Below are positions 1 to 64,000 of a stretch of DNA of 64,000 nt, piece by piece. The notes under the pieces were generated by a model. That model was not told the origin of the DNA. It worked only from the letters and a program-made list of their open reading frames with translations, and made no database searches. A program made the translations under genes and the position numbers. Each line of letters begins with the position of its first letter. Position 1 is the first letter of the stretch. Source of the stretch: Sulfurospirillum arcachonense DSM 9755 (GTDB taxonomy: Bacteria; Campylobacterota; Campylobacteria; Campylobacterales; Sulfurospirillaceae); NCBI RefSeq assembly GCF_000597725.1, contig NZ_JFBL01000005.1, positions 62,001 through 126,000 on the forward strand, read 5' to 3'.

Positions 1-399
1 AAATACTTTAAAATATGGTTCTACATAAGGATATAAAGAGCTTATAAATTCATCTTTGTAAAGTCCTGTCATAGTAAAGATAAAGCCAAATAAAATAGAA
101 ATAAAAAATCCATAATAAAAAAGTCTAGCTTCAAATCTAAAAGCATCTAAGCTTTTATATTTATTTTTATCTTTCATTTTTTGTAGTTCTGGGTCTTTTA
201 GATTATTATCAAGATAATACTTGTGAGTTAAACTTTTTTTATACTCTTCTATCTCTTTTCTTCTCTCAACTCTTTCAGCTCGAGTTTTATGTCTATATTT
301 ATGTGCTCTTTTTATTAAATACTTTGATGCAATTATTTTTTGCTCTAATTTTATAACAATCATTGCCATTAAAACAAAAAACACAATAAGATAAATCAT
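1..399 (-). CDS. Hypothetical two-helix membrane protein, 3' end cut by window edge
   Basis: I do not recognise this gene. The frame is open from an ATG at 397-399 to the left edge of the window, giving 133 visible residues. Residues 2-16 form a hydrophobic helix. Residues 17-92 are strongly charged (Lys, Arg and Glu rich, probably helical), and residues 96-112 form a second hydrophobic helix. This pattern suggests an inner-membrane protein with a basic cytoplasmic loop. Its amino-acid texture fits a real gene, but no catalytic motif is visible and the C-terminus is missing. Confidence 0.6.
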   Translation of the reverse strand, partial: MIYLIVFFVLMAMIVIKLEQKIIASKYLIKRAHKYRHKTRAERVERRKEIEEYKKSLTHKYYLDNNLKDPELQKMKDKNKYKSLDAFRFEARLFYYGFFISILFGFIFTMTGLYKDEFISSLYPYVEPYFKVF

Positions 400-545
400 T
401 TTATGTTACCAGTACTGATTGATCTTGTTCTCTTTTTCAAGTTTTCCCTAACATAAATTATAATTTTTTTAACATGTAAATTTCGCATAATGATACCTGA
501 TAATTTATTAAAAAATTTTTTAAAAAGTCAACTAAGGAAGATATA

Positions 546-701
546 TTATGATTGTGGGGTTTGGGATGTATCTGAAGGTGTTTCTTCATCTTGTGGTTCG
601 GTACTGTTTTGAGCTTGTTTTTTCTTACGCTTTTCTTCTTTTTTCTTCTGTTTTTCTAGTTCACGACTTCGTTTTTCATAACTGTAGTTTGTTTTTGCCA
701 T
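546..701 (-). CDS. Small highly charged conserved-type protein (51 aa)
   Basis: A 51-codon frame starts MAKTNYSYEKRSRELEKQKK and then runs through a Lys/Glu/Arg-rich helix into a Glu/Thr/Ser/Pro-rich tail. An AGAGG Shine-Dalgarno lies about 7 nt before the ATG. Short proteins beginning MAKTNYSYEKR followed by a lysine-rich helix recur as hypothetical proteins across Proteobacteria, which supports a real gene; their function is unknown to me. It is predicted to be cytoplasmic and without a signal peptide. The plus-strand frame over the same bases is hydrophobic noise. Confidence 0.72.
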   Translation of the reverse strand: MAKTNYSYEKRSRELEKQKKKEEKRKKKQAQNSTEPQDEETPSDTSQTPQS

Positions 702-821
702 TAGTAAACCTCTTTTGTATTGATATTTTAGATGTTGTATAGATTATAGCGTAGTTTTTTTGATATCTATTTTTTAAGTAAATTTTGTCTATATTTTATA
801 CATTAAACTTCAAAAAAACTC

Positions 822-839
822 TATAATATACCCTATAAT
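822..839 (+). promoter_or_regulatory. Candidate -10 elements upstream of the antiporter gene
   Basis: Two TATAAT hexamers lie at 822-827 and 834-839, just ahead of the ATG at 845. The first would place the transcript start about 10 nt before the start codon. No -35 match is obvious, as is common for sigma70 promoters in this phylum. Confidence 0.4.
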
Positions 840-844
840 AGGCT

Positions 845-2443
845 ATGGAAAATCTATTATTAATCATATTTTTAACAATCGCAATTGCAACTGTTCTCAA
901 CATTATTTTAAAAAGATTTGAAATATCCCATATTATCGGTTATATCATAACGGGTACTATAATCAGTGATATTTTTGGATTTAATGGGCTCAATATCTAC
1001 TCTTTGGAGCTTATCGGAGAGTTTGGAATAGTCTTTTTAATGTTTACAATAGGACTAGAACTCAGTCTGCATAAAATAAAAAAGATGAAAGATATCTTGC
1101 TTACCAATGGTCTGTTGCAAGTTTTATGTAGTGTTACGGTTATCTTTTTACTTGCGTATTATCTTTTCAAACTTGATTTAAATACATCACTTATCATCTC
1201 TTTTGCATTTTCACTTTCATCAACGGCTATTGTACTGACATATCTCAAAAAATCAAAAGATATTCTCACTCCTTATGGGCAAAAATCTATGGGGATACTT
1301 ATATTTCAGGATTTAGCTGTTATCCCTATCTTGTTGCTTATTACTTTTTTATCAAATGACACTTTGTCTATGGGTGAAGTTTTACTTCAAACAGTAGTAT
1401 CTGGTGTTTTGATACTTGCTTTTATGTTTACTATTGGTGAAAAAATAGTCGATGCCTTACTAAGATTTTCAGCAAAAACGCAACTAGAAGAGTTGTTTTT
1501 AGGCTCTGTTTTTTCTATCGTTATTGGAGCATCTTTACTTGCACATCAGTTTGGCTTTACTTACTCTTTAGGCGCATTTATAGCAGGTATGATTATAGCA
1601 GACACAAAATACAATGTAAAAGTAGAATCAGATATCTCTAGCTATAAAGATTTGTTGCTTGGTGTCTTTTTCTTTGGGGTGGGTACAAAGATAGATGTAA
1701 TCTACTTTATAGAAAATCTTCATATTATTGTTTTTATCTTTGCATTGGTGATGCTTTTTAAAGGGCTGGTTATATATGCGATTATAAGACGTAACTCAGA
1801 TAAAAATACCTCGGCAAAAACCGCTTTAGCTTTGGCTCAAATAGGTGAATTTTCTTTTGCAATCTTCGCCCTTGCTGGTTTAGAAAAACTCATAACACAA
1901 GAGATGGCTAGTCTTTTAATACTCACAAGTGTTATCTCTATGATCCTTACTCCGTTTATACTAAATCATATTTATAAACTCTCATCTTATTTTGAAAAAG
2001 AGTTTTTTGAAGCAGATGTTATCACGCCTATTGGCATGAAAAACCATATCATAGTAGTCGGATTTTCAACCTTAGGAAGAAGAGTTACTTCAAAACTAAA
2101 GAAAAAAGGGGCTGATTTTATTATCATCTCTGATAACCTCAAACATGTACTCTTAGCAAGAAAACTTGGATACAAGGCATACTTTGGTCACTTAAATAAG
2201 CTACCAGTTTTGGAGTCTTTAGCAGTAGATGAAGCAAAAGCCATAATCATCACAGCAAGTAGCGAACACAATAAACGACTCATAAGCGAGGCAATATTGG
2301 ATTTTTCTCAAGATGCAAATATTATCGTAAAAATAGACGGTGTTGATGAGAGAAAAAGCATGAAAGATTTACAAAAACTAGAGTTTGTAGATGCAAGTTT
2401 TGAAGTCTCAAACCTACTTGTAAATCATGCCCTGAAAATATAA
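845..2443 (+). CDS. Monovalent cation:proton antiporter, CPA2/KefB type
   Basis: This 532-residue inner-membrane protein has an N-terminal Na+/H+-exchanger domain of about 12 hydrophobic helices (residues 1-385), with the typical SLSSTAIVLTYL segment. A C-terminal cytoplasmic TrkA-N (RCK) nucleotide-binding domain follows from about residue 399, with a degenerate GFSTLGR dinucleotide loop. The family exchanges K+ or Na+ for protons, and the RCK domain gates the channel. Architecture matches KefB/KefC/YbaL, but the domain is shorter than in KefC, so glutathione gating is not shown. A hairpin terminator follows at 2518-2558. Ion specificity cannot be read from the sequence. Confidence 0.9.
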   Translation: MENLLLIIFLTIAIATVLNIILKRFEISHIIGYIITGTIISDIFGFNGLNIYSLELIGEFGIVFLMFTIGLELSLHKIKKMKDILLTNGLLQVLCSVTVIFLLAYYLFKLDLNTSLIISFAFSLSSTAIVLTYLKKSKDILTPYGQKSMGILIFQDLAVIPILLLITFLSNDTLSMGEVLLQTVVSGVLILAFMFTIGEKIVDALLRFSAKTQLEELFLGSVFSIVIGASLLAHQFGFTYSLGAFIAGMIIADTKYNVKVESDISSYKDLLLGVFFFGVGTKIDVIYFIENLHIIVFIFALVMLFKGLVIYAIIRRNSDKNTSAKTALALAQIGEFSFAIFALAGLEKLITQEMASLLILTSVISMILTPFILNHIYKLSSYFEKEFFEADVITPIGMKNHIIVVGFSTLGRRVTSKLKKKGADFIIISDNLKHVLLARKLGYKAYFGHLNKLPVLESLAVDEAKAIIITASSEHNKRLISEAILDFSQDANIIVKIDGVDERKSMKDLQKLEFVDASFEVSNLLVNHALKI

Positions 2444-2517
2444 GAGATTTACAAAAGTTTTTCCTTACATGTAAGAATAATAGATTACATATTTTAGAGG
2501 TTTGATAAAAGTAAGTG

Positions 2518-2558
2518 AGAGAAGAAGATTTGAAAAAACCACCCTCTTCTCTTTTTTT
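2518..2558 (+). terminator. Rho-independent terminator after the antiporter gene
   Basis: The 8-bp arms AGAGAAGA (2518-2525) and TCTTCTCT (2545-2552) enclose a 19-nt loop and are followed by a T tract to 2558. The T tract is on the plus strand, so it should end antiporter transcription. It abuts the stop of the convergent gene. Confidence 0.65.
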
Positions 2559-2916
2559 ATTTTAGTACGTCTAGTATCTCATTTGTAGCATTCATTACTC
2601 TAATGATTTTATTGTCTATTTTATATATATTAGAATAATTATCTACATATTTTTTAGGATAAGTAGTCTTATTTAATAGAACTCCTTGTTCTAAAATATT
2701 TCTATCTACAACTTCACCTTTTCTGATTTTATTTTTCCATCCAGGAGGTAATTCACCACCTCTTTGAACTTTTTTTGCTAAGCCTGGTGGCAAGTGTTTC
2801 TGTTTTTGCTTTTTCTCTTTTTTAACTTTATGACTTTTATCAGATTTTGCAGGTGCATTTGTACCTATAAGAAGGCTAGCACAAACTAGACTCAAGGCTA
2901 TTTTTTTCCATAACAT
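2557..2916 (-). CDS. CigR/RcnB-like exported protein
   Basis: A 119-residue protein begins MLWKKIALSLVCASLLIGTN, a typical signal peptide. The mature part has a Lys-rich stretch, then paired PPG motifs (HLPPGLAKK and ELPPGWKNK), and ends IYKIDNKIIRVMNATNEIL. That order resembles CigR/RcnB-family small periplasmic proteins; the comparison is from memory. I chose the ATG at 2916 because AAGGAAAG lies just upstream and the signal peptide starts there. A longer frame to 2967 runs into the upstream lipoprotein. It is probably co-transcribed with that lipoprotein, 10 nt away. Function is unknown beyond a periplasmic location. Confidence 0.7.
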   Translation of the reverse strand: MLWKKIALSLVCASLLIGTNAPAKSDKSHKVKKEKKQKQKHLPPGLAKKVQRGGELPPGWKNKIRKGEVVDRNILEQGVLLNKTTYPKKYVDNYSNIYKIDNKIIRVMNATNEILDVLK

Positions 2917-2926
2917 AATTCTTTCC

Positions 2927-3075
2927 TTATTCAGTGGATTTTTTAACAGCATATTTTGTGTGTTCAAATGTCTTTTTCATACTATCTTGTACTTTTTCAA
3001 GATCACTTTTTTTTCACATCCAACAAATGAAAGTGCAACAAATAAAACGGTTATCATAATAAAAATTTTCTTCAT
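2927..3075 (-). pseudogene. Small lipoprotein gene with a frameshift at an A8 tract
   Basis: From the ATG at 3075 the frame reads MKKIFIMITVLFVALSFVGC, a lipoprotein signal with lipobox FVGC, then EKK. It then loses frame at a run of eight T (3007-3014; A8 on the coding strand). Adding one A restores a frame ending SDLEKVQDSMKKTFEHTKYA plus six residues, stopping at 2927, for a protein of about 49 residues. A strong SD (AAGGGGAAATAAT) precedes the ATG. The frame resumes cleanly, so this is a phase-variable tract, a recent mutation or a homopolymer sequencing error. As read, the product ends after 32 residues. Confidence 0.7.
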
Positions 3076-3188
3076 ATTATTTCCCCTTTTTTTGTGAATG
3101 TATAAATTGTATCAAAAATTATAGAAAATGAACAGTAATATTAAAAGGTTTTTAAAAGTATTGTAAATAAGGGGTTTGTAAAGTAAAG

Positions 3189-3276
3189 TGGCCGGGAGAG
3201 GGAGATTCGAACTCCCGGAGGTATGACCCTCGCTGGTTTTCAAGACCAGTGCATTCAACCGCTCTGCCATCTCCCG
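3189..3276 (-). tRNA. tRNA-Ser (UGA)
   Basis: A class II cloverleaf with a long variable arm is visible. Acceptor arms CGGGAGA and TCTCCCG pair, the discriminator is G and the 3' CCA is encoded. The anticodon TGA is read from plus-strand 3240-3242. It is the last of four tandem tRNA genes on this strand. Confidence 0.96.
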
Positions 3277-3305
3277 ACAATAAAAAATAAAGACAAATGT
3301 ATATT

Positions 3306-3379
3306 TGGAGGCGACACTCGGATTCGAACCGAGGATCAAAGCTTTGCAGGCTCGTGCCTTACCACTTGGCTATGTCGCC
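3306..3379 (-). tRNA. tRNA-Cys (GCA)
   Basis: This 74-nt cloverleaf has acceptor arms GGCGACA and TGTCGCC, discriminator T and an encoded CCA. The anticodon GCA is read from plus-strand 3345-3347. The T arm carries GGTTCGAATCC. Confidence 0.96.
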
Positions 3380-3402
3380 AAAATACATGTTGTTTTGAAA
3401 AG

Positions 3403-3490
3403 TGGTGCCCGGGGCCGGACTTGAACCGGCACGCTCGAAACGAGCGAGGGATTTTAAGTCCCTTGCGTCTACCAATTCCGCCACCCGGGC
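3403..3490 (-). tRNA. tRNA-Leu (UAA)
   Basis: This class II tRNA has acceptor arms GCCCGGG and CCCGGGC, a long variable arm (CTCGTTTCGAG) and an encoded CCA. The anticodon TAA corresponds to plus-strand 3454-3456. Confidence 0.96.
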
Positions 3491-3527
3491 AAACGCATTT
3501 ATGTGCTTCTAAAAGTTTCAAAATTAA

Positions 3528-3602
<75 letters not shown>

Positions 3603-3619
3603 AATAAATTTGAGATGGA

Positions 3620-3625
3620 ATTGTA
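3620..3625 (-). promoter_or_regulatory. Candidate -10 element for the tRNA cluster
   Basis: The minus strand reads TACAAT here, about 18 nt before the mature 5' end of tRNA-Gly. This leaves a short leader. It lies back to back with the ilvD promoter. Confidence 0.45.
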
Positions 3626-3678
3626 TCATTTCTTTTCTTAAAAGTAAAGGGCTACACACATTAAAATCAAAATTTGGT

Positions 3679-3684
3679 TATAAT
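3679..3684 (+). promoter_or_regulatory. Candidate -10 element for ilvD
   Basis: TATAAT lies 24 nt before the ilvD ATG, within GGTTATAATAA. The SD AAAGG follows about 7 nt before the ATG. Confidence 0.5.
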
Positions 3685-3707
3685 AACAAAAAATTTAAAG
3701 GTTATTT

Positions 3708-5387
3708 ATGCGTAGTGATCAGGTTAAAAAGGGCCATGATAGGGCTCCTCATAGAAGTTTATTTAGAGCAACTGGTGTGAAGAGTGAAGATTTTGATAAA
3801 CCATTTATTGGTGTTGCTAATTCTCATATAGATATTATCCCTGGGCATTTCTTTTTACAAGAGTATGGTGCTATCATGAAAGACGAGATAAGAAAGAACG
3901 GTTGTGTTCCTTTTGAGTTTAATACAATTGGCGTAGATGACGGTATTGCTATGGGACATGATGGTATGCTTTACTCACTTCCAAGTCGTGAGCTTATAGC
4001 AAACTCTATAGAGACTGTTATGAATGCTCATAAGCTTGATGCGATGATTTGTATGCCCAACTGTGATAAAATCGTTCCTGGTATGATTATGGGTGCTTTA
4101 AGAGTCAATGTTCCTACTGTTTTTGTAAGTGGTGGACCTATGAAAAAAGGTTATACAAAAGATGGTGCTCCTATAGATTTAGCGACAGCGTTTGAAGCAG
4201 TTGGAAAATTTGAAAATGGAGACATTAGTGAAGCAGAGTTAACAGACATTGAGTGCAATGCATGTCCAAGTGGCGGAAGTTGTTCAGGTATGTTTACTGC
4301 AAATAGTATGAACACACTTATGGAAGCTATGGGAATAGCACTTCCAGGCAATGGAACAATCCCAGCTTTAACTCCTGAGCGTGAAGTTCTGATACGTGCA
4401 GCTGCAAAAAGAGTATGTGAAATAGCTCTTGATGAAAAATATAACTTTAGAAATATTCTCAATGAAAAAGCAGTTAAAAATGCCTTTGCAATTGACATGG
4501 CTATGGGTGGAAGTTCAAACACAGTTCTTCACATGTTAGCAATTGCAAAAGAAGCAGGTGTTGATTTTAATATAGCTGATATTAATAAGATAAGCAAAAA
4601 AGTATCACACATAGCAAAGATTTCTCCATCTCTTTCAACTGTTCATATGGAAGATATCAATAGAGCAGGTGGTGTTGGGGCTGTTATGCATGAGATATCA
4701 AAACGTGACAATGGCTCAATGTATTTAGATAACCTAACAGTTACAGGTCAAACAATCGGTGAGCGTATTAAAAACGATGAGATTAAAGATACAAGTGTAA
4801 TCCATACCCTAGACAATCCATACTCAAATGTAGGTGGACTTGCTATTCTTTTTGGAAACCTTGCTACTGCTGGTTGTGTTATAAAAACAGCAGGAATTAC
4901 TGGAGAGAGAAGTTTTACTGGACGTGCTGTATGTTTTGACTCACAACAATCATGTATTGCAGGTATTGTTGGCGGAAAAGTAAAAGCTGGTGATGTTGTT
5001 GTTATACGCTATGAAGGTCCAAGAGGAGGTCCAGGTATGCAAGAGATGCTTGCTCCTACATCTTTAATTATGGGTATGGGTTTAGGCTCTAGCGTAGCTC
5101 TTATCACAGATGGTAGATTTAGTGGAGCTACAAGAGGGTTAAGTATTGGTCATGTTTCTCCTGAAGCTGCTGAAGGTGGTATGATAGGATTGCTTCAAGA
5201 TGGTGATAGTATCTCTATAGATGTTGATGCTTATACTATTAATGTTGATTTGAGTGACGAAGAGATAGCAAAAAGAGAAGCAAACTTCAAACCAGTTGTG
5301 AAAGAGTTAAAAGGAAGTTGGTTAAAACAATATAGACAACTTGTAACAAACGCAAGTAATGGTGCTGTTTTAAAGACTGAGTTTTAA
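3708..5387 (+). CDS. ilvD: Dihydroxy-acid dehydratase
   Basis: IlvD dehydrates 2,3-dihydroxy-3-methylbutanoate and the isoleucine analogue to the 2-oxo acids, the penultimate step of valine and isoleucine synthesis, in the cytoplasm. The 559 residues match the shorter IlvD form. Cluster-ligand signatures are present: [12 protein letters not shown] near residue 117 and [14 protein letters not shown] near 183. The substrate-loop region GRFSGATRG lies near the C-terminus. The ATG at 3708 has AAAGG upstream. The stop overlaps the start of the next gene by 1 nt, so the two are probably translationally coupled. Confidence 0.97.
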
Positions 5388-6028
5388 TGATAGAGTTTTT
5401 TGATCTATTATTGCAACACACTATCACTATGATGGCGATAGTAGATCCTCTTGGAGTGAGTGCAGTAATGCTCTCTCTTCTCCCTTCAACTGCTACAAAA
5501 GAAGAAGTAAATAAGATAGCGTATAAATCTACTCTTACTATTATCATAGCTTTTGTTGTTGTTCTGTTTACGGGTAATTTTTTATTGAAAATTTTTGGTA
5601 TAGAGTTAGATTCTTTAAAAGTCATGGGTGGGATTGTTCTTTTGATGACGGGAATTAAAATGGTCAATGGAGCAATAGAAGGAAAAAATCAGACTAAAGA
5701 AGAAAAAGAAGAAGCAAAAATGCATGAAGATTTTTCCATCATCCCTTTAGCAATTCCTATTACTTTTGGACCTGGAATTTTTGCTACAGTTGTTATCTTA
5801 AAGGGACATACACATACTTTTGTAGAGTTATTGGCTTTAGTGATGTCCTTTTTACTTGTAGCACTTGCCGTGTATCTCTCTTTTAAAAATAGTATATATA
5901 TTAAAAAGTATCTAGGAATCACCGGTCAAAAAATCATAAGTAGATTGATGGGATTGATAGTAGGAGCTATAGCTGTACAGTTTATATTATCTGGGATATA
6001 TGCATTGCTAAAGGGTTACGGGTACTAG
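5387..6028 (+). CDS. MarC-family integral membrane protein
   Basis: This 213-residue protein has about six hydrophobic helices and the family-typical opening with VDPLGVSAV and the central segment IIPLAIPITFGPG. Proteins of the MarC/YchE/YhgN family sit in the inner membrane and have no established transport substrate; the old link with multiple antibiotic resistance is not supported. It follows ilvD with a TAATG overlap, implying co-transcription, although a functional link to branched-chain amino-acid synthesis is only suggested by position. Confidence 0.88.
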   Translation: MIEFFDLLLQHTITMMAIVDPLGVSAVMLSLLPSTATKEEVNKIAYKSTLTIIIAFVVVLFTGNFLLKIFGIELDSLKVMGGIVLLMTGIKMVNGAIEGKNQTKEEKEEAKMHEDFSIIPLAIPITFGPGIFATVVILKGHTHTFVELLALVMSFLLVALAVYLSFKNSIYIKKYLGITGQKIISRLMGLIVGAIAVQFILSGIYALLKGYGY

Positions 6029-6057
6029 TTAGAAATTAAGTAAAGTTATATTGTAAA

Positions 6058-6162
6058 TTATGATATTGTTAACGAGATAGCGTAACCAAAACCAATTAAT
6101 GCAAATACTGCTGCAACATCTATAAATTTTAAAATTTGGATAGAATTTGTTTCTTTTTTCAT
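6058..6162 (-). CDS. Small single-helix membrane protein (34 aa)
   Basis: An ATG at 6162 preceded by AAAGGAAAT opens a 34-codon frame. It has a charged N-terminus (MKKETNSIQILK) and one hydrophobic helix (about residues 14-32: DVAAVFALIGFGYAISLTI). The good SD and the membrane-protein texture support a real small protein. It is convergent with the MarC-family gene and has no recognisable family. Confidence 0.5.
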   Translation of the reverse strand: MKKETNSIQILKFIDVAAVFALIGFGYAISLTIS

Positions 6163-6296
6163 TTTATTTCCTTTTAAGTATTTTTGAAATGATACATAAT
6201 TATCTTTAAAATAAAATAAAATATTAAAAAAAGAAGAGGTAAATTTTTATAATGTTTCATTTTTACTCTTATTTAAAGATTAAGAAGAAAAGCCCC

Positions 6297-6324
6297 AACT
6301 TAAATATTCAGCCATATTTAAGTT
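6297..6324. repeat. Perfect 11-bp inverted repeat in a 303-bp non-coding gap
   Basis: AACTTAAATAT (6297-6307) and ATATTTAAGTT (6314-6324) pair perfectly around the 6-nt loop TCAGCC. No T run follows on either strand, so this is not a standard terminator. The gap 6163-6465 is otherwise very AT-rich. I see no gene in it other than the promoter at its right end. Confidence 0.55.
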
Positions 6325-6428
6325 AAAAGAGATGTTTTTGTGATAAATTTTTCTAATAGGTTTATATTGTAATAATAATAAACTATTTATATTACTTTTC
6401 ATTTTTTTTTACAAAAACCGATATTTGT

Positions 6429-6434
6429 TATAAT
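6429..6434 (+). promoter_or_regulatory. Candidate -10 element of the FliK-like/recQ/flhX run
   Basis: TATAAT sits in TTGTTATAATATC, 32 nt before the GTG start of the small Cys protein. An ACATGTAA copy (6442-6449) lies near the expected transcript start. Confidence 0.5.
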
Positions 6435-6465
6435 ATCTCTCACATGTAAAGAAAAAGGAGACAAG

Positions 6466-6666
6466 GTGAATGAAGGCGGATGGTCATGTCCTCATGAAAT
6501 AAAAGGAACCTGTGATATTATAAAAAAAGAGTGTGACCCTGGCGATAAAGGTTGTGTCCTTTTTGGTAAAGCCAAGTTTGCAAGTATGGATTCTCCATCT
6601 AATGAAGCTTTTGAAAAAAGAATGGAAAGAAAGATGAAACAGATGTTAGAAGAAAACAAGGAATAA
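6466..6666 (+). CDS. Small four-cysteine protein (66 aa)
   Basis: The start is GTG at 6466 with GGAG 5 nt upstream. Cysteines at 8, 16, 23 and 30 lie in the pattern WSCPHEIKGTCDIIKKECDP followed by GDKGCVLFGK. The C-terminal half is a charged helix (EKRMERKMKQMLEENKE). Four regularly spaced cysteines suggest a bound metal or an Fe-S cluster, but no named family is recognised. The gene is first in a tight run with the FliK-like gene, recQ and flhX, which suggests a shared transcript. The protein has no signal peptide and should be cytoplasmic. Confidence 0.75.
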   Translation: MNEGGWSCPHEIKGTCDIIKKECDPGDKGCVLFGKAKFASMDSPSNEAFEKRMERKMKQMLEENKE

Positions 6667-6673
6667 CAATACA

Positions 6674-8542
6674 ATGCGTGTGTCTACTAAAGAACTTTTT
6701 AATCTCATCTCTAAAGCAGATACAAAAGATGTGAAAAAAGCATTGGAAAAAATTGTTTCTAATAAAGAAGGTATTTTAGCAGATGAGAAAAATATAGGTT
6801 CTGATAAAATAAAAAATCAAACGACAAAAGAGTTAGTAAATTCTCTTTTAAAAGATCTGAGTAGCAATACAAAAACAAAAGAAAACGTTTTATCAACACT
6901 CAAAGAAAATGACATTCCAAAGATGATGAAAAATACAACGGTTGAGTTAAAATCACTATTAGATTTGGTAAAAAGTGATAAAACTCTTGCAAAATTTGCA
7001 CCTGCTTTAGAAAAACTTCTTTTACATGTAAAAGAGATAAAACCTGAAACGTTAAAAACACAGTTATCTAATACTGGGCTTTTGTTAGAATCAAAACTAG
7101 CAACTTCTAAAACAGAAGTTATGCCAACTCCATTAAAAGAAGTACTAACAAATCTAAAAGAGTTAGTTGTAAAAAGTTTTCCAAAACAAGAGATAAAGGA
7201 GTTACCTTTAAAACAAATTGATACTCTTTTAAGTGCAAAAAAGGCAGATAAAAGTTTTATAGATACTCTAAGTAGTCTCATAAAAAATATAAAAAATGCA
7301 CCAGATTTACTAAAAGAAGTACAACCGCAGATTAAAACTTTAGAAAACATACTCAAACAAGATACTCCCATACCTCAAACAAATATTAAAGAAGTTTTGA
7401 CAAATCTAAAACAATCACTTACACAAAACACACAAAATAGTGATGTACATGTAAAGATAATAGATAAGCTTTTAAATACGCCAAAAGCAGATAAAGTTTT
7501 TATTGACGATATAAAATCACTTATAGCAAATCTCAAAACAAGTAAAAATATAAATAAACCAGTAGTTGAAGTGACTGCAAAACTTGAAACTTTGGTACAA
7601 AAAAGTACATTAATAGAATCAAAAATACAAAACATATCTGAAGTAGCACCAAAAGAAGTTCAAAAAGTTGCCAATGAAATAAAACAAGTTATGACAGAGT
7701 TAAAAGAGTTGAGTCTAAGTGCAAGTAGTAAAAAAGCACCAGCGATTTTAGAAAAGTCACAAACTATAGTTCAGATGGTAGATCAAACTTTAAAAACGCC
7801 AGAGTTTTTTCCAAAAGAACTTAGTAAAGCAACGATCTCAGAACAAATTCAAAGAGTAGTAAATCTCATAAAAAGTGAACTTGTAAAAGTAGATGCAAAA
7901 AATCCTTTACATGTAGAAGTTGCAAAACTTACAGAAAAGCTAGAGTTAACAATAAAAGAGCAAATAGCAAGTAAAAATATAGTACCAAATCAAAAACTAC
8001 TTTTAGACACACCCATAAAAAGTGAGGGTTTTGCTGATACAAAAGCAACACTTTTAAGTATGAAACATGAATTAAGTACTTCAACCTTACCAAGTGCAAA
8101 AGAAGCTTTGATTCAAGTAGATAGGCTTTTGACTCGGATTGATTATTTTCAACTCGTTTCACTAGGTTCAAACTCAAATACTACATATCTTCCTTATGTC
8201 TGGGATGGTTTGCAAGAAGGTCAAGTGAGTATTAAAAAACTCAAAGAGAACCGATTTTTTTGTGAGATCAATTTAAAACTCAAAGAGTATGGTAAAATTG
8301 ATTTGATGTTAATGCTTTTTGAAGATATACATGTAAACATATCTGTGTTTGCTGAGAAAAAAGAGTTTGTAGAGTTGGTACAAGAAAATATGCAAACATT
8401 GAAACAAGGGTTAAATAAACTAGGCTTAGTCCCCTCAAATATCAAGCTTTATGATGCTCTAAAAGATAAAAAACTCAAAGAAGATACAAGAGATTTTGCA
8501 AGTTCTAGACAGCTTGGCTCTAGTATAAATATAGAAGTTTAG
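6674..8542 (+). CDS. fliK: FliK-like flagellar hook-length control protein
   Basis: The 622 residues comprise a long Lys/Leu/Thr-rich region of low complexity (1-470) and a compact C-terminal domain (about 480-600). The latter includes TYLPYVWDGLQEGQVSIKKL and a following alpha/beta segment resembling the Flg_hook domain of FliK. FliK is exported by the flagellar type III apparatus, measures hook length and switches FlhB specificity. The repeat region holds related copies, KEVLTNLKELV near 155 and KEVLTNLKQSL near 238, each followed by a KADK(S/V)FID segment, about 83 residues apart. The flhX gene two positions downstream supports the flagellar assignment. The family match is by eye. Confidence 0.72.
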   Translation: MRVSTKELFNLISKADTKDVKKALEKIVSNKEGILADEKNIGSDKIKNQTTKELVNSLLKDLSSNTKTKENVLSTLKENDIPKMMKNTTVELKSLLDLVKSDKTLAKFAPALEKLLLHVKEIKPETLKTQLSNTGLLLESKLATSKTEVMPTPLKEVLTNLKELVVKSFPKQEIKELPLKQIDTLLSAKKADKSFIDTLSSLIKNIKNAPDLLKEVQPQIKTLENILKQDTPIPQTNIKEVLTNLKQSLTQNTQNSDVHVKIIDKLLNTPKADKVFIDDIKSLIANLKTSKNINKPVVEVTAKLETLVQKSTLIESKIQNISEVAPKEVQKVANEIKQVMTELKELSLSASSKKAPAILEKSQTIVQMVDQTLKTPEFFPKELSKATISEQIQRVVNLIKSELVKVDAKNPLHVEVAKLTEKLELTIKEQIASKNIVPNQKLLLDTPIKSEGFADTKATLLSMKHELSTSTLPSAKEALIQVDRLLTRIDYFQLVSLGSNSNTTYLPYVWDGLQEGQVSIKKLKENRFFCEINLKLKEYGKIDLMLMLFEDIHVNISVFAEKKEFVELVQENMQTLKQGLNKLGLVPSNIKLYDALKDKKLKEDTRDFASSRQLGSSINIEV

Positions 8543-8563
8543 GAGAAAGAGATAAAAAAAATA

Positions 8564-10330
8564 TTGCAAAACTATTTTGGATTCAATAGTTTTAGACCAT
8601 TACAGCGTGAAAGCATTGAAGCTATTATCAATAAAAAAGATTTACTTACTATTTTACCAACTGGTGGAGGAAAATCTCTTTGTTATCAACTCCCAGCACT
8701 CTATTTTGAAGGTCAAGTTACGGTTGTAATATCTCCTTTAATCGCTTTGATAAATGACCAAGTTATCAATCTTGGTTTGAACAATATAAAAGCAGATAAA
8801 CTCACAAGTGAGCTCAATAACGAAGAGATAAGTGAAGTGTATAGAAAACTTAACAATAAAGAGTTATCTTTACTCTATGTATCTCCAGAGCGTGCTAATA
8901 TGGAGAGTTTCAAAGCACTTTTACGACAGGTTGATGTGAGTTTTATAGTCATTGATGAAGCACATTGCGTGAGTGAGTGGGGACATGAATTTCGTCCTGA
9001 TTATCGTAAACTTCATTTTTTAAAAGAAGAGTTTCCTCACATACCAATAGCAGCTTTTACAGCAACGGCTACATGTAAAGTGGCTGATGATATAGTAAGT
9101 GCTTTAAAACTAGACAATCCTACGAGATTAAAGGGAAGTTTTTTTAGAGATAACCTTATCTTAAATGTGAAAAAAAGAGTGGCTAATGGAAGAAAAGAGT
9201 TAGTAAATTTTTTGAAAAATTATGATGATGAGAGTGGGATAATCTATACGTTTACAAGAAAAGAGACTGAAGAGATAGCTTCTTTTTTACAAAGTAGAGG
9301 TTTTAATGCCTTAGCTTATCATGCGGGTTTAAAAAGTGAAATACGCAAAGAAAATCAAGATAAATTTATAAGAGATGAGACAAAAATCATAGTAGCAACC
9401 ATAGCTTTTGGTATGGGAATTGATAAAAGTAATGTTCGTTTCGTAGTTCATATGGATTTACCAAAAAGCATGGAGAGTTATTATCAAGAGATTGGACGTG
9501 CTGGTCGTGATGGTTTGAAAAGTGAGTGTTTGCTTTTGTATGCAATGGGAGATGTTGTCAAAAAAAGTGAGTTGATGAACTCTATTGAAGATGAAGTCTA
9601 TAAGAACTTTGCAAAGAACAAGATAGAAGAGCTTTACAATTATGCCAATTCAAGGCAGTGTAGGCATCAAGCAGTTACAGGTTACTTCGAAGAATCGTTA
9701 ATTGAGTGTGAAAATCTATGTGATAATTGCCAAAAAGAAGCTGTTGAAGAGATAGACATAACACAAGAAGCAAGGATGTTACTTTCCACTATATATAGAA
9801 GTGGACAAAACTTTGGTTCAGCTCATATCGTTGATGTGATAAAGGGTAGCAAAAATAAAAAAGTTATTGAAAATGGGCATGATCGACTGAGTGTATATGG
9901 CATAGGAAAAGAGATAAGTAAAGATAGCTGGGGTTTAGTTATAGATAAACTTTTTGAAAAAAAAGCGGTAAAAAGAGGTGATTTTAGACAGCTAATGCTC
10001 ACAAGTTTTGGAGCAAATGTTTTGAAAGGCAAACAAAATATTTATGCAGATGTTGATATTTTTGAAGAAGTTGCAAAAGAGATATCTTTGGATAAAGAGC
10101 ATGAAATAAAAGATGAAAATTTTGAAGCACTTCGAGAAGTAAGAGCTGAGCTTGCAAGCCAAAAAGGTGTTCCAGCTTATGTTGTTTTCTCAGACGCTAC
10201 ACTTAAAGAAATAGCAAAAAAACTTCCTTGTGATGAAGAGAGTTTTTTAGATATAAACGGTGTTGGAAAAGTAAAACTTGAAAGATATGGTGAAGTCTTT
10301 ATGAATAAAGTGAAAGAGTTAAAACAATGA
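8564..10330 (+). CDS. recQ: ATP-dependent DNA helicase RecQ
   Basis: RecQ unwinds DNA 3' to 5' in recombination and fork repair. Walker A is TGGGKS (about residues 33-38), DEAH with IDEAHCVSEWGHEFRPD lies near 130, then FTATAT and the arginine-finger motif YYQEIGRAGRDG. A Zn-binding cysteine set (C near 365, then CENLCDNC), a winged helix and a C-terminal HRDC domain with DINGVGKVKLERYG complete the family architecture. The coordinates use the TTG at 8564. A better-placed SD (AGGAG, 8541-8545) instead points to ATA at 8552, adding MKKI. The stop overlaps flhX (ATGA). Confidence 0.95.
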   Translation: MQNYFGFNSFRPLQRESIEAIINKKDLLTILPTGGGKSLCYQLPALYFEGQVTVVISPLIALINDQVINLGLNNIKADKLTSELNNEEISEVYRKLNNKELSLLYVSPERANMESFKALLRQVDVSFIVIDEAHCVSEWGHEFRPDYRKLHFLKEEFPHIPIAAFTATATCKVADDIVSALKLDNPTRLKGSFFRDNLILNVKKRVANGRKELVNFLKNYDDESGIIYTFTRKETEEIASFLQSRGFNALAYHAGLKSEIRKENQDKFIRDETKIIVATIAFGMGIDKSNVRFVVHMDLPKSMESYYQEIGRAGRDGLKSECLLLYAMGDVVKKSELMNSIEDEVYKNFAKNKIEELYNYANSRQCRHQAVTGYFEESLIECENLCDNCQKEAVEEIDITQEARMLLSTIYRSGQNFGSAHIVDVIKGSKNKKVIENGHDRLSVYGIGKEISKDSWGLVIDKLFEKKAVKRGDFRQLMLTSFGANVLKGKQNIYADVDIFEEVAKEISLDKEHEIKDENFEALREVRAELASQKGVPAYVVFSDATLKEIAKKLPCDEESFLDINGVGKVKLERYGEVFMNKVKELKQ

Positions 10331-10596
10331 AAGAGGCAAATGTAAAAAAAGCAGTAGCACTTAGATTTGATAAAGAAAAAGAAAAAGCACCAAGAGTAGT
10401 TGCAAAAGGTAAAAGTCTCGTTGCTGAGCGTATTATTAAAATAGCCAAAGAAAATGAGCTTCCAATAAAAAAAGATGAAGATTTAGTAGAGCTTCTTACA
10501 AAAATAGAGTTAGACAAAGAGATACCATCAAATTTATATAAAGCAGTTGCAGAAGTTTTTAGTTTTATTTATAATGTGACAAATAAAAAGTTATAG
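10327..10596 (+). CDS. flhX: FlhX: stand-alone FlhB C-terminal-like protein
   Basis: The 89 residues align by eye with the cytoplasmic export-gate domain of FlhB. KKAVALRFDKEKEKAPRVVA corresponds to the FlhB stretch just after its NPTH cleavage site, and EIPSNLYKAVAEVFSFIYNV corresponds to its end. The NPTH autocleavage motif and the membrane domain are absent. Such proteins (FlhX/FhlB) occur in Campylobacterota and can partly replace the cleaved FlhB C-domain. The gene overlaps recQ by 4 nt and lies downstream of the FliK-like gene, the protein expected to act on this domain. Its 3' end overlaps the convergent gene by 6 nt. Confidence 0.85.
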   Translation: MKEANVKKAVALRFDKEKEKAPRVVAKGKSLVAERIIKIAKENELPIKKDEDLVELLTKIELDKEIPSNLYKAVAEVFSFIYNVTNKKL

Positions 10597-10827
10597 ATGA
10601 GCATCTCTATGTTTTTTCCCATTAAATGTGAAAATCAAATCAAGTCTTATCTTTTCTCCACTCTTTAAAATTAAAAACTCTTTATAATCAATTACGCTTA
10701 AAGTCGCCACAACTCCTTTTATAGTCTCTTTTTGTTCATTGTCTAAATAAACTATCGTTGAAGGAATTTTTCTTTGAATAGCAACTGTTAATTGGTCGTA
10801 AAATTCATTTGATATTGGTGCGTACAT
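10591..10827 (-). CDS. Small conserved-type protein, possibly Rof-like (78 aa)
   Basis: The product is a 78-residue beta-rich cytoplasmic protein: FYDQLTVAIQRKIPSTIVYL, then a glycine-containing strand (IKGVVATLSV), then LILKSGEKIRLDLIFTFNGK. This strand pattern recalls the Sm-like fold of Rho-binding antiterminators (Rof/YaeO), but the similarity is weak. The ATG is overlapped by an ACATGTAA copy just upstream (10824-10831). It is convergent with flhX with a 6-nt overlap. I treat it as a hypothetical protein with a low-confidence family suggestion. Confidence 0.55.
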   Translation of the reverse strand: MYAPISNEFYDQLTVAIQRKIPSTIVYLDNEQKETIKGVVATLSVIDYKEFLILKSGEKIRLDLIFTFNGKKHRDAHL

Positions 10828-10876
10828 GTAAATCTTTCTTTTTCTCTAATACTAGCAATAATTAGATAAATATAGA

Positions 10877-11317
10877 TTAATTTTCAAGAAAATTATTTTT
10901 AACCTTCGTAAGTAAATCCATAAGAGTTTCTTTTTCTTTTTGAGAAAATCCCTCATATGTTTTAGATATAAGTTTAGAAGATATTTCGTTTAAAATAATT
11001 GGTTTGATTTCTAAACCTTTATTTGTAAGCTTGATTAAAGTGCTTCTACTATCATTTTTATCTTTGACTTTTTCTACCAAATCCATCTTTACTAGTTTAT
11101 TGATAAGTGCTGTTAGAGTAGATTTGTCTTTATTTATAGATACAGATAGTTTCTTCATAGCTATGCCATTTTCATTTTTATATAAGTTAACCAAAATAGC
11201 CCCATGAGATGGAGCTAGTCCATCTAAGTTATGTTTTTTAAGCTCATTTATAATCAGTTTATTTGCATTGAGTTGTATATTAGCTATAGTAGCAATGATT
11301 GAGTTAGTATTTTTCAT
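10877..11317 (-). CDS. MarR-family transcriptional regulator
   Basis: This 146-residue protein has the MarR winged helix: LAPSHGAILVNLYKNENGIA, a recognition region around SINKDKSTLTALINKLVKMD, and the wing DKNDSRSTLIKLTNKG with the family DxRS motif. MarR proteins bind palindromes as dimers and are usually released by small phenolic or oxidant ligands. It lies directly downstream of the SnoaL-like lipoprotein gene on the same strand. Two near-identical 16-bp palindromes in that gene's promoter (12282-12329) are the obvious candidate operators. A separate inverted repeat lies just ahead of this gene. Confidence 0.9.
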   Translation of the reverse strand: MKNTNSIIATIANIQLNANKLIINELKKHNLDGLAPSHGAILVNLYKNENGIAMKKLSVSINKDKSTLTALINKLVKMDLVEKVKDKNDSRSTLIKLTNKGLEIKPIILNEISSKLISKTYEGFSQKEKETLMDLLTKVKNNFLEN

Positions 11318-11357
11318 ATGTTATTATATTTTATATCCTATTAAATTTAGATTTTAA

Positions 11358-11389
11358 CGTATCCATAAATTTAAATTTTTATGGATACG
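11358..11389. promoter_or_regulatory. 12-bp inverted repeat before the MarR gene
   Basis: CGTATCCATAAA (11358-11369) and TTTATGGATACG (11378-11389) pair perfectly around 8 nt. It sits between the lipoprotein stop and the MarR start. It could be an intercistronic terminator without a strong T tract, or an operator. The sequence differs from the paired palindromes at 12282-12329. Confidence 0.5.
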
Positions 11390-11404
11390 AGTGACTTTTA
11401 TTGA

Positions 11405-12262
11405 TTAAAATTTGCCGTTAGAATTTTGCCATTTTGCTTCTACTGGAATCTCTTCGATAGTATCCCAGTGCTCAACAATCTTCCCATTTTCAATACGGAA
11501 AAGATCATAAAAAGAAGAATGTTTATTCATAAATGTTCCTTCACTTACCATAAGTACAAAATTACCTTCGCCTAAAATCATGTGATTTTTCTTATAAATC
11601 ATTGGCATTCCAGATTCTGCCATTCCTTTAAGTGCTTCACCAAGTGCTCCCAAACTATCTTTTACATGTGGATTATGTTGATTGTATGTTTTGGTTGATA
11701 TATACTCTGTAATTTTTGCTGGGTTTTTACCAAAAAAAACATCGTTTAATAAACCTTCTACTAAAGCTTTGTTTGCTTGGGTTTTATCAAGGTCTTTAAT
11801 TTGCGTTGGCCCATCGATTTGAGAGCGTCCACTTGCAGTTTTTTCTACGATTGCTTGTAGATTGTCCCAGTGTTCAACAATTTTACCATTTTCAAAACGG
11901 AAGATATCAAAACCAATTTTTGGTCCAAAGAAGTTATATTTCGTGTGAGTGAAAACAAAATCACCATCTTTAAATACACGAGCAACGTCTACTTTAGCAC
12001 TTCTTTTTGGAAGATGGCTTAATGCTTCACCAAAACCTGCAATACCATCTTTAACTGCTAAGTTATGTTGTATGTATTTAGTCGGGTTTATAACACCTGC
12101 TGGTTTTCTTTTTCCATTCTCTATAGAATTTAGAAGTTCAACAACTTGTTGTTTTTCTGAGTTCATTTTTGTTTCCTTTGTATTTGTACTTAACGCACAT
12201 CCTGTAAAAACTGCTACACTCAATAGTGACATTAAAGCAGTTTTTGTTGTTAATAGTTTCAT
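11405..12262 (-). CDS. Lipoprotein with two tandem SnoaL-like domains
   Basis: The N-terminus is a lipoprotein signal with lipobox cysteine C22 (VAVFTGC). The mature protein holds two copies of an NTF2/SnoaL-like unit: YIQHNLAVKDGIAGFGEAL (63-81) with FRFENGKIVEHWD (121-133), and YNQHNPHVKDSLGALGEAL (193-211) with FRIENGKIVEHWD (255-267). The family includes small cone-shaped hydrolases, isomerases and binding proteins; the substrate is unknown here. Two palindromic operators lie immediately upstream and a MarR gene downstream, suggesting inducible control by a small molecule. The fused duplication on a lipoprotein anchor is uncommon in my experience. Confidence 0.85.
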   Translation of the reverse strand: MKLLTTKTALMSLLSVAVFTGCALSTNTKETKMNSEKQQVVELLNSIENGKRKPAGVINPTKYIQHNLAVKDGIAGFGEALSHLPKRSAKVDVARVFKDGDFVFTHTKYNFFGPKIGFDIFRFENGKIVEHWDNLQAIVEKTASGRSQIDGPTQIKDLDKTQANKALVEGLLNDVFFGKNPAKITEYISTKTYNQHNPHVKDSLGALGEALKGMAESGMPMIYKKNHMILGEGNFVLMVSEGTFMNKHSSFYDLFRIENGKIVEHWDTIEEIPVEAKWQNSNGKF

Positions 12263-12281
12263 GCTTATTCCTTGTGGTTTT

Positions 12282-12329
12282 AGTTTGATATCAAACTTTA
12301 TAAGTAGAATTATAGTTTTATATCAAACT
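12282..12329. promoter_or_regulatory. Paired palindromic operators, likely MarR sites
   Basis: AGTTTGATATCAAACT (12282-12297) is a perfect 16-bp palindrome. AGTTTTATATCAAACT (12314-12329) repeats it with one mismatch. The start-to-start distance is 32 bp, about three helical turns, so two dimers could bind the same face. They lie 20-67 bp before the lipoprotein start, and the second is 67 bp before yjdM on the other strand. Confidence 0.72.
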
Positions 12330-12395
12330 AAAGTCAAGGGTTTTGTATTTTTTTGTAAAAAAAAGGTAAAATACGAAAAAATAAAAAGGTTAAAA

Positions 12396-12734
12396 ATGGA
12401 AAACTTACCAAGTTGCCCAAAATGCAATAGTGAATATACTTATGAAGATGGAGCATTGTTAGTCTGCCCAGAATGTGCTCATGAGTGGTCAGCAGTAGCA
12501 CCTGAAGAAGATAGTGAAGATGTTTTAGTTCATAAAGACTCAAATGGTGTTGTTTTGAGTGCAGGAGATACTGTCACAATCATAAAAGATTTAGATGTAA
12601 AAGGAGCTGGTTTTACTGCAAAAAGAGGAACTGCTGTAAGAAATATTTCATTGACTTCAAATCCTGAGCAAATAGAGGGAAGAGTTAATGGAGTAAAGAT
12701 AGTTCTTTTAACTTGTTTTTTGAAAAAGTCGTAG
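12396..12734 (+). CDS. yjdM: YjdM/PhnA-family zinc-ribbon protein
   Basis: The 112-residue protein carries an N-terminal zinc ribbon (C7-x2-C10 and C24-x2-C27, SCPKCNSEY and VCPECAHEW), then the PhnA domain with DTVTIIKDLDVKGAG and a C-terminal KIVLLTCFLKK. The PhnA name came from a locus near the phosphonate operon; the biochemical role is not established and it is not phosphonoacetate hydrolase. I chose the ATG at 12396, preceded by AAAAAGG. The open frame extends far upstream only by chance, across the divergent promoter. Confidence 0.93.
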   Translation: MENLPSCPKCNSEYTYEDGALLVCPECAHEWSAVAPEEDSEDVLVHKDSNGVVLSAGDTVTIIKDLDVKGAGFTAKRGTAVRNISLTSNPEQIEGRVNGVKIVLLTCFLKKS

Positions 12735-12757
12735 TAAAGTAGTATTTTGGAGATATT

Positions 12758-14326
12758 ATGAATATAAAAAAAATTGTTAAATTAAGTTTTTTTTTAATTG
12801 CTATTCTTGTTATATTAATTGCAACTATCAATTCTATAGTTTTATATCAAATAAAAGACAATGATTATTATAAAAAAAATATAGCAAAATTAATATCTCT
12901 TCAAGAAAATATGAATTCTTTATCAAAAGATTTAGTTATCTCCAAAAATCCTGATGATCTGTATCATATTAAATCAAATTTTCTTAAATATGAAAAAGAA
13001 TTTGAAAAAACAAAAAAAATATTTACTTCAAATAAAAATGATAATTTTATAGACAGGTTTGTAGAAGATATTTATAGAGCACCTATTATTCGTAAAGACT
13101 TACAATTACTCTATTCAAATGAAAAAAATATTGAAGCTGCATTTGATAAAGCTCATGATTTACAAAAAAAGAAAATTGAGTTAAAGAAAAAATTTGATTT
13201 AGCATATCCTTTAGAAAATAAATTGAGAAAGAAAATAGGTAGCAGTGTTTCAAGTTCAGGCAACATTGTATTAGTTCATACTTTTGGAGGTATTGAATAC
13301 TATAGTAAAGAGGCTCTTTTTCAAAAAAAAGATAAAGAAACTTTACAAAAATGGTTAAATAAAATATATTTTTTAAAAAATAAAAATATTAGAGGAATCA
13401 ATGAATACATAGGTGTTGTGCAAAGAGTAGGTTCTTATGCTATTGATATAAATAAATTTGAAAAATTACAAGAAAAGCTAACAACAAGCATTATAGAAAT
13501 AATTAATTTAAATAGAAAAGTAGATGTCAATATAGAAAATAATATAGAAAAGTTATCCTCCAGTTTTATTGACAAAACATACTTATATGTATTGATTTTA
13601 TTAGGATGTACAATTTTTATTATTGTTTTAGTAGCATATTTAGTTAGTAAAAATGTTGATTTATCTGTTGATGAAATTGAAGAAAAAGTAGAAAATGGAT
13701 TAGAAGAGATAAAAGCTTTAAATCATGAAATAGAAGTGACTCAAAAAGAAGTTGTTTTTACCATGGGTGCTATTGGTGAACAGCGAAGCAAAGAGACAGG
13801 AAACCATGTAAAAAGAGTTGCAGAGTATACAAAACTTTTGGCATTGAATTATGGCTTAGAAGAGAGTGAGGCAGAGATGTTAAAACAAGCAAGTCCTATG
13901 CATGATATAGGGAAAATAGCAATTCCTGATTCTGTTTTAAACAAACCAGGTCGTTTTAATGAAGAAGAGCGAAAGATTATGGATACACATGCCAAACTTG
14001 GTTATGATATGTTAAAAGGATCAAATAGAGCACTTCTTAAGATGGCTTCTATTGTGGCATATGAACATCATGAAAAATGGGATGGCTCTGGTTATCCACA
14101 AAAAAAGGCAGGAGAAGATATCCATATATATGGTCGAATAACAGCGGTAGCAGATGTTTTTGATGCACTTGGTAGTGATAGAGTTTATAAAAAAGCATGG
14201 GAAGATGAGAAAATTTTTAAGTTTTTTAAAGAAGAGAGAGGGGTTCATTTTGACCCCACCCTCATAGATATCTTTTTTGAAAATTTAGATAGTTTTTTAG
14301 CAATAAGAGATAAATTTAAAGATTAA
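12758..14326 (+). CDS. Membrane sensor with HD-GYP phosphodiesterase domain
   Basis: Two hydrophobic helices (about residues 7-28 and 272-294) bracket a periplasmic sensor region of about 240 residues rich in Lys and Asn. A short charged linker (DEIEEKVENGLEEIKALNHE) leads to a C-terminal HD-GYP domain: HVKRVAEYTKLLA, HDIGK near 382, EHHEKWDGSGYP near 435-446 and DVFDALGSDR. Such domains hydrolyse cyclic di-GMP in the cytoplasm and commonly influence motility and surface growth. The full HD and GYP motifs suggest an active enzyme. The sensed signal is unknown. It lies 23 nt downstream of yjdM, possibly on one transcript. Confidence 0.92.
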   Translation: MNIKKIVKLSFFLIAILVILIATINSIVLYQIKDNDYYKKNIAKLISLQENMNSLSKDLVISKNPDDLYHIKSNFLKYEKEFEKTKKIFTSNKNDNFIDRFVEDIYRAPIIRKDLQLLYSNEKNIEAAFDKAHDLQKKKIELKKKFDLAYPLENKLRKKIGSSVSSSGNIVLVHTFGGIEYYSKEALFQKKDKETLQKWLNKIYFLKNKNIRGINEYIGVVQRVGSYAIDINKFEKLQEKLTTSIIEIINLNRKVDVNIENNIEKLSSSFIDKTYLYVLILLGCTIFIIVLVAYLVSKNVDLSVDEIEEKVENGLEEIKALNHEIEVTQKEVVFTMGAIGEQRSKETGNHVKRVAEYTKLLALNYGLEESEAEMLKQASPMHDIGKIAIPDSVLNKPGRFNEEERKIMDTHAKLGYDMLKGSNRALLKMASIVAYEHHEKWDGSGYPQKKAGEDIHIYGRITAVADVFDALGSDRVYKKAWEDEKIFKFFKEERGVHFDPTLIDIFFENLDSFLAIRDKFKD

Positions 14327-14329
14327 ATT

Positions 14330-15757
14330 TTATTTACTATTTGAAATTTCATATCCAAAAAATATAGTTTTGTCTTGATTTGCCTTCAGAGTAAAATTCC
14401 ACTGGGTTTTACCTTTAGCATTTTGAGTATCAAATGCTGGTTCCACTAATGTTTTTACTTTTATATTGGCATCTTTTGAAACAGGAACTTTTGTTATAAA
14501 ATTGATATTTTCACTATATGGATTTTTATTAATAATTGTAAATTTCCAGTTTTGGGTAGAAACTTTTTTATCACCAAAAAATGTTTTTTCATCAAGAGTT
14601 TTGATTAACTCTTTTTTCACTTGTATATGCTCATTCTCTCCAAAATATATTTTTGTTTCTTTATCTTTGTATATCTTTTCCATATATCTTTTAGCAACTG
14701 GATTTGAATCTAAAAAGTATTGTGCGTAAGCGCTAGAATAGTCTTTTTTTGTTTTTATAATTGCTTCTAAGTATGCTTTATTTGTACCATATGCATCTAT
14801 TACACTTCTAAAAGTTGCATTTATGAGTTGGTTATCTACATGTAAAAGATTTTTTTCTCCACTAAAAAGTGATACATTAGATATTTTGTAAACAGATTTT
14901 GTAGCTAAGTCAGTATGTTGTATATTTCTAGTGTTTATTGAAGATTCTTTCACACTATCATTCATAGCCATGAGAGCTTTTTTATATACTTTTGGTCGTT
15001 CTTCTCCTAAGTAAGTTGGGTAAAAAGGTTGGGGAGCTACATTTTGGTTGTATCTGTAAGAGTAGATGTTTAAATCTATATTTTTAAAGTTTTCAGTACC
15101 TTGAAAAAGAAGTGTTGCTTTTTTTTCTATCGATATTGATTTATTGTTGATATTCGCACTTATATTATAAAAAGGAGTGTATTTAATGCTATTTTGTGGA
15201 TATATAATTTGAAGTTTTTTATTTTCTCTATCACATGTATAAGTAATTTTAAGTTCTTTGTACTCTTTATCTAATGCTTGAGTCTCTTTTAATTCTTTTT
15301 CAATTTGAGTTAGTTCTTTTTTTAATGTATCAATTTGGGTAGCATTTGCGACTAAATTTTTTGTAAGATACAATGTAATACTATCTATTTTAGAAACTTT
15401 ATCAATTTTTTGTAAAGAGAGGGATTTTAAAAGGGATTCTTTTGCTACAAGGGCTTCTATTTCATGAGTTATTTGCCGTTTTTTTTCATTGAGTTTTTCA
15501 ATATTTTCATTTGGATTTTTAATTGTATTGGAAAGGTTATGCTTCTGTATTGCACATGATGATGCTATTTTGTATTTTATGTTTTCAAGAGTAGAGTATG
15601 CAGGAACTTGTGTTGTTATTTCTCCACTGTTTTGTAAAGTAAAAGATTTATTTAAAAAAGATTGATTTGCATAAATATCAAGTTCTACATGTAAAGGTTT
15701 AGTATTGGCTGAAAGATTTATTGTTAGTAGAGTTAATCCCAAAAGTAATTTTTTCAT
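14330..15757 (-). CDS. Exported DUF4139-domain protein
   Basis: A signal peptide (MKKLLLGLTLLTINLSAN) leads to a 475-residue protein. An N-terminal region and a coiled-coil of Lys/Glu/Leu heptads (about 80-170) precede a beta-rich C-terminal half typical of DUF4139: DLNIYSYRYNQ, SVIDAYGTNKAYLEAIIK, and the end NFTLKANQDKTIFFGYEIS. The family has no firmly known function (some members are called mucoidy inhibitor MuiA). The protein should be periplasmic or envelope-associated. Its stop is 3 nt from that of the convergent HD-GYP gene. Confidence 0.83.
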   Translation of the reverse strand: MKKLLLGLTLLTINLSANTKPLHVELDIYANQSFLNKSFTLQNSGEITTQVPAYSTLENIKYKIASSCAIQKHNLSNTIKNPNENIEKLNEKKRQITHEIEALVAKESLLKSLSLQKIDKVSKIDSITLYLTKNLVANATQIDTLKKELTQIEKELKETQALDKEYKELKITYTCDRENKKLQIIYPQNSIKYTPFYNISANINNKSISIEKKATLLFQGTENFKNIDLNIYSYRYNQNVAPQPFYPTYLGEERPKVYKKALMAMNDSVKESSINTRNIQHTDLATKSVYKISNVSLFSGEKNLLHVDNQLINATFRSVIDAYGTNKAYLEAIIKTKKDYSSAYAQYFLDSNPVAKRYMEKIYKDKETKIYFGENEHIQVKKELIKTLDEKTFFGDKKVSTQNWKFTIINKNPYSENINFITKVPVSKDANIKVKTLVEPAFDTQNAKGKTQWNFTLKANQDKTIFFGYEISNSK

Positions 15758-15816
15758 TTTAGTCCTTAATTATTTTTGTAGATTTTATCATAGAATAGTT
15801 AATAAGCGTATATAGA

Positions 15817-15841
15817 CTGCTCTTTTAGTAATATAGAGCAG
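15817..15841. repeat. 7-bp inverted repeat between the DUF4139 and aspartoacylase genes
   Basis: CTGCTCT (15817-15823) and AGAGCAG (15835-15841) can form a hairpin with an 11-nt loop. A run of eight T follows only on the plus strand and after a gap of six bases. On the minus strand, where transcription is expected, no T tract follows. Its role as a terminator is therefore uncertain. Confidence 0.4.
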
Positions 15842-15857
15842 CCAGAATTTTTTTTAG

Positions 15858-16745
15858 TTATATTTGTATTGTTTTCTTTTTTGCAAGACACATAGCAACA
15901 CCTTTTTCATAATAAGCCGCTTCATTTATGAATAAGGCATAAAGTGTTTCATCGTTTTGAAAAAATATTTCTTCTCCATCAAGAGTAACAAATAGTGGAC
16001 TTCCTTTTGTGAGTTTGAAATAACCATTTTCTTGTAAGGTAGGATGAACCATAGCGTTGATATACCCATCTTCTCCTCTTGGAAAATCAATCATTTTTGA
16101 GTTCTCATAAACTTCAATATTTGTATATGTTTTTTTTAGTTTATCTGTATTGTATAATTCAAAAAAGTCTAAAACATGTTGGATCATTTTTTCAGTTTCA
16201 AAAAACATATCTGCTCGAAGAACACCTTGAGGGATTGAACCTACTTCTATAGTAAATCCACTAGGAGGAATAGAACTTACAAAGGCTATATCATCAGTAT
16301 CCCCTTCCCATTTAAAGATATTTACCTCAGGCATACACTCTTTAAGATAACCTGCTACTTGCCAAGTGAGTTTATCGTTAGTACTTATACAAAGAGATAA
16401 TCCCATTTTTGAAGTTGTTGAATGTAAATCTACAATGAAATCTATATTGGGATTTTGGCTTCCTTTGGGTCCTATTTTTTGATTTATCTCTTTTGCTAGT
16501 TTATCTTCATAAGAACCAAGTGAAGGATCATTTAATCCAGCTATTGTAAAAGTACGATTCAAATCTTTATCGACATATCGAGTGCACTGTTTCATTGCAC
16601 CTATATTTGTATGCATAAAAAATGTTTCAAAATGCTCTCTTTTTACTAAGCTAGGATTTTTTTTAAATTTATTTATAAGATAAACACCTGTGAGTTCATT
16701 CCCATGAGTACCGCCTGTTATAGCAACTTTGTGAATTTTTTTCAT
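15858..16745 (-). CDS. Aspartoacylase-like zinc deacylase (AspA/AstE family)
   Basis: The enzyme should remove an acyl group from an N-acyl amino acid. Aspartoacylases cut N-acetylaspartate to acetate and aspartate. Zinc ligands are visible as GGTHGNELTG (H14, E17) and DLHSTTSKMG (H108). The substrate-binding Asn-Arg pair is in DLNRTF (N63-R64), and the probable catalytic Glu is E167 (FTIEVGSIPQG). The 295-residue length fits the family. It lies next to the M20 peptidase/peptide-transporter cluster but on the opposite strand, so a shared role in N-acyl or peptide breakdown is possible but unproven. Confidence 0.88.
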   Translation of the reverse strand: MKKIHKVAITGGTHGNELTGVYLINKFKKNPSLVKREHFETFFMHTNIGAMKQCTRYVDKDLNRTFTIAGLNDPSLGSYEDKLAKEINQKIGPKGSQNPNIDFIVDLHSTTSKMGLSLCISTNDKLTWQVAGYLKECMPEVNIFKWEGDTDDIAFVSSIPPSGFTIEVGSIPQGVLRADMFFETEKMIQHVLDFFELYNTDKLKKTYTNIEVYENSKMIDFPRGEDGYINAMVHPTLQENGYFKLTKGSPLFVTLDGEEIFFQNDETLYALFINEAAYYEKGVAMCLAKKKTIQI

Positions 16746-16924
16746 AAATATCTCTTTTTAGATTTTCGTTGAGTATATTAAAATAAATTCATTTGTGTCA
16801 AATAATAGATAATTATTCTTGATATAAAATTTTTTTATCTATATTTCAATTTTTCTAGCATAAAGCTTATATTTATATTTTTTTGGTTAGGATTTGAAAT
16901 AATTATTAATTAAAGGATAAGAAG

Positions 16925-18073
16925 ATGCTTACACAGATTGATAAACTTTTAGAAGAAAATAAAAGCCAAATGTATTTAGATTTTGAGAAAATAGTAAATA
17001 TAAATAGTTTTAGTTCAAACCTAGATGGAATAGATAAAGCATTAAATGCTTTAGTGGATATTGCAAGTGAAAAAGATATTGAACTACAAAAAGTTTATTC
17101 AAGTAAAAATGTAAGACCTCATCTTATGCATGGGAAAGAGAAAGAAAAAGATTATTTTGCATTTATTGGACATTTTGATACAGTGCATCCTGCTTCTAGT
17201 GATTTTAACACCTATATAGATGAAGGTGATACTATAAAAGGTCCTGGAACAAATGACATGAAAGCTGGACTTATTGTTGCTTTATATTCATATTCTATTC
17301 TTAAACAACTCTATCCAAATCGTGATTTACCAATTAAAATTCTTTTTAATTCAGATGAAGAGATAGGATCAACAGATTCTCAAGAAATAGTAGAAAAAGA
17401 GTTTATTAATGCAAAAGCTGGTTTTATATTTGAACCTGGGCGTATTGGTGGAGAGATAACAGTTCAAAGAAAAGGTCTTGCTGCTTTGGATATTGAGGTT
17501 ATAGGTAAACCTGCACATGCTGGTGTTGCTCCTTGGGAAGGAGTTAATGCTATCTTAGCTTCATGTGAAATAATTCAAAAACTAGAAGCTTTAAATGACT
17601 ATGAAAATGGCATTATAGTAGGGTGTAATGAGATTCATTCTGGTATTGCTAGAAATGTAGTGCCTCCATATAGTAAAATTACTGTTGATGTAAGATTTGA
17701 AAAAATGTCACAAAAAGAACCTTTATATAAAAAGATAGAAGAGATTTTAAATACACCAACCACTGTAGGAGCTGAAGTAAAATATGATCTACACTTAAAT
17801 AGACCACCTTTTGAGAAAACTGAAGCCTCTGGAGAGTTAGCAAAACTTTATAGAAGTATTGCAAAAAAGCTTAATTATAGCTGTGAAGAAATGGCTACAG
17901 GAGGAGGATCTGATGGAAACTTTTTATCTGCAATGGGTGTACCAACTATTGATGGCTTAGGTGCTATTGGAGATTTTAGTCATACCAAAAAAGAGTACAT
18001 AGTAAAAGACTCATTAGTTTATAGAACAAAGATTTTTGTTTTGTTTATGATTGATTTATTAGAAAATAATTAG
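16925..18073 (+). CDS. M20-family metallopeptidase (CPG2/ArgE/DapE type)
   Basis: This 382-residue cytoplasmic hydrolase shows the two-zinc M20 signature: IGHFDTVHPA, GPGTNDMKAG, NSDEEIGS with the catalytic Glu pair, FEPGR, and a C-terminal GGGSDGNF. A dimerisation domain with the PAHAGVAPWEGVNA histidine lies in the middle. Relatives cleave N-acyl amino acids, succinyl-diaminopimelate or the terminal Glu of folates; this one is closest in look to carboxypeptidase G2-like members. It adjoins a convergent LysR gene (4-nt overlap) and a peptide ABC transporter, implying use on imported substrate. SD AAAGGATAAGAAG precedes the ATG. Confidence 0.9.
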   Translation: MLTQIDKLLEENKSQMYLDFEKIVNINSFSSNLDGIDKALNALVDIASEKDIELQKVYSSKNVRPHLMHGKEKEKDYFAFIGHFDTVHPASSDFNTYIDEGDTIKGPGTNDMKAGLIVALYSYSILKQLYPNRDLPIKILFNSDEEIGSTDSQEIVEKEFINAKAGFIFEPGRIGGEITVQRKGLAALDIEVIGKPAHAGVAPWEGVNAILASCEIIQKLEALNDYENGIIVGCNEIHSGIARNVVPPYSKITVDVRFEKMSQKEPLYKKIEEILNTPTTVGAEVKYDLHLNRPPFEKTEASGELAKLYRSIAKKLNYSCEEMATGGGSDGNFLSAMGVPTIDGLGAIGDFSHTKKEYIVKDSLVYRTKIFVLFMIDLLENN

Positions 18074-18903
18074 TCTATATCAATGTTCTTTAAATATTCA
18101 CTTATTTGAGGAACATTGTCTTTTCTACAAACTAAACAAGTTGGTATTTCAAGAACACTATTAGGAATTTTAGTAGTTTTTAATTTCTCAAGATACCCAA
18201 GTTTCTCAACAATTGATTTAGGGATAATAGATTCACCCATTCCAAGTTCTACACAAGCAAGAATAACTTCAAAGTCTGCAATTTCAATTGTATCATATTC
18301 GCTAACGCCTATATGTTCATAGTATTTTTTCATACCACTATGATATGCACAATTTTCTTCATACGCTAAAATAGTATGGTTCTCAACTGAACTATCTTTT
18401 TGTTGAAGAAATAAAAGTTCATTATCGAATTTATTTAGAACCATTATTTCACTATCATCAGGTTCATGATTTATAAAGCCAATATCTATCTTATATTCTA
18501 AAAGTAGCTTTACTATAGGTATTTTAGTTTTTCTTATAAGTTCTAATTCTAAGGTAGGAAAGTCAACTCTGATTTTTTGTAAGAATGGAATTAATCTTTT
18601 ACTTGCATTTGTATATGTCGATGCAACAATCAATGAATCTTGAGAATTGATATTTTTCATTTGCATATGAATTTCTTTAAATTTTTTATCTATTTCATTT
18701 GCTAATGGGAGTAATTTTTCACCTTCTTTCGTAAGAATAATTCCTTTTGGTACTCTATGAAATAGTTTATAACCTAATTCTTTTTCAAGTTGTTTAATTC
18801 TTAGTGTAACATTGGCTTGAGTTACATTAAGTTTTTTTGCTCCTAGTGTAAAACTTTTACTTTTTGTAACAGTAGTGAAAATTTTTAAAAGATTTGAATC
18901 CAT
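18070..18903 (-). CDS. LysR-family transcriptional regulator
   Basis: The 277 residues start with a LysR winged helix (SFTLGAKKLNVTQANVTLRI, then QLEKELGYKLFHR and GIILTKEGEKLL). An effector-binding domain follows with the typical LELELIRKTK-type strand. It is divergent from the binding-protein gene at 19158 and separated by 254 bp, the usual arrangement for a regulator of its neighbour. It is convergent with the M20 peptidase gene. It probably activates the uptake genes when their substrate or a product is present. The effector is not evident. Confidence 0.92.
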   Translation of the reverse strand: MDSNLLKIFTTVTKSKSFTLGAKKLNVTQANVTLRIKQLEKELGYKLFHRVPKGIILTKEGEKLLPLANEIDKKFKEIHMQMKNINSQDSLIVASTYTNASKRLIPFLQKIRVDFPTLELELIRKTKIPIVKLLLEYKIDIGFINHEPDDSEIMVLNKFDNELLFLQQKDSSVENHTILAYEENCAYHSGMKKYYEHIGVSEYDTIEIADFEVILACVELGMGESIIPKSIVEKLGYLEKLKTTKIPNSVLEIPTCLVCRKDNVPQISEYLKNIDID

Positions 18904-19099
18904 ATGCGCTCCTGATAATTATATTGTGAAGTGGATACTTTATAGGCAAAAGACAACGTATACACCAAGATTAATCCTGTATAATGATTGAATTATAGCA
19001 CTAAATTGCTTAAAAATTAAGTCTTTTGATATATGTTTTATTAAATATATATGCTATATAGGATAAATATTTTTAATGGATTCAATAATTAGAAATAAT

Positions 19100-19129
19100 T
19101 TGACATATACCTATATTATGGAATATACT
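19100..19129 (+). promoter_or_regulatory. Promoter of the peptide-uptake operon
   Basis: TTGACA (19100-19105), an 18-nt spacer and TATACT (19124-19129) form a good sigma70 promoter, 29 nt before the ATG. It has an unusually clear -35 for this window. The 254-bp gap to the divergent LysR gene also holds AT-rich partial dyads (for example TATATGCTATATA), where LysR could bind. Confidence 0.6.
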
Positions 19130-19157
19130 TAAATCAACTTTAAATAAAGGAGTTTAT

Positions 19158-20693
19158 ATGAAAAAGATGATTATGGGTTTAGCTACAGTAGCTTTACTTT
19201 TCTCAGCAGGAAATGCTGCAACGCTAAAAGTAGGTTTAGCATCAGGTGCAGGTAGTATGGATCCATACGCACATAATGAAACTGCTACAAATTCTATTCT
19301 TTCAAATATATTTGATGCATTGATTTCTTTTGATAAAGATCTTAAAACTCATCCAGCCCTAGCTGTTTCTTGGACAAATCCAGAACCAACTGTTTGGCTA
19401 ATGAAACTTAGAAAAGGTGTTAAGTTTCATAATGGAAGCGATTTTAATGCTGATGATGTTGTTTTCTCTTATGATAGAGTAAAAAATTGGGACAAGTCAG
19501 GTTTCAAAGGTAAAGTTAGCATGATTAAAGAAGTCTCTAAAGTAGATGATTTTACTGTTAAGATTGTTACAAATGTACCGTATCCTATTTTATTAAGAAA
19601 ACTTACTTATATTCATATTTTAGATAAAGAGACATTAGAAGGTAAATCAGAACAATGGATTGGATTACATGCTATAGGGACTGGACCTTACAAACTTGTT
19701 TCTTGGAGTAAGGGTGATCATATAAAATTAGATGCAAATCCTACTTATTGGCAAGGTAAAGGAAAGTATGATAAAGTTCTTTTAAGACCATTAACAAATA
19801 ATGCGACAAGAGTTGCAGCAATACTAAGTAATGAAGTTGATATTATCAATAGAGTTCCTGTTGTTGATGTTAATAGAGTTAAAGCTAATGATAAGTTAGA
19901 TTTCTTTGTTCAACCTGGGCTTAGACTAATTTACTTACAAATGGACCAAGATCGTGATAAATCACCATATATAAAAAGTCATGATGGTAAAAATCCATTA
20001 AAAGACATTAGAGTTAGAAGAGCATTGTATTATGGTATTAACGAAGACGCTATCATTAAATATGTTATGAAAACTTTTGCAAAACCTGCATCTCAATTGA
20101 GTCCAGAAGCAGTGTTTGGTTATGACCCTAGTATTAAAACAAGAGTAAAATACGATCCTAAAAAAGCAAAAGCTTTACTTGCAGAAGCTGGTTATCCTGA
20201 TGGTTTTGAAATAGTTTTAGATGCGCCAAATAATAGATATATTAATGATTCACAAATTGCTCAAGCAATTGCCTCGTCATTAGCTAAAATTGGAATTACT
20301 GTTAAAGTCAATGCAACACCTAAATCTACTTTTTTTGCAGAAACTGGTAAATTAAATACAAGCTTTTTCCTTATAGGATGGGCAAGCAGTGATGGTGATG
20401 CAAGTTCTATTTTTGATGGAGTTGTCCATACTTTTGATAAAGATAAAGGTTATGGAAGATATAATAGAGGAAGATTTTCGAGTCCAAAAGCTGATAAATT
20501 GATAGAAAAATCAGCTGGTATTATGGATCCAAATGAAAGATTGAAAGTTTTACAAGAAGCGCAAAGGGTTGCTTTAGTTGAAGAGCAATGTTTTATACCA
20601 CTTCATTATCAAGTAGATATATATGCAGCGAGTAAAAAAGTTCATTTTGAGCCTAGAACAGATAGCCGTATTTGGGCATTTGATATAAAATAA
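19158..20693 (+). CDS. Family 5 peptide-binding protein of an ABC transporter (copy 1)
   Basis: A Sec signal (MKKMIMGLATVALLFSAGNA) precedes a 491-residue mature periplasmic binding protein of the DppA/OppA/NikA cluster. Landmarks are WLMKLRKGVKFHNGSDFNAD, GTGPYKLVSW, DIRVRRALYYGINED and PLHYQVDIYA. There is no lipobox, as expected for a soluble Gram-negative protein. Family members bind dipeptides, glutathione, haem or nickel. It heads the operon. A hairpin after its stop (20702-20728) may let it accumulate in excess over the permeases. A paralogue lies at 25221. Confidence 0.93.
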   Translation: MKKMIMGLATVALLFSAGNAATLKVGLASGAGSMDPYAHNETATNSILSNIFDALISFDKDLKTHPALAVSWTNPEPTVWLMKLRKGVKFHNGSDFNADDVVFSYDRVKNWDKSGFKGKVSMIKEVSKVDDFTVKIVTNVPYPILLRKLTYIHILDKETLEGKSEQWIGLHAIGTGPYKLVSWSKGDHIKLDANPTYWQGKGKYDKVLLRPLTNNATRVAAILSNEVDIINRVPVVDVNRVKANDKLDFFVQPGLRLIYLQMDQDRDKSPYIKSHDGKNPLKDIRVRRALYYGINEDAIIKYVMKTFAKPASQLSPEAVFGYDPSIKTRVKYDPKKAKALLAEAGYPDGFEIVLDAPNNRYINDSQIAQAIASSLAKIGITVKVNATPKSTFFAETGKLNTSFFLIGWASSDGDASSIFDGVVHTFDKDKGYGRYNRGRFSSPKADKLIEKSAGIMDPNERLKVLQEAQRVALVEEQCFIPLHYQVDIYAASKKVHFEPRTDSRIWAFDIK

Positions 20694-20701
20694 ATAAATA
20701 A

Positions 20702-20728
20702 TATCTCACCTTTTTAAAAGGTGAGATA
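20702..20728 (+). terminator. Intercistronic hairpin after binding-protein copy 1
   Basis: TATCTCACCTT (20702-20712) and AAGGTGAGATA (20718-20728) form an 11-bp stem with a 5-nt loop, followed by CTTTATT. The weak T tract suggests partial termination or mRNA 3'-end protection, giving more binding protein than permease. Confidence 0.65.
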
Positions 20729-20743
20729 CTTTATTGGAGATTA

Positions 20744-21694
20744 ATGACAAAATATATATTAAACAGACTTTTTCACTCGACCTTAGTTATGTTCACTATA
20801 AGCTTTATCGTCTTTTTTATTATGTTTAAAGCAGGTGATCCAGTTGAGCTTATGCTCCCCCCTGATGCCACACAACAAGATGTTGTAGAAATGAGAGCAG
20901 CACTTGGACTTGATAAATCATTTATAGTTCAATATCAAAAGTTTTTAAGTAATGTTGCGGAAGGAAACTTAGGAAACTCTTTTATATATGGGCAACCAGC
21001 TCTTGATATAGTGTTTGAAAGATTGCCAGCTACAATGGAACTTGCTGTTATTGCTATGATAGTTTCTATTTTGCTTGGTATTCCACTTGGTATTATATCT
21101 TCCATAAAACCAAATTCAATACTAAGTAGGATTATTATGTTCTTCTCTTTAGCGGGTATTTCAGTGCCTGTATTTTGGACAGGAATGATACTCGTGCTTA
21201 TATTTTCTGTTATTTTAGGAGTTTTACCTAGTTCAGGACGAGGAGAGGTGTATCTTTTTACAAGTGCCTTTACATGGGATGGAATAAAACATTTAATTAT
21301 GCCGGTTATTACACTTTCAGTTTTTCAATTAGCATTAATATTGAGACTTACAAGAACAGGTATGATGGAAGTTTTAATGCAAGATTATATTAAATTGGCT
21401 TCTGCAAAAGGTGTTCCAAGGAAAGTAATCGTTTATTATCACGCACTTAAAAATACTCTTATACCTTTAATTACAGTTATTGGTATACAGTTTGGGCAAC
21501 TTGTTGCTTTTACTATCGTTACTGAGACTATTTTTGCTTGGCCAGGGACAGGAAAACTTATTATAGATTCTATTCAAAATCTTGATCGTCCAATTGTTGT
21601 TGCTTATTTATTGGTAATTTCTTTTATATTTGTTGCAATAAATTTTATAGTTGATGTGCTTTACACATTTATTGATCCAAGAGTGAGGGTATGA
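20744..21694 (+). CDS. Peptide ABC transporter permease, DppB type
   Basis: The 316-residue inner-membrane permease has about six helices and the DppB/OppB form: an N-terminal helix (STLVMFTISFIVFFIMF), a large periplasmic loop, then the BPD_transp_1 domain with the EAA-like loop MQDYIKLASAKGVPRKVIVY that docks the ATPase. It ends with FVAINFIVDVLYTFIDPRVR, the conserved C-terminus. It is first after the intercistronic hairpin and overlaps the DppC-type gene by 4 nt. Confidence 0.93.
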   Translation: MTKYILNRLFHSTLVMFTISFIVFFIMFKAGDPVELMLPPDATQQDVVEMRAALGLDKSFIVQYQKFLSNVAEGNLGNSFIYGQPALDIVFERLPATMELAVIAMIVSILLGIPLGIISSIKPNSILSRIIMFFSLAGISVPVFWTGMILVLIFSVILGVLPSSGRGEVYLFTSAFTWDGIKHLIMPVITLSVFQLALILRLTRTGMMEVLMQDYIKLASAKGVPRKVIVYYHALKNTLIPLITVIGIQFGQLVAFTIVTETIFAWPGTGKLIIDSIQNLDRPIVVAYLLVISFIFVAINFIVDVLYTFIDPRVRV

Positions 21695-22548
21695 TGAAAT
21701 TATTTAAAAATGAATTATTAATTGAATATTTTGAAGATAAGCTAGCAGTTGTTGGGCTTTTTGTTTTCACTTTATTATGTATATTCGCACTTGCACCTGC
21801 AATTTTTTCTCCACAAAATCCTTATGATTTAGCACAGCTATTTTTGGAAAATAGTTTTCAAGGACCAAATCAAAATTTTCTTTTAGGTACTGATGAACAA
21901 GGAAGAGATATTTTATCTGCAATCATGTATGGATTAAGAGTGTCTTTATATGTAGGTCTTGCGAGTACTATTCTTTCTGTTATTATAGGCTTCTCTTTGG
22001 GATTGATTTCTGGTTATTATGGTGGATGGGTTGATACTATTATCATGAGAATAGCAGATATTCAACTCTCTTTTCCAGCTATATTAATAGCTTTAATTAT
22101 TATGGCACTTTGGGGTGCTGGAATTGGGAAGATTATCATAGCAATTACCATTGTAAATTGGGTCTATTATGCAAGAACAGCAAGAGGTGTTGTACTTTCT
22201 GAGAAAGAAAAAGATTACGCACAATCTGCAAAAGCTTTAGGTATGCGTAATTTTGCCATTATATTTCGTGAAATTATGCCAAATGTTACAGCTCCTATTA
22301 TAGTTATAGCAACTGTTAGAATTGCAAATGCAATTATACTTGAAGCAACATTAAGCTTTCTAGGACTTGGAGTACCAATTACTGAGCCATCTTTAGGGTC
22401 TTTAATTGCTAATGGTTATCAAGTTTTATTTAGTGGTTATTGGTGGACCTCAGTATTCCCAGGAATTATTCTGATGGTATTAATTATATCTATCAATCTT
22501 ATAGGTGATAGAACAAGAGACATAATGAATCCGAGGTTAAAAAGATAA
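21691..22548 (+). CDS. Peptide ABC transporter permease, DppC type
   Basis: This is the second membrane subunit, 285 residues. An N-terminal helix is followed by the LGTDEQGRDILSAIMYGLR segment typical of DppC/OppC and GsiD. The EAA loop is KEKDYAQSAKALGMRNFAII, and the end ISINLIGDRTRDIMNPRLK is conserved. It pairs with the upstream permease to form the channel. Overlaps of 4 nt upstream and 1 nt downstream show tight coupling. Confidence 0.93.
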   Translation: MMKLFKNELLIEYFEDKLAVVGLFVFTLLCIFALAPAIFSPQNPYDLAQLFLENSFQGPNQNFLLGTDEQGRDILSAIMYGLRVSLYVGLASTILSVIIGFSLGLISGYYGGWVDTIIMRIADIQLSFPAILIALIIMALWGAGIGKIIIAITIVNWVYYARTARGVVLSEKEKDYAQSAKALGMRNFAIIFREIMPNVTAPIIVIATVRIANAIILEATLSFLGLGVPITEPSLGSLIANGYQVLFSGYWWTSVFPGIILMVLIISINLIGDRTRDIMNPRLKR

Positions 22549-23504
22549 TGGCACTATTAGAAGTAAATAATTTAAAAACTCATTTTTTTACAAGAAATGG
22601 TGTTGTAAAATCAGTAGATGGAATTAGTTTTTCTATAGAAAAAGGTGAGATATTAGGAATTGTAGGAGAATCAGGAGCAGGAAAATCTATAACAGGATTT
22701 TCTATGTTAGGGCTTATAGATAGTCCTGGTAAAATTGTTGAAGGTGAGATTTTATTTGATGGAGTAGATTTAGCTCAAAAAAGCGAAGAATATCTTCAAA
22801 AAATAAGAGGGAATGAAATTGCAATGATATTTCAAGATCCTCAAACATCTTTAAATCCTGTTATAAGTATTGGTGAACAACTGATGGAAGCAATACTTTA
22901 TCATAACAAAAAGGCGTCAAAAAAAGAGGCATATAAAGCTAGTGTTGATATCTTAAAACTTGTTGGTCTTCCAGCAGCTGAAAAAAGGATGAGTAGTTAT
23001 CCTCATCAGCTTTCTGGTGGAATGAAACAAAGAATTGTTATTGCAATGGCACTTTTAAATAATCCAAAACTTTTAATAGCGGATGAACCTACAACAGCAC
23101 TTGATGTAACAATACAAGCTCAAATTTTATATCTTATGAAAAAATTAAGTAAAGATTTTGAGTCTTCTTTGATTTTAATTACACATGATATTGCTGTAGT
23201 CTCTCAACTTTGTGATAAGATTGCAGTTATGTATGCAGGACGTATTGTTGAATATGGGAAAAAAGAAGATATTATATTTAATCCAAAACACCCTTATACA
23301 AAAGGTTTGATTGAATGTTTACCTAAACTTGATGATAACAAAGAAAGGTTATATCAGATACCTGGTATTATGCCATCTTTATTAGGGTTACCAAAGGGTT
23401 GTTATTTTAAAGATAGATGTGAATATGCAGATGGAGAGTGTGATGTATACCCTCCTGAACAAGAGATAGATGGAAGGAGAATATTTTGTCACAAAGCGAA
23501 GTAA
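22548..23504 (+). CDS. Peptide ABC transporter ATPase, DppD type
   Basis: The 318-residue ATPase has Walker A (GESGAGKS), Q loop (FQDPQTSLNP), signature (LSGGMKQR), Walker B (LLIADEPTTALD) and switch His (LITHDIAVV). The C-terminal oligopeptide-transporter extension carries the cysteine-rich GCYFKDRCEYADGECD, which in DppD relatives can bind an Fe-S cluster. It sits on the cytoplasmic face and powers import with the DppF-type subunit. It overlaps the next gene by 19 nt. Confidence 0.94.
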   Translation: MALLEVNNLKTHFFTRNGVVKSVDGISFSIEKGEILGIVGESGAGKSITGFSMLGLIDSPGKIVEGEILFDGVDLAQKSEEYLQKIRGNEIAMIFQDPQTSLNPVISIGEQLMEAILYHNKKASKKEAYKASVDILKLVGLPAAEKRMSSYPHQLSGGMKQRIVIAMALLNNPKLLIADEPTTALDVTIQAQILYLMKKLSKDFESSLILITHDIAVVSQLCDKIAVMYAGRIVEYGKKEDIIFNPKHPYTKGLIECLPKLDDNKERLYQIPGIMPSLLGLPKGCYFKDRCEYADGECDVYPPEQEIDGRRIFCHKAK

Positions 23505-24463
23505 AATTACTCGAAGTAAGAGATGTTGAGAAAATTTTTTCTGTAAAAGTTGGTTCATTTGAAAAAAAAGATTTACATGCATTAAATAAAGTAAGTTTTG
23601 ATGTTTTTAAAGGAAAAACTCTCTCTTTAGTTGGTGAGAGTGGATGCGGAAAGACAACCATAGGAAAAGTTATTTTAGGATTATATGAAGCTACGAATGG
23701 TTCAGTAGTATTTCAAGATAAAGATATAGCAAAATTATCTCCAGCGCAAAGAGGAATAAGCCAAAAAGATATTCAGATGATATTTCAAGATCCCTATTCT
23801 TCTTTAAATCCAAGAAAAAAAATAAAGACAATTTTAGAACAACCTCTAAAAATTCATACTAAAATGAAAAAGAAAGAACGCTTAGCAACAATGTTATCAC
23901 TTTGTGATGATGTAGGAATTGACCATACGTATCTTGAAAGGTATCCTCATCAGTTCTCCGGTGGACAACGTCAAAGAATTGCAATAGCAAGAGCTATGAT
24001 ATTAAAACCGGAATTAATCTTAGCAGATGAGCCAATTTCAGCTCTGGATGTTTCGATTCAAGCACAAATATTAAATCTTATGATGGATTTAAAAGATAAG
24101 TATAAATTAACAACACTGTTTATAACACATGATATAAGTGTTGTTAAGCATTTAAGTGATTATGTTGCAGTGATGTATCTTGGAGAAATTGTAGAGTATG
24201 CTTCTAAAGATGAGTTATTTAAAAATCCTAAACATCCTTATACTGAAATGCTTTTTTCTACAGTTCCAGATATTCGTACACCATTGGCAACAGAAAGTGT
24301 TTTAAAAACAGGAGAAATACAAAGTCCAATAGATTTACCACAAGGTTGTTTTTTTGCTAATAGATGTCCTTATAAAGTAGATGCTTGTGAACAGAGTCAT
24401 CCTGAGTTGGTAGATCTTGGAAATAAACATTTGGCAAGATGCCCTAGAATTGGAGAGTTTTAA
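23486..24463 (+). CDS. Peptide ABC transporter ATPase, DppF type
   Basis: The second ATPase has 325 residues: Walker A GESGCGKT, Q loop FQDPYSSLNP, signature FSGGQRQR, Walker B LILADEPISALD, switch FITHDISVV. A C-terminal GCFFANRCPYKVDACEQSHP extension is again cysteine-bearing. The start is TTG at 23486, supported by AAGGAGA 5 nt upstream and lying inside the previous gene. It completes an SBP-permease-permease-ATPase-ATPase set. Confidence 0.94.
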   Translation: MSQSEVKLLEVRDVEKIFSVKVGSFEKKDLHALNKVSFDVFKGKTLSLVGESGCGKTTIGKVILGLYEATNGSVVFQDKDIAKLSPAQRGISQKDIQMIFQDPYSSLNPRKKIKTILEQPLKIHTKMKKKERLATMLSLCDDVGIDHTYLERYPHQFSGGQRQRIAIARAMILKPELILADEPISALDVSIQAQILNLMMDLKDKYKLTTLFITHDISVVKHLSDYVAVMYLGEIVEYASKDELFKNPKHPYTEMLFSTVPDIRTPLATESVLKTGEIQSPIDLPQGCFFANRCPYKVDACEQSHPELVDLGNKHLARCPRIGEF

Positions 24464-24464
24464 A

Positions 24465-25208
24465 TTGGTTAGAAGAAAACCTATTATAGGAATTTCAAGT
24501 AATTTAGTAATAGACGAAAGTGGAAGATTTAAAGACTTTTGGAGAACCTATGTTAATGAAGATTATGTAACAGCTATCTTAAAAGCAGGCGGAATTCCCT
24601 TTATAATACCCATTGTTGATGATAAAGAAGTAATAAGAGCACAAGTAGAGAATATAGATGCTATTATCTTTTCTGGAGGAGAAGCAGATATAAATCCAGC
24701 TATATATGGAGAAGAAATTTCAGAAAGAAGTACAGCTCCTAATAATAAAAGAGATTGGTTTGATTTTGAACTTGCAAAAATAGTTAAAGAGTTTAAAAAA
24801 CCAACATTGACAGTATGTAGAGGACATCAAGTAGCAAATATTTTACGTGGAGGAACATTGCATCAAGATACTTCTTATGCAAATAACATGCATTTAACAC
24901 ATAATCAACAGTCTACTCCTGATTTTTTAGCACATGAAATAAAAATAGACAAAGATAGTTTATTGTATGATATTTTGAAAAAAGAAGAGATATGGGTCAA
25001 TTCTTTTCATCATCAAGTTGTAAAAGATGTTCCAGAAATGCTTAAGGTAACTGCTGTTGCAACTGATGGAGCAATAGAAGCTGTTGAGTATAAAGATCCT
25101 GAGTATTTTTTCTTATCAGTTCAATGGCACCCTGAAATGATGGCTGCTCGTGATAATGAGGATATGCTTAAAATATTCAAAAGACTAATTAAAGAAGTAA
25201 AAGAGTAA
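24465..25208 (+). CDS. Class I amidotransferase-like peptidase C26 (gamma-glutamyl hydrolase, PuuD type)
   Basis: This cytoplasmic hydrolase carries the C26 catalytic set: nucleophile C118 in TVCRGHQVANIL, with H222 and E224 in SVQWHPEMM, and an oxyanion region FSGGEADINPAIYGE. Relatives cleave gamma-glutamyl bonds, as in gamma-glutamyl-GABA hydrolysis by PuuD. I place the start at TTG 24465, where GGAGAG lies 7 nt upstream, giving 247 residues. An ATG at 24417 in the same frame lies well inside the preceding gene and lacks an SD. Its location between transporter genes suggests that the imported peptide contains a gamma-glutamyl bond. Confidence 0.88.
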   Translation: MVRRKPIIGISSNLVIDESGRFKDFWRTYVNEDYVTAILKAGGIPFIIPIVDDKEVIRAQVENIDAIIFSGGEADINPAIYGEEISERSTAPNNKRDWFDFELAKIVKEFKKPTLTVCRGHQVANILRGGTLHQDTSYANNMHLTHNQQSTPDFLAHEIKIDKDSLLYDILKKEEIWVNSFHHQVVKDVPEMLKVTAVATDGAIEAVEYKDPEYFFLSVQWHPEMMAARDNEDMLKIFKRLIKEVKE

Positions 25209-25220
25209 TAAGGAGTTTCA

Positions 25221-26744
25221 ATGAAAAAAATTATAGTTGGTTTAGCAACGGCAGCGTTACTTTGTTCAGGAGCTAATGCAAAGACCTTGAGTGTAGGGAT
25301 GTCTGATGGTGCACAAAGTATGGATCCATACTTTATTAACAATGATGATACAAATTCTATTTTAAATAATGTATTTGATAGTCTAATCTCTTTTGATAAA
25401 GACTTACATACTCAAGCAAATTTAGCAGAGTCATGGAGTAATCCTAGTCCAAAAGAGTGGATTTTTAAGTTAAGAAAAGGTGTAAAATTTCATAATGGTA
25501 GTGATTTTAATGCAGATGATGTAATTTTTTCTTATGATAGAGTAAGAAATTGGGATAAATCAGCTTTTAAAAGTAAAGTAAATATGATTGAATCAGTTTC
25601 AAAAGTTGATGAATATACTATCAAAATGGTTACAAATAAACCTTATCCAATCTTTTTAAGACAACTTACTTATGTTAATATTTTAGATAAAGAAACATTA
25701 GCAGGAAAAAGTGATCAATGGATAGGTTTAAATCCAGTAGGAACAGGACCTTATAAATTTGATTCATGGAATAAAGGTGATAGTATAAAAATGAGTGCCA
25801 ACAATGGTTATTGGTTAGGAAAACCAACTTATGATAAAGTGATTTTTAAGCCATTAACAAATGCAGCAACAAGAGTTGCAGGTATTTTAAGTGGTGCTGT
25901 TGATATTATCAATAAAGTTCCAGCAGTAGATGTAGCAAAAATTAAAAATAACGAAAGAGTAGATTTTTTTATGGTTCCTTCTTTAAGAACTATTTATATT
26001 CATATGGATCAGCACCGTGAAAAATCTCCATTTATAAAAAGCCCAACAGGTAAAAATCCTTTGCAAGATATAAAAGTAAGACAAGCTTTTTCTTATGCAA
26101 TTGATAGAGAAAGTATTACAAAGTATATTATGAAAGGCTTTGCAGTGACTGCAAATCAGCTTAATGCAAGTACTGTTTATGGATATGATAAAAGTATAGG
26201 AAAGTTTGAATTTAATCCAGAAAAAGCAAAAGCTTTGTTAAAAGAAGCTGGATATCCAAATGGTTTTGAAATTCAACTTGACTCTCTAAATACAGGAACT
26301 TATCCAAAAATTGCTCAAGCAGTAGCTTCTAGTTTAACAAGAATAGGTATAAAAGTTAAAGTAAATGCAACTCCTGGTTCTGTATTTTTTGGAAAAATGG
26401 GCAAAAGAGAAACTAGCTTTAGTTTAATCGGATGGGCAAGTGGTTCTGGAGATGCAAGTTCTTTTCTTGATAGTATAGTTCATTCTGTAAATCCTGATAA
26501 AGGATATGGAAAGTACAATTGGGGAAATTTTGCTAATGCAAAAGCGGATGAGTTAATAGAAAAATCAGCTAGCACAATGAATCCAGAAGAAAGATTAAAA
26601 GAACTCAAAGAGGTGCAAAAAATTGCTCTTGCAGAGTTTGGGTATCTACCTATTCATTATACAGTGAACTTATATGCTGCAAATAAAAAAGTTCATTTTG
26701 AACCAAGAATCAACGGTTACATTTGGGCATTTGACGTAAAATAG
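25221..26744 (+). CDS. Family 5 peptide-binding protein of an ABC transporter (copy 2)
   Basis: This 507-residue exported binding protein is a clear paralogue of the one at 19158. Signal peptide and landmarks run in parallel (WIFKLRKGVKFHNGSDFNAD, SWNKGDSIKM, IKVRQAFSYAIDRES, PIHYTVNLYA). SD AAGGAGTTTC precedes the ATG. Differences cluster in substrate-facing segments, such as STVYGYDKSI here against EAVFGYDPSI in copy 1, so the two may present different peptides to one permease. A hairpin terminator follows at 26770-26790. Confidence 0.93.
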   Translation: MKKIIVGLATAALLCSGANAKTLSVGMSDGAQSMDPYFINNDDTNSILNNVFDSLISFDKDLHTQANLAESWSNPSPKEWIFKLRKGVKFHNGSDFNADDVIFSYDRVRNWDKSAFKSKVNMIESVSKVDEYTIKMVTNKPYPIFLRQLTYVNILDKETLAGKSDQWIGLNPVGTGPYKFDSWNKGDSIKMSANNGYWLGKPTYDKVIFKPLTNAATRVAGILSGAVDIINKVPAVDVAKIKNNERVDFFMVPSLRTIYIHMDQHREKSPFIKSPTGKNPLQDIKVRQAFSYAIDRESITKYIMKGFAVTANQLNASTVYGYDKSIGKFEFNPEKAKALLKEAGYPNGFEIQLDSLNTGTYPKIAQAVASSLTRIGIKVKVNATPGSVFFGKMGKRETSFSLIGWASGSGDASSFLDSIVHSVNPDKGYGKYNWGNFANAKADELIEKSASTMNPEERLKELKEVQKIALAEFGYLPIHYTVNLYAANKKVHFEPRINGYIWAFDVK

Positions 26745-26769
26745 GAATAAACTAAACATTTTTAATAAA

Positions 26770-26795
26770 AGAGGGGTGTATTACCCCTCTATTTT
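26770..26795 (+). terminator. Terminator of the peptide-uptake operon
   Basis: AGAGGGGT (26770-26777) and ACCCCTCT (26783-26790) form a GC-rich 8-bp stem with a 5-nt loop, followed by ATTTTC. It closes the operon before the phosphate-type transporter gene. Confidence 0.75.
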
Positions 26796-26868
26796 CATCA
26801 TATAAATTATTCTTTAAGATAAGTTACTCTAACATAGTAGAAGTACTAATGAAATGAGGGGCTAAATT

Positions 26869-28545
26869 ATGGATAAATTAATTGCAGTTTTATCTGGTCT
26901 TGGGATTTTTTTATTTGGTATGCTTTATCTTGAAAGTGCATTAAAAGAATTTGCTGGACGTAAATTAAAAGACTATATAAAAAGATATACTTCCACAAAC
27001 TTAAAAGCGATTGCTTTAGGTGCAGTCTCAACAGCTGTTTTGCAAAGTTCTTCCGTTATAACTCTCATAGTTTTATCATTTGTTGGAGCGGGTCTTATGG
27101 GACTTGGAGCAGGAATTGGTGCAATATTTGGAGCAAATATAGGGACTACTGCAACTGCTTGGATTGTGGCACTTGTTGGATTTAAAATTAAAATTGGTGC
27201 ATATGCTATTGCTATTACAGGTTTAGGTGGACTTTTAGCTGTTTTTGGTGGGAAGAGAAAAAATATACTTTTTATAGCGCAAATGATGATAGGCTTTGGT
27301 CTTATATTTTTTGGTTTGTCTGAAATAAAAAACTCAATGGCAACGATTGCAGATGGTGTTGATTTGAATTTTGAAAGTAATTATAAAGGTATTATCTTTT
27401 TATTTATGGGTATGGGTTTAACGGCAGTCATTCAATCTTCTTCTGCTGCAACTGCAATCATATTTTCTGCTTTTTATGCGGGGATTGCTACTTTTGAGCT
27501 TTCTTGTGCATTTATAATAGGGGCAAATCTTGGTACTACTGCAACAGCTCTTTTAGGTTCAATCGGTGGTACGATGGATAAAAAGAGAATTGCTATAGCG
27601 CATGTTCTTTTTAATGTAGTTGGTTCTGTATTTGTGTATATTTTTATATCTCAATATGCTTATTTTATACTTGAAATTTTAAATTTTAAAGACGATCCTA
27701 TTCTTGGTTTATCTATTTTTCATACTTTGTTTAATTTGACAGGTGTTGTTCTCTTTTATCCTTTTATTGATTTATTGACACAAAGATTAAATACGTTTTT
27801 CATTAAAAAACGAGTTTTTATAGCTCAAAGTATACACAACACTGGTTTTGAAATTCCAGAAGCATCAATTGAAGCAATAAAAAAAGATATAAATCTTTTA
27901 CTTGATAAGGCTATGAAACTCTCTTTAGCAATTTTAAATATAAATGAAGTAAAAGTTGTTACACAAAAACAAAAGGTTAAAGAAGTTGTTAATTTAGATG
28001 ATAAACTTATGGAAATTGATTTTGTTAGAAGATATAAAGATTTAAAAAAATTGGAAATAGAAATATTAGAATATACTAACCAAGTTTCAACTATGAAACT
28101 TGAAGTTGAAGAGATTAAAGCTATTAATAATCTTACTTCGGCAATAAGAAGAATAGTTTATGCTGCTAAGTTGGTTAAAGATATTCGCCATAATATTGAA
28201 GAGTTAATTGAAAATGAATCAGATTTTATACGGGGTATATTTTTAGAGCAAAGGCGTAATACTGCTAGGTTTTTCAAAAATTATGCTTACATAATGGAAG
28301 GTATTAAAAATAAAGGAGAACGTGCTCAAAAGCAGTATTATAAAATGAAAGATAGCAATAAAGAATTCATGGAAAATATTGCTACTTTAGTACGTGGAGA
28401 TTATGTTACTGAACATGATGCAACGACAATTATTAATGTTAATAGCTCTTTATATCACTCAGCAAAAGCATTTTTAGATTCAGCAGATTATATGTATAAA
28501 ATGCAAAAAAGTGAAGAAATAAAAGAAAAAGAATTAGAAAAGTGA
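26869..28545 (+). CDS. Na/Pi-cotransporter family protein with PhoU-like tail
   Basis: The 558-residue inner-membrane protein has two inverted Na_Pi_cotrans repeats. The paired signature is QSSSVITLIVLSFVGAGL (near residue 63) and QSSSAATAIIFSAFYAG (near 190), each followed by GANIGTTATA or GANLGTTATA. A helical cytoplasmic tail (about 330-540) resembles PhoU. The family (NptA/YjbB) moves phosphate with sodium; YjbB can export phosphate. The direction here is unknown. The gene stands alone between the peptide operon and pyrG. Confidence 0.92.
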   Translation: MDKLIAVLSGLGIFLFGMLYLESALKEFAGRKLKDYIKRYTSTNLKAIALGAVSTAVLQSSSVITLIVLSFVGAGLMGLGAGIGAIFGANIGTTATAWIVALVGFKIKIGAYAIAITGLGGLLAVFGGKRKNILFIAQMMIGFGLIFFGLSEIKNSMATIADGVDLNFESNYKGIIFLFMGMGLTAVIQSSSAATAIIFSAFYAGIATFELSCAFIIGANLGTTATALLGSIGGTMDKKRIAIAHVLFNVVGSVFVYIFISQYAYFILEILNFKDDPILGLSIFHTLFNLTGVVLFYPFIDLLTQRLNTFFIKKRVFIAQSIHNTGFEIPEASIEAIKKDINLLLDKAMKLSLAILNINEVKVVTQKQKVKEVVNLDDKLMEIDFVRRYKDLKKLEIEILEYTNQVSTMKLEVEEIKAINNLTSAIRRIVYAAKLVKDIRHNIEELIENESDFIRGIFLEQRRNTARFFKNYAYIMEGIKNKGERAQKQYYKMKDSNKEFMENIATLVRGDYVTEHDATTIINVNSSLYHSAKAFLDSADYMYKMQKSEEIKEKELEK

Positions 28546-28638
28546 GATAAATTTTTTATGCTTTACATGTAACAATATAATTGAATTACCAGCTAAATGT
28601 ACTTACATGAAATAAACGCTTTATTATCTTTATTGAGA

Positions 28639-28644
28639 TATAAT
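28639..28644 (+). promoter_or_regulatory. Candidate -10 element for pyrG-recJ
   Basis: TATAAT in GAGATATAATTTC lies 29 nt before the pyrG ATG. An ACATGTAA copy sits about 70 bp upstream (28565-28572). Confidence 0.5.
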
Positions 28645-28669
28645 TTCTAAAAAAATACAGAATGGATAA

Positions 28670-31889
<3,220 letters not shown>

Positions 31890-31939
31890 AGATTAATATG
31901 CTAACCTAATAATATACGTTATATTTATAAGGGGAAGCT

Positions 31940-33382
31940 ATGATAAATGAGAATGTTGATCTGCTGTGTGAGCAGTTAGATAAGGAGTTGTGTAAAAGAG
32001 GGCTATCAAGAAGAGATGCTTTAAAATTAGCCGGTGTTGGTACAGCCTCTTTTTTATTAAACCCATCGGAGGCAAGTGCAGCTACAAAAGCTGTAGCATC
32101 TGATGTGAAAGGAAAAATTGTTATTGTTGGTGGTGGAGCAGCGGGGTGTTCAATAGCTTCACTATTAGTAAAAAAACTAAGTAATCCAAATATAACTATA
32201 ATTGAGCCAAATGCAACTAGTGTGAGTTATCAACCAGGCCAAACTTTAATAGGTGCTGGTGTTTGGCAAAAAGAAGATATTCTTGGGCAAAGCCAAGATT
32301 TTTTTCCTAGTGAAGCAAAATGGATGCAAGATTCCGTGATAGAATTTGATCCAGATAAAAATAGAGTTATAACTGCTCAAAATGGTGAAGTAAAGTATGA
32401 CTTTTTAGTAGTTGCTACAGGATTACAATTAAATTATGACAAGATTGATGGACTAAGCCGTGACATAATAGGAAGTAATGGGATAGGTTCTGTTTATTTT
32501 GCCGATGGTGCAGCAAAAACTTGGCCACTTATGCAAAAGTTTGTTTCAGAAGCAAAAAGTGGTAAAAAAGTTGAAGGTGTCTTTACTCATCCAAATACTC
32601 CAATTAAGTGTGGTGGTGCTCCTAAAAAAATCATGTATTTAACAAATGCTCGATTAGTAGAAGCAAAAGCAAGAGACAATGCAACATTGACTTTTTATCC
32701 TAATGGTGGGAAAATGTTTGGTGTTCCAGAGTATCATGAAGCTATTGTAAAACAGTTTGAAGCTCGTGATATGAAATGGCACTATAAGCATAATTTAGTA
32801 GCAGTTGATCCAGGTAAGAAAATAGCTACATTTGATCACAGTTATCTTGTAAAAGGTGAATGGGATCCAGACTTAGAAGAGTTTGACATGATTCCTCAAG
32901 TAAAACAAGTAAAAGTTCCATTTGATTTTATGCATGTAACACCTCCTATGAGTGCCCCTGATGCTGTTAAAAAATCTCCTTTAGCATGGCAAAGAGGAAG
33001 TGCAAGTAAAGGTGGTTGGGTTGAACTTAAAAAAGAGACTCTTCAACATACAAGATATGCAAATGTTTTTGGTTTAGGAGATGTTGCTGGTATTCCTATG
33101 GGAAAAACTGGTGGGTCAGTAAGAAAACAATATACAGTTGCTGCACAAAATCTTGTAGATGTCATGTCTGGAAAGGCTCCAACACAAAAATATGGAGGCT
33201 ATACTGTTTGCCCTTTGATTACAGATATTGGTACGGTTATGCTTGCTGAGTTTGATTGGAGTAAGAAACCTACACCATCATTTCCTCTTGATCCTACAAA
33301 AGAGCGTTGGATTTGGTGGATATTGAAAGTTTATATGCTGAAGCCTATGTATTTTTATGGTATGCTAAAAGGTAGAGCATAG
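31940..33382 (+). CDS. sqr: Tat-exported sulfide:quinone reductase-like flavoprotein, type II-like
   Basis: The N-terminus carries a twin-arginine signal (SRRDALKLAGVG, R24-R25) after an unusually long 22-residue leader, with a cleavage region near SAATK. The FAD fold begins IVIVGGGAAGC. The cysteine motif KCGGAPKKIMYL (near 222) resembles the type II SQR motif KCAGAPQK, and a second redox Cys is in TVCPLIT (near 424). The aromatic-rich C-terminus (WIWWILKVYMLKPMYFYG) looks like an SQR membrane-contact helix. The expected reaction is oxidation of sulfide to sulfur or persulfide. The cytochrome gene downstream suggests an alternative electron acceptor. FccB-like sulfide dehydrogenase is the other option. 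Confidence 0.83.
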   Translation: MINENVDLLCEQLDKELCKRGLSRRDALKLAGVGTASFLLNPSEASAATKAVASDVKGKIVIVGGGAAGCSIASLLVKKLSNPNITIIEPNATSVSYQPGQTLIGAGVWQKEDILGQSQDFFPSEAKWMQDSVIEFDPDKNRVITAQNGEVKYDFLVVATGLQLNYDKIDGLSRDIIGSNGIGSVYFADGAAKTWPLMQKFVSEAKSGKKVEGVFTHPNTPIKCGGAPKKIMYLTNARLVEAKARDNATLTFYPNGGKMFGVPEYHEAIVKQFEARDMKWHYKHNLVAVDPGKKIATFDHSYLVKGEWDPDLEEFDMIPQVKQVKVPFDFMHVTPPMSAPDAVKKSPLAWQRGSASKGGWVELKKETLQHTRYANVFGLGDVAGIPMGKTGGSVRKQYTVAAQNLVDVMSGKAPTQKYGGYTVCPLITDIGTVMLAEFDWSKKPTPSFPLDPTKERWIWWILKVYMLKPMYFYGMLKGRA

Positions 33383-33411
33383 TCGATAATGAACTTAAAA
33401 GGAGTTATAAA

Positions 33412-34080
33412 ATGATAAGAAAATTAGTTTATTTAATCATATCTTTAAGCGCCATTATCTCTCTAGCTCAGGCTAAGCAATATAGTGTAGCAGAAATTTA
33501 TGATAAAATGTGTTCAAAGTGTCATGGTTTAAAAGCAGAAGGAATTCCTGAAAAAAAGGCTCCAGCATTAAATAACATGACCCAAAATGAGTTAGCTTAT
33601 GAGCTTTTTGATTTAGTAGCAAATGGTTCACAATCTTCGGGAAGTAACAGTGAAGTTATGGCACATAATCAAAAGCAAATTATGAAAAAAGGGATGACAT
33701 ATCACCCTGATGATATGGCTTTATACATTTCTTCTACGTATGGTATAAAAAGTTCAAAGCCAGATGTTTCTTCTGTTAACCATAATGGTATAAAAACATA
33801 TAGTGTTTCTGAAATATATAAAAGAATGTGTTCAAAATGTCATGGAATGAATGCTGAAGGTAATCCAGAAAAACATGCTCCAGCAATTAATGATATGAGT
33901 AAAAGTGAACTAGAAATGGAGTTGTATAGTCTACAATCTGATGGATTTCAGTCTTCAGGTAGTAGCAATGAAATAATGACTCATAATCAAAAGAAAATAG
34001 AAGATAAAGGAATGCTCTATCATCCTGAAGATATGGCAACTTACATTTATTTTCATTTTAATAAAAAAGCTAAAAAATAG
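33412..34080 (+). CDS. Dihaem c-type cytochrome with duplicated domains
   Basis: A signal peptide (MIRKLVYLIISLSAIISLAQA) precedes two homologous cytochrome c units of about 105 residues. Haem sites are CSKCHG at 34-38 and at 140-144. Each unit also repeats KGM(T/L)YHP(D/E)DMA, offering a distal methionine ligand, and a SSGSxxEVM or SSGSSNEIM loop. The periplasmic protein should accept electrons. The gene follows the flavoprotein gene by 29 nt with SD AAAGGAG, so the pair resembles a flavocytochrome c sulfide dehydrogenase made of separate subunits. The partnership is inferred. Confidence 0.9.
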   Translation: MIRKLVYLIISLSAIISLAQAKQYSVAEIYDKMCSKCHGLKAEGIPEKKAPALNNMTQNELAYELFDLVANGSQSSGSNSEVMAHNQKQIMKKGMTYHPDDMALYISSTYGIKSSKPDVSSVNHNGIKTYSVSEIYKRMCSKCHGMNAEGNPEKHAPAINDMSKSELEMELYSLQSDGFQSSGSSNEIMTHNQKKIEDKGMLYHPEDMATYIYFHFNKKAKK

Positions 34081-34092
34081 CTTATTATTAAC

Positions 34093-34125
34093 AAGGGGAA
34101 GAGAGTTTCTTCCCCTTTTATTTGG
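34093..34125 (+). terminator. Terminator after the sqr-cytochrome pair
   Basis: AAGGGGAAGA (34093-34102) and TCTTCCCCTT (34108-34117) form a 10-bp stem with a 5-nt loop, followed by TTATTT. This is one of the strongest terminators in the window. Confidence 0.85.
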
Positions 34126-34131
34126 TATAAT
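34126..34131 (+). promoter_or_regulatory. Candidate -10 element for the 77-aa membrane protein gene
   Basis: TATAAT follows the terminator directly and lies 24 nt before the ATG at 34156. The next gene therefore has its own short transcript. Confidence 0.5.
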
Positions 34132-34155
34132 GTTAAATACAAAGTAGGATATGGA

Positions 34156-34389
34156 ATGACAAAAATAGGTAAAGAAATAGTGGTGTTTGTAGGATTGTTT
34201 CTATTTTTAGCTCTTGGTATGCATATGAAACAATGGATTTCTCATCCTATTGAACACATCGAACATCTTAGCCAAAGTCAATTTGGACTTTTTCATCCTC
34301 TATATTTTACGTTTGGATTATATATAATCCTTTATATAATTAGGAAAATATTGAGTTTTCTAAGAGGATTATTTGCATTAAAAAGCTAA
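34156..34389 (+). CDS. Small two-helix membrane protein (77 aa)
   Basis: Residues 7-23 (EIVVFVGLFLFLALGMH) and about 49-68 (YFTFGLYIILYIIRKILSFL) are hydrophobic helices. They are joined by a His-rich periplasmic-type loop: WISHPIEHIEHLSQSQFG. No family is recognised. It has a promoter, an SD-like AGGATATGG and good codon texture, so it is likely real. The 3' end overlaps the convergent pcm by 4 nt. The three histidines in the loop could bind metal, but this is speculative. Confidence 0.7.
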   Translation: MTKIGKEIVVFVGLFLFLALGMHMKQWISHPIEHIEHLSQSQFGLFHPLYFTFGLYIILYIIRKILSFLRGLFALKS

Positions 34390-35036
34390 TATCCTTTTCC
34401 ATCTTTTACAGGAACAAAAAGACAATCGTCTAATTCTTCACTTTTTATAGTTCCATTTTCTTTAGTAAATCGAGTAATTATCTGTTTATGACCTTTTTCA
34501 ATTGGTGCAACTAAGATACCACCATCAGCAAGTTGTTCAAAGATATTCTCAGGTATTTTTGGGATTGATGCAGAAAAAAGAATTCTATCATATGGTGCAT
34601 ACTCTTTCCAACCATTTTGTCCATCATCAAATCTAGTATGGATATTGTGAATATTTAAGTTTTTAAAACGTTCTCTTGCTTCCATTAAGAGTCGCTCAAC
34701 CCTTTCAATAGTAAAAACTCTTCTAATGAGTTTACTCAAAACAAGTGCTTGATATCCACTACCACAGCCAATTTCAAGGACACTATCAGCACCTTTACAT
34801 GTAAGAGCTTCACTCATTTTTGCAACTGTTAAAGGCGAACTTATCCATTGGTCTGCAAGCATAGGAAGAGCATCAAGTTTATAAGCGTGTCTACTAAAAC
34901 CTTTTGGAACAAAATGTTCTCTTTCACTTAGACAAAGTGCTTTATATGTATCATCACTTAATGTGCATACCTTAGAAATTTCATCAGCCATATATTTACA
35001 TTTTTGAAGTCTTATTTTACTGCTAAAATCACTCAT
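34386..35036 (-). CDS. pcm: Protein-L-isoaspartate O-methyltransferase
   Basis: Pcm methylates isoaspartyl residues with S-adenosylmethionine to start repair of aged proteins. The 216-residue sequence shows substrate-side motifs FVPKGFSRHAY and QWISSPLTVAKM, the SAM motif VLEIGCGSGYQALVL and the acidic loop FTIERVERL. It starts 1 nt into the nitrilase-type gene's stop, third in the nrdB-nitrilase-pcm run. A similar grouping with nrdB is known in Campylobacter. Confidence 0.95.
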   Translation of the reverse strand: MSDFSSKIRLQKCKYMADEISKVCTLSDDTYKALCLSEREHFVPKGFSRHAYKLDALPMLADQWISSPLTVAKMSEALTCKGADSVLEIGCGSGYQALVLSKLIRRVFTIERVERLLMEARERFKNLNIHNIHTRFDDGQNGWKEYAPYDRILFSASIPKIPENIFEQLADGGILVAPIEKGHKQIITRFTKENGTIKSEELDDCLFVPVKDGKGY

Positions 35037-35764
35037 TATAACCCTATATTAATATATTTTCTCATTTTTTTTATTTCGTTTAAATCTACTTCACGTTTGA
35101 TAATATAGGATGAGTTATCTCTGTAAACATCTCCAAAAGGAGATATAATACCACTACTACTGGCCATAGAATCATCACTGCTATTTGCAACTATAACATA
35201 GGCTTGATTTATAATTGCTAGAGCATTACTAAGTGTTTTTAAATGCTCTTTTCTAAGTTTTCCCCAAAAAGAAGGGACCAGAATAATATCTGCACCAAGA
35301 ATATGTTGCCAAAGTTCAGTAAATCGTAATTCAAAACATACAAGTGTAGCAATTTTTATTCCATTTATTTCTATGATGCGTATATCTTCATCTGTTCCTG
35401 AATAAAAGTATTTTTCTTCATCACCAAGAGGGAAAAGTCTTGCTTTAGGACGTGAATCTATAATTTTACCATTTGAAAAAAGCATAAAAACATTAAGATA
35501 TTTATCTTCTTTTTGACGGATTAGAGTGAGACCAAAAGTTTTTTTATAGGAAAGCTGGCATAGAGTATCTATTATGGATTCACTAAACATGCTAGAACGC
35601 TCTAAATGAGCATAATCATATCCACTTAGGCATAACTCTGGAGCGAGGATGATTGAGCCCTCAGGGCAGTTTTTTAGAAGTCTTGTAAGAGTCTTGAAAT
35701 TTTCTTCAAGACTCTTGTTCTCATAATCAAATTGAAGTGCAACTAAAGTTTTTTTAGAAGTCAT
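35036..35764 (-). CDS. Carbon-nitrogen hydrolase (nitrilase superfamily)
   Basis: The catalytic triad is readable as E43 ([12 protein letters not shown]), K107 ([12 protein letters not shown]) and C143 (TLVCFELRF). This defines a nitrilase-superfamily amidase of 242 residues in the cytoplasm. The substrate is not evident; omega-amidase-like or other small amide hydrolysis is possible. I use the ATG at 35764. An in-frame TTG one codon earlier is the only other choice. It overlaps the end of nrdB by 11 nt. Confidence 0.88.
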
Positions 35765-36776
35765 CAAAAGATAAGCTACCTTTACTATAGTTTGCTACAT
35801 TTCCTTCAAAGAAATTTGTTTTTTGTTCATTAAATTTTGAAAAATCTTCAACCCATTTAATAGGGTGGTTTGCATTGTACATTTTTTCATATCCAACAGC
35901 ACTCAATCTTTCATCAATTAAGAAGTGAATATACTCTTCAATAATATCATCTGTAAAACCCATAATTTGATTTTGTGTGATGTATTGTCCCCACTCAATT
36001 TCAAGCTTACCCGCTTCTTCAAACATTTTAAAAACTTTTGCTTTGAGTTCATCTGTAAACAGATCAGGTCTCTCTTTTCTTGTAGAATTTATCATGTTTT
36101 GAAAAAGAAGTAGATGTGTGATTTCATCTCTTTGGATAAATCTTATCATTTGTGCGCTTCCAAGCATTCTTCCTGCACGTGCAAGTGCATAGATTGCTGT
36201 AAAGCCTGAGTAAAAATAGATACCTTCTAAGATTTGGTTTGCAAACATAGCTAAAAGAAGTTTTTCATCTGTCACATCACCTGCTAATTCTTCATATACA
36301 CTAGAAATGTAATCATTTTTACGTCTTAACACTTCATCATGTTTTTCCATCTCATAAATAAGGTCTGTATTATCACAAATAGCTTCTGCCATAACTGCAT
36401 ATGATTTTGAATGATTAGCTTCTTCATAAGCTTGACGTGCAAGAAGAGCATTGATTTCAGGAGCAGTGATATAGGGGTTTATATTATCAGCTAAGTTATT
36501 TGTTTGAAAACTATCCATACTAATAAGTTGGGACCAAACTAAATCATACATACGTTTTTCTGGGTCAGTTAAACTTTTGTTGTAATCAATTACATCTTTT
36601 GTAGTATCAACTTCTTTTGGGAACCAAGTGTTTGCTTCCATCATATCCCATAAATTAAGAGCCCAAGTGTATTTTGCTTTTGTAAAGTTTAAAATACCGT
36701 GAGGATTTCCATTAAAAACTCTTCTGTCATTGAGGTTTTCATCTGAGCTTGGGTTGTATATTTTTTTTCTTTCCAT
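35754..36776 (-). CDS. nrdB: Class Ia ribonucleotide reductase, beta subunit
   Basis: NrdB holds the diiron-tyrosyl radical cofactor that initiates aerobic ribonucleotide reduction. The 340 residues include the ferritin-like ligands in [16 protein letters not shown] (with the likely radical Tyr), [15 protein letters not shown] and [14 protein letters not shown]. The C-terminus [10 protein letters not shown] fits the NrdA-binding tail. Its partner nrdA lies about 13 kb away rather than adjacent, which is usual in this phylum. Confidence 0.97.
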
Positions 36777-36788
36777 AATTGTGTCCTA

Positions 36789-36794
36789 ATTATA
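36789..36794 (-). promoter_or_regulatory. Candidate -10 element for nrdB
   Basis: The minus strand reads TATAAT in AGTATAATTAGG, 13 nt upstream of the ATG. This implies a very short leader. No NrdR-box pair was found by eye in the 75-bp gap. Confidence 0.4.
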
Positions 36795-36851
36795 CTTTTT
36801 ATAGAATATTTTAGCTAAAGCAGACTTAAAAAGTTTTATTTATGTTTTTAT

Positions 36852-39800
36852 TTATAAAACATATTCTTTTAAATCATTTAAAATTGCAAGTAGAATTGGT
36901 ACTATTATAAGTGTAATTAAAGTTGCAAATATTTCACCAAATACAAGAGAAACTGCTGCAGGAATAAGATATTGTGCTTGTTCTGAAGTTTCCATTATTA
37001 AAGGAGTAAGACCAGCTACTGTGGTTATAGTTGTTAAAAAAATTGCTTTAAATCGTTTTAGAGAGGCATCTTGTAAGGCATCTAGTGTTGTATGTATTTT
37101 TTCTTTACTTTGGTTATATGTAGTCACTAACACTAAAGAATCATTAACAGTAATACCTGTAAGAGCTAATATTCCAAAAAGTGATAAAATACTTAAAGGT
37201 AGATTTATAATTAAATGTCCAAATGCTGCTCCAATAAATCCAAACGGTACAACAGAAAGAATAACAAAAGGTTGCCAGTATGATTTAAGAGGAACTGCTA
37301 TTAATACATAAATAACTATAATTGCTATTAATAGTGCTTTAACAAATTCTTTTTTGACTTCACCCATTTCTTCTAGTTCGCCTCCTTTAGCAATACGTAC
37401 ATTAGGATATTTTTTAGCAAGTTTTGGTGCTAATTCTGTAAAGATGCTTTGTGATACTATTGAAGGTGAGATAAAGCTTTTATCTACAAATGCTTTAATT
37501 GTATTGATACGCTTGGAATTTCTACGGTCAATTATTTCAGAAGTATATCCTGATTTTATTTTTGCAATTCTTAGCAGGGAATACCATTCTCCAGTGTCAC
37601 TTTTTACTCTGGTATGTAAAAGATCATTAATATTTTTTCTAGATTGCTCTTTACTTTTTACAATAACTCTTATTTCTTGGTTGTCACGTTGTATTTTTTG
37701 TGCTTCTGCACCACCAAAAAGATGTCCAATTTGTTGTGCCAAAGTTTCTGTAGTGAATCCTAAATGTTTTGCTTCAGGTTTTAGTTGAAGTTGTAATTGA
37801 GGCTTCCCTCCATACATATAACTTCGGATATTACTGACACCTTTTATATTACTTAGAAACTTTTTTACATCTTCACCAGAGGATTTTAAATCTTGAGTAT
37901 TTTCACTATATAAGCGTATTTCGAATCCCCCAGCCATCTCTTCACTCCCTGAAAATTTGATACTTTGAGATCCTTCTAAATACCCTATTTTATGCTTCCA
38001 TGCTTCAAGTACTTTTAATGTTTCTATATTTTTACGAAGATTTTCTGGAAGAAGTTCTGCGTAAACTTCAGCTGATTGTGCATCATTTATTACAATAAGG
38101 CAGTTTTCAATTAATTTTCTATCAGTATCTAACTTTGAAGCATAGTTCTGATTTAACTCTTCAATTGCATTTTCTATTTTTTTTACATGAGTATTTAATA
38201 GATTTTTTGGTGCACGTTTGTCCATCTCTAAATTAATCGTAATGATTTGTCCAGGGATTTCAGGATAAAAAACTGACCTTATTTTACCATTTGCTATAAG
38301 TCCACCACATAAAATTAGTATAGAGATAAATATTCCTAAAACAGCATATCGATGTGTTAATGAGAATGATAGTAAAGGTACATAAAGTATATGTTTTATC
38401 CACTCAAGTGTATTTTGAGCTTTTTGTTGTAAAATGTTCCAAAAATGACTGATAAAGTTAGTATTTTTTTTTGTATTTAAAGAAATTTGAGCTAGATGTG
38501 AAGGTAAGATAAATTTACTTTCAAATAAAGAAAAAAGTAATGTTAAAATAACGATACCTGAAAAACTAGCTAAAAGTTTACCCATAGCATTGTCAATAGT
38601 TAGCATTGGGGCAAAAGCAGTTATAGTTGTTAAGGTTCCAAAAATAGTGGCTATTGCTACTTTTTGTACACCTTTTAATGTTCCTTTTTGGGGATTATGA
38701 CAAGTTTTGCGTTCTTCAAAGATACTCTCCCCTATCACAACAGCATCATCGACTAAAATTCCAAGAGCGATAATCATACCAAAAGTCGTAATATCATTTA
38801 ATGAATAATCTACCCATGATGTAGCCATAAGTGTTATTGTCCCTCCTATAGAGATAGGAATACCCATAGCAACCCAAAAAGCAAGCTTCACATGTAGAAA
38901 AAGTGATAGTATCAAAATTACTAAAAAGAGACCAACAATAGCATTGTTACGTAAGAGATTTAAACGATTTTTTATATAATTACTTGCATCCCCCCAAATA
39001 CTTGTTTGTATGCCATTTGGTAATTGGGCATTAAAATTATTAACAACTTTTTTTACAACATCAGATATAACTAAAAGATTTTCAGTTCTTCCTATAAGAA
39101 TTTCCATGCCTACTGTATTTTTGGTGTTGAATCTTACTGCTATACCTTCATTCTCATAAAAATTGCTTACATGAGCTATTTCACCTAAAGTTATGGTTCT
39201 TCCATCTTTAAATTCTAAAATAGGTATAGCCATATAATCTGCTATATAATAAGCTTGAGCATCGGCTTTTAGTATAATATTTTTCTTATCACTTTTTAAT
39301 TCTCCTGTTTCAAAAAATAGAGAAGAACTTTGTATTATTTTAGAAACATCATCGATAGTTAAATTATATCTTTCTAGATTGCTTGGAATAAATTCTATAC
39401 GAATTTGATGTTTTTGTTTGCCCCAAGTTTTTATATGTGATATCTCTGGTTGAGATAACAACTCTTTTCTTAAGCGTTCTGAGAGTAATTGGATGGTATC
39501 TTGTGATTCTCCATACATTTGAATATAAAGGGCTGGAAAATCAAAGTCATCTACTTTTATAATAGAGTGGTCTGCTTTGTGAGGAAGTGATGCGACACTA
39601 TCAATACGGATGCGAATGTTATCAAGAAGTTTTTGAATATCGTAATTTGCTCTTTTTTGTACGGTTATACTAGATAATTCTTTAGTAGAAATTGACCATA
39701 TATCTTTAACTCCATCTAGCCCTTCTAGTGCTCTTTCAAGTTTTTGTGTAATTTGCTCATCTATTTGTTGAACAGAAGCTCCAGAAAAACTTGTTTCAAT

Positions 39801-39941
39801 GGTTATAGTGTCAGCAGGAATTTTTGGTAAGCCTTCAATACGAAGAGTTGAAAGTGTAAAATACCCTCCGATAAGAATTAGTAGCATCAATAAATTTGCA
39901 GCTACTGGATTATAAATAAAATAACGTGTCATTGTATGCAT
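36852..39941 (-). CDS. RND efflux pump inner-membrane subunit
   Basis: This 1029-residue AcrB-type protein has twelve predicted helices, two large periplasmic loops and the proton-relay pair in the fourth helix, GILVDDAVVIGE. The second half repeats the helix bundle (VPLKSYWQPFVILSVVPFGF, TGITVNDSLVLV). It is the third gene of an OMF-MFP-RND operon under a divergent TetR regulator. Drug or lipid-like substrates are usual for such pumps; there is no metal-specific motif. The start overlaps the MFP stop (TAATG). Confidence 0.95.
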   Translation of the reverse strand: MHTMTRYFIYNPVAANLLMLLILIGGYFTLSTLRIEGLPKIPADTITIETSFSGASVQQIDEQITQKLERALEGLDGVKDIWSISTKELSSITVQKRANYDIQKLLDNIRIRIDSVASLPHKADHSIIKVDDFDFPALYIQMYGESQDTIQLLSERLRKELLSQPEISHIKTWGKQKHQIRIEFIPSNLERYNLTIDDVSKIIQSSSLFFETGELKSDKKNIILKADAQAYYIADYMAIPILEFKDGRTITLGEIAHVSNFYENEGIAVRFNTKNTVGMEILIGRTENLLVISDVVKKVVNNFNAQLPNGIQTSIWGDASNYIKNRLNLLRNNAIVGLFLVILILSLFLHVKLAFWVAMGIPISIGGTITLMATSWVDYSLNDITTFGMIIALGILVDDAVVIGESIFEERKTCHNPQKGTLKGVQKVAIATIFGTLTTITAFAPMLTIDNAMGKLLASFSGIVILTLLFSLFESKFILPSHLAQISLNTKKNTNFISHFWNILQQKAQNTLEWIKHILYVPLLSFSLTHRYAVLGIFISILILCGGLIANGKIRSVFYPEIPGQIITINLEMDKRAPKNLLNTHVKKIENAIEELNQNYASKLDTDRKLIENCLIVINDAQSAEVYAELLPENLRKNIETLKVLEAWKHKIGYLEGSQSIKFSGSEEMAGGFEIRLYSENTQDLKSSGEDVKKFLSNIKGVSNIRSYMYGGKPQLQLQLKPEAKHLGFTTETLAQQIGHLFGGAEAQKIQRDNQEIRVIVKSKEQSRKNINDLLHTRVKSDTGEWYSLLRIAKIKSGYTSEIIDRRNSKRINTIKAFVDKSFISPSIVSQSIFTELAPKLAKKYPNVRIAKGGELEEMGEVKKEFVKALLIAIIVIYVLIAVPLKSYWQPFVILSVVPFGFIGAAFGHLIINLPLSILSLFGILALTGITVNDSLVLVTTYNQSKEKIHTTLDALQDASLKRFKAIFLTTITTVAGLTPLIMETSEQAQYLIPAAVSLVFGEIFATLITLIIVPILLAILNDLKEYVL

Positions 39942-41068
39942 TAATGCTTAACCTCTTTAACAACTGTACCTATTAAAAAAGAGCTTAAAGGATTTATTGC
40001 TATTTTTATAGTGTCTTCTTTTAGCTCTTTAGGAGGATAAACATAGGCCCATTCCCCTTTATAAAAAAGAGCTTGCGTAGCATATTTTTGTAATTGATTT
40101 TTTTTATCAATATACCATACATTACCTTCTTGAGTGAGTGCACTTTGAGGAATCTGTAGCACATTGTCCAATATTTTACCTGGTATTTGCACATGGACAA
40201 ATTGCCCGCTTAACGAATGATTTACTTGGTTTTGTATTACTTCTAAAAAAAGAGTGTATTGGTGTGTTTTAGAATCAAGATATCCTCCTCCTCGTACAAT
40301 ATTTGCTTGAGCCAAAAGTTCATCATTTTCATTTACAATATTTGCTGCTTGTTTTTTCCAAATTGATTTATCTAATAAATTCCATTGTTGTTCTCCTAAG
40401 CTCACATGAATATCAAGATGATTATTATCAATAATTTCAAATAGTTCTTCTCCTTCTAATATTTTTTGACCAGGACTGATTTGTCTTATAGTAATATAAC
40501 CTGAAAAAGGAGCTTGTATTGTTGTATGTTTGAGCATGTTTTCTTGATATAACATTTTACTTTTTGCATAAGCGACTTTATCTTCTATAGCTTTTAGTTG
40601 AGGGATATTCATGGAAATATCTGATGGACTCTCTTTTATTCCTGATCTACTCCAGTCTGCTTGAATTTGTTTAGTTTTTTCTTGTTCTAATTTTAATTCA
40701 AGTTGCATTTGTGAAAGAAGTTGTTTAGCCTCATCTAGTTCAGCTTGATAACGCTTTGGATCAATTTGTGCTAATGCATCATCTTTTGATACCCAGTTAC
40801 CTTCCAATGCATTTGGTGAAACTTCTATTATCTCTCCATCTACTTGAGACTTGATTTTTGCTGACCACCTTGGTTGAATTATTGCAAATGATTGGACATA
40901 ACTTTGATGTGATGTAGGTGTAATATTGGCAATTGTAACTTGTTTGGTATATGTATGTTTTTCTTTTTTTGTTATATCTGTAGTATTCTCCATAGAGATA
41001 ACTGTTACAATCACAAATGATAAAATACTTCCAGATATGATTAACCAGAACTTTTTATTTTTGAACAT
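39941..41068 (-). CDS. RND efflux periplasmic adaptor (membrane fusion protein)
   Basis: The 375 residues begin with a membrane anchor (KKFWLIISGSILSFVIVTVI). They continue with a biotinyl-lipoyl half (DGEIIEVSPNALEGNWVSKD), a coiled-coil hairpin (about 115-180), the second lipoyl half (IQAPFSGYITIRQISPGQKI) and a beta-barrel region. It links the inner-membrane pump to the outer-membrane channel. It overlaps the outer-membrane factor gene by 14 nt and the pump gene by 1 nt. Confidence 0.93.
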   Translation of the reverse strand: MFKNKKFWLIISGSILSFVIVTVISMENTTDITKKEKHTYTKQVTIANITPTSHQSYVQSFAIIQPRWSAKIKSQVDGEIIEVSPNALEGNWVSKDDALAQIDPKRYQAELDEAKQLLSQMQLELKLEQEKTKQIQADWSRSGIKESPSDISMNIPQLKAIEDKVAYAKSKMLYQENMLKHTTIQAPFSGYITIRQISPGQKILEGEELFEIIDNNHLDIHVSLGEQQWNLLDKSIWKKQAANIVNENDELLAQANIVRGGGYLDSKTHQYTLFLEVIQNQVNHSLSGQFVHVQIPGKILDNVLQIPQSALTQEGNVWYIDKKNQLQKYATQALFYKGEWAYVYPPKELKEDTIKIAINPLSSFLIGTVVKEVKH

Positions 41069-42413
41069 TGTTTATTTCCTCTTTAGCTAATATTCCACCT
41101 AGTAGAGCTAATTTTATTTTTAATTTTATATATTGTGCATTTGTTTTTTCTAAATTTTGCTTGATTTGTAACCATGTGAGTTTTTCTTCCAAATATTCAC
41201 TTAAATTAATTTGCATTGATTTATATTTTCTCTCTTGAGAGTGTAAACTTTTTATTGTATTATTGAGTTCTGACTGATATATTTTATTCTGTTTTTTAAG
41301 TAAGTTGATTTGGGCAAGTGTTTCATCAATCTCTTTTATTGCATTTAAAACTTTTTCTTGATATTTAAAATAACTACTTTGTACTTCTTTTGATTTTGAT
41401 TTTGCCAAAGAGTTTAACTCCTCAGCATTAAAAATAGGTTGCGTAATACCTCCAATAAATTGCCATATAAAATTGCCATTAAAAAGTTCATTAAGTTTTT
41501 GTCCTGTTGTAGCATATTGTCCAGATAGTGTAATTTGGGGTAAAAGTGCTTTATAGGTAGCACTCTCTTTGTTTTGTAGTATTTTGACTGTTAAAAAGCT
41601 ACTTTGTAAATCTGCACGTTGATTTAAATCTGTTGCATTTATTGTAAATTCTTCATTAAGAGTTATTTTACTAAGAGGATATTGTTTAAGAGAAAGCTTT
41701 TTTTTAGGATCACTTCCTCGTAAAATATTAAGGGCATAGAGTACTTGCATGTATTCTACATGTAAAGCTTCTGTTTGATGATTGATTTTTTCAAAAGCAG
41801 TTTTTGCTTCCATATATTCTCTAAATGCAGTTAAACCTTTGATATAAGCTTCTTTTTGAGATGAATAAAGTATTTTTAGTATATCTTTTTGTTCTAAATT
41901 ATTTTTAAGTGCATTGTCATAGTAAATTAAATCAGTATGTAATCCTAATGCTTCAGCAAATAATTCTCTTTTCGTATGTATATAGTGAAGTTTAGCTTGT
42001 TTATATTCTAATTGAGTAGCTTTGATTTCGTCAGCTATTTTTCCAAAAATATCGAGTGTCCAGTTTAGGGATAATCCAAGACTAAGATTTTTTGTTTTTT
42101 GTTTATAAGTATTTTTTTCTAAAGATGTGGTGTTGGAAATTTCAGCAGAAATTTTTGGTTTATTTCTAGATTGTTCTGTTTTAGTGAGCGCAAGATAGCT
42201 TTGAATTGATTGTTCTAGAGATTTTAACGTGAAGTTATGTATATTTATTTCATGTATTAAATTTTTAGCTTCATAAGAAAGATTTAGTTTTTTCATCTTA
42301 GATTTTTGCATAAATCTTTTTTGCTCTATTGTATTTGGTATGATTTTTTTATGCTGCTCAAATGTTGTACATCCTGTACAAAATAGTAAAAAAAAGATTG
42401 TAATGTACTTCAC
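41055..42413 (-). CDS. Outer-membrane efflux channel lipoprotein (TolC/NodT type)
   Basis: The signal MKYITIFFLLFCTGC contains a lipobox, as in OprM/NodT proteins. The 452-residue protein has two outer-membrane efflux repeats with long helices (LNWTLDIFGKIADEIKATQL, GGITQPIFNAEELNSLAKSK). It is first in the operon, so it is transcribed from the promoter shared with the divergent TetR gene. Confidence 0.93.
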   Translation of the reverse strand: MKYITIFFLLFCTGCTTFEQHKKIIPNTIEQKRFMQKSKMKKLNLSYEAKNLIHEINIHNFTLKSLEQSIQSYLALTKTEQSRNKPKISAEISNTTSLEKNTYKQKTKNLSLGLSLNWTLDIFGKIADEIKATQLEYKQAKLHYIHTKRELFAEALGLHTDLIYYDNALKNNLEQKDILKILYSSQKEAYIKGLTAFREYMEAKTAFEKINHQTEALHVEYMQVLYALNILRGSDPKKKLSLKQYPLSKITLNEEFTINATDLNQRADLQSSFLTVKILQNKESATYKALLPQITLSGQYATTGQKLNELFNGNFIWQFIGGITQPIFNAEELNSLAKSKSKEVQSSYFKYQEKVLNAIKEIDETLAQINLLKKQNKIYQSELNNTIKSLHSQERKYKSMQINLSEYLEEKLTWLQIKQNLEKTNAQYIKLKIKLALLGGILAKEEINNVQK

Positions 42414-42440
42414 TTTTTATGACCTTAAAGGAAATTATTG

Positions 42441-42473
42441 TATAATAATATCACAAACTGGACCAAAAGTCCA
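42441..42473. promoter_or_regulatory. TetR promoter and operator in the efflux divergon
   Basis: TATAAT (42441-42446) is a -10 for the TetR gene. TGGACCAAAAGTCCA (42459-42473) is a 15-bp dyad, TGGAC and GTCCA around CAAAA, placed just after the expected start. It would also cover the upstream promoter elements of the efflux operon. The 73-bp gap has no other obvious dyad, so this is the likely TetR operator. Confidence 0.6.
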
Positions 42474-42486
42474 CAAAGGTATTTTA

Positions 42487-43080
42487 ATGAGTGAACTTAC
42501 AAAACGTGATGCAAAAAAAGAAGAATTAATAGAAAAAACACTTTTATTTGTAGAAAAATTTGGTATTAAAAATTTTTCTACAGCAGCTTTTATAAAGTAC
42601 TTTAAAATTGGAAAAAGTTCTTTATATCATTATTTTAAATCTAAGGATGAGCTTTTATATGAAGTATATTATTATATAGCAATAGAAGATTTAAAAGAGA
42701 TAGAAAAAGATTTATATTCTTTAAAAACATTTGAAGAAAAATTAGAGAGAATTTTTGCTTTTTATTTAAAGGAGGATGAAGAAACTTTAAAATTTCAAGA
42801 GATATTTAAAGAATTTTTATATCTTTATTCTGACTATAAGAATGAAAAAATGCAAAATTTTGAAAACGAAATAAGCAAAAAGATGCACAACGTTTTACAA
42901 AGTGTTTTTAAAGAAGCTATTGAAAACAAACAAATACGATTTGAGGCTCTTGCGTTAACCAGTCCTTTAATTATCACAGCTGAGGGTATGTTATTGCATT
43001 CTTTTGCTTTAAAAGAGTTTCATTTGGCAAAAGAATTAAAAGAGTATATTAGAGTATTATTAATATTGATTAAAAAATAA
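42487..43080 (+). CDS. TetR-family transcriptional repressor
   Basis: The 197-residue protein has a TetR HTH: VEKFGIKNFSTAAFIKYFKI, then GKSSLYHYFKSKDELLYEVY. An all-helical ligand domain follows. I chose the ATG at 42487; the open frame continues upstream only through the divergent promoter. Divergent placement from the RND efflux operon, with a dyad between, argues that it represses the pump until a substrate binds it. Confidence 0.92.
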   Translation: MSELTKRDAKKEELIEKTLLFVEKFGIKNFSTAAFIKYFKIGKSSLYHYFKSKDELLYEVYYYIAIEDLKEIEKDLYSLKTFEEKLERIFAFYLKEDEETLKFQEIFKEFLYLYSDYKNEKMQNFENEISKKMHNVLQSVFKEAIENKQIRFEALALTSPLIITAEGMLLHSFALKEFHLAKELKEYIRVLLILIKK

Positions 43081-43089
43081 ATTTTTTGG

Positions 43090-43782
43090 TTAATTTCTAA
43101 ATTCTATAGGTAAAGTATCTGATAGTAAGCTTTTATTTATAGAAGGTGAATTTTGTGAAAGTTTTTCAATAGTATCATCTACATGTAAATAGTTTTGTAA
43201 ATAGTAAGTTCCAGTGTATTTTCTTTTGTTTAAATCAAATATGATTTCATTTATATTTTCTTCATTAAGAAGTTCGTGATGTACTGTAGTTCGTACTTCA
43301 AAAGGAAATTTTTTGTCTATTAACATATCAAGTGTTTGATAAAAATTTTCAATTTGATTGTTTTTTGTAATTTGTTCAAATTTTGAAGAAGGAGCTTTAT
43401 AATCTAATGCTATAAAATCTACTAAAGAGAGATTAATCAACTCTTTTAAAACATTTGGTTTAAGCCCATTAGTGTCTATTTTTATTTCGTAACCTAAGTC
43501 TTTAATTTCATCACATAAATCAACAATATCAGGATTAAGCGTACATTCTCCACCACTTAAAACAACACCATCAAGTTTACCTATACGTGATTTTAAAAAC
43601 TCAAGTACTTCTTCGTTGGATAAGGTGCCCTCACCATCTACAATTTTACTATTGTAGCAGTACGAGCATCTCATATTACATTTTGCAAACCAAATTATGC
43701 ACGCTAAATGGTCTTTGAAATCTAGCGTGGTAAATTTAGTTATATCGTAAACAGATTTCTTAGCAAGAAATGTTTTCGACAA
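43090..43782 (-). CDS. nrdG: Anaerobic ribonucleotide reductase activase (radical SAM)
   Basis: NrdG uses SAM and a 4Fe-4S cluster to install the glycyl radical on class III ribonucleotide reductase. The cluster motif is CNMRCSYCYN (C35, C39, C42) and the SAM-binding GGE motif is VVLSGGECTLNP. The start is TTG at 43782, within the glycyl-radical peptide ORF, which it overlaps by 23 nt. No better ATG exists nearby. Gene order is nrdD, radical peptide, nrdG. Confidence 0.94.
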   Translation of the reverse strand: MSKTFLAKKSVYDITKFTTLDFKDHLACIIWFAKCNMRCSYCYNSKIVDGEGTLSNEEVLEFLKSRIGKLDGVVLSGGECTLNPDIVDLCDEIKDLGYEIKIDTNGLKPNVLKELINLSLVDFIALDYKAPSSKFEQITKNNQIENFYQTLDMLIDKKFPFEVRTTVHHELLNEENINEIIFDLNKRKYTGTYYLQNYLHVDDTIEKLSQNSPSINKSLLSDTLPIEFRN

Positions 43783-43921
43783 ATTTCACTCTTTCTTTAT
43801 GTTCTCCAGTTTTGCCAACATTAAAGCTTTCAACTGGTCTATGATAACCCATAACTCTAGTATAAACAATACATTTTGTTCTTTTTGCTTCTAATTTTTT
43901 TAACATCGCTTCTCTACTCAT
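43760..43921 (-). CDS. Separate glycyl-radical peptide of class III ribonucleotide reductase (53 aa)
   Basis: The ORF reads MSREAMLKKLEAKRTKCIVY then TRVMGYHRPVESFNVGKTGE and ends KERVKFVENISC. RVMGY is the glycyl-radical fingerprint found at the C-terminus of NrdD enzymes, with G25 the predicted radical site. The following NxGK and KER residues also fit that region. The upstream NrdD stops before this segment. ATG 43921 overlaps the nrdD stop (ATGAGTAG) and has AAGGAG 8 nt upstream, so it can be translated on its own. A +1 frameshift joining the two is the alternative. Confidence 0.85.
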   Translation of the reverse strand: MSREAMLKKLEAKRTKCIVYTRVMGYHRPVESFNVGKTGEHKERVKFVENISC

Positions 43922-46022
43922 CTTCCATCTCCTTTTCATAATTTAAAATTAATTCTTCATCACATTTTGGACAAAATTCATGCTCGCCACTTATATAACC
44001 ATGTTTTTCACATACTGAAAAAACTGGTGTTATAGTTAGGTAAGGCATTCTATAATTTGTTATTACATTTTTTATCATTTTTCTACAAGCTTCACTTGAA
44101 CTGATTCTCTCTTTCATATAAAGATGTAAAACGGTTCCTCCAGTATATGCACACTGTAAATCATCTTGTAAATCTAATGCCTCAAAAGGATCAGATGTGT
44201 AATCAGCTGGTAGTTGAGAAGAGTTGGTATAGTATATATTATCACCTTCTCCAGCTTGTAAAATTTCAGGATATCTCTTTTTATCTTCTTTTGCAAAACG
44301 ATAAGTAGTTCCTTCTGCAGGAGTAGCTTCTAAGTTATATAAGTTACCAGTTTCTTCTTGGTATTGGACCATTTTCATTCTCATAAACTCTATTACTTCA
44401 TCAGCAAATTTCATTCCAAATTCATCTGCAATATTGTGTTTATCTTCAGTGAAGTTTCTTATCATCTCATTTACACCATTGATACCAATAGTAGAAAAAT
44501 GATTAGCAAATCCTGGTAAATATCTTTGAGTATAAGGGTAGAGTCCTCTATCATACATCTCTTGAACAAAAACACGTTTTTTCTCTAGTGTAGATTTTGC
44601 TAAATCCATAAGGCGTTCAATTTGTTTAAATAGTAACTCTTTTTCACCTCTAAAATTATATCCAAGACGGGCCATATTTACAGTAACAACACCAATACTA
44701 CCTGTCATTTCTGCACTACCAAATAATCCACCACCACGTTTTAGAAGTTCTCTAAGGTCAAGTTGTAGACGACAACACATACTTCTTACATGACCTGGTT
44801 TATATGCTTTTGGATCTTCTACAAGTTTTCCATTTTCATCTCTCATGTATTGGCTACCAATAAAGTTTTGAAAATATGATGAACCTATTTTTGCAGTATT
44901 TTCAAAAAGTAAATCTGTATTTTCTCCATACCAGTCAAAATCTTCTGTAAGGTTTACTGTTGGTATAGGGAAAGTAAACGGCTGACCTGTTTTATCACCT
45001 TCAGTCATTACTTCATAATAAGCTTTATTTATAAGATTCATCTCTTTTTGAAAGTTCTTATAAGTCATATTTTCAAGTGTGTCAACACCTCTTTTTTTAG
45101 CTTCTTCTAAAAGAATTTTACTCTCTAAGTTCTTAAACAGATGAATATCACTTGATGTAGGAGTTTGATCTGCTAAATCGCTAGGAACCGTCCAGTCAAT
45201 TGTAATATTTGTAAATGGGCTTTGTCCCCAACGAGCTGGTACATTTAGATTATATATAAAACTTCTAATAGCTTTTTTTACTTCTTTGTATGGTAAGTTA
45301 TCTTTAAATACAAATGGTGCTAGATACGTATCAAATGAACTAAAAGCTTGTGCTCCAGCCCATTCACTTTGAAGTATTCCTAAAAAGTTAGCCATTTGTC
45401 CTAGTGCTTCTCTAAAGTGTTGTGGTGGGCGAGATTCTACTCTTCCTCTTACTCCATTAAAACCCTCATTGAGTAAAGCTCTTAGGCTCCATCCAGCACA
45501 ATATGCTGTTAAACAGTCTAAGTCATGGATATGGTAATCACCATTCCTATGCGCAAATCCTTCTTCTTTTGAGTAGATTTTATCTAACCAGTAGTTTGCT
45601 ATTACTTTTCCTGCTGTATTATTAACAAGTCCAGCATTTGAGTAACCAGTATTTGAGTTTGCTTTGATTCTCCAGTCACTTTTTCCAATATACTCTTCGA
45701 TTGTTTGTGTAGAGTTTACAAAAGTTGTATCTTCATTGAGTCCAGCAATGTGTTCTCTTTGCATTTTGTGAGTATGACGGTAAATCATAAAAGAACGCAT
45801 TACATCAAAATATCTAGCTTTATATAACTCTTGTTCTATTAAATCTTGGATATCTTCAACTGCTGCAATTCTTTTTGCATTCAGTGTTTCAGTCAAATTT
45901 TTAAATACACTTTCATCATATGTTACTCTTACACTTTTAAATGCTTTTTTGATAGCATCTTCAATTTTGTAAGCATGAAAGTCTTCTGTTGTCCCATCTC
46001 TTTTGAGTAGTTTTGTTAGCAT
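43914..46022 (-). CDS. nrdD: Anaerobic (class III) ribonucleotide reductase, main chain without the radical segment
   Basis: The 702 residues have an N-terminal ATP cone (about 4-92, KRDGTTEDFHAYKIEDAIKK). The ten-stranded barrel includes NRNGDYHIHDLDC-type and GGGLFGSAEMTGSIGVVTVN segments. The C-terminal zinc site is CEKHGYISGEHEFCPKC (C671, H674, C684, C687). The chain ends NYEKEMEDE directly after the zinc site, where other NrdD proteins continue into an RVxGY glycyl-radical loop. That loop is encoded by the overlapping ORF at 43760-43921. SD AGGA precedes the ATG. Confidence 0.94.
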   Translation of the reverse strand: MLTKLLKRDGTTEDFHAYKIEDAIKKAFKSVRVTYDESVFKNLTETLNAKRIAAVEDIQDLIEQELYKARYFDVMRSFMIYRHTHKMQREHIAGLNEDTTFVNSTQTIEEYIGKSDWRIKANSNTGYSNAGLVNNTAGKVIANYWLDKIYSKEEGFAHRNGDYHIHDLDCLTAYCAGWSLRALLNEGFNGVRGRVESRPPQHFREALGQMANFLGILQSEWAGAQAFSSFDTYLAPFVFKDNLPYKEVKKAIRSFIYNLNVPARWGQSPFTNITIDWTVPSDLADQTPTSSDIHLFKNLESKILLEEAKKRGVDTLENMTYKNFQKEMNLINKAYYEVMTEGDKTGQPFTFPIPTVNLTEDFDWYGENTDLLFENTAKIGSSYFQNFIGSQYMRDENGKLVEDPKAYKPGHVRSMCCRLQLDLRELLKRGGGLFGSAEMTGSIGVVTVNMARLGYNFRGEKELLFKQIERLMDLAKSTLEKKRVFVQEMYDRGLYPYTQRYLPGFANHFSTIGINGVNEMIRNFTEDKHNIADEFGMKFADEVIEFMRMKMVQYQEETGNLYNLEATPAEGTTYRFAKEDKKRYPEILQAGEGDNIYYTNSSQLPADYTSDPFEALDLQDDLQCAYTGGTVLHLYMKERISSSEACRKMIKNVITNYRMPYLTITPVFSVCEKHGYISGEHEFCPKCDEELILNYEKEMEDE

Positions 46023-46058
46023 AATATTCCTGTCAATGTAAACTCTTATTCAATCAGG

Positions 46059-46064
46059 ATTATA
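46059..46064 (-). promoter_or_regulatory. Candidate -10 element for nrdD
   Basis: The minus strand reads TATAAT in GAGTATAATCC, 37 nt before the nrdD ATG. The rest of the 237-bp gap to the racemase gene (46023-46259) is AT-rich, and I see no gene in it. Confidence 0.45.
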
Positions 46065-46259
46065 CTCTATGAAATGTAAACTGAAACTTAATGATAAAAG
46101 TATTATTCTTTTGTCACATATAAAAAAAGAGTAAAATTTCTTTTTTATCTTAAGGACTTAAAGTATTGTATTATAGTATTTTTAAAGAAATATATGTTTA
46201 TTATATTAAATATAAAAATTAAATAAATTTTATAAGTAATAAATTAATATTATTTTTAA

Positions 46260-46958
46260 TTATTTTTGAAGTGCGAGTTGAAGTGCTTTGTTTACATGTA
46301 AAGAAGTTGTATCAAAGATTTTAAAATTTATGTCACTTTTTTTGATTAGTAGACCGATTTCGGTACATCCTAATATTACAGAGTCTATTTTGTTGTCATC
46401 AGAATATAATTTTTCAATAATATTGATGTATTTTTCTTTAGATTCTTGTAAAATTTTACCCATAACTAATTCTTCAAATATAATTCTGTCTATCTCTTTC
46501 ATATCTTCTTGATTAGGAGTGATTACTTTAATATTGTTATGTTCAATAATCTCTTTGTAAAAATTTTCAGCCATGGTAAATCTAGTTCCTAAAAGGATTG
46601 TTTTTTTACAATTTTCTTCATTTAATTTTTCAGATGCTGCTTTAGCAATATGTATGATGGGTATGTTTACATGTAAAGATATTTGATCTACTATTTTATG
46701 CATGGTATTTGTACAAATCAAGATAAAATCTGCACCACCAAGTTCGAGTGCTTTGGCATGTTTATTTAAAATTTTGCCTGCTTCATCCCATCTGTTTTGA
46801 CTTTGAAGTTCTTCAATCTGCGCAAAATCAACAGAGTGCATAATGATTTTAGCGCTGTGAACTCCACCAAGAGCATCTCGTACGCCTTCATTTAAAAGTT
46901 TGTAGTAACTTAGCGTTGACTCCCAACTCATGCCACCTAGTAATCCTATGGTTTTCAT
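46260..46958 (-). CDS. Aspartate/glutamate racemase-family protein
   Basis: The 232-residue enzyme starts MKTIGLLGGMSWESTLSYY, the RacX/YgeA hallmark. It carries both catalytic cysteines of cofactor-independent racemases, CTNTMHK (near 82) and LGCTEIG (near 197). Broad-specificity amino-acid racemases of this type produce D-amino acids for the wall or for signalling. It overlaps the upstream AraC gene by 4 nt, so the regulator and enzyme form one transcript. Confidence 0.9.
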   Translation of the reverse strand: MKTIGLLGGMSWESTLSYYKLLNEGVRDALGGVHSAKIIMHSVDFAQIEELQSQNRWDEAGKILNKHAKALELGGADFILICTNTMHKIVDQISLHVNIPIIHIAKAASEKLNEENCKKTILLGTRFTMAENFYKEIIEHNNIKVITPNQEDMKEIDRIIFEELVMGKILQESKEKYINIIEKLYSDDNKIDSVILGCTEIGLLIKKSDINFKIFDTTSLHVNKALQLALQK

Positions 46959-47722
46959 GTTATCAATTTACCTGGGCTCATGCCAAATATTTTGTTAAAA
47001 ACTCTTGTAAAATGTGATTGATCACTAAATCCACATGAAAAAGCAATATCGGTAAGGGTTCTTTTGTCACGTAACATATTTTTTGCATTTTGTATACGAA
47101 TTTGCAATAGATAGGCATGAGGAGTCATGTTGTACTGCTCTTTAAATTTTCTCAAAAAGTGGTATTTACTCAGTCCTGTGAGTTTTGCTAACTCTTCCAA
47201 AGTTAAATTTTCATTGTAGTGGTTTTGCATATACTCTATTGACTCAGCTAATCTTTTTTTAGAGTAACTTATTTGATTGTTTTTAATTTCATTGTTTGAG
47301 TATGATGAAATAAGATTTACAATAAGTTCTTCAAGAATATTTTCAGCCATTAGATTATCTTGCCACTCTTTTTTAGCACTATTTAAATCAATAAAAAGTT
47401 TCGTAAGTTTTTTGTTATGAATAACAGGATTGGTGAAAGAGATATTGTGTAACTCTTTTTGGCAAGATTGGCTAAATGTTTCTACAAAGTTTGCATCAGG
47501 AGTAAATGTAATATAACCCCAAGTTTTACTCTTGCAAACATGTATGTCACCAGGATTAATGAGCCTAATATCTCCTGAAGAAGCATGAAATTCAGTTTTG
47601 TTACATGTAAAGTTGTGATTACCTGATGTGATAAGGGCAATAGAGTATTCGTCGTGAAAATGTGGAGCAAATGTTTTATTTTCAAATGATGCTTCTAATA
47701 AGCTTGGCATAGCAATATCCAC
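46955..47722 (-). CDS. AraC-family transcriptional regulator
   Basis: The 255 residues have a cupin-type effector domain (HFHDEYSIALITSGNHNFTC, LINPGDIHVCKS) and two C-terminal AraC helix-turn-helices (LTLEELAKLTGLSKYHFLRK and TLTDIAFSCGFSDQSHFTRV), ending FNKIFGMSPGKLI. The start is GTG at 47722, with AAGGAG 5 nt upstream. It probably controls the co-transcribed racemase gene. The effector may be an amino acid, though this is inference. Confidence 0.92.
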   Translation of the reverse strand: MDIAMPSLLEASFENKTFAPHFHDEYSIALITSGNHNFTCNKTEFHASSGDIRLINPGDIHVCKSKTWGYITFTPDANFVETFSQSCQKELHNISFTNPVIHNKKLTKLFIDLNSAKKEWQDNLMAENILEELIVNLISSYSNNEIKNNQISYSKKRLAESIEYMQNHYNENLTLEELAKLTGLSKYHFLRKFKEQYNMTPHAYLLQIRIQNAKNMLRDKRTLTDIAFSCGFSDQSHFTRVFNKIFGMSPGKLIT

Positions 47723-47780
47723 ATCTACTCCTTTTTCAATATTATAGCAAAAAGATAAATAATAAAATAGAAAAAAATTG

Positions 47781-48761
47781 CTAATTTATTGTTATAATAG
47801 CTCTTCCTGAACTTTGTCCAGTAAGCATTTTATCAATGAGAGAAGGGAGTTCTTCTAAACTGTGTTCATGCATTATATCACTTAAGTCTATTTTCCATTC
47901 ATTTGCTAATAATTGCCAAAGTTGATTTCTTTTTTCTTGTTGGAGTTCAGCAGAATTTATTCCTAAAAGATTTATACCTCTAAGAATGAAAGGAAAAACA
48001 GTCGTGTTAAGTTGAGCCGAGCTTACAAGTCCACATATAGCTACACTTCCCTCCGGTTTGATTTGTTTGAGTAAGTTTTCTAGTAACTCCCCTCCTACAA
48101 CATCTATTGCCCCATCAAATTTTGGTTTTAATAAAGGTTTTTTCTCATGTGTTTCAAAATCTTCTTTTAAAAGGATATTTTTTGCTCCAATAGAAGTTAA
48201 AAACTCTTGTTTATCAGCTTTGCTACTTAAAGCAGTAACTTCAAAACCAAGAGATGACAATAGTTTTACACTAAAACTACCAACTGCTCCAGTTGCACCA
48301 CTTACTAATATTTTATTGCCTTTTATTTGTCCATTTGCTAAAAGTTTATAAGTACCAATCGCAGCAGTCAAACCAGCTGTTCCTATAGCAACAGCTTCTT
48401 TTAAACTAAGAGTTTTTGGAAGAGGAATGACCCACTCTTTTGGTACAGATATATACTGACTAAAAGCACCATTGGTATTCATCCCTAAATCAAAACTAGT
48501 GACTATGACTTCATCACCTACTTTAAACTCTTTAGTATTACTACGCTCAACTATTCCAGCTCCATCAATTCCAGGAGTGTGGGGATACTCTCTTGTAATT
48601 CCTTTATTTCCAATAGCACTGAGAGCATCTTTAAAATTTAAAGCACTATATTTTACTCGAATAAGAATATCGTTTTTATCTAGTTTTACAAGATCTAGTT
48701 CTTGTATCTCTTTAGTAAATCGGCCATCTTTTTCTTCTACATGTAAAGCTTTATATTTCAT
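47781..48761 (-). CDS. YhdH/AcuI-type quinone oxidoreductase family protein
   Basis: This 326-residue zinc-independent medium-chain dehydrogenase opens with YSALNFKDALSAIGNKGI and has HTPGIDGAGIV and a nucleotide fold ILVSGATGAVGSFSVKLLSS. YhdH/AcuI members reduce acrylyl-CoA to propionyl-CoA with NADPH. The match is at family level, and the true substrate may differ. It has its own transcript, next to the AraC gene on the same strand. Confidence 0.9.
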   Translation of the reverse strand: MKYKALHVEEKDGRFTKEIQELDLVKLDKNDILIRVKYSALNFKDALSAIGNKGITREYPHTPGIDGAGIVERSNTKEFKVGDEVIVTSFDLGMNTNGAFSQYISVPKEWVIPLPKTLSLKEAVAIGTAGLTAAIGTYKLLANGQIKGNKILVSGATGAVGSFSVKLLSSLGFEVTALSSKADKQEFLTSIGAKNILLKEDFETHEKKPLLKPKFDGAIDVVGGELLENLLKQIKPEGSVAICGLVSSAQLNTTVFPFILRGINLLGINSAELQQEKRNQLWQLLANEWKIDLSDIMHEHSLEELPSLIDKMLTGQSSGRAIITIN

Positions 48762-48905
48762 TTAAATGTCCTTTTTTTATTATTCTATCAGAAAATATTT
48801 AATAAGATGTATTATGCATAGAGAGTGACTAATAATTATTACTTTTGTATAGTTTAGAAGCAAAATGACTTTTTATATATCATTAGAAGAGCTATTAGAT
48901 TAATA

Positions 48906-49496
48906 TTAATTTATTGCTAACCAGATAGCTGTTATTAAGAGTAGTGAACCAAAAATTATACCTTGCTTTTTTTGCATATTTTTTTGTGATACAAAAAGAG
49001 CTAGACTTTTTCCTCCTATTATCCAAATTATATTGCTTGTCATAGTTAAGACTGCTAGAAGTATGCTTAATAGTATTATTTGAGAATAACCATCTGTTGG
49101 TTGGTAAAATTGTGAAAACATTATAGTAGGTATTATTAAGTATTTAACATTTAAAAACTCTACAACCAAACCATCCGTAAACGTTAAAGGTTTTATATCG
49201 TCTTTTGAAGATATAGAGAGGTTATAAAATTTAAAAGCTAAGTATAATAAAAAAGCAACACCAATATAATGAATAATTTCTATAGTATGGGGATAATTTT
49301 TAAGAATAAAATCAAGTCCAAATCCAATTGATAATGTCTGTAGTATACAAACACTATTTGTACTTAACCAAAAAGGTAGGGAGTTTTTAATTCCAAAAGA
49401 ACTACCAGATGCAGCAAATAAAATATTTGCTGGACCTGGGCTTATTGTAATAGGAAGCAAAGTTATGACACAAGATAAAATCGTTTCCATATTCAT
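48906..49496 (-). CDS. LysE-family amino-acid exporter
   Basis: The 196-residue protein has about six helices and the LysE/RhtB signature at the N-terminus: ITISPGPANILFAASGSSFG. A central charged loop (KDDIKPLTFTDGLVVEFLNV) precedes the second half. The family exports basic amino acids or homoserine/threonine. The preceding gap (48762-48905) holds no other gene that I can see. Confidence 0.88.
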   Translation of the reverse strand: MNMETILSCVITLLPITISPGPANILFAASGSSFGIKNSLPFWLSTNSVCILQTLSIGFGLDFILKNYPHTIEIIHYIGVAFLLYLAFKFYNLSISSKDDIKPLTFTDGLVVEFLNVKYLIIPTIMFSQFYQPTDGYSQIILLSILLAVLTMTSNIIWIIGGKSLALFVSQKNMQKKQGIIFGSLLLITAIWLAIN

Positions 49497-49521
49497 TATT
49501 TATTTTTCCTATGTTAGGTGC

Positions 49522-51888
49522 TTACTGACAACTATCACACTCTATACTTCTATCTGCGACATCAATTTTGTTTTCTGGTGATTGACTTCTTAGATAATAT
49601 GTTGATTTAATTCCTAATTTCCAACCAAGCATATAGATATCATTTAGAACTTTACCACTTGCTTTATCTAAAGTCATAAATATATTAAGGCTTTGACCTT
49701 GATCTATCCATTTTTGTCTAATTGCTCCAGCTTTTATTAGTAATCTTTGATCTAAATCATACGCAGGAGTATAAAAACTCCAAGTATCAGGGCTTAGATT
49801 TGGTACTACAACAGGTATCATGCCAGAAAGATTTTCTTCAAACCATTTTCTTTTATAAACTGGCTCAATAGCTTGAGTTGTTCCTACTAAAATAGAGATT
49901 GAACTTGTAGGTGCAATTGCCATAAGATAACCATTTCTCATACCATTTTTCTTTACATATTCACGTAATTCTTCCCAATTGTAAGTGTAGCCAAAAAGTC
50001 CACCACGGTCTACGAGTTTTTTTGCTTCCTCATTAGCTGTATCTATTGGAAAAATTCCTTTACTCCATTTAGACCCATCAAATTCAGGATATTGTCCTTT
50101 TTCTATAGCGAGTTTAGATGATGCATGAATAGCGTTGTAACTTATAGCCTCCATAATTTCATCTATTTTACTAAAGTGTTCATAGCTACCCCATTCTAGC
50201 TTGTTTTCTGCTAGCATTTGAGCTTCTCCCATAACACCTAGTCCAATGGAGCGTGATTTGAGGTTCGTGTGTTTTACTTTAGCATGTGGGTAAAAGTTTA
50301 AATCAATAACATTATCGAGCATTCTTATTGCTATTGGTACTACTCTTTCAATATCTTCTTGAGTATTGATTTTAGAAAGGTTTACACTTGCTAAATTACA
50401 AACAGCCGTTTTACCTTCACTCATATCTTTTTCAACAATGAAGATTTTTTTACCATTAATAGTATCAAGAGCAGTAACTTTTTTAGATTCTTTTGTAATG
50501 CCATTGTCTGTTTTTACTAATGTATCTTCTTCTAAGATATCTTCAGTCCCATCTTCATAAATAATTTTTGTTCTATAATGATTTGGCGCTGTGTTTTGAA
50601 ATATTTCTGTACAAAGGTTTGAGCTTCTAATAGTTCCTGTATGATCATTAGGATTAGTTCTATTGGCACTGTCTTTAAAGCAAAGGAATGGATTTCCTGT
50701 TTCAAAAAGTTCTGTAAGCATTTTTTTCCATAACTCTTTTGCGTGAATTCTTTCTTTAGCAATACTCGGATCATTCTCATACTCTTTGTATCTTTTTTCA
50801 AAGGCTTCACCATGAAGTGAAGATAAATCACTTACTTCATAAGGATCAAAAAGTGTCCATATTTCATCTTTGCTAGCTCTTTCCATAAAGAGGTCATTCA
50901 GCCACATTGCAGGAAAAAGGTCATGAGTTCTACGTCTCTCTTCTCCAGAGTTCTTTTTTAAATCTAAAAAGTCTTGGATATCCATATGCCATGGTTCAAT
51001 ATAAACAGCAATCGCACCTTTTCTTGTTCCGAGTTGATCAACTGCAATGGCTATATCATTCGTTATTTTTAAAAACGGAATAATTCCTCCCGCTGCATTT
51101 TTATGTCCATCGATACTTCCACCCATAGAACGAACTAGATTCCAATCCCAACCAATTCCACCACCAAATTTACTTAGAAGTGACATCTCTTTGTATGAGT
51201 CAAAAATACCTTCTATATTATCAGGGGTACTTCCGATATAACAAGAACTGAGTTGATGTCTATGTGTTCTTGCATTTGAAAGAGTAGGAGTTGCAAGCAT
51301 CACTTCAAATTTAGAGATTAAATCATAAAACTTTTTAGCCCAATCCTGAGAGTTTAACTCGTTTTGGGCCAAGAACATTGCTATAGCCATAAACATGTGC
51401 TGTGGAAGCTCTATGGGGTTCCCTTTTCTATCTTTAATAAGATATCTATCATAAAGAGTTTTAACACCTAGATAGTTAAACTGTAAATCACGTTCAGGTT
51501 TGATATACGCATCTAAATCTTCTAAGTCATACTTCTCTTTAAGACCAAGAACTAAACGTCCTTCTTTTTCACCTTTTTCAAAGTATTCACTAAGTTTTCC
51601 ATAACCACTAAATTGATTTACTCTATGATATAAATCATACATAAAAAGACGGGCTGCTACAAATGTCCAGTTTGGTCTATCTATATCTATTTTATCAACA
51701 GCCGTTTTTATAAGAGTTGTTTGAATCTCTTTAGTGGTTATCATATCACGAAACTGAATCTTCGCATCTACTTCCAATTCACTCTGACTTACATTAGCTA
51801 AGCCTTCGACAGCTCTGCTTGTATGTTTTTGTATTTTAGAAATATCTAGTGTTTCAGTTCTACCATTACGTTTTTGTACAGTTATCAT
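49522..51888 (-). CDS. nrdA: Class Ia ribonucleotide reductase, alpha subunit
   Basis: NrdA reduces ribonucleoside diphosphates with NrdB. The 788 residues begin with an ATP cone (VQKRNGRTETLDISKIQKHT). The active-site parts include RTHRHQLSSCYIGS, NLCTEIFQN and NLASVNLSKI, and the C-terminal redox pair is ECDSCQ. An extra segment of about 55 residues (roughly 436-490, HYRTKIIYEDGTEDILEEDT onward) sits between two catalytic-barrel motifs; I believe relatives in this phylum share it. It is 19 nt downstream of purB, a pairing also known in Campylobacter. Confidence 0.97.
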   Translation of the reverse strand: MITVQKRNGRTETLDISKIQKHTSRAVEGLANVSQSELEVDAKIQFRDMITTKEIQTTLIKTAVDKIDIDRPNWTFVAARLFMYDLYHRVNQFSGYGKLSEYFEKGEKEGRLVLGLKEKYDLEDLDAYIKPERDLQFNYLGVKTLYDRYLIKDRKGNPIELPQHMFMAIAMFLAQNELNSQDWAKKFYDLISKFEVMLATPTLSNARTHRHQLSSCYIGSTPDNIEGIFDSYKEMSLLSKFGGGIGWDWNLVRSMGGSIDGHKNAAGGIIPFLKITNDIAIAVDQLGTRKGAIAVYIEPWHMDIQDFLDLKKNSGEERRRTHDLFPAMWLNDLFMERASKDEIWTLFDPYEVSDLSSLHGEAFEKRYKEYENDPSIAKERIHAKELWKKMLTELFETGNPFLCFKDSANRTNPNDHTGTIRSSNLCTEIFQNTAPNHYRTKIIYEDGTEDILEEDTLVKTDNGITKESKKVTALDTINGKKIFIVEKDMSEGKTAVCNLASVNLSKINTQEDIERVVPIAIRMLDNVIDLNFYPHAKVKHTNLKSRSIGLGVMGEAQMLAENKLEWGSYEHFSKIDEIMEAISYNAIHASSKLAIEKGQYPEFDGSKWSKGIFPIDTANEEAKKLVDRGGLFGYTYNWEELREYVKKNGMRNGYLMAIAPTSSISILVGTTQAIEPVYKRKWFEENLSGMIPVVVPNLSPDTWSFYTPAYDLDQRLLIKAGAIRQKWIDQGQSLNIFMTLDKASGKVLNDIYMLGWKLGIKSTYYLRSQSPENKIDVADRSIECDSCQ

Positions 51889-51907
51889 TCAGTTTTTCCT
51901 AGTTTGG

Positions 51908-53236
51908 TTATATAAATACTCTTGCAAAAATGTTATCTACATTTTTTGTATAATAGTCATAATTAAAGCATTCTCTTATTTTATCTTCGCTTAGTTTTTC
52001 TCTTAACTCTGAATCATTAAGCAAATGATTCAGATAGAGACTTTCACCTTTTTCATTGATCGTTGGTTTTCCTTGTTGAATCTCTTCCCATACTTTCATC
52101 GCATTTCTTTGTACAATTCTATAAGCATCTTCTCTACTTACTCCTTGAAGAGGAAGTTCTAAAAGAACTCTTTGAGAAAATACTAATCCACCTGTTAGGT
52201 TTAGATTTTTCATCATATTTTCTGGCATTACTGTAAGGTTTGCTATAACATTGTTCATTCTATGTAACATAAAGTTTGTTGTGATAAATGCATCTGGTAA
52301 CCAAAATCTTTCAGTTGAGCTGTGGCTTATATCTCTTTCATGCCAAAGTGCAACATTTTCCATTGCAGGCATTGCATAAGCTCTTACCATTCTTGCAAGT
52401 CCCGTTATGTTTTCTGTTAAGATAGGATTTCTTTTATGAGGCATAGCGGAACTTCCTTTTTGCCCTTTAGCAAAAAACTCTTCACACTCATAAACTTCTG
52501 TACGTTGAAGGTGTCTTACTTGAACTGCAAACTTTTCTATACTAGAAGCAAGAAGAGCAAGAGTAGTTGCAAGTCTAGCGTATCTATCTCTTTGGATAAC
52601 TTGATTTGAAGCTGGTGCCGGTTTTAGCCCTAACTCTTCCATTGCATACTCTTCAAGTTCAAGTGGTGCATGAGCAAAGTTACCCATAGCTCCACTTATC
52701 TGTCCTACACAAATAACATCCATAGTCTCTTCTAAGTTTTTAAGATGTCTAGCCATCTCATCATACCAAACAGCTAAAGTTAAACCAAAAGTTATAGGCT
52801 CACCATGGATACCATGACTTCTTCCGACCATAAGTGTAAGTTTATGTTCTATCGCTCTTTTTTTGATAGATTCCATTAGCATTTTAGTATCAGCTATAAT
52901 TATCTCTAAAGAGTGTTTCATTTGAAGTGCTACACCAGTATCAACTGCATCTGAACTTGTCATACCATAATGAAACCATCTTGATTCTTCACCAAGTGTT
53001 TCTGATACACTAGTATTAAATGCAATCAAGTCATGTTTTGTTACTGCTTCAATCTCTTCGATTCTCGCAACTGAAAAACCAGCATTTTCTACAATCTTTT
53101 TACAATCTTCATCAGGAATTAGTCCGATTCTATTCCAAGCTTTCACAGCAGCTTTTTCTACATCTAGCCATGCTTGATATCTTGCTTCTTGTGTCCAATG
53201 TTGAGTCATCTCTTCTCTTGCGTAACGCTCTACCAT
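51908..53236 (-). CDS. purB: Adenylosuccinate lyase
   Basis: PurB cleaves SAICAR and adenylosuccinate in purine synthesis. The 442-residue chain has the fumarase-superfamily signature GSSAMPHKRNPI, with TSSDAVDTGVALQM and GRSHGIHGEPITFG supplying active-site His and Thr/Ser residues. It is upstream of nrdA on the same strand, so purine and deoxynucleotide synthesis genes share a transcript. Confidence 0.98.
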   Translation of the reverse strand: MVERYAREEMTQHWTQEARYQAWLDVEKAAVKAWNRIGLIPDEDCKKIVENAGFSVARIEEIEAVTKHDLIAFNTSVSETLGEESRWFHYGMTSSDAVDTGVALQMKHSLEIIIADTKMLMESIKKRAIEHKLTLMVGRSHGIHGEPITFGLTLAVWYDEMARHLKNLEETMDVICVGQISGAMGNFAHAPLELEEYAMEELGLKPAPASNQVIQRDRYARLATTLALLASSIEKFAVQVRHLQRTEVYECEEFFAKGQKGSSAMPHKRNPILTENITGLARMVRAYAMPAMENVALWHERDISHSSTERFWLPDAFITTNFMLHRMNNVIANLTVMPENMMKNLNLTGGLVFSQRVLLELPLQGVSREDAYRIVQRNAMKVWEEIQQGKPTINEKGESLYLNHLLNDSELREKLSEDKIRECFNYDYYTKNVDNIFARVFI

Positions 53237-53327
53237 TATGTAACTACCTTATTATTGATTTATGCTAAAATATGAAGTATTTAAGTATATTTATTTTATC
53301 TAATTGATGGTTATAAAAAGGTTAATT

Positions 53328-54233
53328 TTGGCGTATGTCACGAAAAAGTTTTTTCAAAAAGAACTAAAAAAAACATTTAAAGTTTTAATGGATGAGTTAG
53401 GTATTAGTATTCATGAAGCACAGCGAACTGTGGATAGAAAAAGAGTATTAGTTAATGGTAATGTGTTAGAAGAAAAAAGTGGAGAGATACAAGGAGAGAT
53501 TGAAGTTGTAGTTTTTCAACCAAATCCTTTAGGATTACAACCAGTTTTTGAAACAGAAGATTTTGCTGTTTTTGATAAACCAAGCGGCATACTTATTCAT
53601 CCTAGAAAAAGAGAAGAGATACAAACTCTTAATGATGATATAAAATATCTTTTTGGTAAAGATGCAAATGCTGCACATAGAATCGACAAAGGAACAAGTG
53701 GTTTAGTCCTTGTGAGTAAAGATAAAAAAAGTGAAGCAGAACTCAAACAACTTTTTGAAGATAAAGAAGTATATAAAGAGTATATTGCTTTAGTAAATGG
53801 TGAAGTCAAAGAGAGTCTTGAAATCAAAGAGAAACTACTTACTGATTTACCTGAATCTAAAATCAGGATTAAAGTGCATGTCCATGAGAGTGGGAAAGAC
53901 TCTTTTACAAAAATAGAACCAATAGAGTATGATAAAAAAAACAATGTTACTTTAGTAAAAGCAATTCCTCAAACGGGAAGACAACATCAAATAAGAGCAC
54001 ATTTGTTTCACGTGGAACATTTTATTATTGGTGATACTTTGTATGGTTTAGATGAAGAGTTAGCTGGGGACTATTTAGATGGAAAAATAGATGAAGAAGT
54101 ACTTAATCTTACTAAGTCAAAAAGGTTATTACTTCATGCTAATAGAATAGCATTTGAATATAAAGATATAAAGTATGATATAGTTTCAAAAGTTGATATA
54201 AAAAAGGAGTTTTATGATAACTGTAAATTTTAA
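53328..54233 (+). CDS. RluA-family RNA pseudouridine synthase
   Basis: The catalytic Asp lies in HRIDKGTSGLVLVSKD, the RluA motif II, with an S4-like N-terminal region (GISIHEAQRTVDRKRVLVNG) and the C-terminal QTGRQHQIRAHL motif. The target uridine cannot be assigned. I use the TTG at 53328 (301 residues) because AAAAGG ends 6 nt upstream. An ATG at 53307 in the same frame has no SD. A parS-type site (54004-54019) is embedded in the coding sequence at LFHVEHF. It overlaps the next gene by 20 nt. Confidence 0.9.
   Translation: MAYVTKKFFQKELKKTFKVLMDELGISIHEAQRTVDRKRVLVNGNVLEEKSGEIQGEIEVVVFQPNPLGLQPVFETEDFAVFDKPSGILIHPRKREEIQTLNDDIKYLFGKDANAAHRIDKGTSGLVLVSKDKKSEAELKQLFEDKEVYKEYIALVNGEVKESLEIKEKLLTDLPESKIRIKVHVHESGKDSFTKIEPIEYDKKNNVTLVKAIPQTGRQHQIRAHLFHVEHFIIGDTLYGLDEELAGDYLDGKIDEEVLNLTKSKRLLLHANRIAFEYKDIKYDIVSKVDIKKEFYDNCKF
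54004..54019. other. parS-type ParB-binding site 1
   Basis: TGTTTCACGTGGAACA is the reverse complement of the Bacillus subtilis parS sequence TGTTCCACGTGAAACA, base for base. It lies inside the pseudouridine synthase gene. parS sites load ParB for chromosome segregation and usually cluster near the replication origin. Confidence 0.88.
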
Positions 54234-54825
54234 TTCTAAAAAAATAACACCAAGTAAAATAGTTTGTATAGGACGAAACTATGTTGAACATATAAAAGAG
54301 TTAGACAATGAGATACCCTCTTCTATGGTGATTTTTATGAAACCAAACTCATCGATAAGTTTTGAACTCTCTACATGTAAAGAAGAACCAATCCATTATG
54401 AAGGTGAAATATCTTTTTTAATGGAATCAAATAAAATAGCAGGAGTTGGTTTTGGGTTAGACTTAACTAAAAGAGGGATACAGAGTAAACTCAAAGAAAA
54501 AGGTCTTCCTTGGGAAAGAGCAAAAGCATTTGATGGTGCTACTGTTTTTAGTGATTTTGTTAAGTTTGATGATGATGTAAACTCTTTACATGTAAAGCTT
54601 TTTATCAATGATAAACTTATTCAAGATGGCTCAGTTACACATATGCTTTATAAACCAAAGGAGATGATACAAGAGATAATAAGTTTTTCTACTTTAGAAG
54701 ATGGAGATATAGTTATGAGTGGAACTCCCAAAGGAGTTGGCATTGTCAATAGTGGCGATAAGTTTCTAGGTCAGATTTTCTTTGAAAATACATTACTTGT
54801 AGAAAAAAAGTGGATTGCAAAATAG
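54214..54825 (+). CDS. Fumarylacetoacetate hydrolase-family protein
   Basis: The 203-residue protein matches the FAH C-terminal fold: KIVCIGRNYVEHIKEL, YEGEISFLME with a metal-ligand Glu, the DLTKRGIQSKLKEKGLPWER segment and SGTPKGVG. Members hydrolyse or decarboxylate acylpyruvates or oxaloacetate; the substrate is not defined here. The ATG lies within the preceding gene, preceded by AAAGGAG. A 28-bp palindrome covers its stop codon. Confidence 0.9.
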   Translation: MITVNFNSKKITPSKIVCIGRNYVEHIKELDNEIPSSMVIFMKPNSSISFELSTCKEEPIHYEGEISFLMESNKIAGVGFGLDLTKRGIQSKLKEKGLPWERAKAFDGATVFSDFVKFDDDVNSLHVKLFINDKLIQDGSVTHMLYKPKEMIQEIISFSTLEDGDIVMSGTPKGVGIVNSGDKFLGQIFFENTLLVEKKWIAK

Positions 54826-54847
54826 TCTTTACATGTAAAGACTATTT
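54820..54847. repeat. Perfect 28-bp palindrome overlapping two stop codons
   Basis: Each arm is 14 bp (AAATAGTCTTTACA and TGTAAAGACTATTT) with no spacer, centred on ACATGT at 54831-54836. It spans the TAG of the FAH-family gene and the TAG of the convergent 33-residue ORF. Neither side has a T tract, so it may be a bidirectional mRNA end or a protein site. It contains the window's recurrent CTTTACATGTAAAG motif. Confidence 0.75.
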
Positions 54848-54943
54848 ATCCTTGTCCATAAAAAGAACTTTATACATTCCTCCAATTCCAACTATAACAA
54901 CAATAGCCAAGAATATAACTTGGCTCCAATCAAGAATTGTCAT
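54842..54943 (-). CDS. Small single-helix membrane protein coupled to rlmN (33 aa)
   Basis: The ORF reads [20 protein letters not shown] then [13 protein letters not shown]: a single hydrophobic helix with a positive C-terminal end. AAGGA lies about 8 nt before the ATG, and its start overlaps the rlmN stop by 14 nt. Good spacing and the membrane-helix texture support translation. No family is recognised. Confidence 0.6.
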
Positions 54944-56015
54944 TTTGTAATTCCTTATCTGTTTTTTCTTTTAATTGTCCACAAGCAGCACTTATATCTA
55001 ATCCTTTGGACTGTCTAATCGTACAAAGAACACCATGGTCTACAAGGTATTGTTGAAAAGCAACGACACTATTACGTGAAGGTCTTTGAAACTCACTTCC
55101 AATGTGTGGATTAAAATAGATCAAATTTACTTTTGATTTTATTCCATGTAAAAGTTTGACTAATTTTTTAGCACTTTTGATATCATCATTTACATTTTGC
55201 ATCACAAGATATTCAAACATAACTCTTTTTCTTGTATCGATTGGAAAAGCTTTTACTGCATTAATAATAGATTCTATATTATAAGCTTTGTTAATTGGCA
55301 TAAGTTTTTGACGCAGTTCATCATCAACAGCATGTAAAGAAATGGCTAAAAGAATGCCTAAGTCCATTTTTCCTAACTTTGCTATTTGATTACTGAGGCC
55401 ACTTGTAGAAATAGTTTGACGTCTAGGTGATATACATAAACCATCAAGATCAGCAAATATTTTGACTGCTTTTGCAACATTATCAAGATTATCAAGTGGT
55501 TCACCCATCCCCATATAAACAATATTAACTCTACGCTCTTGTGCAATGTTGTTGTCTTTTTTGATTTCTAGTACTTGTGCTGTAATTTCACCAGGCGTAA
55601 GATTCCTTTTAAACCCCTCTTTTGCTGTTAGACAAAAACTACAACCTATTTTACATCCCACTTGTGAAGAAATACAAATAGTATATTTTGTATGATGAAC
55701 TAGTTTCCCCTTTTCATCAATTTCTTCTTTTTTCATTGGTAGAAGTACTGCTTCAACTGTGTAACCATCATGTAAAGCAAAAAGATATTTTTTACTTTCA
55801 TCACTACTAACTTCAACTTTTACAAATTTTAGAGGATTTAAAATATAGTTTTTTTCTAGATTTTCTCTCATGTCTTTGGGTAGATTTTTCATCTCTTCAA
55901 AAGAGTTTATGTACTTATGATATATCCATTGATAAATCTGTTTTGCTCTAAAAGAGGGTTTTATTTTTTTTGCTAATTCCTCTTTTGAAAAATCTAAAAT
56001 ATTAACTTTTTCCAT
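54930..56015 (-). CDS. rlmN: Dual-specificity rRNA/tRNA adenine-C2 methyltransferase RlmN
   Basis: RlmN methylates A2503 of 23S rRNA and A37 of some tRNAs by radical SAM chemistry. The cluster motif is C121-x3-C125-x2-C128 ([11 protein letters not shown]). The C-terminal catalytic cysteine is C345 in [11 protein letters not shown], and [11 protein letters not shown] follows the family. The 361-residue length is normal. It overlaps the upstream nucleoside-phosphorylase-like gene by 14 nt. Confidence 0.97.
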
Positions 56016-56547
56016 TATATTCTTTCATGTATTTTGTTAGTAACTCTTTTGCTTTTGAGTGGTTTTTTATAAAATCTTTATGTGCATTTTCATCACAGTA
56101 GTTAGTAACTATAAATATACCAGCTACTGGTATATCGTACTCTTTTGCAACATTTAATAATGCAAAAAACTCCATATTTTCTAACTCAAGTCCTAGTTTT
56201 AGAAACTTTTTAGAGCTAACATTATCGGTTGTAATGTAGTTACTTGAGTTAACTATATTTAATGTTTCACGTGGAACATTTTGATTTTCTTCTGATGAAA
56301 TTACATTTTTTAAAGGAGTATAACACTTATTGTCTAAAAAACCAAGTTCTATATTTGCAGCAGTTTTAGAGTGTATAATATCAAATATTTTGTGCTTACC
56401 ATAGCTTCCAGCACTACCAATAAAAAGTAAAAAATCAGGTTTATCAAAGAGTGCAAGTCTTGTTAAGTTCATAGTACTTTCTATAAGCCCTACTCCAATA
56501 GGATGAGCAAAATCAAAAACTTCATTTCTACCCGCACAAACTATCAT
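56002..56547 (-). CDS. Phosphorylase-superfamily nucleosidase-like protein, short
   Basis: This 181-residue protein looks like the PNP_UDP superfamily: [12 protein letters not shown], then [20 protein letters not shown] with the ME ribose-binding pair, and [11 protein letters not shown] with an Asp in the purine-binding position. Full nucleosidases have about 230 residues, so the N-terminal part is reduced. The likely activity is on purine nucleosides or methylthioadenosine, but this is uncertain. It lies between hisF and rlmN with overlaps, and contains the second parS-type site. Confidence 0.78.
56263..56278. other. parS-type ParB-binding site 2
   Basis: This is a second exact TGTTTCACGTGGAACA, 2,259 bp from the first and in the same orientation. 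It falls inside the nucleosidase-like gene, where the minus strand encodes NVPRETLN. Two identical 16-mers in unrelated genes exclude coding coincidence. Confidence 0.88.
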
Positions 56548-57305
56548 TATAACCTCACAGGAATATTTTCACTTTTGAGATAACGTTTTAAATCCATAAT
56601 ATCTATCTCTTTAAAGTGAAAAATTGAAGCAGCAAGGGCAGCGTCAGCATCGTTTTGAAATGCTTCTTTGATATGTTCCATGGTTCCAGCTCCACCACTT
56701 GCAATAACAGGGATATCTAGCATGCGACTCATTTTAGAAGTAAGTTCTATGTCATAACCATTTTTTACACCATCACAATCCATGGATGTTAAAAGTATTT
56801 CACCTGCACCTCTTGTCTGAACCTCTTTGGCCCATTGGAGTGCATCAAGTCCAGTATCTATACGTCCACCATTTACATAAACATTCCAGCTGTCACCTGT
56901 TTTTTTAGCATCAATTGCTACAACAATACACTGTGAACCAAAACGTTGTGAGGATTCATTGATAAAATCAGGATTTTTTATAGCGTAAGAGTTAATACTT
57001 ATTTTGTCACAGCCTACATTTAAAAGTTTGTAAATATCTTCTAAAGTTTTTATTCCTCCACCAACAGTTAAGGGTATAAAAACTTCTTTTGCAACTTCTC
57101 TTACCATATCAACCATAGTATCTCTATCTTCATGAGTTGCAGTGATATCCAAGAAAGTAATTTCATCTGCACCCTCTTCGTTATAGCGTTTTGCTACTTC
57201 TACAGGGTTTCCAGCATCTTTTAGTCCAACAAAGTTTACACCCTTAACAACACGTCCATCTTTAACATCCAAACAAGGAATAATACGTTTAGCAAAATAG
57301 TCCAT
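56547..57305 (-). CDS. hisF: Imidazole glycerol phosphate synthase, cyclase subunit
   Basis: HisF closes the imidazole ring in histidine synthesis, using ammonia from HisH. The 252-residue barrel has catalytic Asp residues in [20 protein letters not shown] and [16 protein letters not shown]. The phosphate-binding loops are [10 protein letters not shown] and [10 protein letters not shown]. hisH is not adjacent in this window. It is the first gene of the hisF-nucleosidase-rlmN run and is divergent from ksgA. Confidence 0.97.
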
Positions 57306-57368
57306 TAAAGTCTCTTTTATAGTTTTCTAGATTATACAAAATAGCCCCAAAATATATGCTGAAAATAC

Positions 57369-57405
57369 GCTATAATCAATATATAAGTATTCTTTAGCTA
57401 TAATC
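57369..57405 (+). promoter_or_regulatory. Two -10 elements in direct repeat before ksgA
   Basis: GCTATAATC occurs at 57369-57377 and again at 57397-57405, 28 bp apart. Each carries TATAAT. The second lies 24 nt before the ksgA ATG. These probably drive the ksgA-rnj-kpsF-rsuA-type-rarA run. Confidence 0.5.
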
Positions 57406-57428
57406 GGGCTAAATTTAGAGAGGTAGTC

Positions 57429-58280
57429 ATGATAGCAGCAAAAAAAAAATTTGGACAAAATTTTTTAAAAGACACTTCTATATTAAGTAAAATCATCCAA
57501 TCGATGCCCAAAAATAAGAGAAAACTTATAGAAATTGGACCTGGTTTAGGTGATTTGACGCAAAGACTACTAGAGGTTAAACCTTTAGTAGCATATGAGG
57601 TAGATAGCGAACTGTGTATCTATCTAAAAGATAAATTTTCTAAAGAAGAAGATGAGGGTAGATTTGCTCTAGTAGAAGGTGACGTACTAGAGAGATTTAA
57701 AGAAGGTAGTTTATCGGATGAACCTTATGATATGGTAGCAAATTTACCATATTATATTGCCACAACTATTATACTTGAAGCCCTAAGGGACCCACTGTGC
57801 AAGAGTTTGGTTGTTATGATTCAAAAAGAGGTAGCTGAAAAGTTTGCAGCACCTCATAAGACAAAAGAATTTACATCATTGGCTATTTTAGCCCAGAGTA
57901 TTGGGAAATCCAAAATACTTTTTGATGTACTTCCTGAATCATTTGAGCCTCGCCCTAAAGTAACCTCATCGATTTTAATGATTGAAAAAGAACAAGAGTT
58001 CATAAAAGGCGATTTTCCAGGAATTTTTGAGAAAAATGAAGATTTGAAAATGTTTGAAAAGTATTTAAGATTCTCATTTACAGCTCCTAGAAAAACGTGG
58101 TTAAAAAATATTTCAGCATGGGTTGAAAAAAAATATGCAAACCAACTTTTAGAAAAATATGAATATCCAGTTACAATTCGACCTCATGAAATAAGCGTCT
58201 CGTCTCATCATCTACTATTCAAAGAATTAACAGAAGGTAAAAAAGATGGAAGAGAACAAGAAACAGAACGAAACAGGTAA
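57429..58280 (+). CDS. rsmA: 16S rRNA dimethyladenosine transferase RsmA
   Basis: RsmA (KsgA) dimethylates A1518 and A1519 of 16S rRNA late in 30S assembly. The SAM motif is LIEIGPGLGDLTQ, the catalytic motif is NLPYYIAT, and the sequence starts KKKFGQNFLKD as usual. The 283-residue length is normal. It ends inside the rnj gene (35-nt overlap), a coupling also seen in other Campylobacterota. Confidence 0.97.
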   Translation: MIAAKKKFGQNFLKDTSILSKIIQSMPKNKRKLIEIGPGLGDLTQRLLEVKPLVAYEVDSELCIYLKDKFSKEEDEGRFALVEGDVLERFKEGSLSDEPYDMVANLPYYIATTIILEALRDPLCKSLVVMIQKEVAEKFAAPHKTKEFTSLAILAQSIGKSKILFDVLPESFEPRPKVTSSILMIEKEQEFIKGDFPGIFEKNEDLKMFEKYLRFSFTAPRKTWLKNISAWVEKKYANQLLEKYEYPVTIRPHEISVSSHHLLFKELTEGKKDGREQETERNR

Positions 58281-60252
58281 TCAAGCAAACAAACAAGAAA
58301 CTGGTAAACCAGAAGTAGCAAAAAAGCCTCAACAAAGAAGAAAAAAACCAGCTCCACATGCAAATAAGGTTAATGAAAATCCAAATGCAAATAAACCAGC
58401 AAATAAACCAAATCCAAATGCAAAAAAACCAAATACTGGAAAAAATAACAGAAAATTTCAAAGTGCTAAAAATAAGCCAAGTACTCTAGAAGGTACTGAA
58501 AAGTGGCAAAATGATATGCGTCGTACAATCGAAGCAAATCAAAAAATGCACAAAGATAGACTACAAAGATTTAATCAATTAGATTTAGGAACAGATGCAA
58601 AAATTCGCATAACTCCACTTGGTGGTTTAGGTGAAATTGGTGGAAATATCTGTGTATTTGAAACTGATACAAGTGCTATTATCCTTGACGTTGGTATGAG
58701 CTTTCCTAGTGAAGACATGCATGGTGTAGATATTTTAGTTCCTGATTTTTCTTATTTAAGAACAATCAAAAGTAAAATTAAAGGGATTATTATTTCACAT
58801 GCTCATGAAGATCATATTGGGGCATTACCATATCTTTTTAAAGAGATGCAATTCCCTATATATGCTACGCCTCTTCCTTTAGGAATGATAGCAAACAAAT
58901 TTGATGAGCATGGATTAAAAGCACAAAAGAAACTATTCCGTCCAGTTGAAAAACGTAAAGTTATAAAAATTGGTGATTTTAAAGTAGAGTGGTTACATAT
59001 TACTCACTCTATTATTGATGCTTCATCCCTAGCAATTACAACAGATGCTGGAACTATCATCCATACTGGTGATTTTAAGATAGATCATACTCCAATAGAT
59101 GGATACGTAACTGATTTAAACCGTTTTGCATACTATGGTGAAAAAGGTGTATTAGCACTTTTAAGTGATAGTACCAACTCTTATAAAGAGGGGATTACTA
59201 GAAGTGAAAGTACAGTAGGTAAAACATTTGATGCTATTTTTTCTAAAGCAAGAGGTAGAGTTATTATGTCTACTTTCTCATCAAATATTCATAGAGTCTA
59301 TCAAGCAATTGAGCATGGTGTAAAATATGGTAGAAAAGTTTGTGTAATAGGACGTTCAATGGAGAGAAACCTTTTTACAGCACTTGACTTAGGTTATATA
59401 GACTTTGATAAAAGTATATTCATTGATCCACATGAAGTAAATAAGTATAGTGATAAAGATGTATTAATAGTGACAACAGGAAGTCAAGGTGAAACGATGA
59501 GTGCACTTTATAGAATGGCAACCGATGAGCATAGACATATCAAAATAAAAACAAGTGACCAAATTATAATTTCAGCAAAAGCAATTCCTGGAAACGAATC
59601 AAGTGTTTCTAAAGTATTAAACTTTTTACTAAAAAGTGGAGCAAATGTAGCGTATCAAGATTTTAGTGAGATTCATGTTAGTGGACATGCTGCGCAAGAG
59701 GAACAAAAATTAATCCTTAGACTTACTAAACCTAAGTTTTTCTTACCTGTTCATGGTGAATATAACCATATCGTTAAACATAAAGAAACAGCAATTAGTT
59801 GTGGAATCCCAGCGAGAAATATCTTACTTATGAGCGATGGTGATCAGGTGGAGCTTTGTCCTAAGTATGTAAAAAAAGTAAAAAGTGTAAAAGTTGGTAA
59901 AGTTTATATAGATAACCAAATTAATCAACAAATATCAAGTGATGTTGTTATAGATAGACAGAAAATGGCTGATGCTGGTCTAGTTATGATAGTAGCACAG
60001 ATTGATAAAAGTGAACAAAAGCTCATAGGAAAGCCAAAAGTTGTTAGTTATGGTTTAGTACCAGATTCTAAAGATCATGTGTTTAGTAAAGAGATGGAAG
60101 GCATTATTGATCAATTTATTATTAATGCAAAAAAAGAGTTACTTCAAAATACTAGAGCACTCGAAAATGAATTGAGACAAGTAGTAAGAAAACATATCTT
60201 TAGAAAGATGAAAAAATATCCAACTATCGTTCCTACGATATTTGCGATGTAG
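58246..60252 (+). CDS. rnj: Ribonuclease J with long basic N-terminal extension
   Basis: RNase J is the main endo- and 5'-exoribonuclease of mRNA decay in this phylum. The first 115 or so residues are Lys/Asn/Pro-rich and look disordered; the H. pylori enzyme has a similar extension. The metallo-beta-lactamase core then begins IRITPLGGLGEIGGN, with metal motif HAHEDHIGALPY near 185, the second motif HTGDFKIDHTP, and a beta-CASP region with ISGHAAQ-like HVSGHAAQ. The ATG lies in the end of rsmA and has AAGATGG upstream. Confidence 0.95.
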   Translation: MEENKKQNETGNQANKQETGKPEVAKKPQQRRKKPAPHANKVNENPNANKPANKPNPNAKKPNTGKNNRKFQSAKNKPSTLEGTEKWQNDMRRTIEANQKMHKDRLQRFNQLDLGTDAKIRITPLGGLGEIGGNICVFETDTSAIILDVGMSFPSEDMHGVDILVPDFSYLRTIKSKIKGIIISHAHEDHIGALPYLFKEMQFPIYATPLPLGMIANKFDEHGLKAQKKLFRPVEKRKVIKIGDFKVEWLHITHSIIDASSLAITTDAGTIIHTGDFKIDHTPIDGYVTDLNRFAYYGEKGVLALLSDSTNSYKEGITRSESTVGKTFDAIFSKARGRVIMSTFSSNIHRVYQAIEHGVKYGRKVCVIGRSMERNLFTALDLGYIDFDKSIFIDPHEVNKYSDKDVLIVTTGSQGETMSALYRMATDEHRHIKIKTSDQIIISAKAIPGNESSVSKVLNFLLKSGANVAYQDFSEIHVSGHAAQEEQKLILRLTKPKFFLPVHGEYNHIVKHKETAISCGIPARNILLMSDGDQVELCPKYVKKVKSVKVGKVYIDNQINQQISSDVVIDRQKMADAGLVMIVAQIDKSEQKLIGKPKVVSYGLVPDSKDHVFSKEMEGIIDQFIINAKKELLQNTRALENELRQVVRKHIFRKMKKYPTIVPTIFAM

Positions 60253-60260
60253 GAAAATTT

Positions 60261-61223
60261 ATGGATTTTATACAAATAGCAAAAGAAGTTTTAGAAATTG
60301 AAGCTAAAGAGTTGTTAAGAAGTGCAGAAAATTTGGGTCGAGAGATAGAAAAAGCTGTTAATATTGTTATGCAAACAAAAGGAAAACTAATAGTAACAGG
60401 TGTTGGAAAAAGTGGATTAGTTGGAGCAAAGATAGCTGCAACGTTAGCAAGTACAGGAACAAGTAGTTTCTTTTTGCATCCAACTGAAGCAATGCATGGT
60501 GATTTGGGTATGATTGGATCAGATGATGCTGTTCTTGCTATTAGTTATAGTGGAGAGAGTGAAGAGCTTATAAAAATTCTTCCTCATATTAAAAGATTTA
60601 ATATTCCTCTAATAGGAATGGCAAGAGATAGTAATAGTTCTCTTGGGCGTTATAGTGATGTATTTTTATCTATATACATAGAAAAAGAAGCTTGCCCTTT
60701 AGATATAGCACCAACCTCTTCTACTACGTTGACTTTAGGCATAGGTGATGCGTTAGCTGTTTGTTTAATGAAAAAGAGAGATTTTCAAAAATCTGATTTT
60801 GCATCATTTCATCCAGGGGGAAGTTTAGGCAAACAACTTTTTATTAAAGTTAGTGATTTAATGAGAAGTAAAGACTTGCCAATTGTTAGTGAAAATACAT
60901 CTTTAAAAGATGCTATAGTGACTATGAGTGAAGGAAGATTAGGGAATATTCTTATAACAAACTCTCAAAATAAGTTAGTTGGACTTTTAAGTGATGGGGA
61001 TTTACGGCGTGCTCTTTTAGATAACAATTTTTCTATGGAAAATTCTGTTTTAGAGTATGCATGTAAAAATCCAAAAGTATTAGACAATGCAAATATGTTA
61101 GCAAGTGATGCCTTAAAAGTCGTAGAAGAATATAAGATTCAACTTTTAGTTATTACTAATAAAAATGGAAATGTAGATGGTGTTTTACATATTCATGACC
61201 TTGTAGAAGCAGGAATTAAATAA
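60261..61223 (+). CDS. kpsF: Arabinose-5-phosphate isomerase (KdsD/KpsF family)
   Basis: The enzyme converts ribulose 5-phosphate to arabinose 5-phosphate, the precursor of Kdo in lipopolysaccharide. The 320 residues hold an SIS domain (VTGVGKSGLVGAKIAATLAS, SYSGESEELIKILPHIK, DIAPTSSTT) and two CBS domains (about 205-320, LSDGDLRRALLD). Full length and intact motifs indicate an active enzyme. It sits 8 nt after rnj. Confidence 0.94.
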   Translation: MDFIQIAKEVLEIEAKELLRSAENLGREIEKAVNIVMQTKGKLIVTGVGKSGLVGAKIAATLASTGTSSFFLHPTEAMHGDLGMIGSDDAVLAISYSGESEELIKILPHIKRFNIPLIGMARDSNSSLGRYSDVFLSIYIEKEACPLDIAPTSSTTLTLGIGDALAVCLMKKRDFQKSDFASFHPGGSLGKQLFIKVSDLMRSKDLPIVSENTSLKDAIVTMSEGRLGNILITNSQNKLVGLLSDGDLRRALLDNNFSMENSVLEYACKNPKVLDNANMLASDALKVVEEYKIQLLVITNKNGNVDGVLHIHDLVEAGIK

Positions 61224-61999
61224 TGGAAAAAATGCGTTTAAATAAGATTATTTCTCACAATACAAGATATTCTAGAAGAGAAGCAGATGAGCTTATTAAA
61301 AAGGGTTTAGTTAAAATTGATGGGAAAGTTGTTACGGATCTTGCAACAAAAGCAAGCTTTGAAGATAAAGTATCAGTTGATGGAAAAACACTTTATGAAA
61401 AAAGTGGATATACAGTGCTGGTTTATAACAAACCAAAAGGTGAGTTAGTAAGTAAAAAAGATGATAGAGGTAGAAGAACAATTTATGATTCTTTACCACA
61501 AAAGTATTCACACTATCTTAGTGTTGGTAGACTTGATTATGCAAGTGAGGGTTTACTTTTACTTTGTGATTCTCCTTCAGTTGTAAGTGCATTAATGCAT
61601 GGAGATTTAGAAAGGGTCTATTATGTAAAAATCAATGGAGAAATTACACCTGCTATGGAAGAAGCTATGCGTTTAGGCCTTCATGCTGAAGATGCAAGAA
61701 GAGGTGGACATAGCGATAGCAGTATCCATGCAATGGATTTTGCTCCATTTGTTGATTATCGTATTATAAAAAGTAGACCAAATTTTTCTACAGTAAAAGT
61801 GACCATTAGAGAAGGTAAAAATAGAGAATTAAGACGTTTCTTTGGCTATTTTGATACTGAAGTAGTAGATTTAAAACGTGTTAGTTATGGTATCGTTGAT
61901 TTAGGTATGTTAAAACCTGGGAAAACAAGGTTTTTAGAAACCAACGAATACAAAGCACTAAGAGATTATATTTCATATACAGAAGAGATAAGTGATTGA
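61223..61999 (+). CDS. RsuA/RluB-family pseudouridine synthase
   Basis: The 258-residue protein has an N-terminal S4 RNA-binding domain (RLNKIISHNTRYSRREADEL) and the RsuA-type catalytic motif GRLDYASEGLLLL with the active Asp. REGKNRELRRFF follows near the C-terminus. It probably modifies 23S rRNA as RluB does, but the exact uridine is not shown. It overlaps its neighbours by 1 and 8 nt. Confidence 0.92.
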   Translation: MEKMRLNKIISHNTRYSRREADELIKKGLVKIDGKVVTDLATKASFEDKVSVDGKTLYEKSGYTVLVYNKPKGELVSKKDDRGRRTIYDSLPQKYSHYLSVGRLDYASEGLLLLCDSPSVVSALMHGDLERVYYVKINGEITPAMEEAMRLGLHAEDARRGGHSDSSIHAMDFAPFVDYRIIKSRPNFSTVKVTIREGKNRELRRFFGYFDTEVVDLKRVSYGIVDLGMLKPGKTRFLETNEYKALRDYISYTEEISD

Positions 62000-63176
62000 T
62001 AATCTAGCACTTAAATTACGTCCTACTTGTTTAGAAGAACTCTCAGGGCAAAAACATTTAAGCAGTGAAAACAGCCCTTTTTTTAAACTTTTAAAATCAG
62101 GGACTATTCCTCACTGTATCTTCTTTGGACCAGCAGGTGTTGGTAAAACAACGCTTGCTAGAATTGTCTCTAAAGAATTAGAACTCCCTTTTTATGAACT
62201 TGACGCAACTAGCGTTAAAGTAGATGCTTTTAGAACAATTTTTGCAAATCACAAACACTCTTTAGCTAAACCACTTATTTTTATTGATGAAGTTCATCGC
62301 CTTTCAAAAACGCAACAAGAAGTATTGCTTTTACCTATGGAAAATAAAGAAGCAATTATTATTGGGGCAAGTACTGAGAACCCCTACTTTACCCTCTCAA
62401 GTGGTATTCGCTCACGTTCTATGTTATTTGAATTCTTTTCTTTACATGTAAATGATTTAGAAGAAGTGATAGAGCGTGCAAAAGCTATTGTAGAATTTAG
62501 TATTGATACAGATGCAAAAAGGTATCTTCTTGATTCAAGTGCTGGAGATAGCCGTTCACTTTTAAATCTTTTAGAGTTTGCAATTAAAGTTGATACTCAC
62601 GTTACTCTTGAGATTTTAAAATCACTTCGACCAAATGCACTTAAAGATGGTGTTAGCTCAGATGATACTCACTATAACCTTATAAGTGCAATGATAAAAA
62701 GCGTAAGAGGTAGTGATGTCGATGCTGCATTGTATTATCTTGCTCGTCTTATTGATGGTGGTGAGAGTGCAGATTTTATTGCAAGAAGGTTAGTCATCTT
62801 AGCAAGTGAAGATGTAGGAAATGCAAATCCAAATGCATTAAACCTTGCGTCAAGTTGTTTGAATGCTGTGAGTAAAATTGGATTTCCAGAGTCAAGAATC
62901 ATTTTAGCACAGACACTTGTGTATCTTACATGTTGTCCAAAATCAAATAGTTGTTATAAAGGGATAAATGAAGCGTTAGCGTATGTAAAAAATGAAAAAG
63001 CACTACAAATTCCATCTCACTTAAAAAGTCCAAGTCCAAAAGGATATAAATATCCTCACGATTTTGGTGGTTGGGTTGAACAAAACTATCTTGAAAAAAA
63101 TCTTCATTTTTATGAAAACTCTACTATGGGTTTTGAAAAAACTTTAGAAGAGTGGCTGAAAAAAATAAAAAGTTAA
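61992..63176 (+). CDS. rarA: Replication-associated recombination protein RarA
   Basis: RarA (MgsA) is a clamp-loader-like AAA+ ATPase acting at stalled forks. Walker A is GPAGVGKT (46-53), Walker B is LIFIDEVHR (about 94-102), and sensor 1 is IIGASTENP. The C-terminal MgsA domain contains RRLVILASEDVGNANPNAL. It starts with GTG at 61992 inside the preceding gene. The 394-residue length is normal. Confidence 0.95.
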   Translation: MIDNLALKLRPTCLEELSGQKHLSSENSPFFKLLKSGTIPHCIFFGPAGVGKTTLARIVSKELELPFYELDATSVKVDAFRTIFANHKHSLAKPLIFIDEVHRLSKTQQEVLLLPMENKEAIIIGASTENPYFTLSSGIRSRSMLFEFFSLHVNDLEEVIERAKAIVEFSIDTDAKRYLLDSSAGDSRSLLNLLEFAIKVDTHVTLEILKSLRPNALKDGVSSDDTHYNLISAMIKSVRGSDVDAALYYLARLIDGGESADFIARRLVILASEDVGNANPNALNLASSCLNAVSKIGFPESRIILAQTLVYLTCCPKSNSCYKGINEALAYVKNEKALQIPSHLKSPSPKGYKYPHDFGGWVEQNYLEKNLHFYENSTMGFEKTLEEWLKKIKS

Positions 63177-63179
63177 CGT

Positions 63180-63722
63180 ATGAGTAAAATTGTAGTTTCT
63201 GACATATTTGGTAAAACTCCTGCTCTTGTGCAATTGGCTAAAGAGATTAATGCAAAAAAAATAATTGATCCTTATGATGGTAAAAATATGAGTTTTACAG
63301 ATGAAAATGAGGCTTACTCCTATTTTGTGAACAATGTAGGAATTGATACTTATTTAGAAAAGCTACAAAAAGCACTTCAATTAGAGAACTCTACTAATTC
63401 ACTAGTAGGATTTAGTATAGGAGCTTCTATAATTTGGAGATTATCTGAAACTTCATCAAGTCAGTATGTTAAAAATGCGGTTTGTTTTTATGGCTCACAA
63501 ATAAGAAACTTTACTAATATAAATCCAAATTTTGATACAAAGCTAATCTTTCCTAAGTATGAAAAACATTTTGATGTAGAAAAACTACAAAATGAACTTG
63601 TTCAAAAGAAAAATGTAGAAATTACTACAGTAAATCATTTTCATGGATTTATGAACTATTATTCTACCAACTACAATGAAAAAGAATATATCAAACAAAT
63701 TGATTTATTACGTTTAAATTAA
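63180..63722 (+). CDS. Alpha/beta-hydrolase fold protein, dienelactone-hydrolase-like
   Basis: A 180-residue protein with a nucleophile elbow VGFSIGAS (S79) and a late conserved His in NHFHGFMNYYS (near 154) suggests a compact serine hydrolase. The sheet topology and YGSQI segment resemble dienelactone hydrolases, although the usual nucleophile there is Cys. The substrate is unknown. It starts 3 nt after rarA, so it is probably the last gene of that run. Confidence 0.7.
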   Translation: MSKIVVSDIFGKTPALVQLAKEINAKKIIDPYDGKNMSFTDENEAYSYFVNNVGIDTYLEKLQKALQLENSTNSLVGFSIGASIIWRLSETSSSQYVKNAVCFYGSQIRNFTNINPNFDTKLIFPKYEKHFDVEKLQNELVQKKNVEITTVNHFHGFMNYYSTNYNEKEYIKQIDLLRLN

Positions 63723-63793
63723 TATAAGTTATTTCTTTTTTAAAATAATCATTCTATAATGAACAGATATAAATTATAGACTCATAAACCTAG

Positions 63794-63854
63794 TATAATT
63801 GCGTTATGCTTAATTATTTTATAATATATAGGGTTTTTACTGTATTTGCAGTAA
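63794..63854 (+). promoter_or_regulatory. Candidate -10 and hairpin in the 189-bp gap before the last gene
   Basis: TATAAT lies at 63794-63799. A short hairpin (TTACTG 63837-63842, CAGTAA 63849-63854) follows and is trailed by TTTT. The leader to the next ATG would be about 105 nt, so the hairpin could be a weak attenuator or terminator. A 24-codon frame (63806-63880) lies in this leader but has no SD. Confidence 0.35.
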
Positions 63855-63911
63855 TTTTAGGATACAAAGGCTTATTTTAAAAAATTGTAATGTTATAGTT
63901 AAAGGATAAAT

Positions 63912-64000
63912 ATGAAAAGCATAAAAATAAAGATGTTAGAAAATGGACCTATACGATTGAGTGTAGATAGTGATGAAGAAATTATCAATAATGTTTTATT
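63912..64000 (+). CDS. Hypothetical protein, 3' end cut by window edge
   Basis: AAAGGATAAAT precedes an ATG at 63912 that opens a frame to the right edge: MKSIKIKMLENGPIRLSVDS and nine further residues. Twenty-nine residues are too few for identification. The SD and coding texture support a real start. Confidence 0.55.
   Translation, partial: MKSIKIKMLENGPIRLSVDSDEEIINNVL

Follow-up and report, generated by a model that had tools for sequence, protein, structure and literature searches.

Background

Type II sulfide:quinone reductases (SQRs), including the human enzyme, are usually thought to face the mitochondrial matrix or the cytoplasm. An exported type II branch would need a sulfur acceptor and a route to the quinone pool of its own. 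Han and Perner 2015 (PMC4584964) report that every type II SQR tabulated there, from Sulfurimonas and from other Epsilonproteobacteria alike, bears a twin-arginine (Tat) motif. PMC6382920 states, with reference to Han and Perner 2016 and Shen 2016, that SQR activity has been demonstrated for bacterial type II enzymes; it also describes FAD oxidoreductases of Thioalkalivibrio as a sister clade of type II SQR. In flavocytochrome c sulfide dehydrogenase (FCSD; FccAB, PDB 1fcd and 3vrd) an exported flavoprotein is paired with a c-type cytochrome, as at the locus described here. An FCSD gene appears in a Sulfurimonas-family genome bin in the accessible part of PMC7565565, whereas excerpts of PMC4584964 describe Sulfurimonas genomes without FCC.

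Results

Layout of the locus

The locus is part of the window (the whole stretch of 64,000 nucleotides analysed here), and the campylobacterotal genome that carries it measures 2.66 Mb and belongs to the Sulfurospirillum group. The SQR, used as query, led to two named relatives, Sulfurospirillum sp. UBA12182 (79%) and BB15 (86%). Both the SQR and cytochrome reading frames lie exactly where a sequence-only reading of the window had placed them, on the plus strand, and every sequence feature named in that reading is present: the KCGGAPKK site, the C-terminal segment, the Tat signal with its extended leader and the duplicated cytochrome (Table 1). The two genes look like one unit, since 29 bases separate them and a terminator-like stem-loop with a T tail follows the cytochrome; AGGAG precedes the cytochrome start. 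A promoter scan returned 7 sites against 14.8 expected by chance and is therefore not informative. A BLAST search of the genome at E up to 1e-3, in which all 8 candidates were scored, gave no second match of the SQR kind; the genome also yields 19 matches to Pyr_redox_2, and the ORFs around the three that were inspected included none that was SQR-like. The 77-aa membrane protein encoded beyond the stem-loop was absent from the sequence-only reading.

Table 1. Features of the SQR locus (window coordinates) and of related loci (coordinates within each locus)
Feature	Position	Strand	Basis or remark
SQR, type II sulfide:quinone reductase, 480 aa, Tat leader	31940..33382	+	ORF; human SQOR E 3e-83; tree; motifs
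Extended leader and twin-arginine signal LSRRDALKL	31940..32080	+	AxA cleavage site likely at about residue 47 (by eye)
Cys224 of KCGGAPKK	32609..32611	+	aligns with human KCAGAPQK; invariant in 5 sequences of alignment A3
Cys424 of TVCPLIT	33209..33211	+	aligns with human TSCPLVT; invariant in 5 sequences of alignment A3
C-terminal amphipathic membrane/quinone segment	33302..33379	+	aligns with human SQOR C-terminus
SQR-linked dihaem cytochrome c, 222 aa	33412..34080	+	cleavable signal peptide (by eye)
Haem domain 1	33472..33741	+	CSKCH; distal Met candidate in EVMAHN
Haem domain 2	33793..34059	+	CSKCH; distal Met candidate in EIMTHN
Stem-loop resembling an intrinsic terminator, at the end of the SQR-cytochrome pair	34093..34117	+	11-pair, T tail; fold z -3.07
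Two-helix membrane protein, 77 aa, possible accessory	34156..34389	+	beyond terminator
DUF5368 loci	L137 4837-5199; also L144, L147, L148, L153, L136		behind Tat-type SQR match
Cytochrome b561/dihaem-c protein	L111 1406-2533; L057 6064-7194		
Tll0287-like one-haem proteins	L057 4485-5060; L155 3348-3938; L156 3372-3938; also L058		Pfam; L058 by eye
Protein of 398 aa with three rhodanese stretches	L072 1548-2741		signal-like start

Family and catalytic features of the SQR

Judged by its sequence, the flavoprotein is a type II SQR. Among PDB chains (phmmer) human SQOR scored 284 bits (residues 59-478), FccB 62 bits (E 5e-16) and the type I SQR of A. aeolicus an E value of 1.5e-7, with the remaining type I chains weaker, so the label "type II-like" given earlier was correct. 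In BLASTP the window protein is 35-40% identical to the type II references, those of Tat type included, and 24-29% identical to three unassigned reference proteins (L140, L141 and L152). Identity to the type I protein is 23%, and the short alignments with FccB give 22-24%. Around the first cysteine two relatives read KCGGAQ (L083, L084), and around the second some read CPI or CPF. The predicted SQR structure (window with L033-L036) had a mean pLDDT of 37.7, too low to be of use.

The C-terminal stretch ERWIWWILKVYMLKPMYFYGMLKG pairs with the C-terminus of human SQOR in the phmmer alignment. This segment is present in all 20 cytochrome-adjacent SQR rows (one locus counted twice) and in 47 of the 48 others, the exception being interrupted by unread bases. 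Its equal retention with and without a cytochrome argues against the quinone having been replaced. Given the conserved cysteines, the FAD core and the C-terminal segment, quinone reduction is the probable default activity of the enzyme.

The tree comprised 85 rows, 67 campylobacterotal and 18 reference sequences, the duplicate locus L106 and the ORF of L090 being left out. The references were type II proteins, one type I protein (L142), two FccB proteins and L140, L141 and L152, with types IV-VI unsampled. The campylobacterotal SQRs group with type II proteins from human, staphylococci, Cupriavidus and Alphaproteobacteria (support 89/91 for this 82-row group and 83/81 for the campylobacterotal group). 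FccB and type I stand apart, and their branches are very long, with 6.8 and 5.2 changes per column; the branching order at several deep forks is uncertain, and long branches were flagged. L140, L141 and L152 fall inside the 82-row group, beside cytosolic type II references. The NCBIfam type III model scored the staphylococcal type II protein between L140 and L141, all under its cut-off, and does not discriminate the types.

The sequence-only reading had suggested a class intermediate between SQR and FCSD. A similarity of layout does exist, since both FccB controls begin with a Tat-like sequence (by pattern in L151, by eye in L150) and a gene for a c-type cytochrome immediately precedes each FccB gene. 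Nevertheless, neither FCSD_central (PF21706) nor FCSD-flav_bind (PF09242) was found in the window protein (Pfam, E up to 1), nor in a Sulfurospirillum-family SQR (L111) or a Paracoccus SQR, whereas both domains match 2 of 2 FccB controls (L150 and L151, each adjoining sox genes). In the phylogeny that had been proposed as a check, here the 85-row tree with types IV-VI unsampled, the window protein sits with the type II SQRs, its nearest relatives, and far from FccB. The cytochrome shows no match to FccA, and its duplication is restricted to a few lineages. On the PDB matches, the tree and the missing domains we reject the intermediate class, and an evolutionary intermediate is highly improbable.

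Tat signal

In the window protein a 22-residue leader precedes the twin-arginine motif LSRRDALKL. The NCBIfam model TAT_signal_seq matched at 16.9 bits, barely above its cut-off of 16.7, and TatC, the sole Tat component checked, is encoded in the genome. A twin-arginine motif is present in 67 of 67 distinct campylobacterotal SQRs inspected, 66 by pattern and that of L081, which reads DRRTALK, by eye (68 ORFs were listed, 67 of them distinct, and 67 rows were positive by pattern). A Tat leader is the rule for the SQRs of this phylum. This part was already known, since the excerpts of Han and Perner 2015 had reported the motif, and the Tat signal is not the oddity for which it had been taken.

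The cytochrome family and its linkage to SQR

The two CXXCH domains of the window cytochrome are 59% identical to each other. The family motif, from the 18 sequences of alignment A2, is Y-x3-C-x2-CHG ... M-x-HN ... KG-x2-Y ... M, and its consensus holds no conserved cysteine besides the CXXCH pair. A sequence search of the PDB (E up to 1) gave 18 matches with no FccA chain among them, which speaks against an FccA origin of the cytochrome.

Among the first loci examined, those of Sulfurospirillaceae and some from other families had a c-type cytochrome behind the SQR. In the class as a whole the cytochrome family occurs in 36 of 397 genomes (E up to 1e-12), and all 36 are SQR-positive against 16.6 expected, 183 of the 397 being SQR-positive overall. 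The hypergeometric co-occurrence values ignore the relatedness of genomes, and the SQR cut at E 1e-30 may admit some non-type-II relatives to the 183. The cytochrome lies 75-687 bases downstream of the SQR on the same strand in 31 of the 36; in four of these 31 the gap is about 680 bases, and in both such cases fetched (L057, L058) a gene for a Tll0287-like haem protein fills it. The pairing is thus specific to SQR in one direction. In the other, 147 of the 183 SQR-positive genomes gave no cytochrome match at E 1e-12, which indicates that the SQR does not need the cytochrome. Absences in these class searches are not firm, because the best candidates of each genome were the ones scored (for the b561/dihaem-c protein of the window genome, the best 4 of 14). 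An optional branch for the SQR fits this pattern, since the SQR often occurs without the cytochrome and, among the 397 genomes, the cytochrome was not found without SQR.

Cytochromes with two haem domains, 47-65% identical to each other, occur in the window, its genus and neighbouring genera. In this lineage the first and second domains form separate groups, showing that the duplication predates the split of this lineage. L057 and L058 also have two domains, 65-71% identical. All ten one-haem SQR-linked cytochromes inspected carry a lipobox and should therefore be membrane-held, while the dihaem forms have an ordinary signal peptide (a lipobox pattern marked in L057 proved false by eye). The cytochrome of L034 is split over two ORFs, and L110 likewise is a split ORF.

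The cytochrome lies away from the SQR in five of the 36 genomes. Three of these copies (L154, L155, L157) adjoin an NrfD-type gene that is accompanied by genes of 4Fe-4S and molybdopterin type; Pfam supports NrfD in all three and the other two types in L157 only. In L155 and L156 the distant cytochrome adjoins a Tll0287-like haem protein, and the neighbourhood in L158 held no telling genes. In L065 the SQR is followed by the cytochrome, a cytochrome b and a molybdopterin oxidoreductase. These neighbours raise the alternative that the cytochrome serves sulfur handling or the Psr-like side, sharing an operon with SQR through their common periplasmic sulfide or polysulfide and exchanging no electrons with it. 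The Psr-like genes beside three of five distant copies and the Tll0287-like protein beside two would fit such a role, but the position close behind SQR in 31 of 36 genomes and the lack of a further conserved cysteine in the A2 consensus do not, and we regard it as unlikely.

A membrane cytochrome b561/dihaem-c protein

In Sulfurospirillum-family loci, and likewise in L065, L086 and L127, the gene behind the one-haem cytochrome encodes a protein of 373-403 aa; in L057 and L058 such a protein follows the dihaem form. In the L111 copy Pfam recognises a cytochrome b561 domain (PF01292) joined to a dihaem c domain (PF09626). Close members (E below 1e-159, our own cut at a gap in the list) occur in 27 of 397 genomes, all 27 of which have the cytochrome family. 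The window genome gave no close member among the best 4 of 14 candidates, the distant b-type match on C15 (E 2e-39) being without the dihaem part.

With these genes at hand, the exported SQR might instead reduce its own cytochrome c directly, as an FCSD-like pair built from a type II SQR, the cytochrome in relatives passing electrons through the b561/dihaem-c protein to the menaquinone pool. The order SQR, cytochrome, cytochrome b561/dihaem-c in several loci, the presence of SQR in every cytochrome-bearing genome and the lipobox of the one-haem cytochromes are all consistent with such a route. Against it, the C-terminal segment of the SQR is kept regardless of the cytochrome, most SQR-positive genomes gave no cytochrome match, five of the 36 cytochromes are placed away from SQR, and cytochrome-bearing SQRs are scattered in the tree instead of forming one clade. 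Direct transfer is therefore possible but doubtful.

The 77-aa two-helix membrane protein

For the 77-aa protein a Pfam search at E up to 1 found nothing, and no NCBIfam model scored close to its cut-off. His23, His47-Pro48 and Tyr56 are invariant in 38 aligned members, although two later members deviate at the HP position (TYP in L122, HT in L135); relatives of the gene include those of L057, L072 and L105. Its charges (+1 at the N end, -1 in the loop, +4 at the C end) suggest that both ends are inside, which would put both histidines near the periplasmic face.

The protein occurs in 110 of 397 class genomes and in 29 of 44 family genomes, and 106 of the 110 are SQR-positive against 50.7 expected. 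A strict partnership with SQR is weakened by the four genomes without SQR (G043, G230, G339 and G395, the last a fragment) and further by the position of the window gene beyond the terminator-like hairpin. In G043 (L120) the gene retains its position between recJ and pcm homologues, although SQR and cytochrome are missing. Across 20 loci fetched where the gene lies away from SQR or the genome is SQR-less, the neighbours were a fusA homologue in six, a nifU-like gene in six and an mrp homologue in two (these neighbours, like those in L120, were identified by eye). In L122, L126 and L128 it also adjoins an NrfD-type gene, supported by Pfam for L122 only.

Four loci (L064, L067, L068 and L070) carry two SQR genes in tandem, separated by the small membrane gene, and their second SQR copies form a clade with L061 and L063. 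In L072 the SQR and small gene are followed by the rhodanese protein of Table 1, a possible periplasmic sulfur acceptor. One genome of the window's family (G041) has an additional SQR (L109) that groups with SQRs of another family, and either transfer or contamination would account for it, the assembly being listed at 6% contamination.

Tat-type SQRs outside Campylobacterota

Among the 60 plasmid matches listed, four relatives could be aligned over the leader (Azospirillum, two Paracoccus and Salinivibrio). These four and three more alphaproteobacterial SQRs have Tat motifs. An annotated DUF5368 gene follows five of these SQRs, and that of Azospirillum was identified via Pfam; the Salinivibrio SQR is followed by a 113-aa protein without a Pfam family. 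DUF5368 matched 21 records in PLSDB, and in 20 of them, which include several strains of one species, it starts 12-19 bases beyond the end of a same-strand match to the Paracoccus SQR. In view of this spacing behind a Tat-type SQR, DUF5368 is probably an SQR partner. The 21st record, from Neorhizobium petrolearium, has a partial DUF5368 match and no SQR among the 60 matches listed. No DUF5368 is annotated near three type II SQRs that lack the Tat motif, those of Deinococcus, Staphylococcus and Pantoea. The proposal that DUF5368 and the 77-aa protein are homologous is rejected (hhalign probability 0.3%).

We tentatively consider that exported type II SQRs might form a separate respiratory class which, in contrast to cytosolic type II SQRs, relies on a dedicated membrane partner that differs by phylum. 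In Campylobacterota the partner would be the two-helix protein, whose two almost always conserved histidines on the periplasmic side may be a haem b or quinone site; in Alphaproteobacteria it would be DUF5368; and in some Campylobacterota cytochrome c and the b561/dihaem-c protein would add a sulfide-to-cytochrome branch coupled to polysulfide reductase. The 85-row tree neither shows nor excludes a single clade of exported SQRs.

Discussion

A working model

Families, motifs, gene order and co-occurrence are what we observe; from here on we infer location, electron acceptor and the role of the cytochrome. Our preferred reading, with a probability of about 60%, is that the Tat-exported type II SQR reduces menaquinone, the quinone of this group, from the periplasm, with the dihaem cytochrome as an auxiliary periplasmic carrier. 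The SQR would fold with FAD in the cytoplasm, be exported by the Tat route and then use its C-terminal amphipathic segment to stay attached to the periplasmic side of the inner membrane. Sulfide would be oxidised by the Cys224/Cys424 pair, and electrons would pass from the FAD to menaquinone. The cytochrome, from a small family apparently tied to SQR and to periplasmic polysulfide-reductase-like genes, may connect periplasmic reductases to the quinone or SQR level. Its form in Sulfurospirillum and in several further relatives is a one-haem lipoprotein adjoining the membrane cytochrome b561/dihaem-c protein; in the window's lineage it is duplicated and has an ordinary signal peptide and no such neighbour.

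Concrete candidates for the wiring of an exported SQR are the cytochrome family, found in SQR-bearing genomes only among the 397 searched, the b561/dihaem-c protein and two small membrane families including DUF5368. Because these gene partners supply candidates, the wiring is testable in culturable Sulfurospirillum and Paracoccus.

Comparison with known systems

Human SQOR (6oi5, 6mo6; the sequence compared is a fragment without the N-terminus) and staphylococcal Sqr resemble the window SQR in the FAD core, both cysteines and the C-terminal segment, at 37-39% identity. The staphylococcal protein is leaderless, and its gene lies with cstA/cstB and without a cytochrome, unlike the window gene. 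The SQRs of Sulfurimonas and other Epsilonproteobacteria in the excerpts of PMC4584964 are, like that of the window, type II proteins with a Tat motif, but those excerpts mention no cytochrome gene or small membrane partner. The Thioalkalivibrio oxidoreductases of PMC6382920 are comparable in that they are placed beside type II SQR.

The Tat-type SQRs of Paracoccus, Cereibacter and Azospirillum resemble the window protein, at 36-40% identity, in the Tat motif, the first cysteine site (CAGAPLK in them) and the C-terminal segment, and are called FAD/NAD(P)-binding oxidoreductases where annotated. As in the window, a small membrane protein adjoins them, but it is DUF5368, whose profile did not match that of the 77-aa protein of Campylobacterota. 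No cytochrome was among the annotated genes of the Paracoccus and Cereibacter stretches, the Azospirillum record being unannotated.

FccAB differs from the window in its FCSD_central and FCSD-flav_bind domains, and the window differs from FccAB in the SQR-type C-terminal segment of its flavoprotein and in a cytochrome without an FccA match. The open-licence PMC literature retrieved, including the accessible parts of PMC4584964, PMC4674564, PMC6382920 and PMC7565565, does not mention the SQR-cytochrome operon or the small partners, and yielded no paper on DUF5368. The cytochrome and the small membrane partners are therefore apparently undescribed, and they accompany an SQR that is itself ordinary for its phylum.
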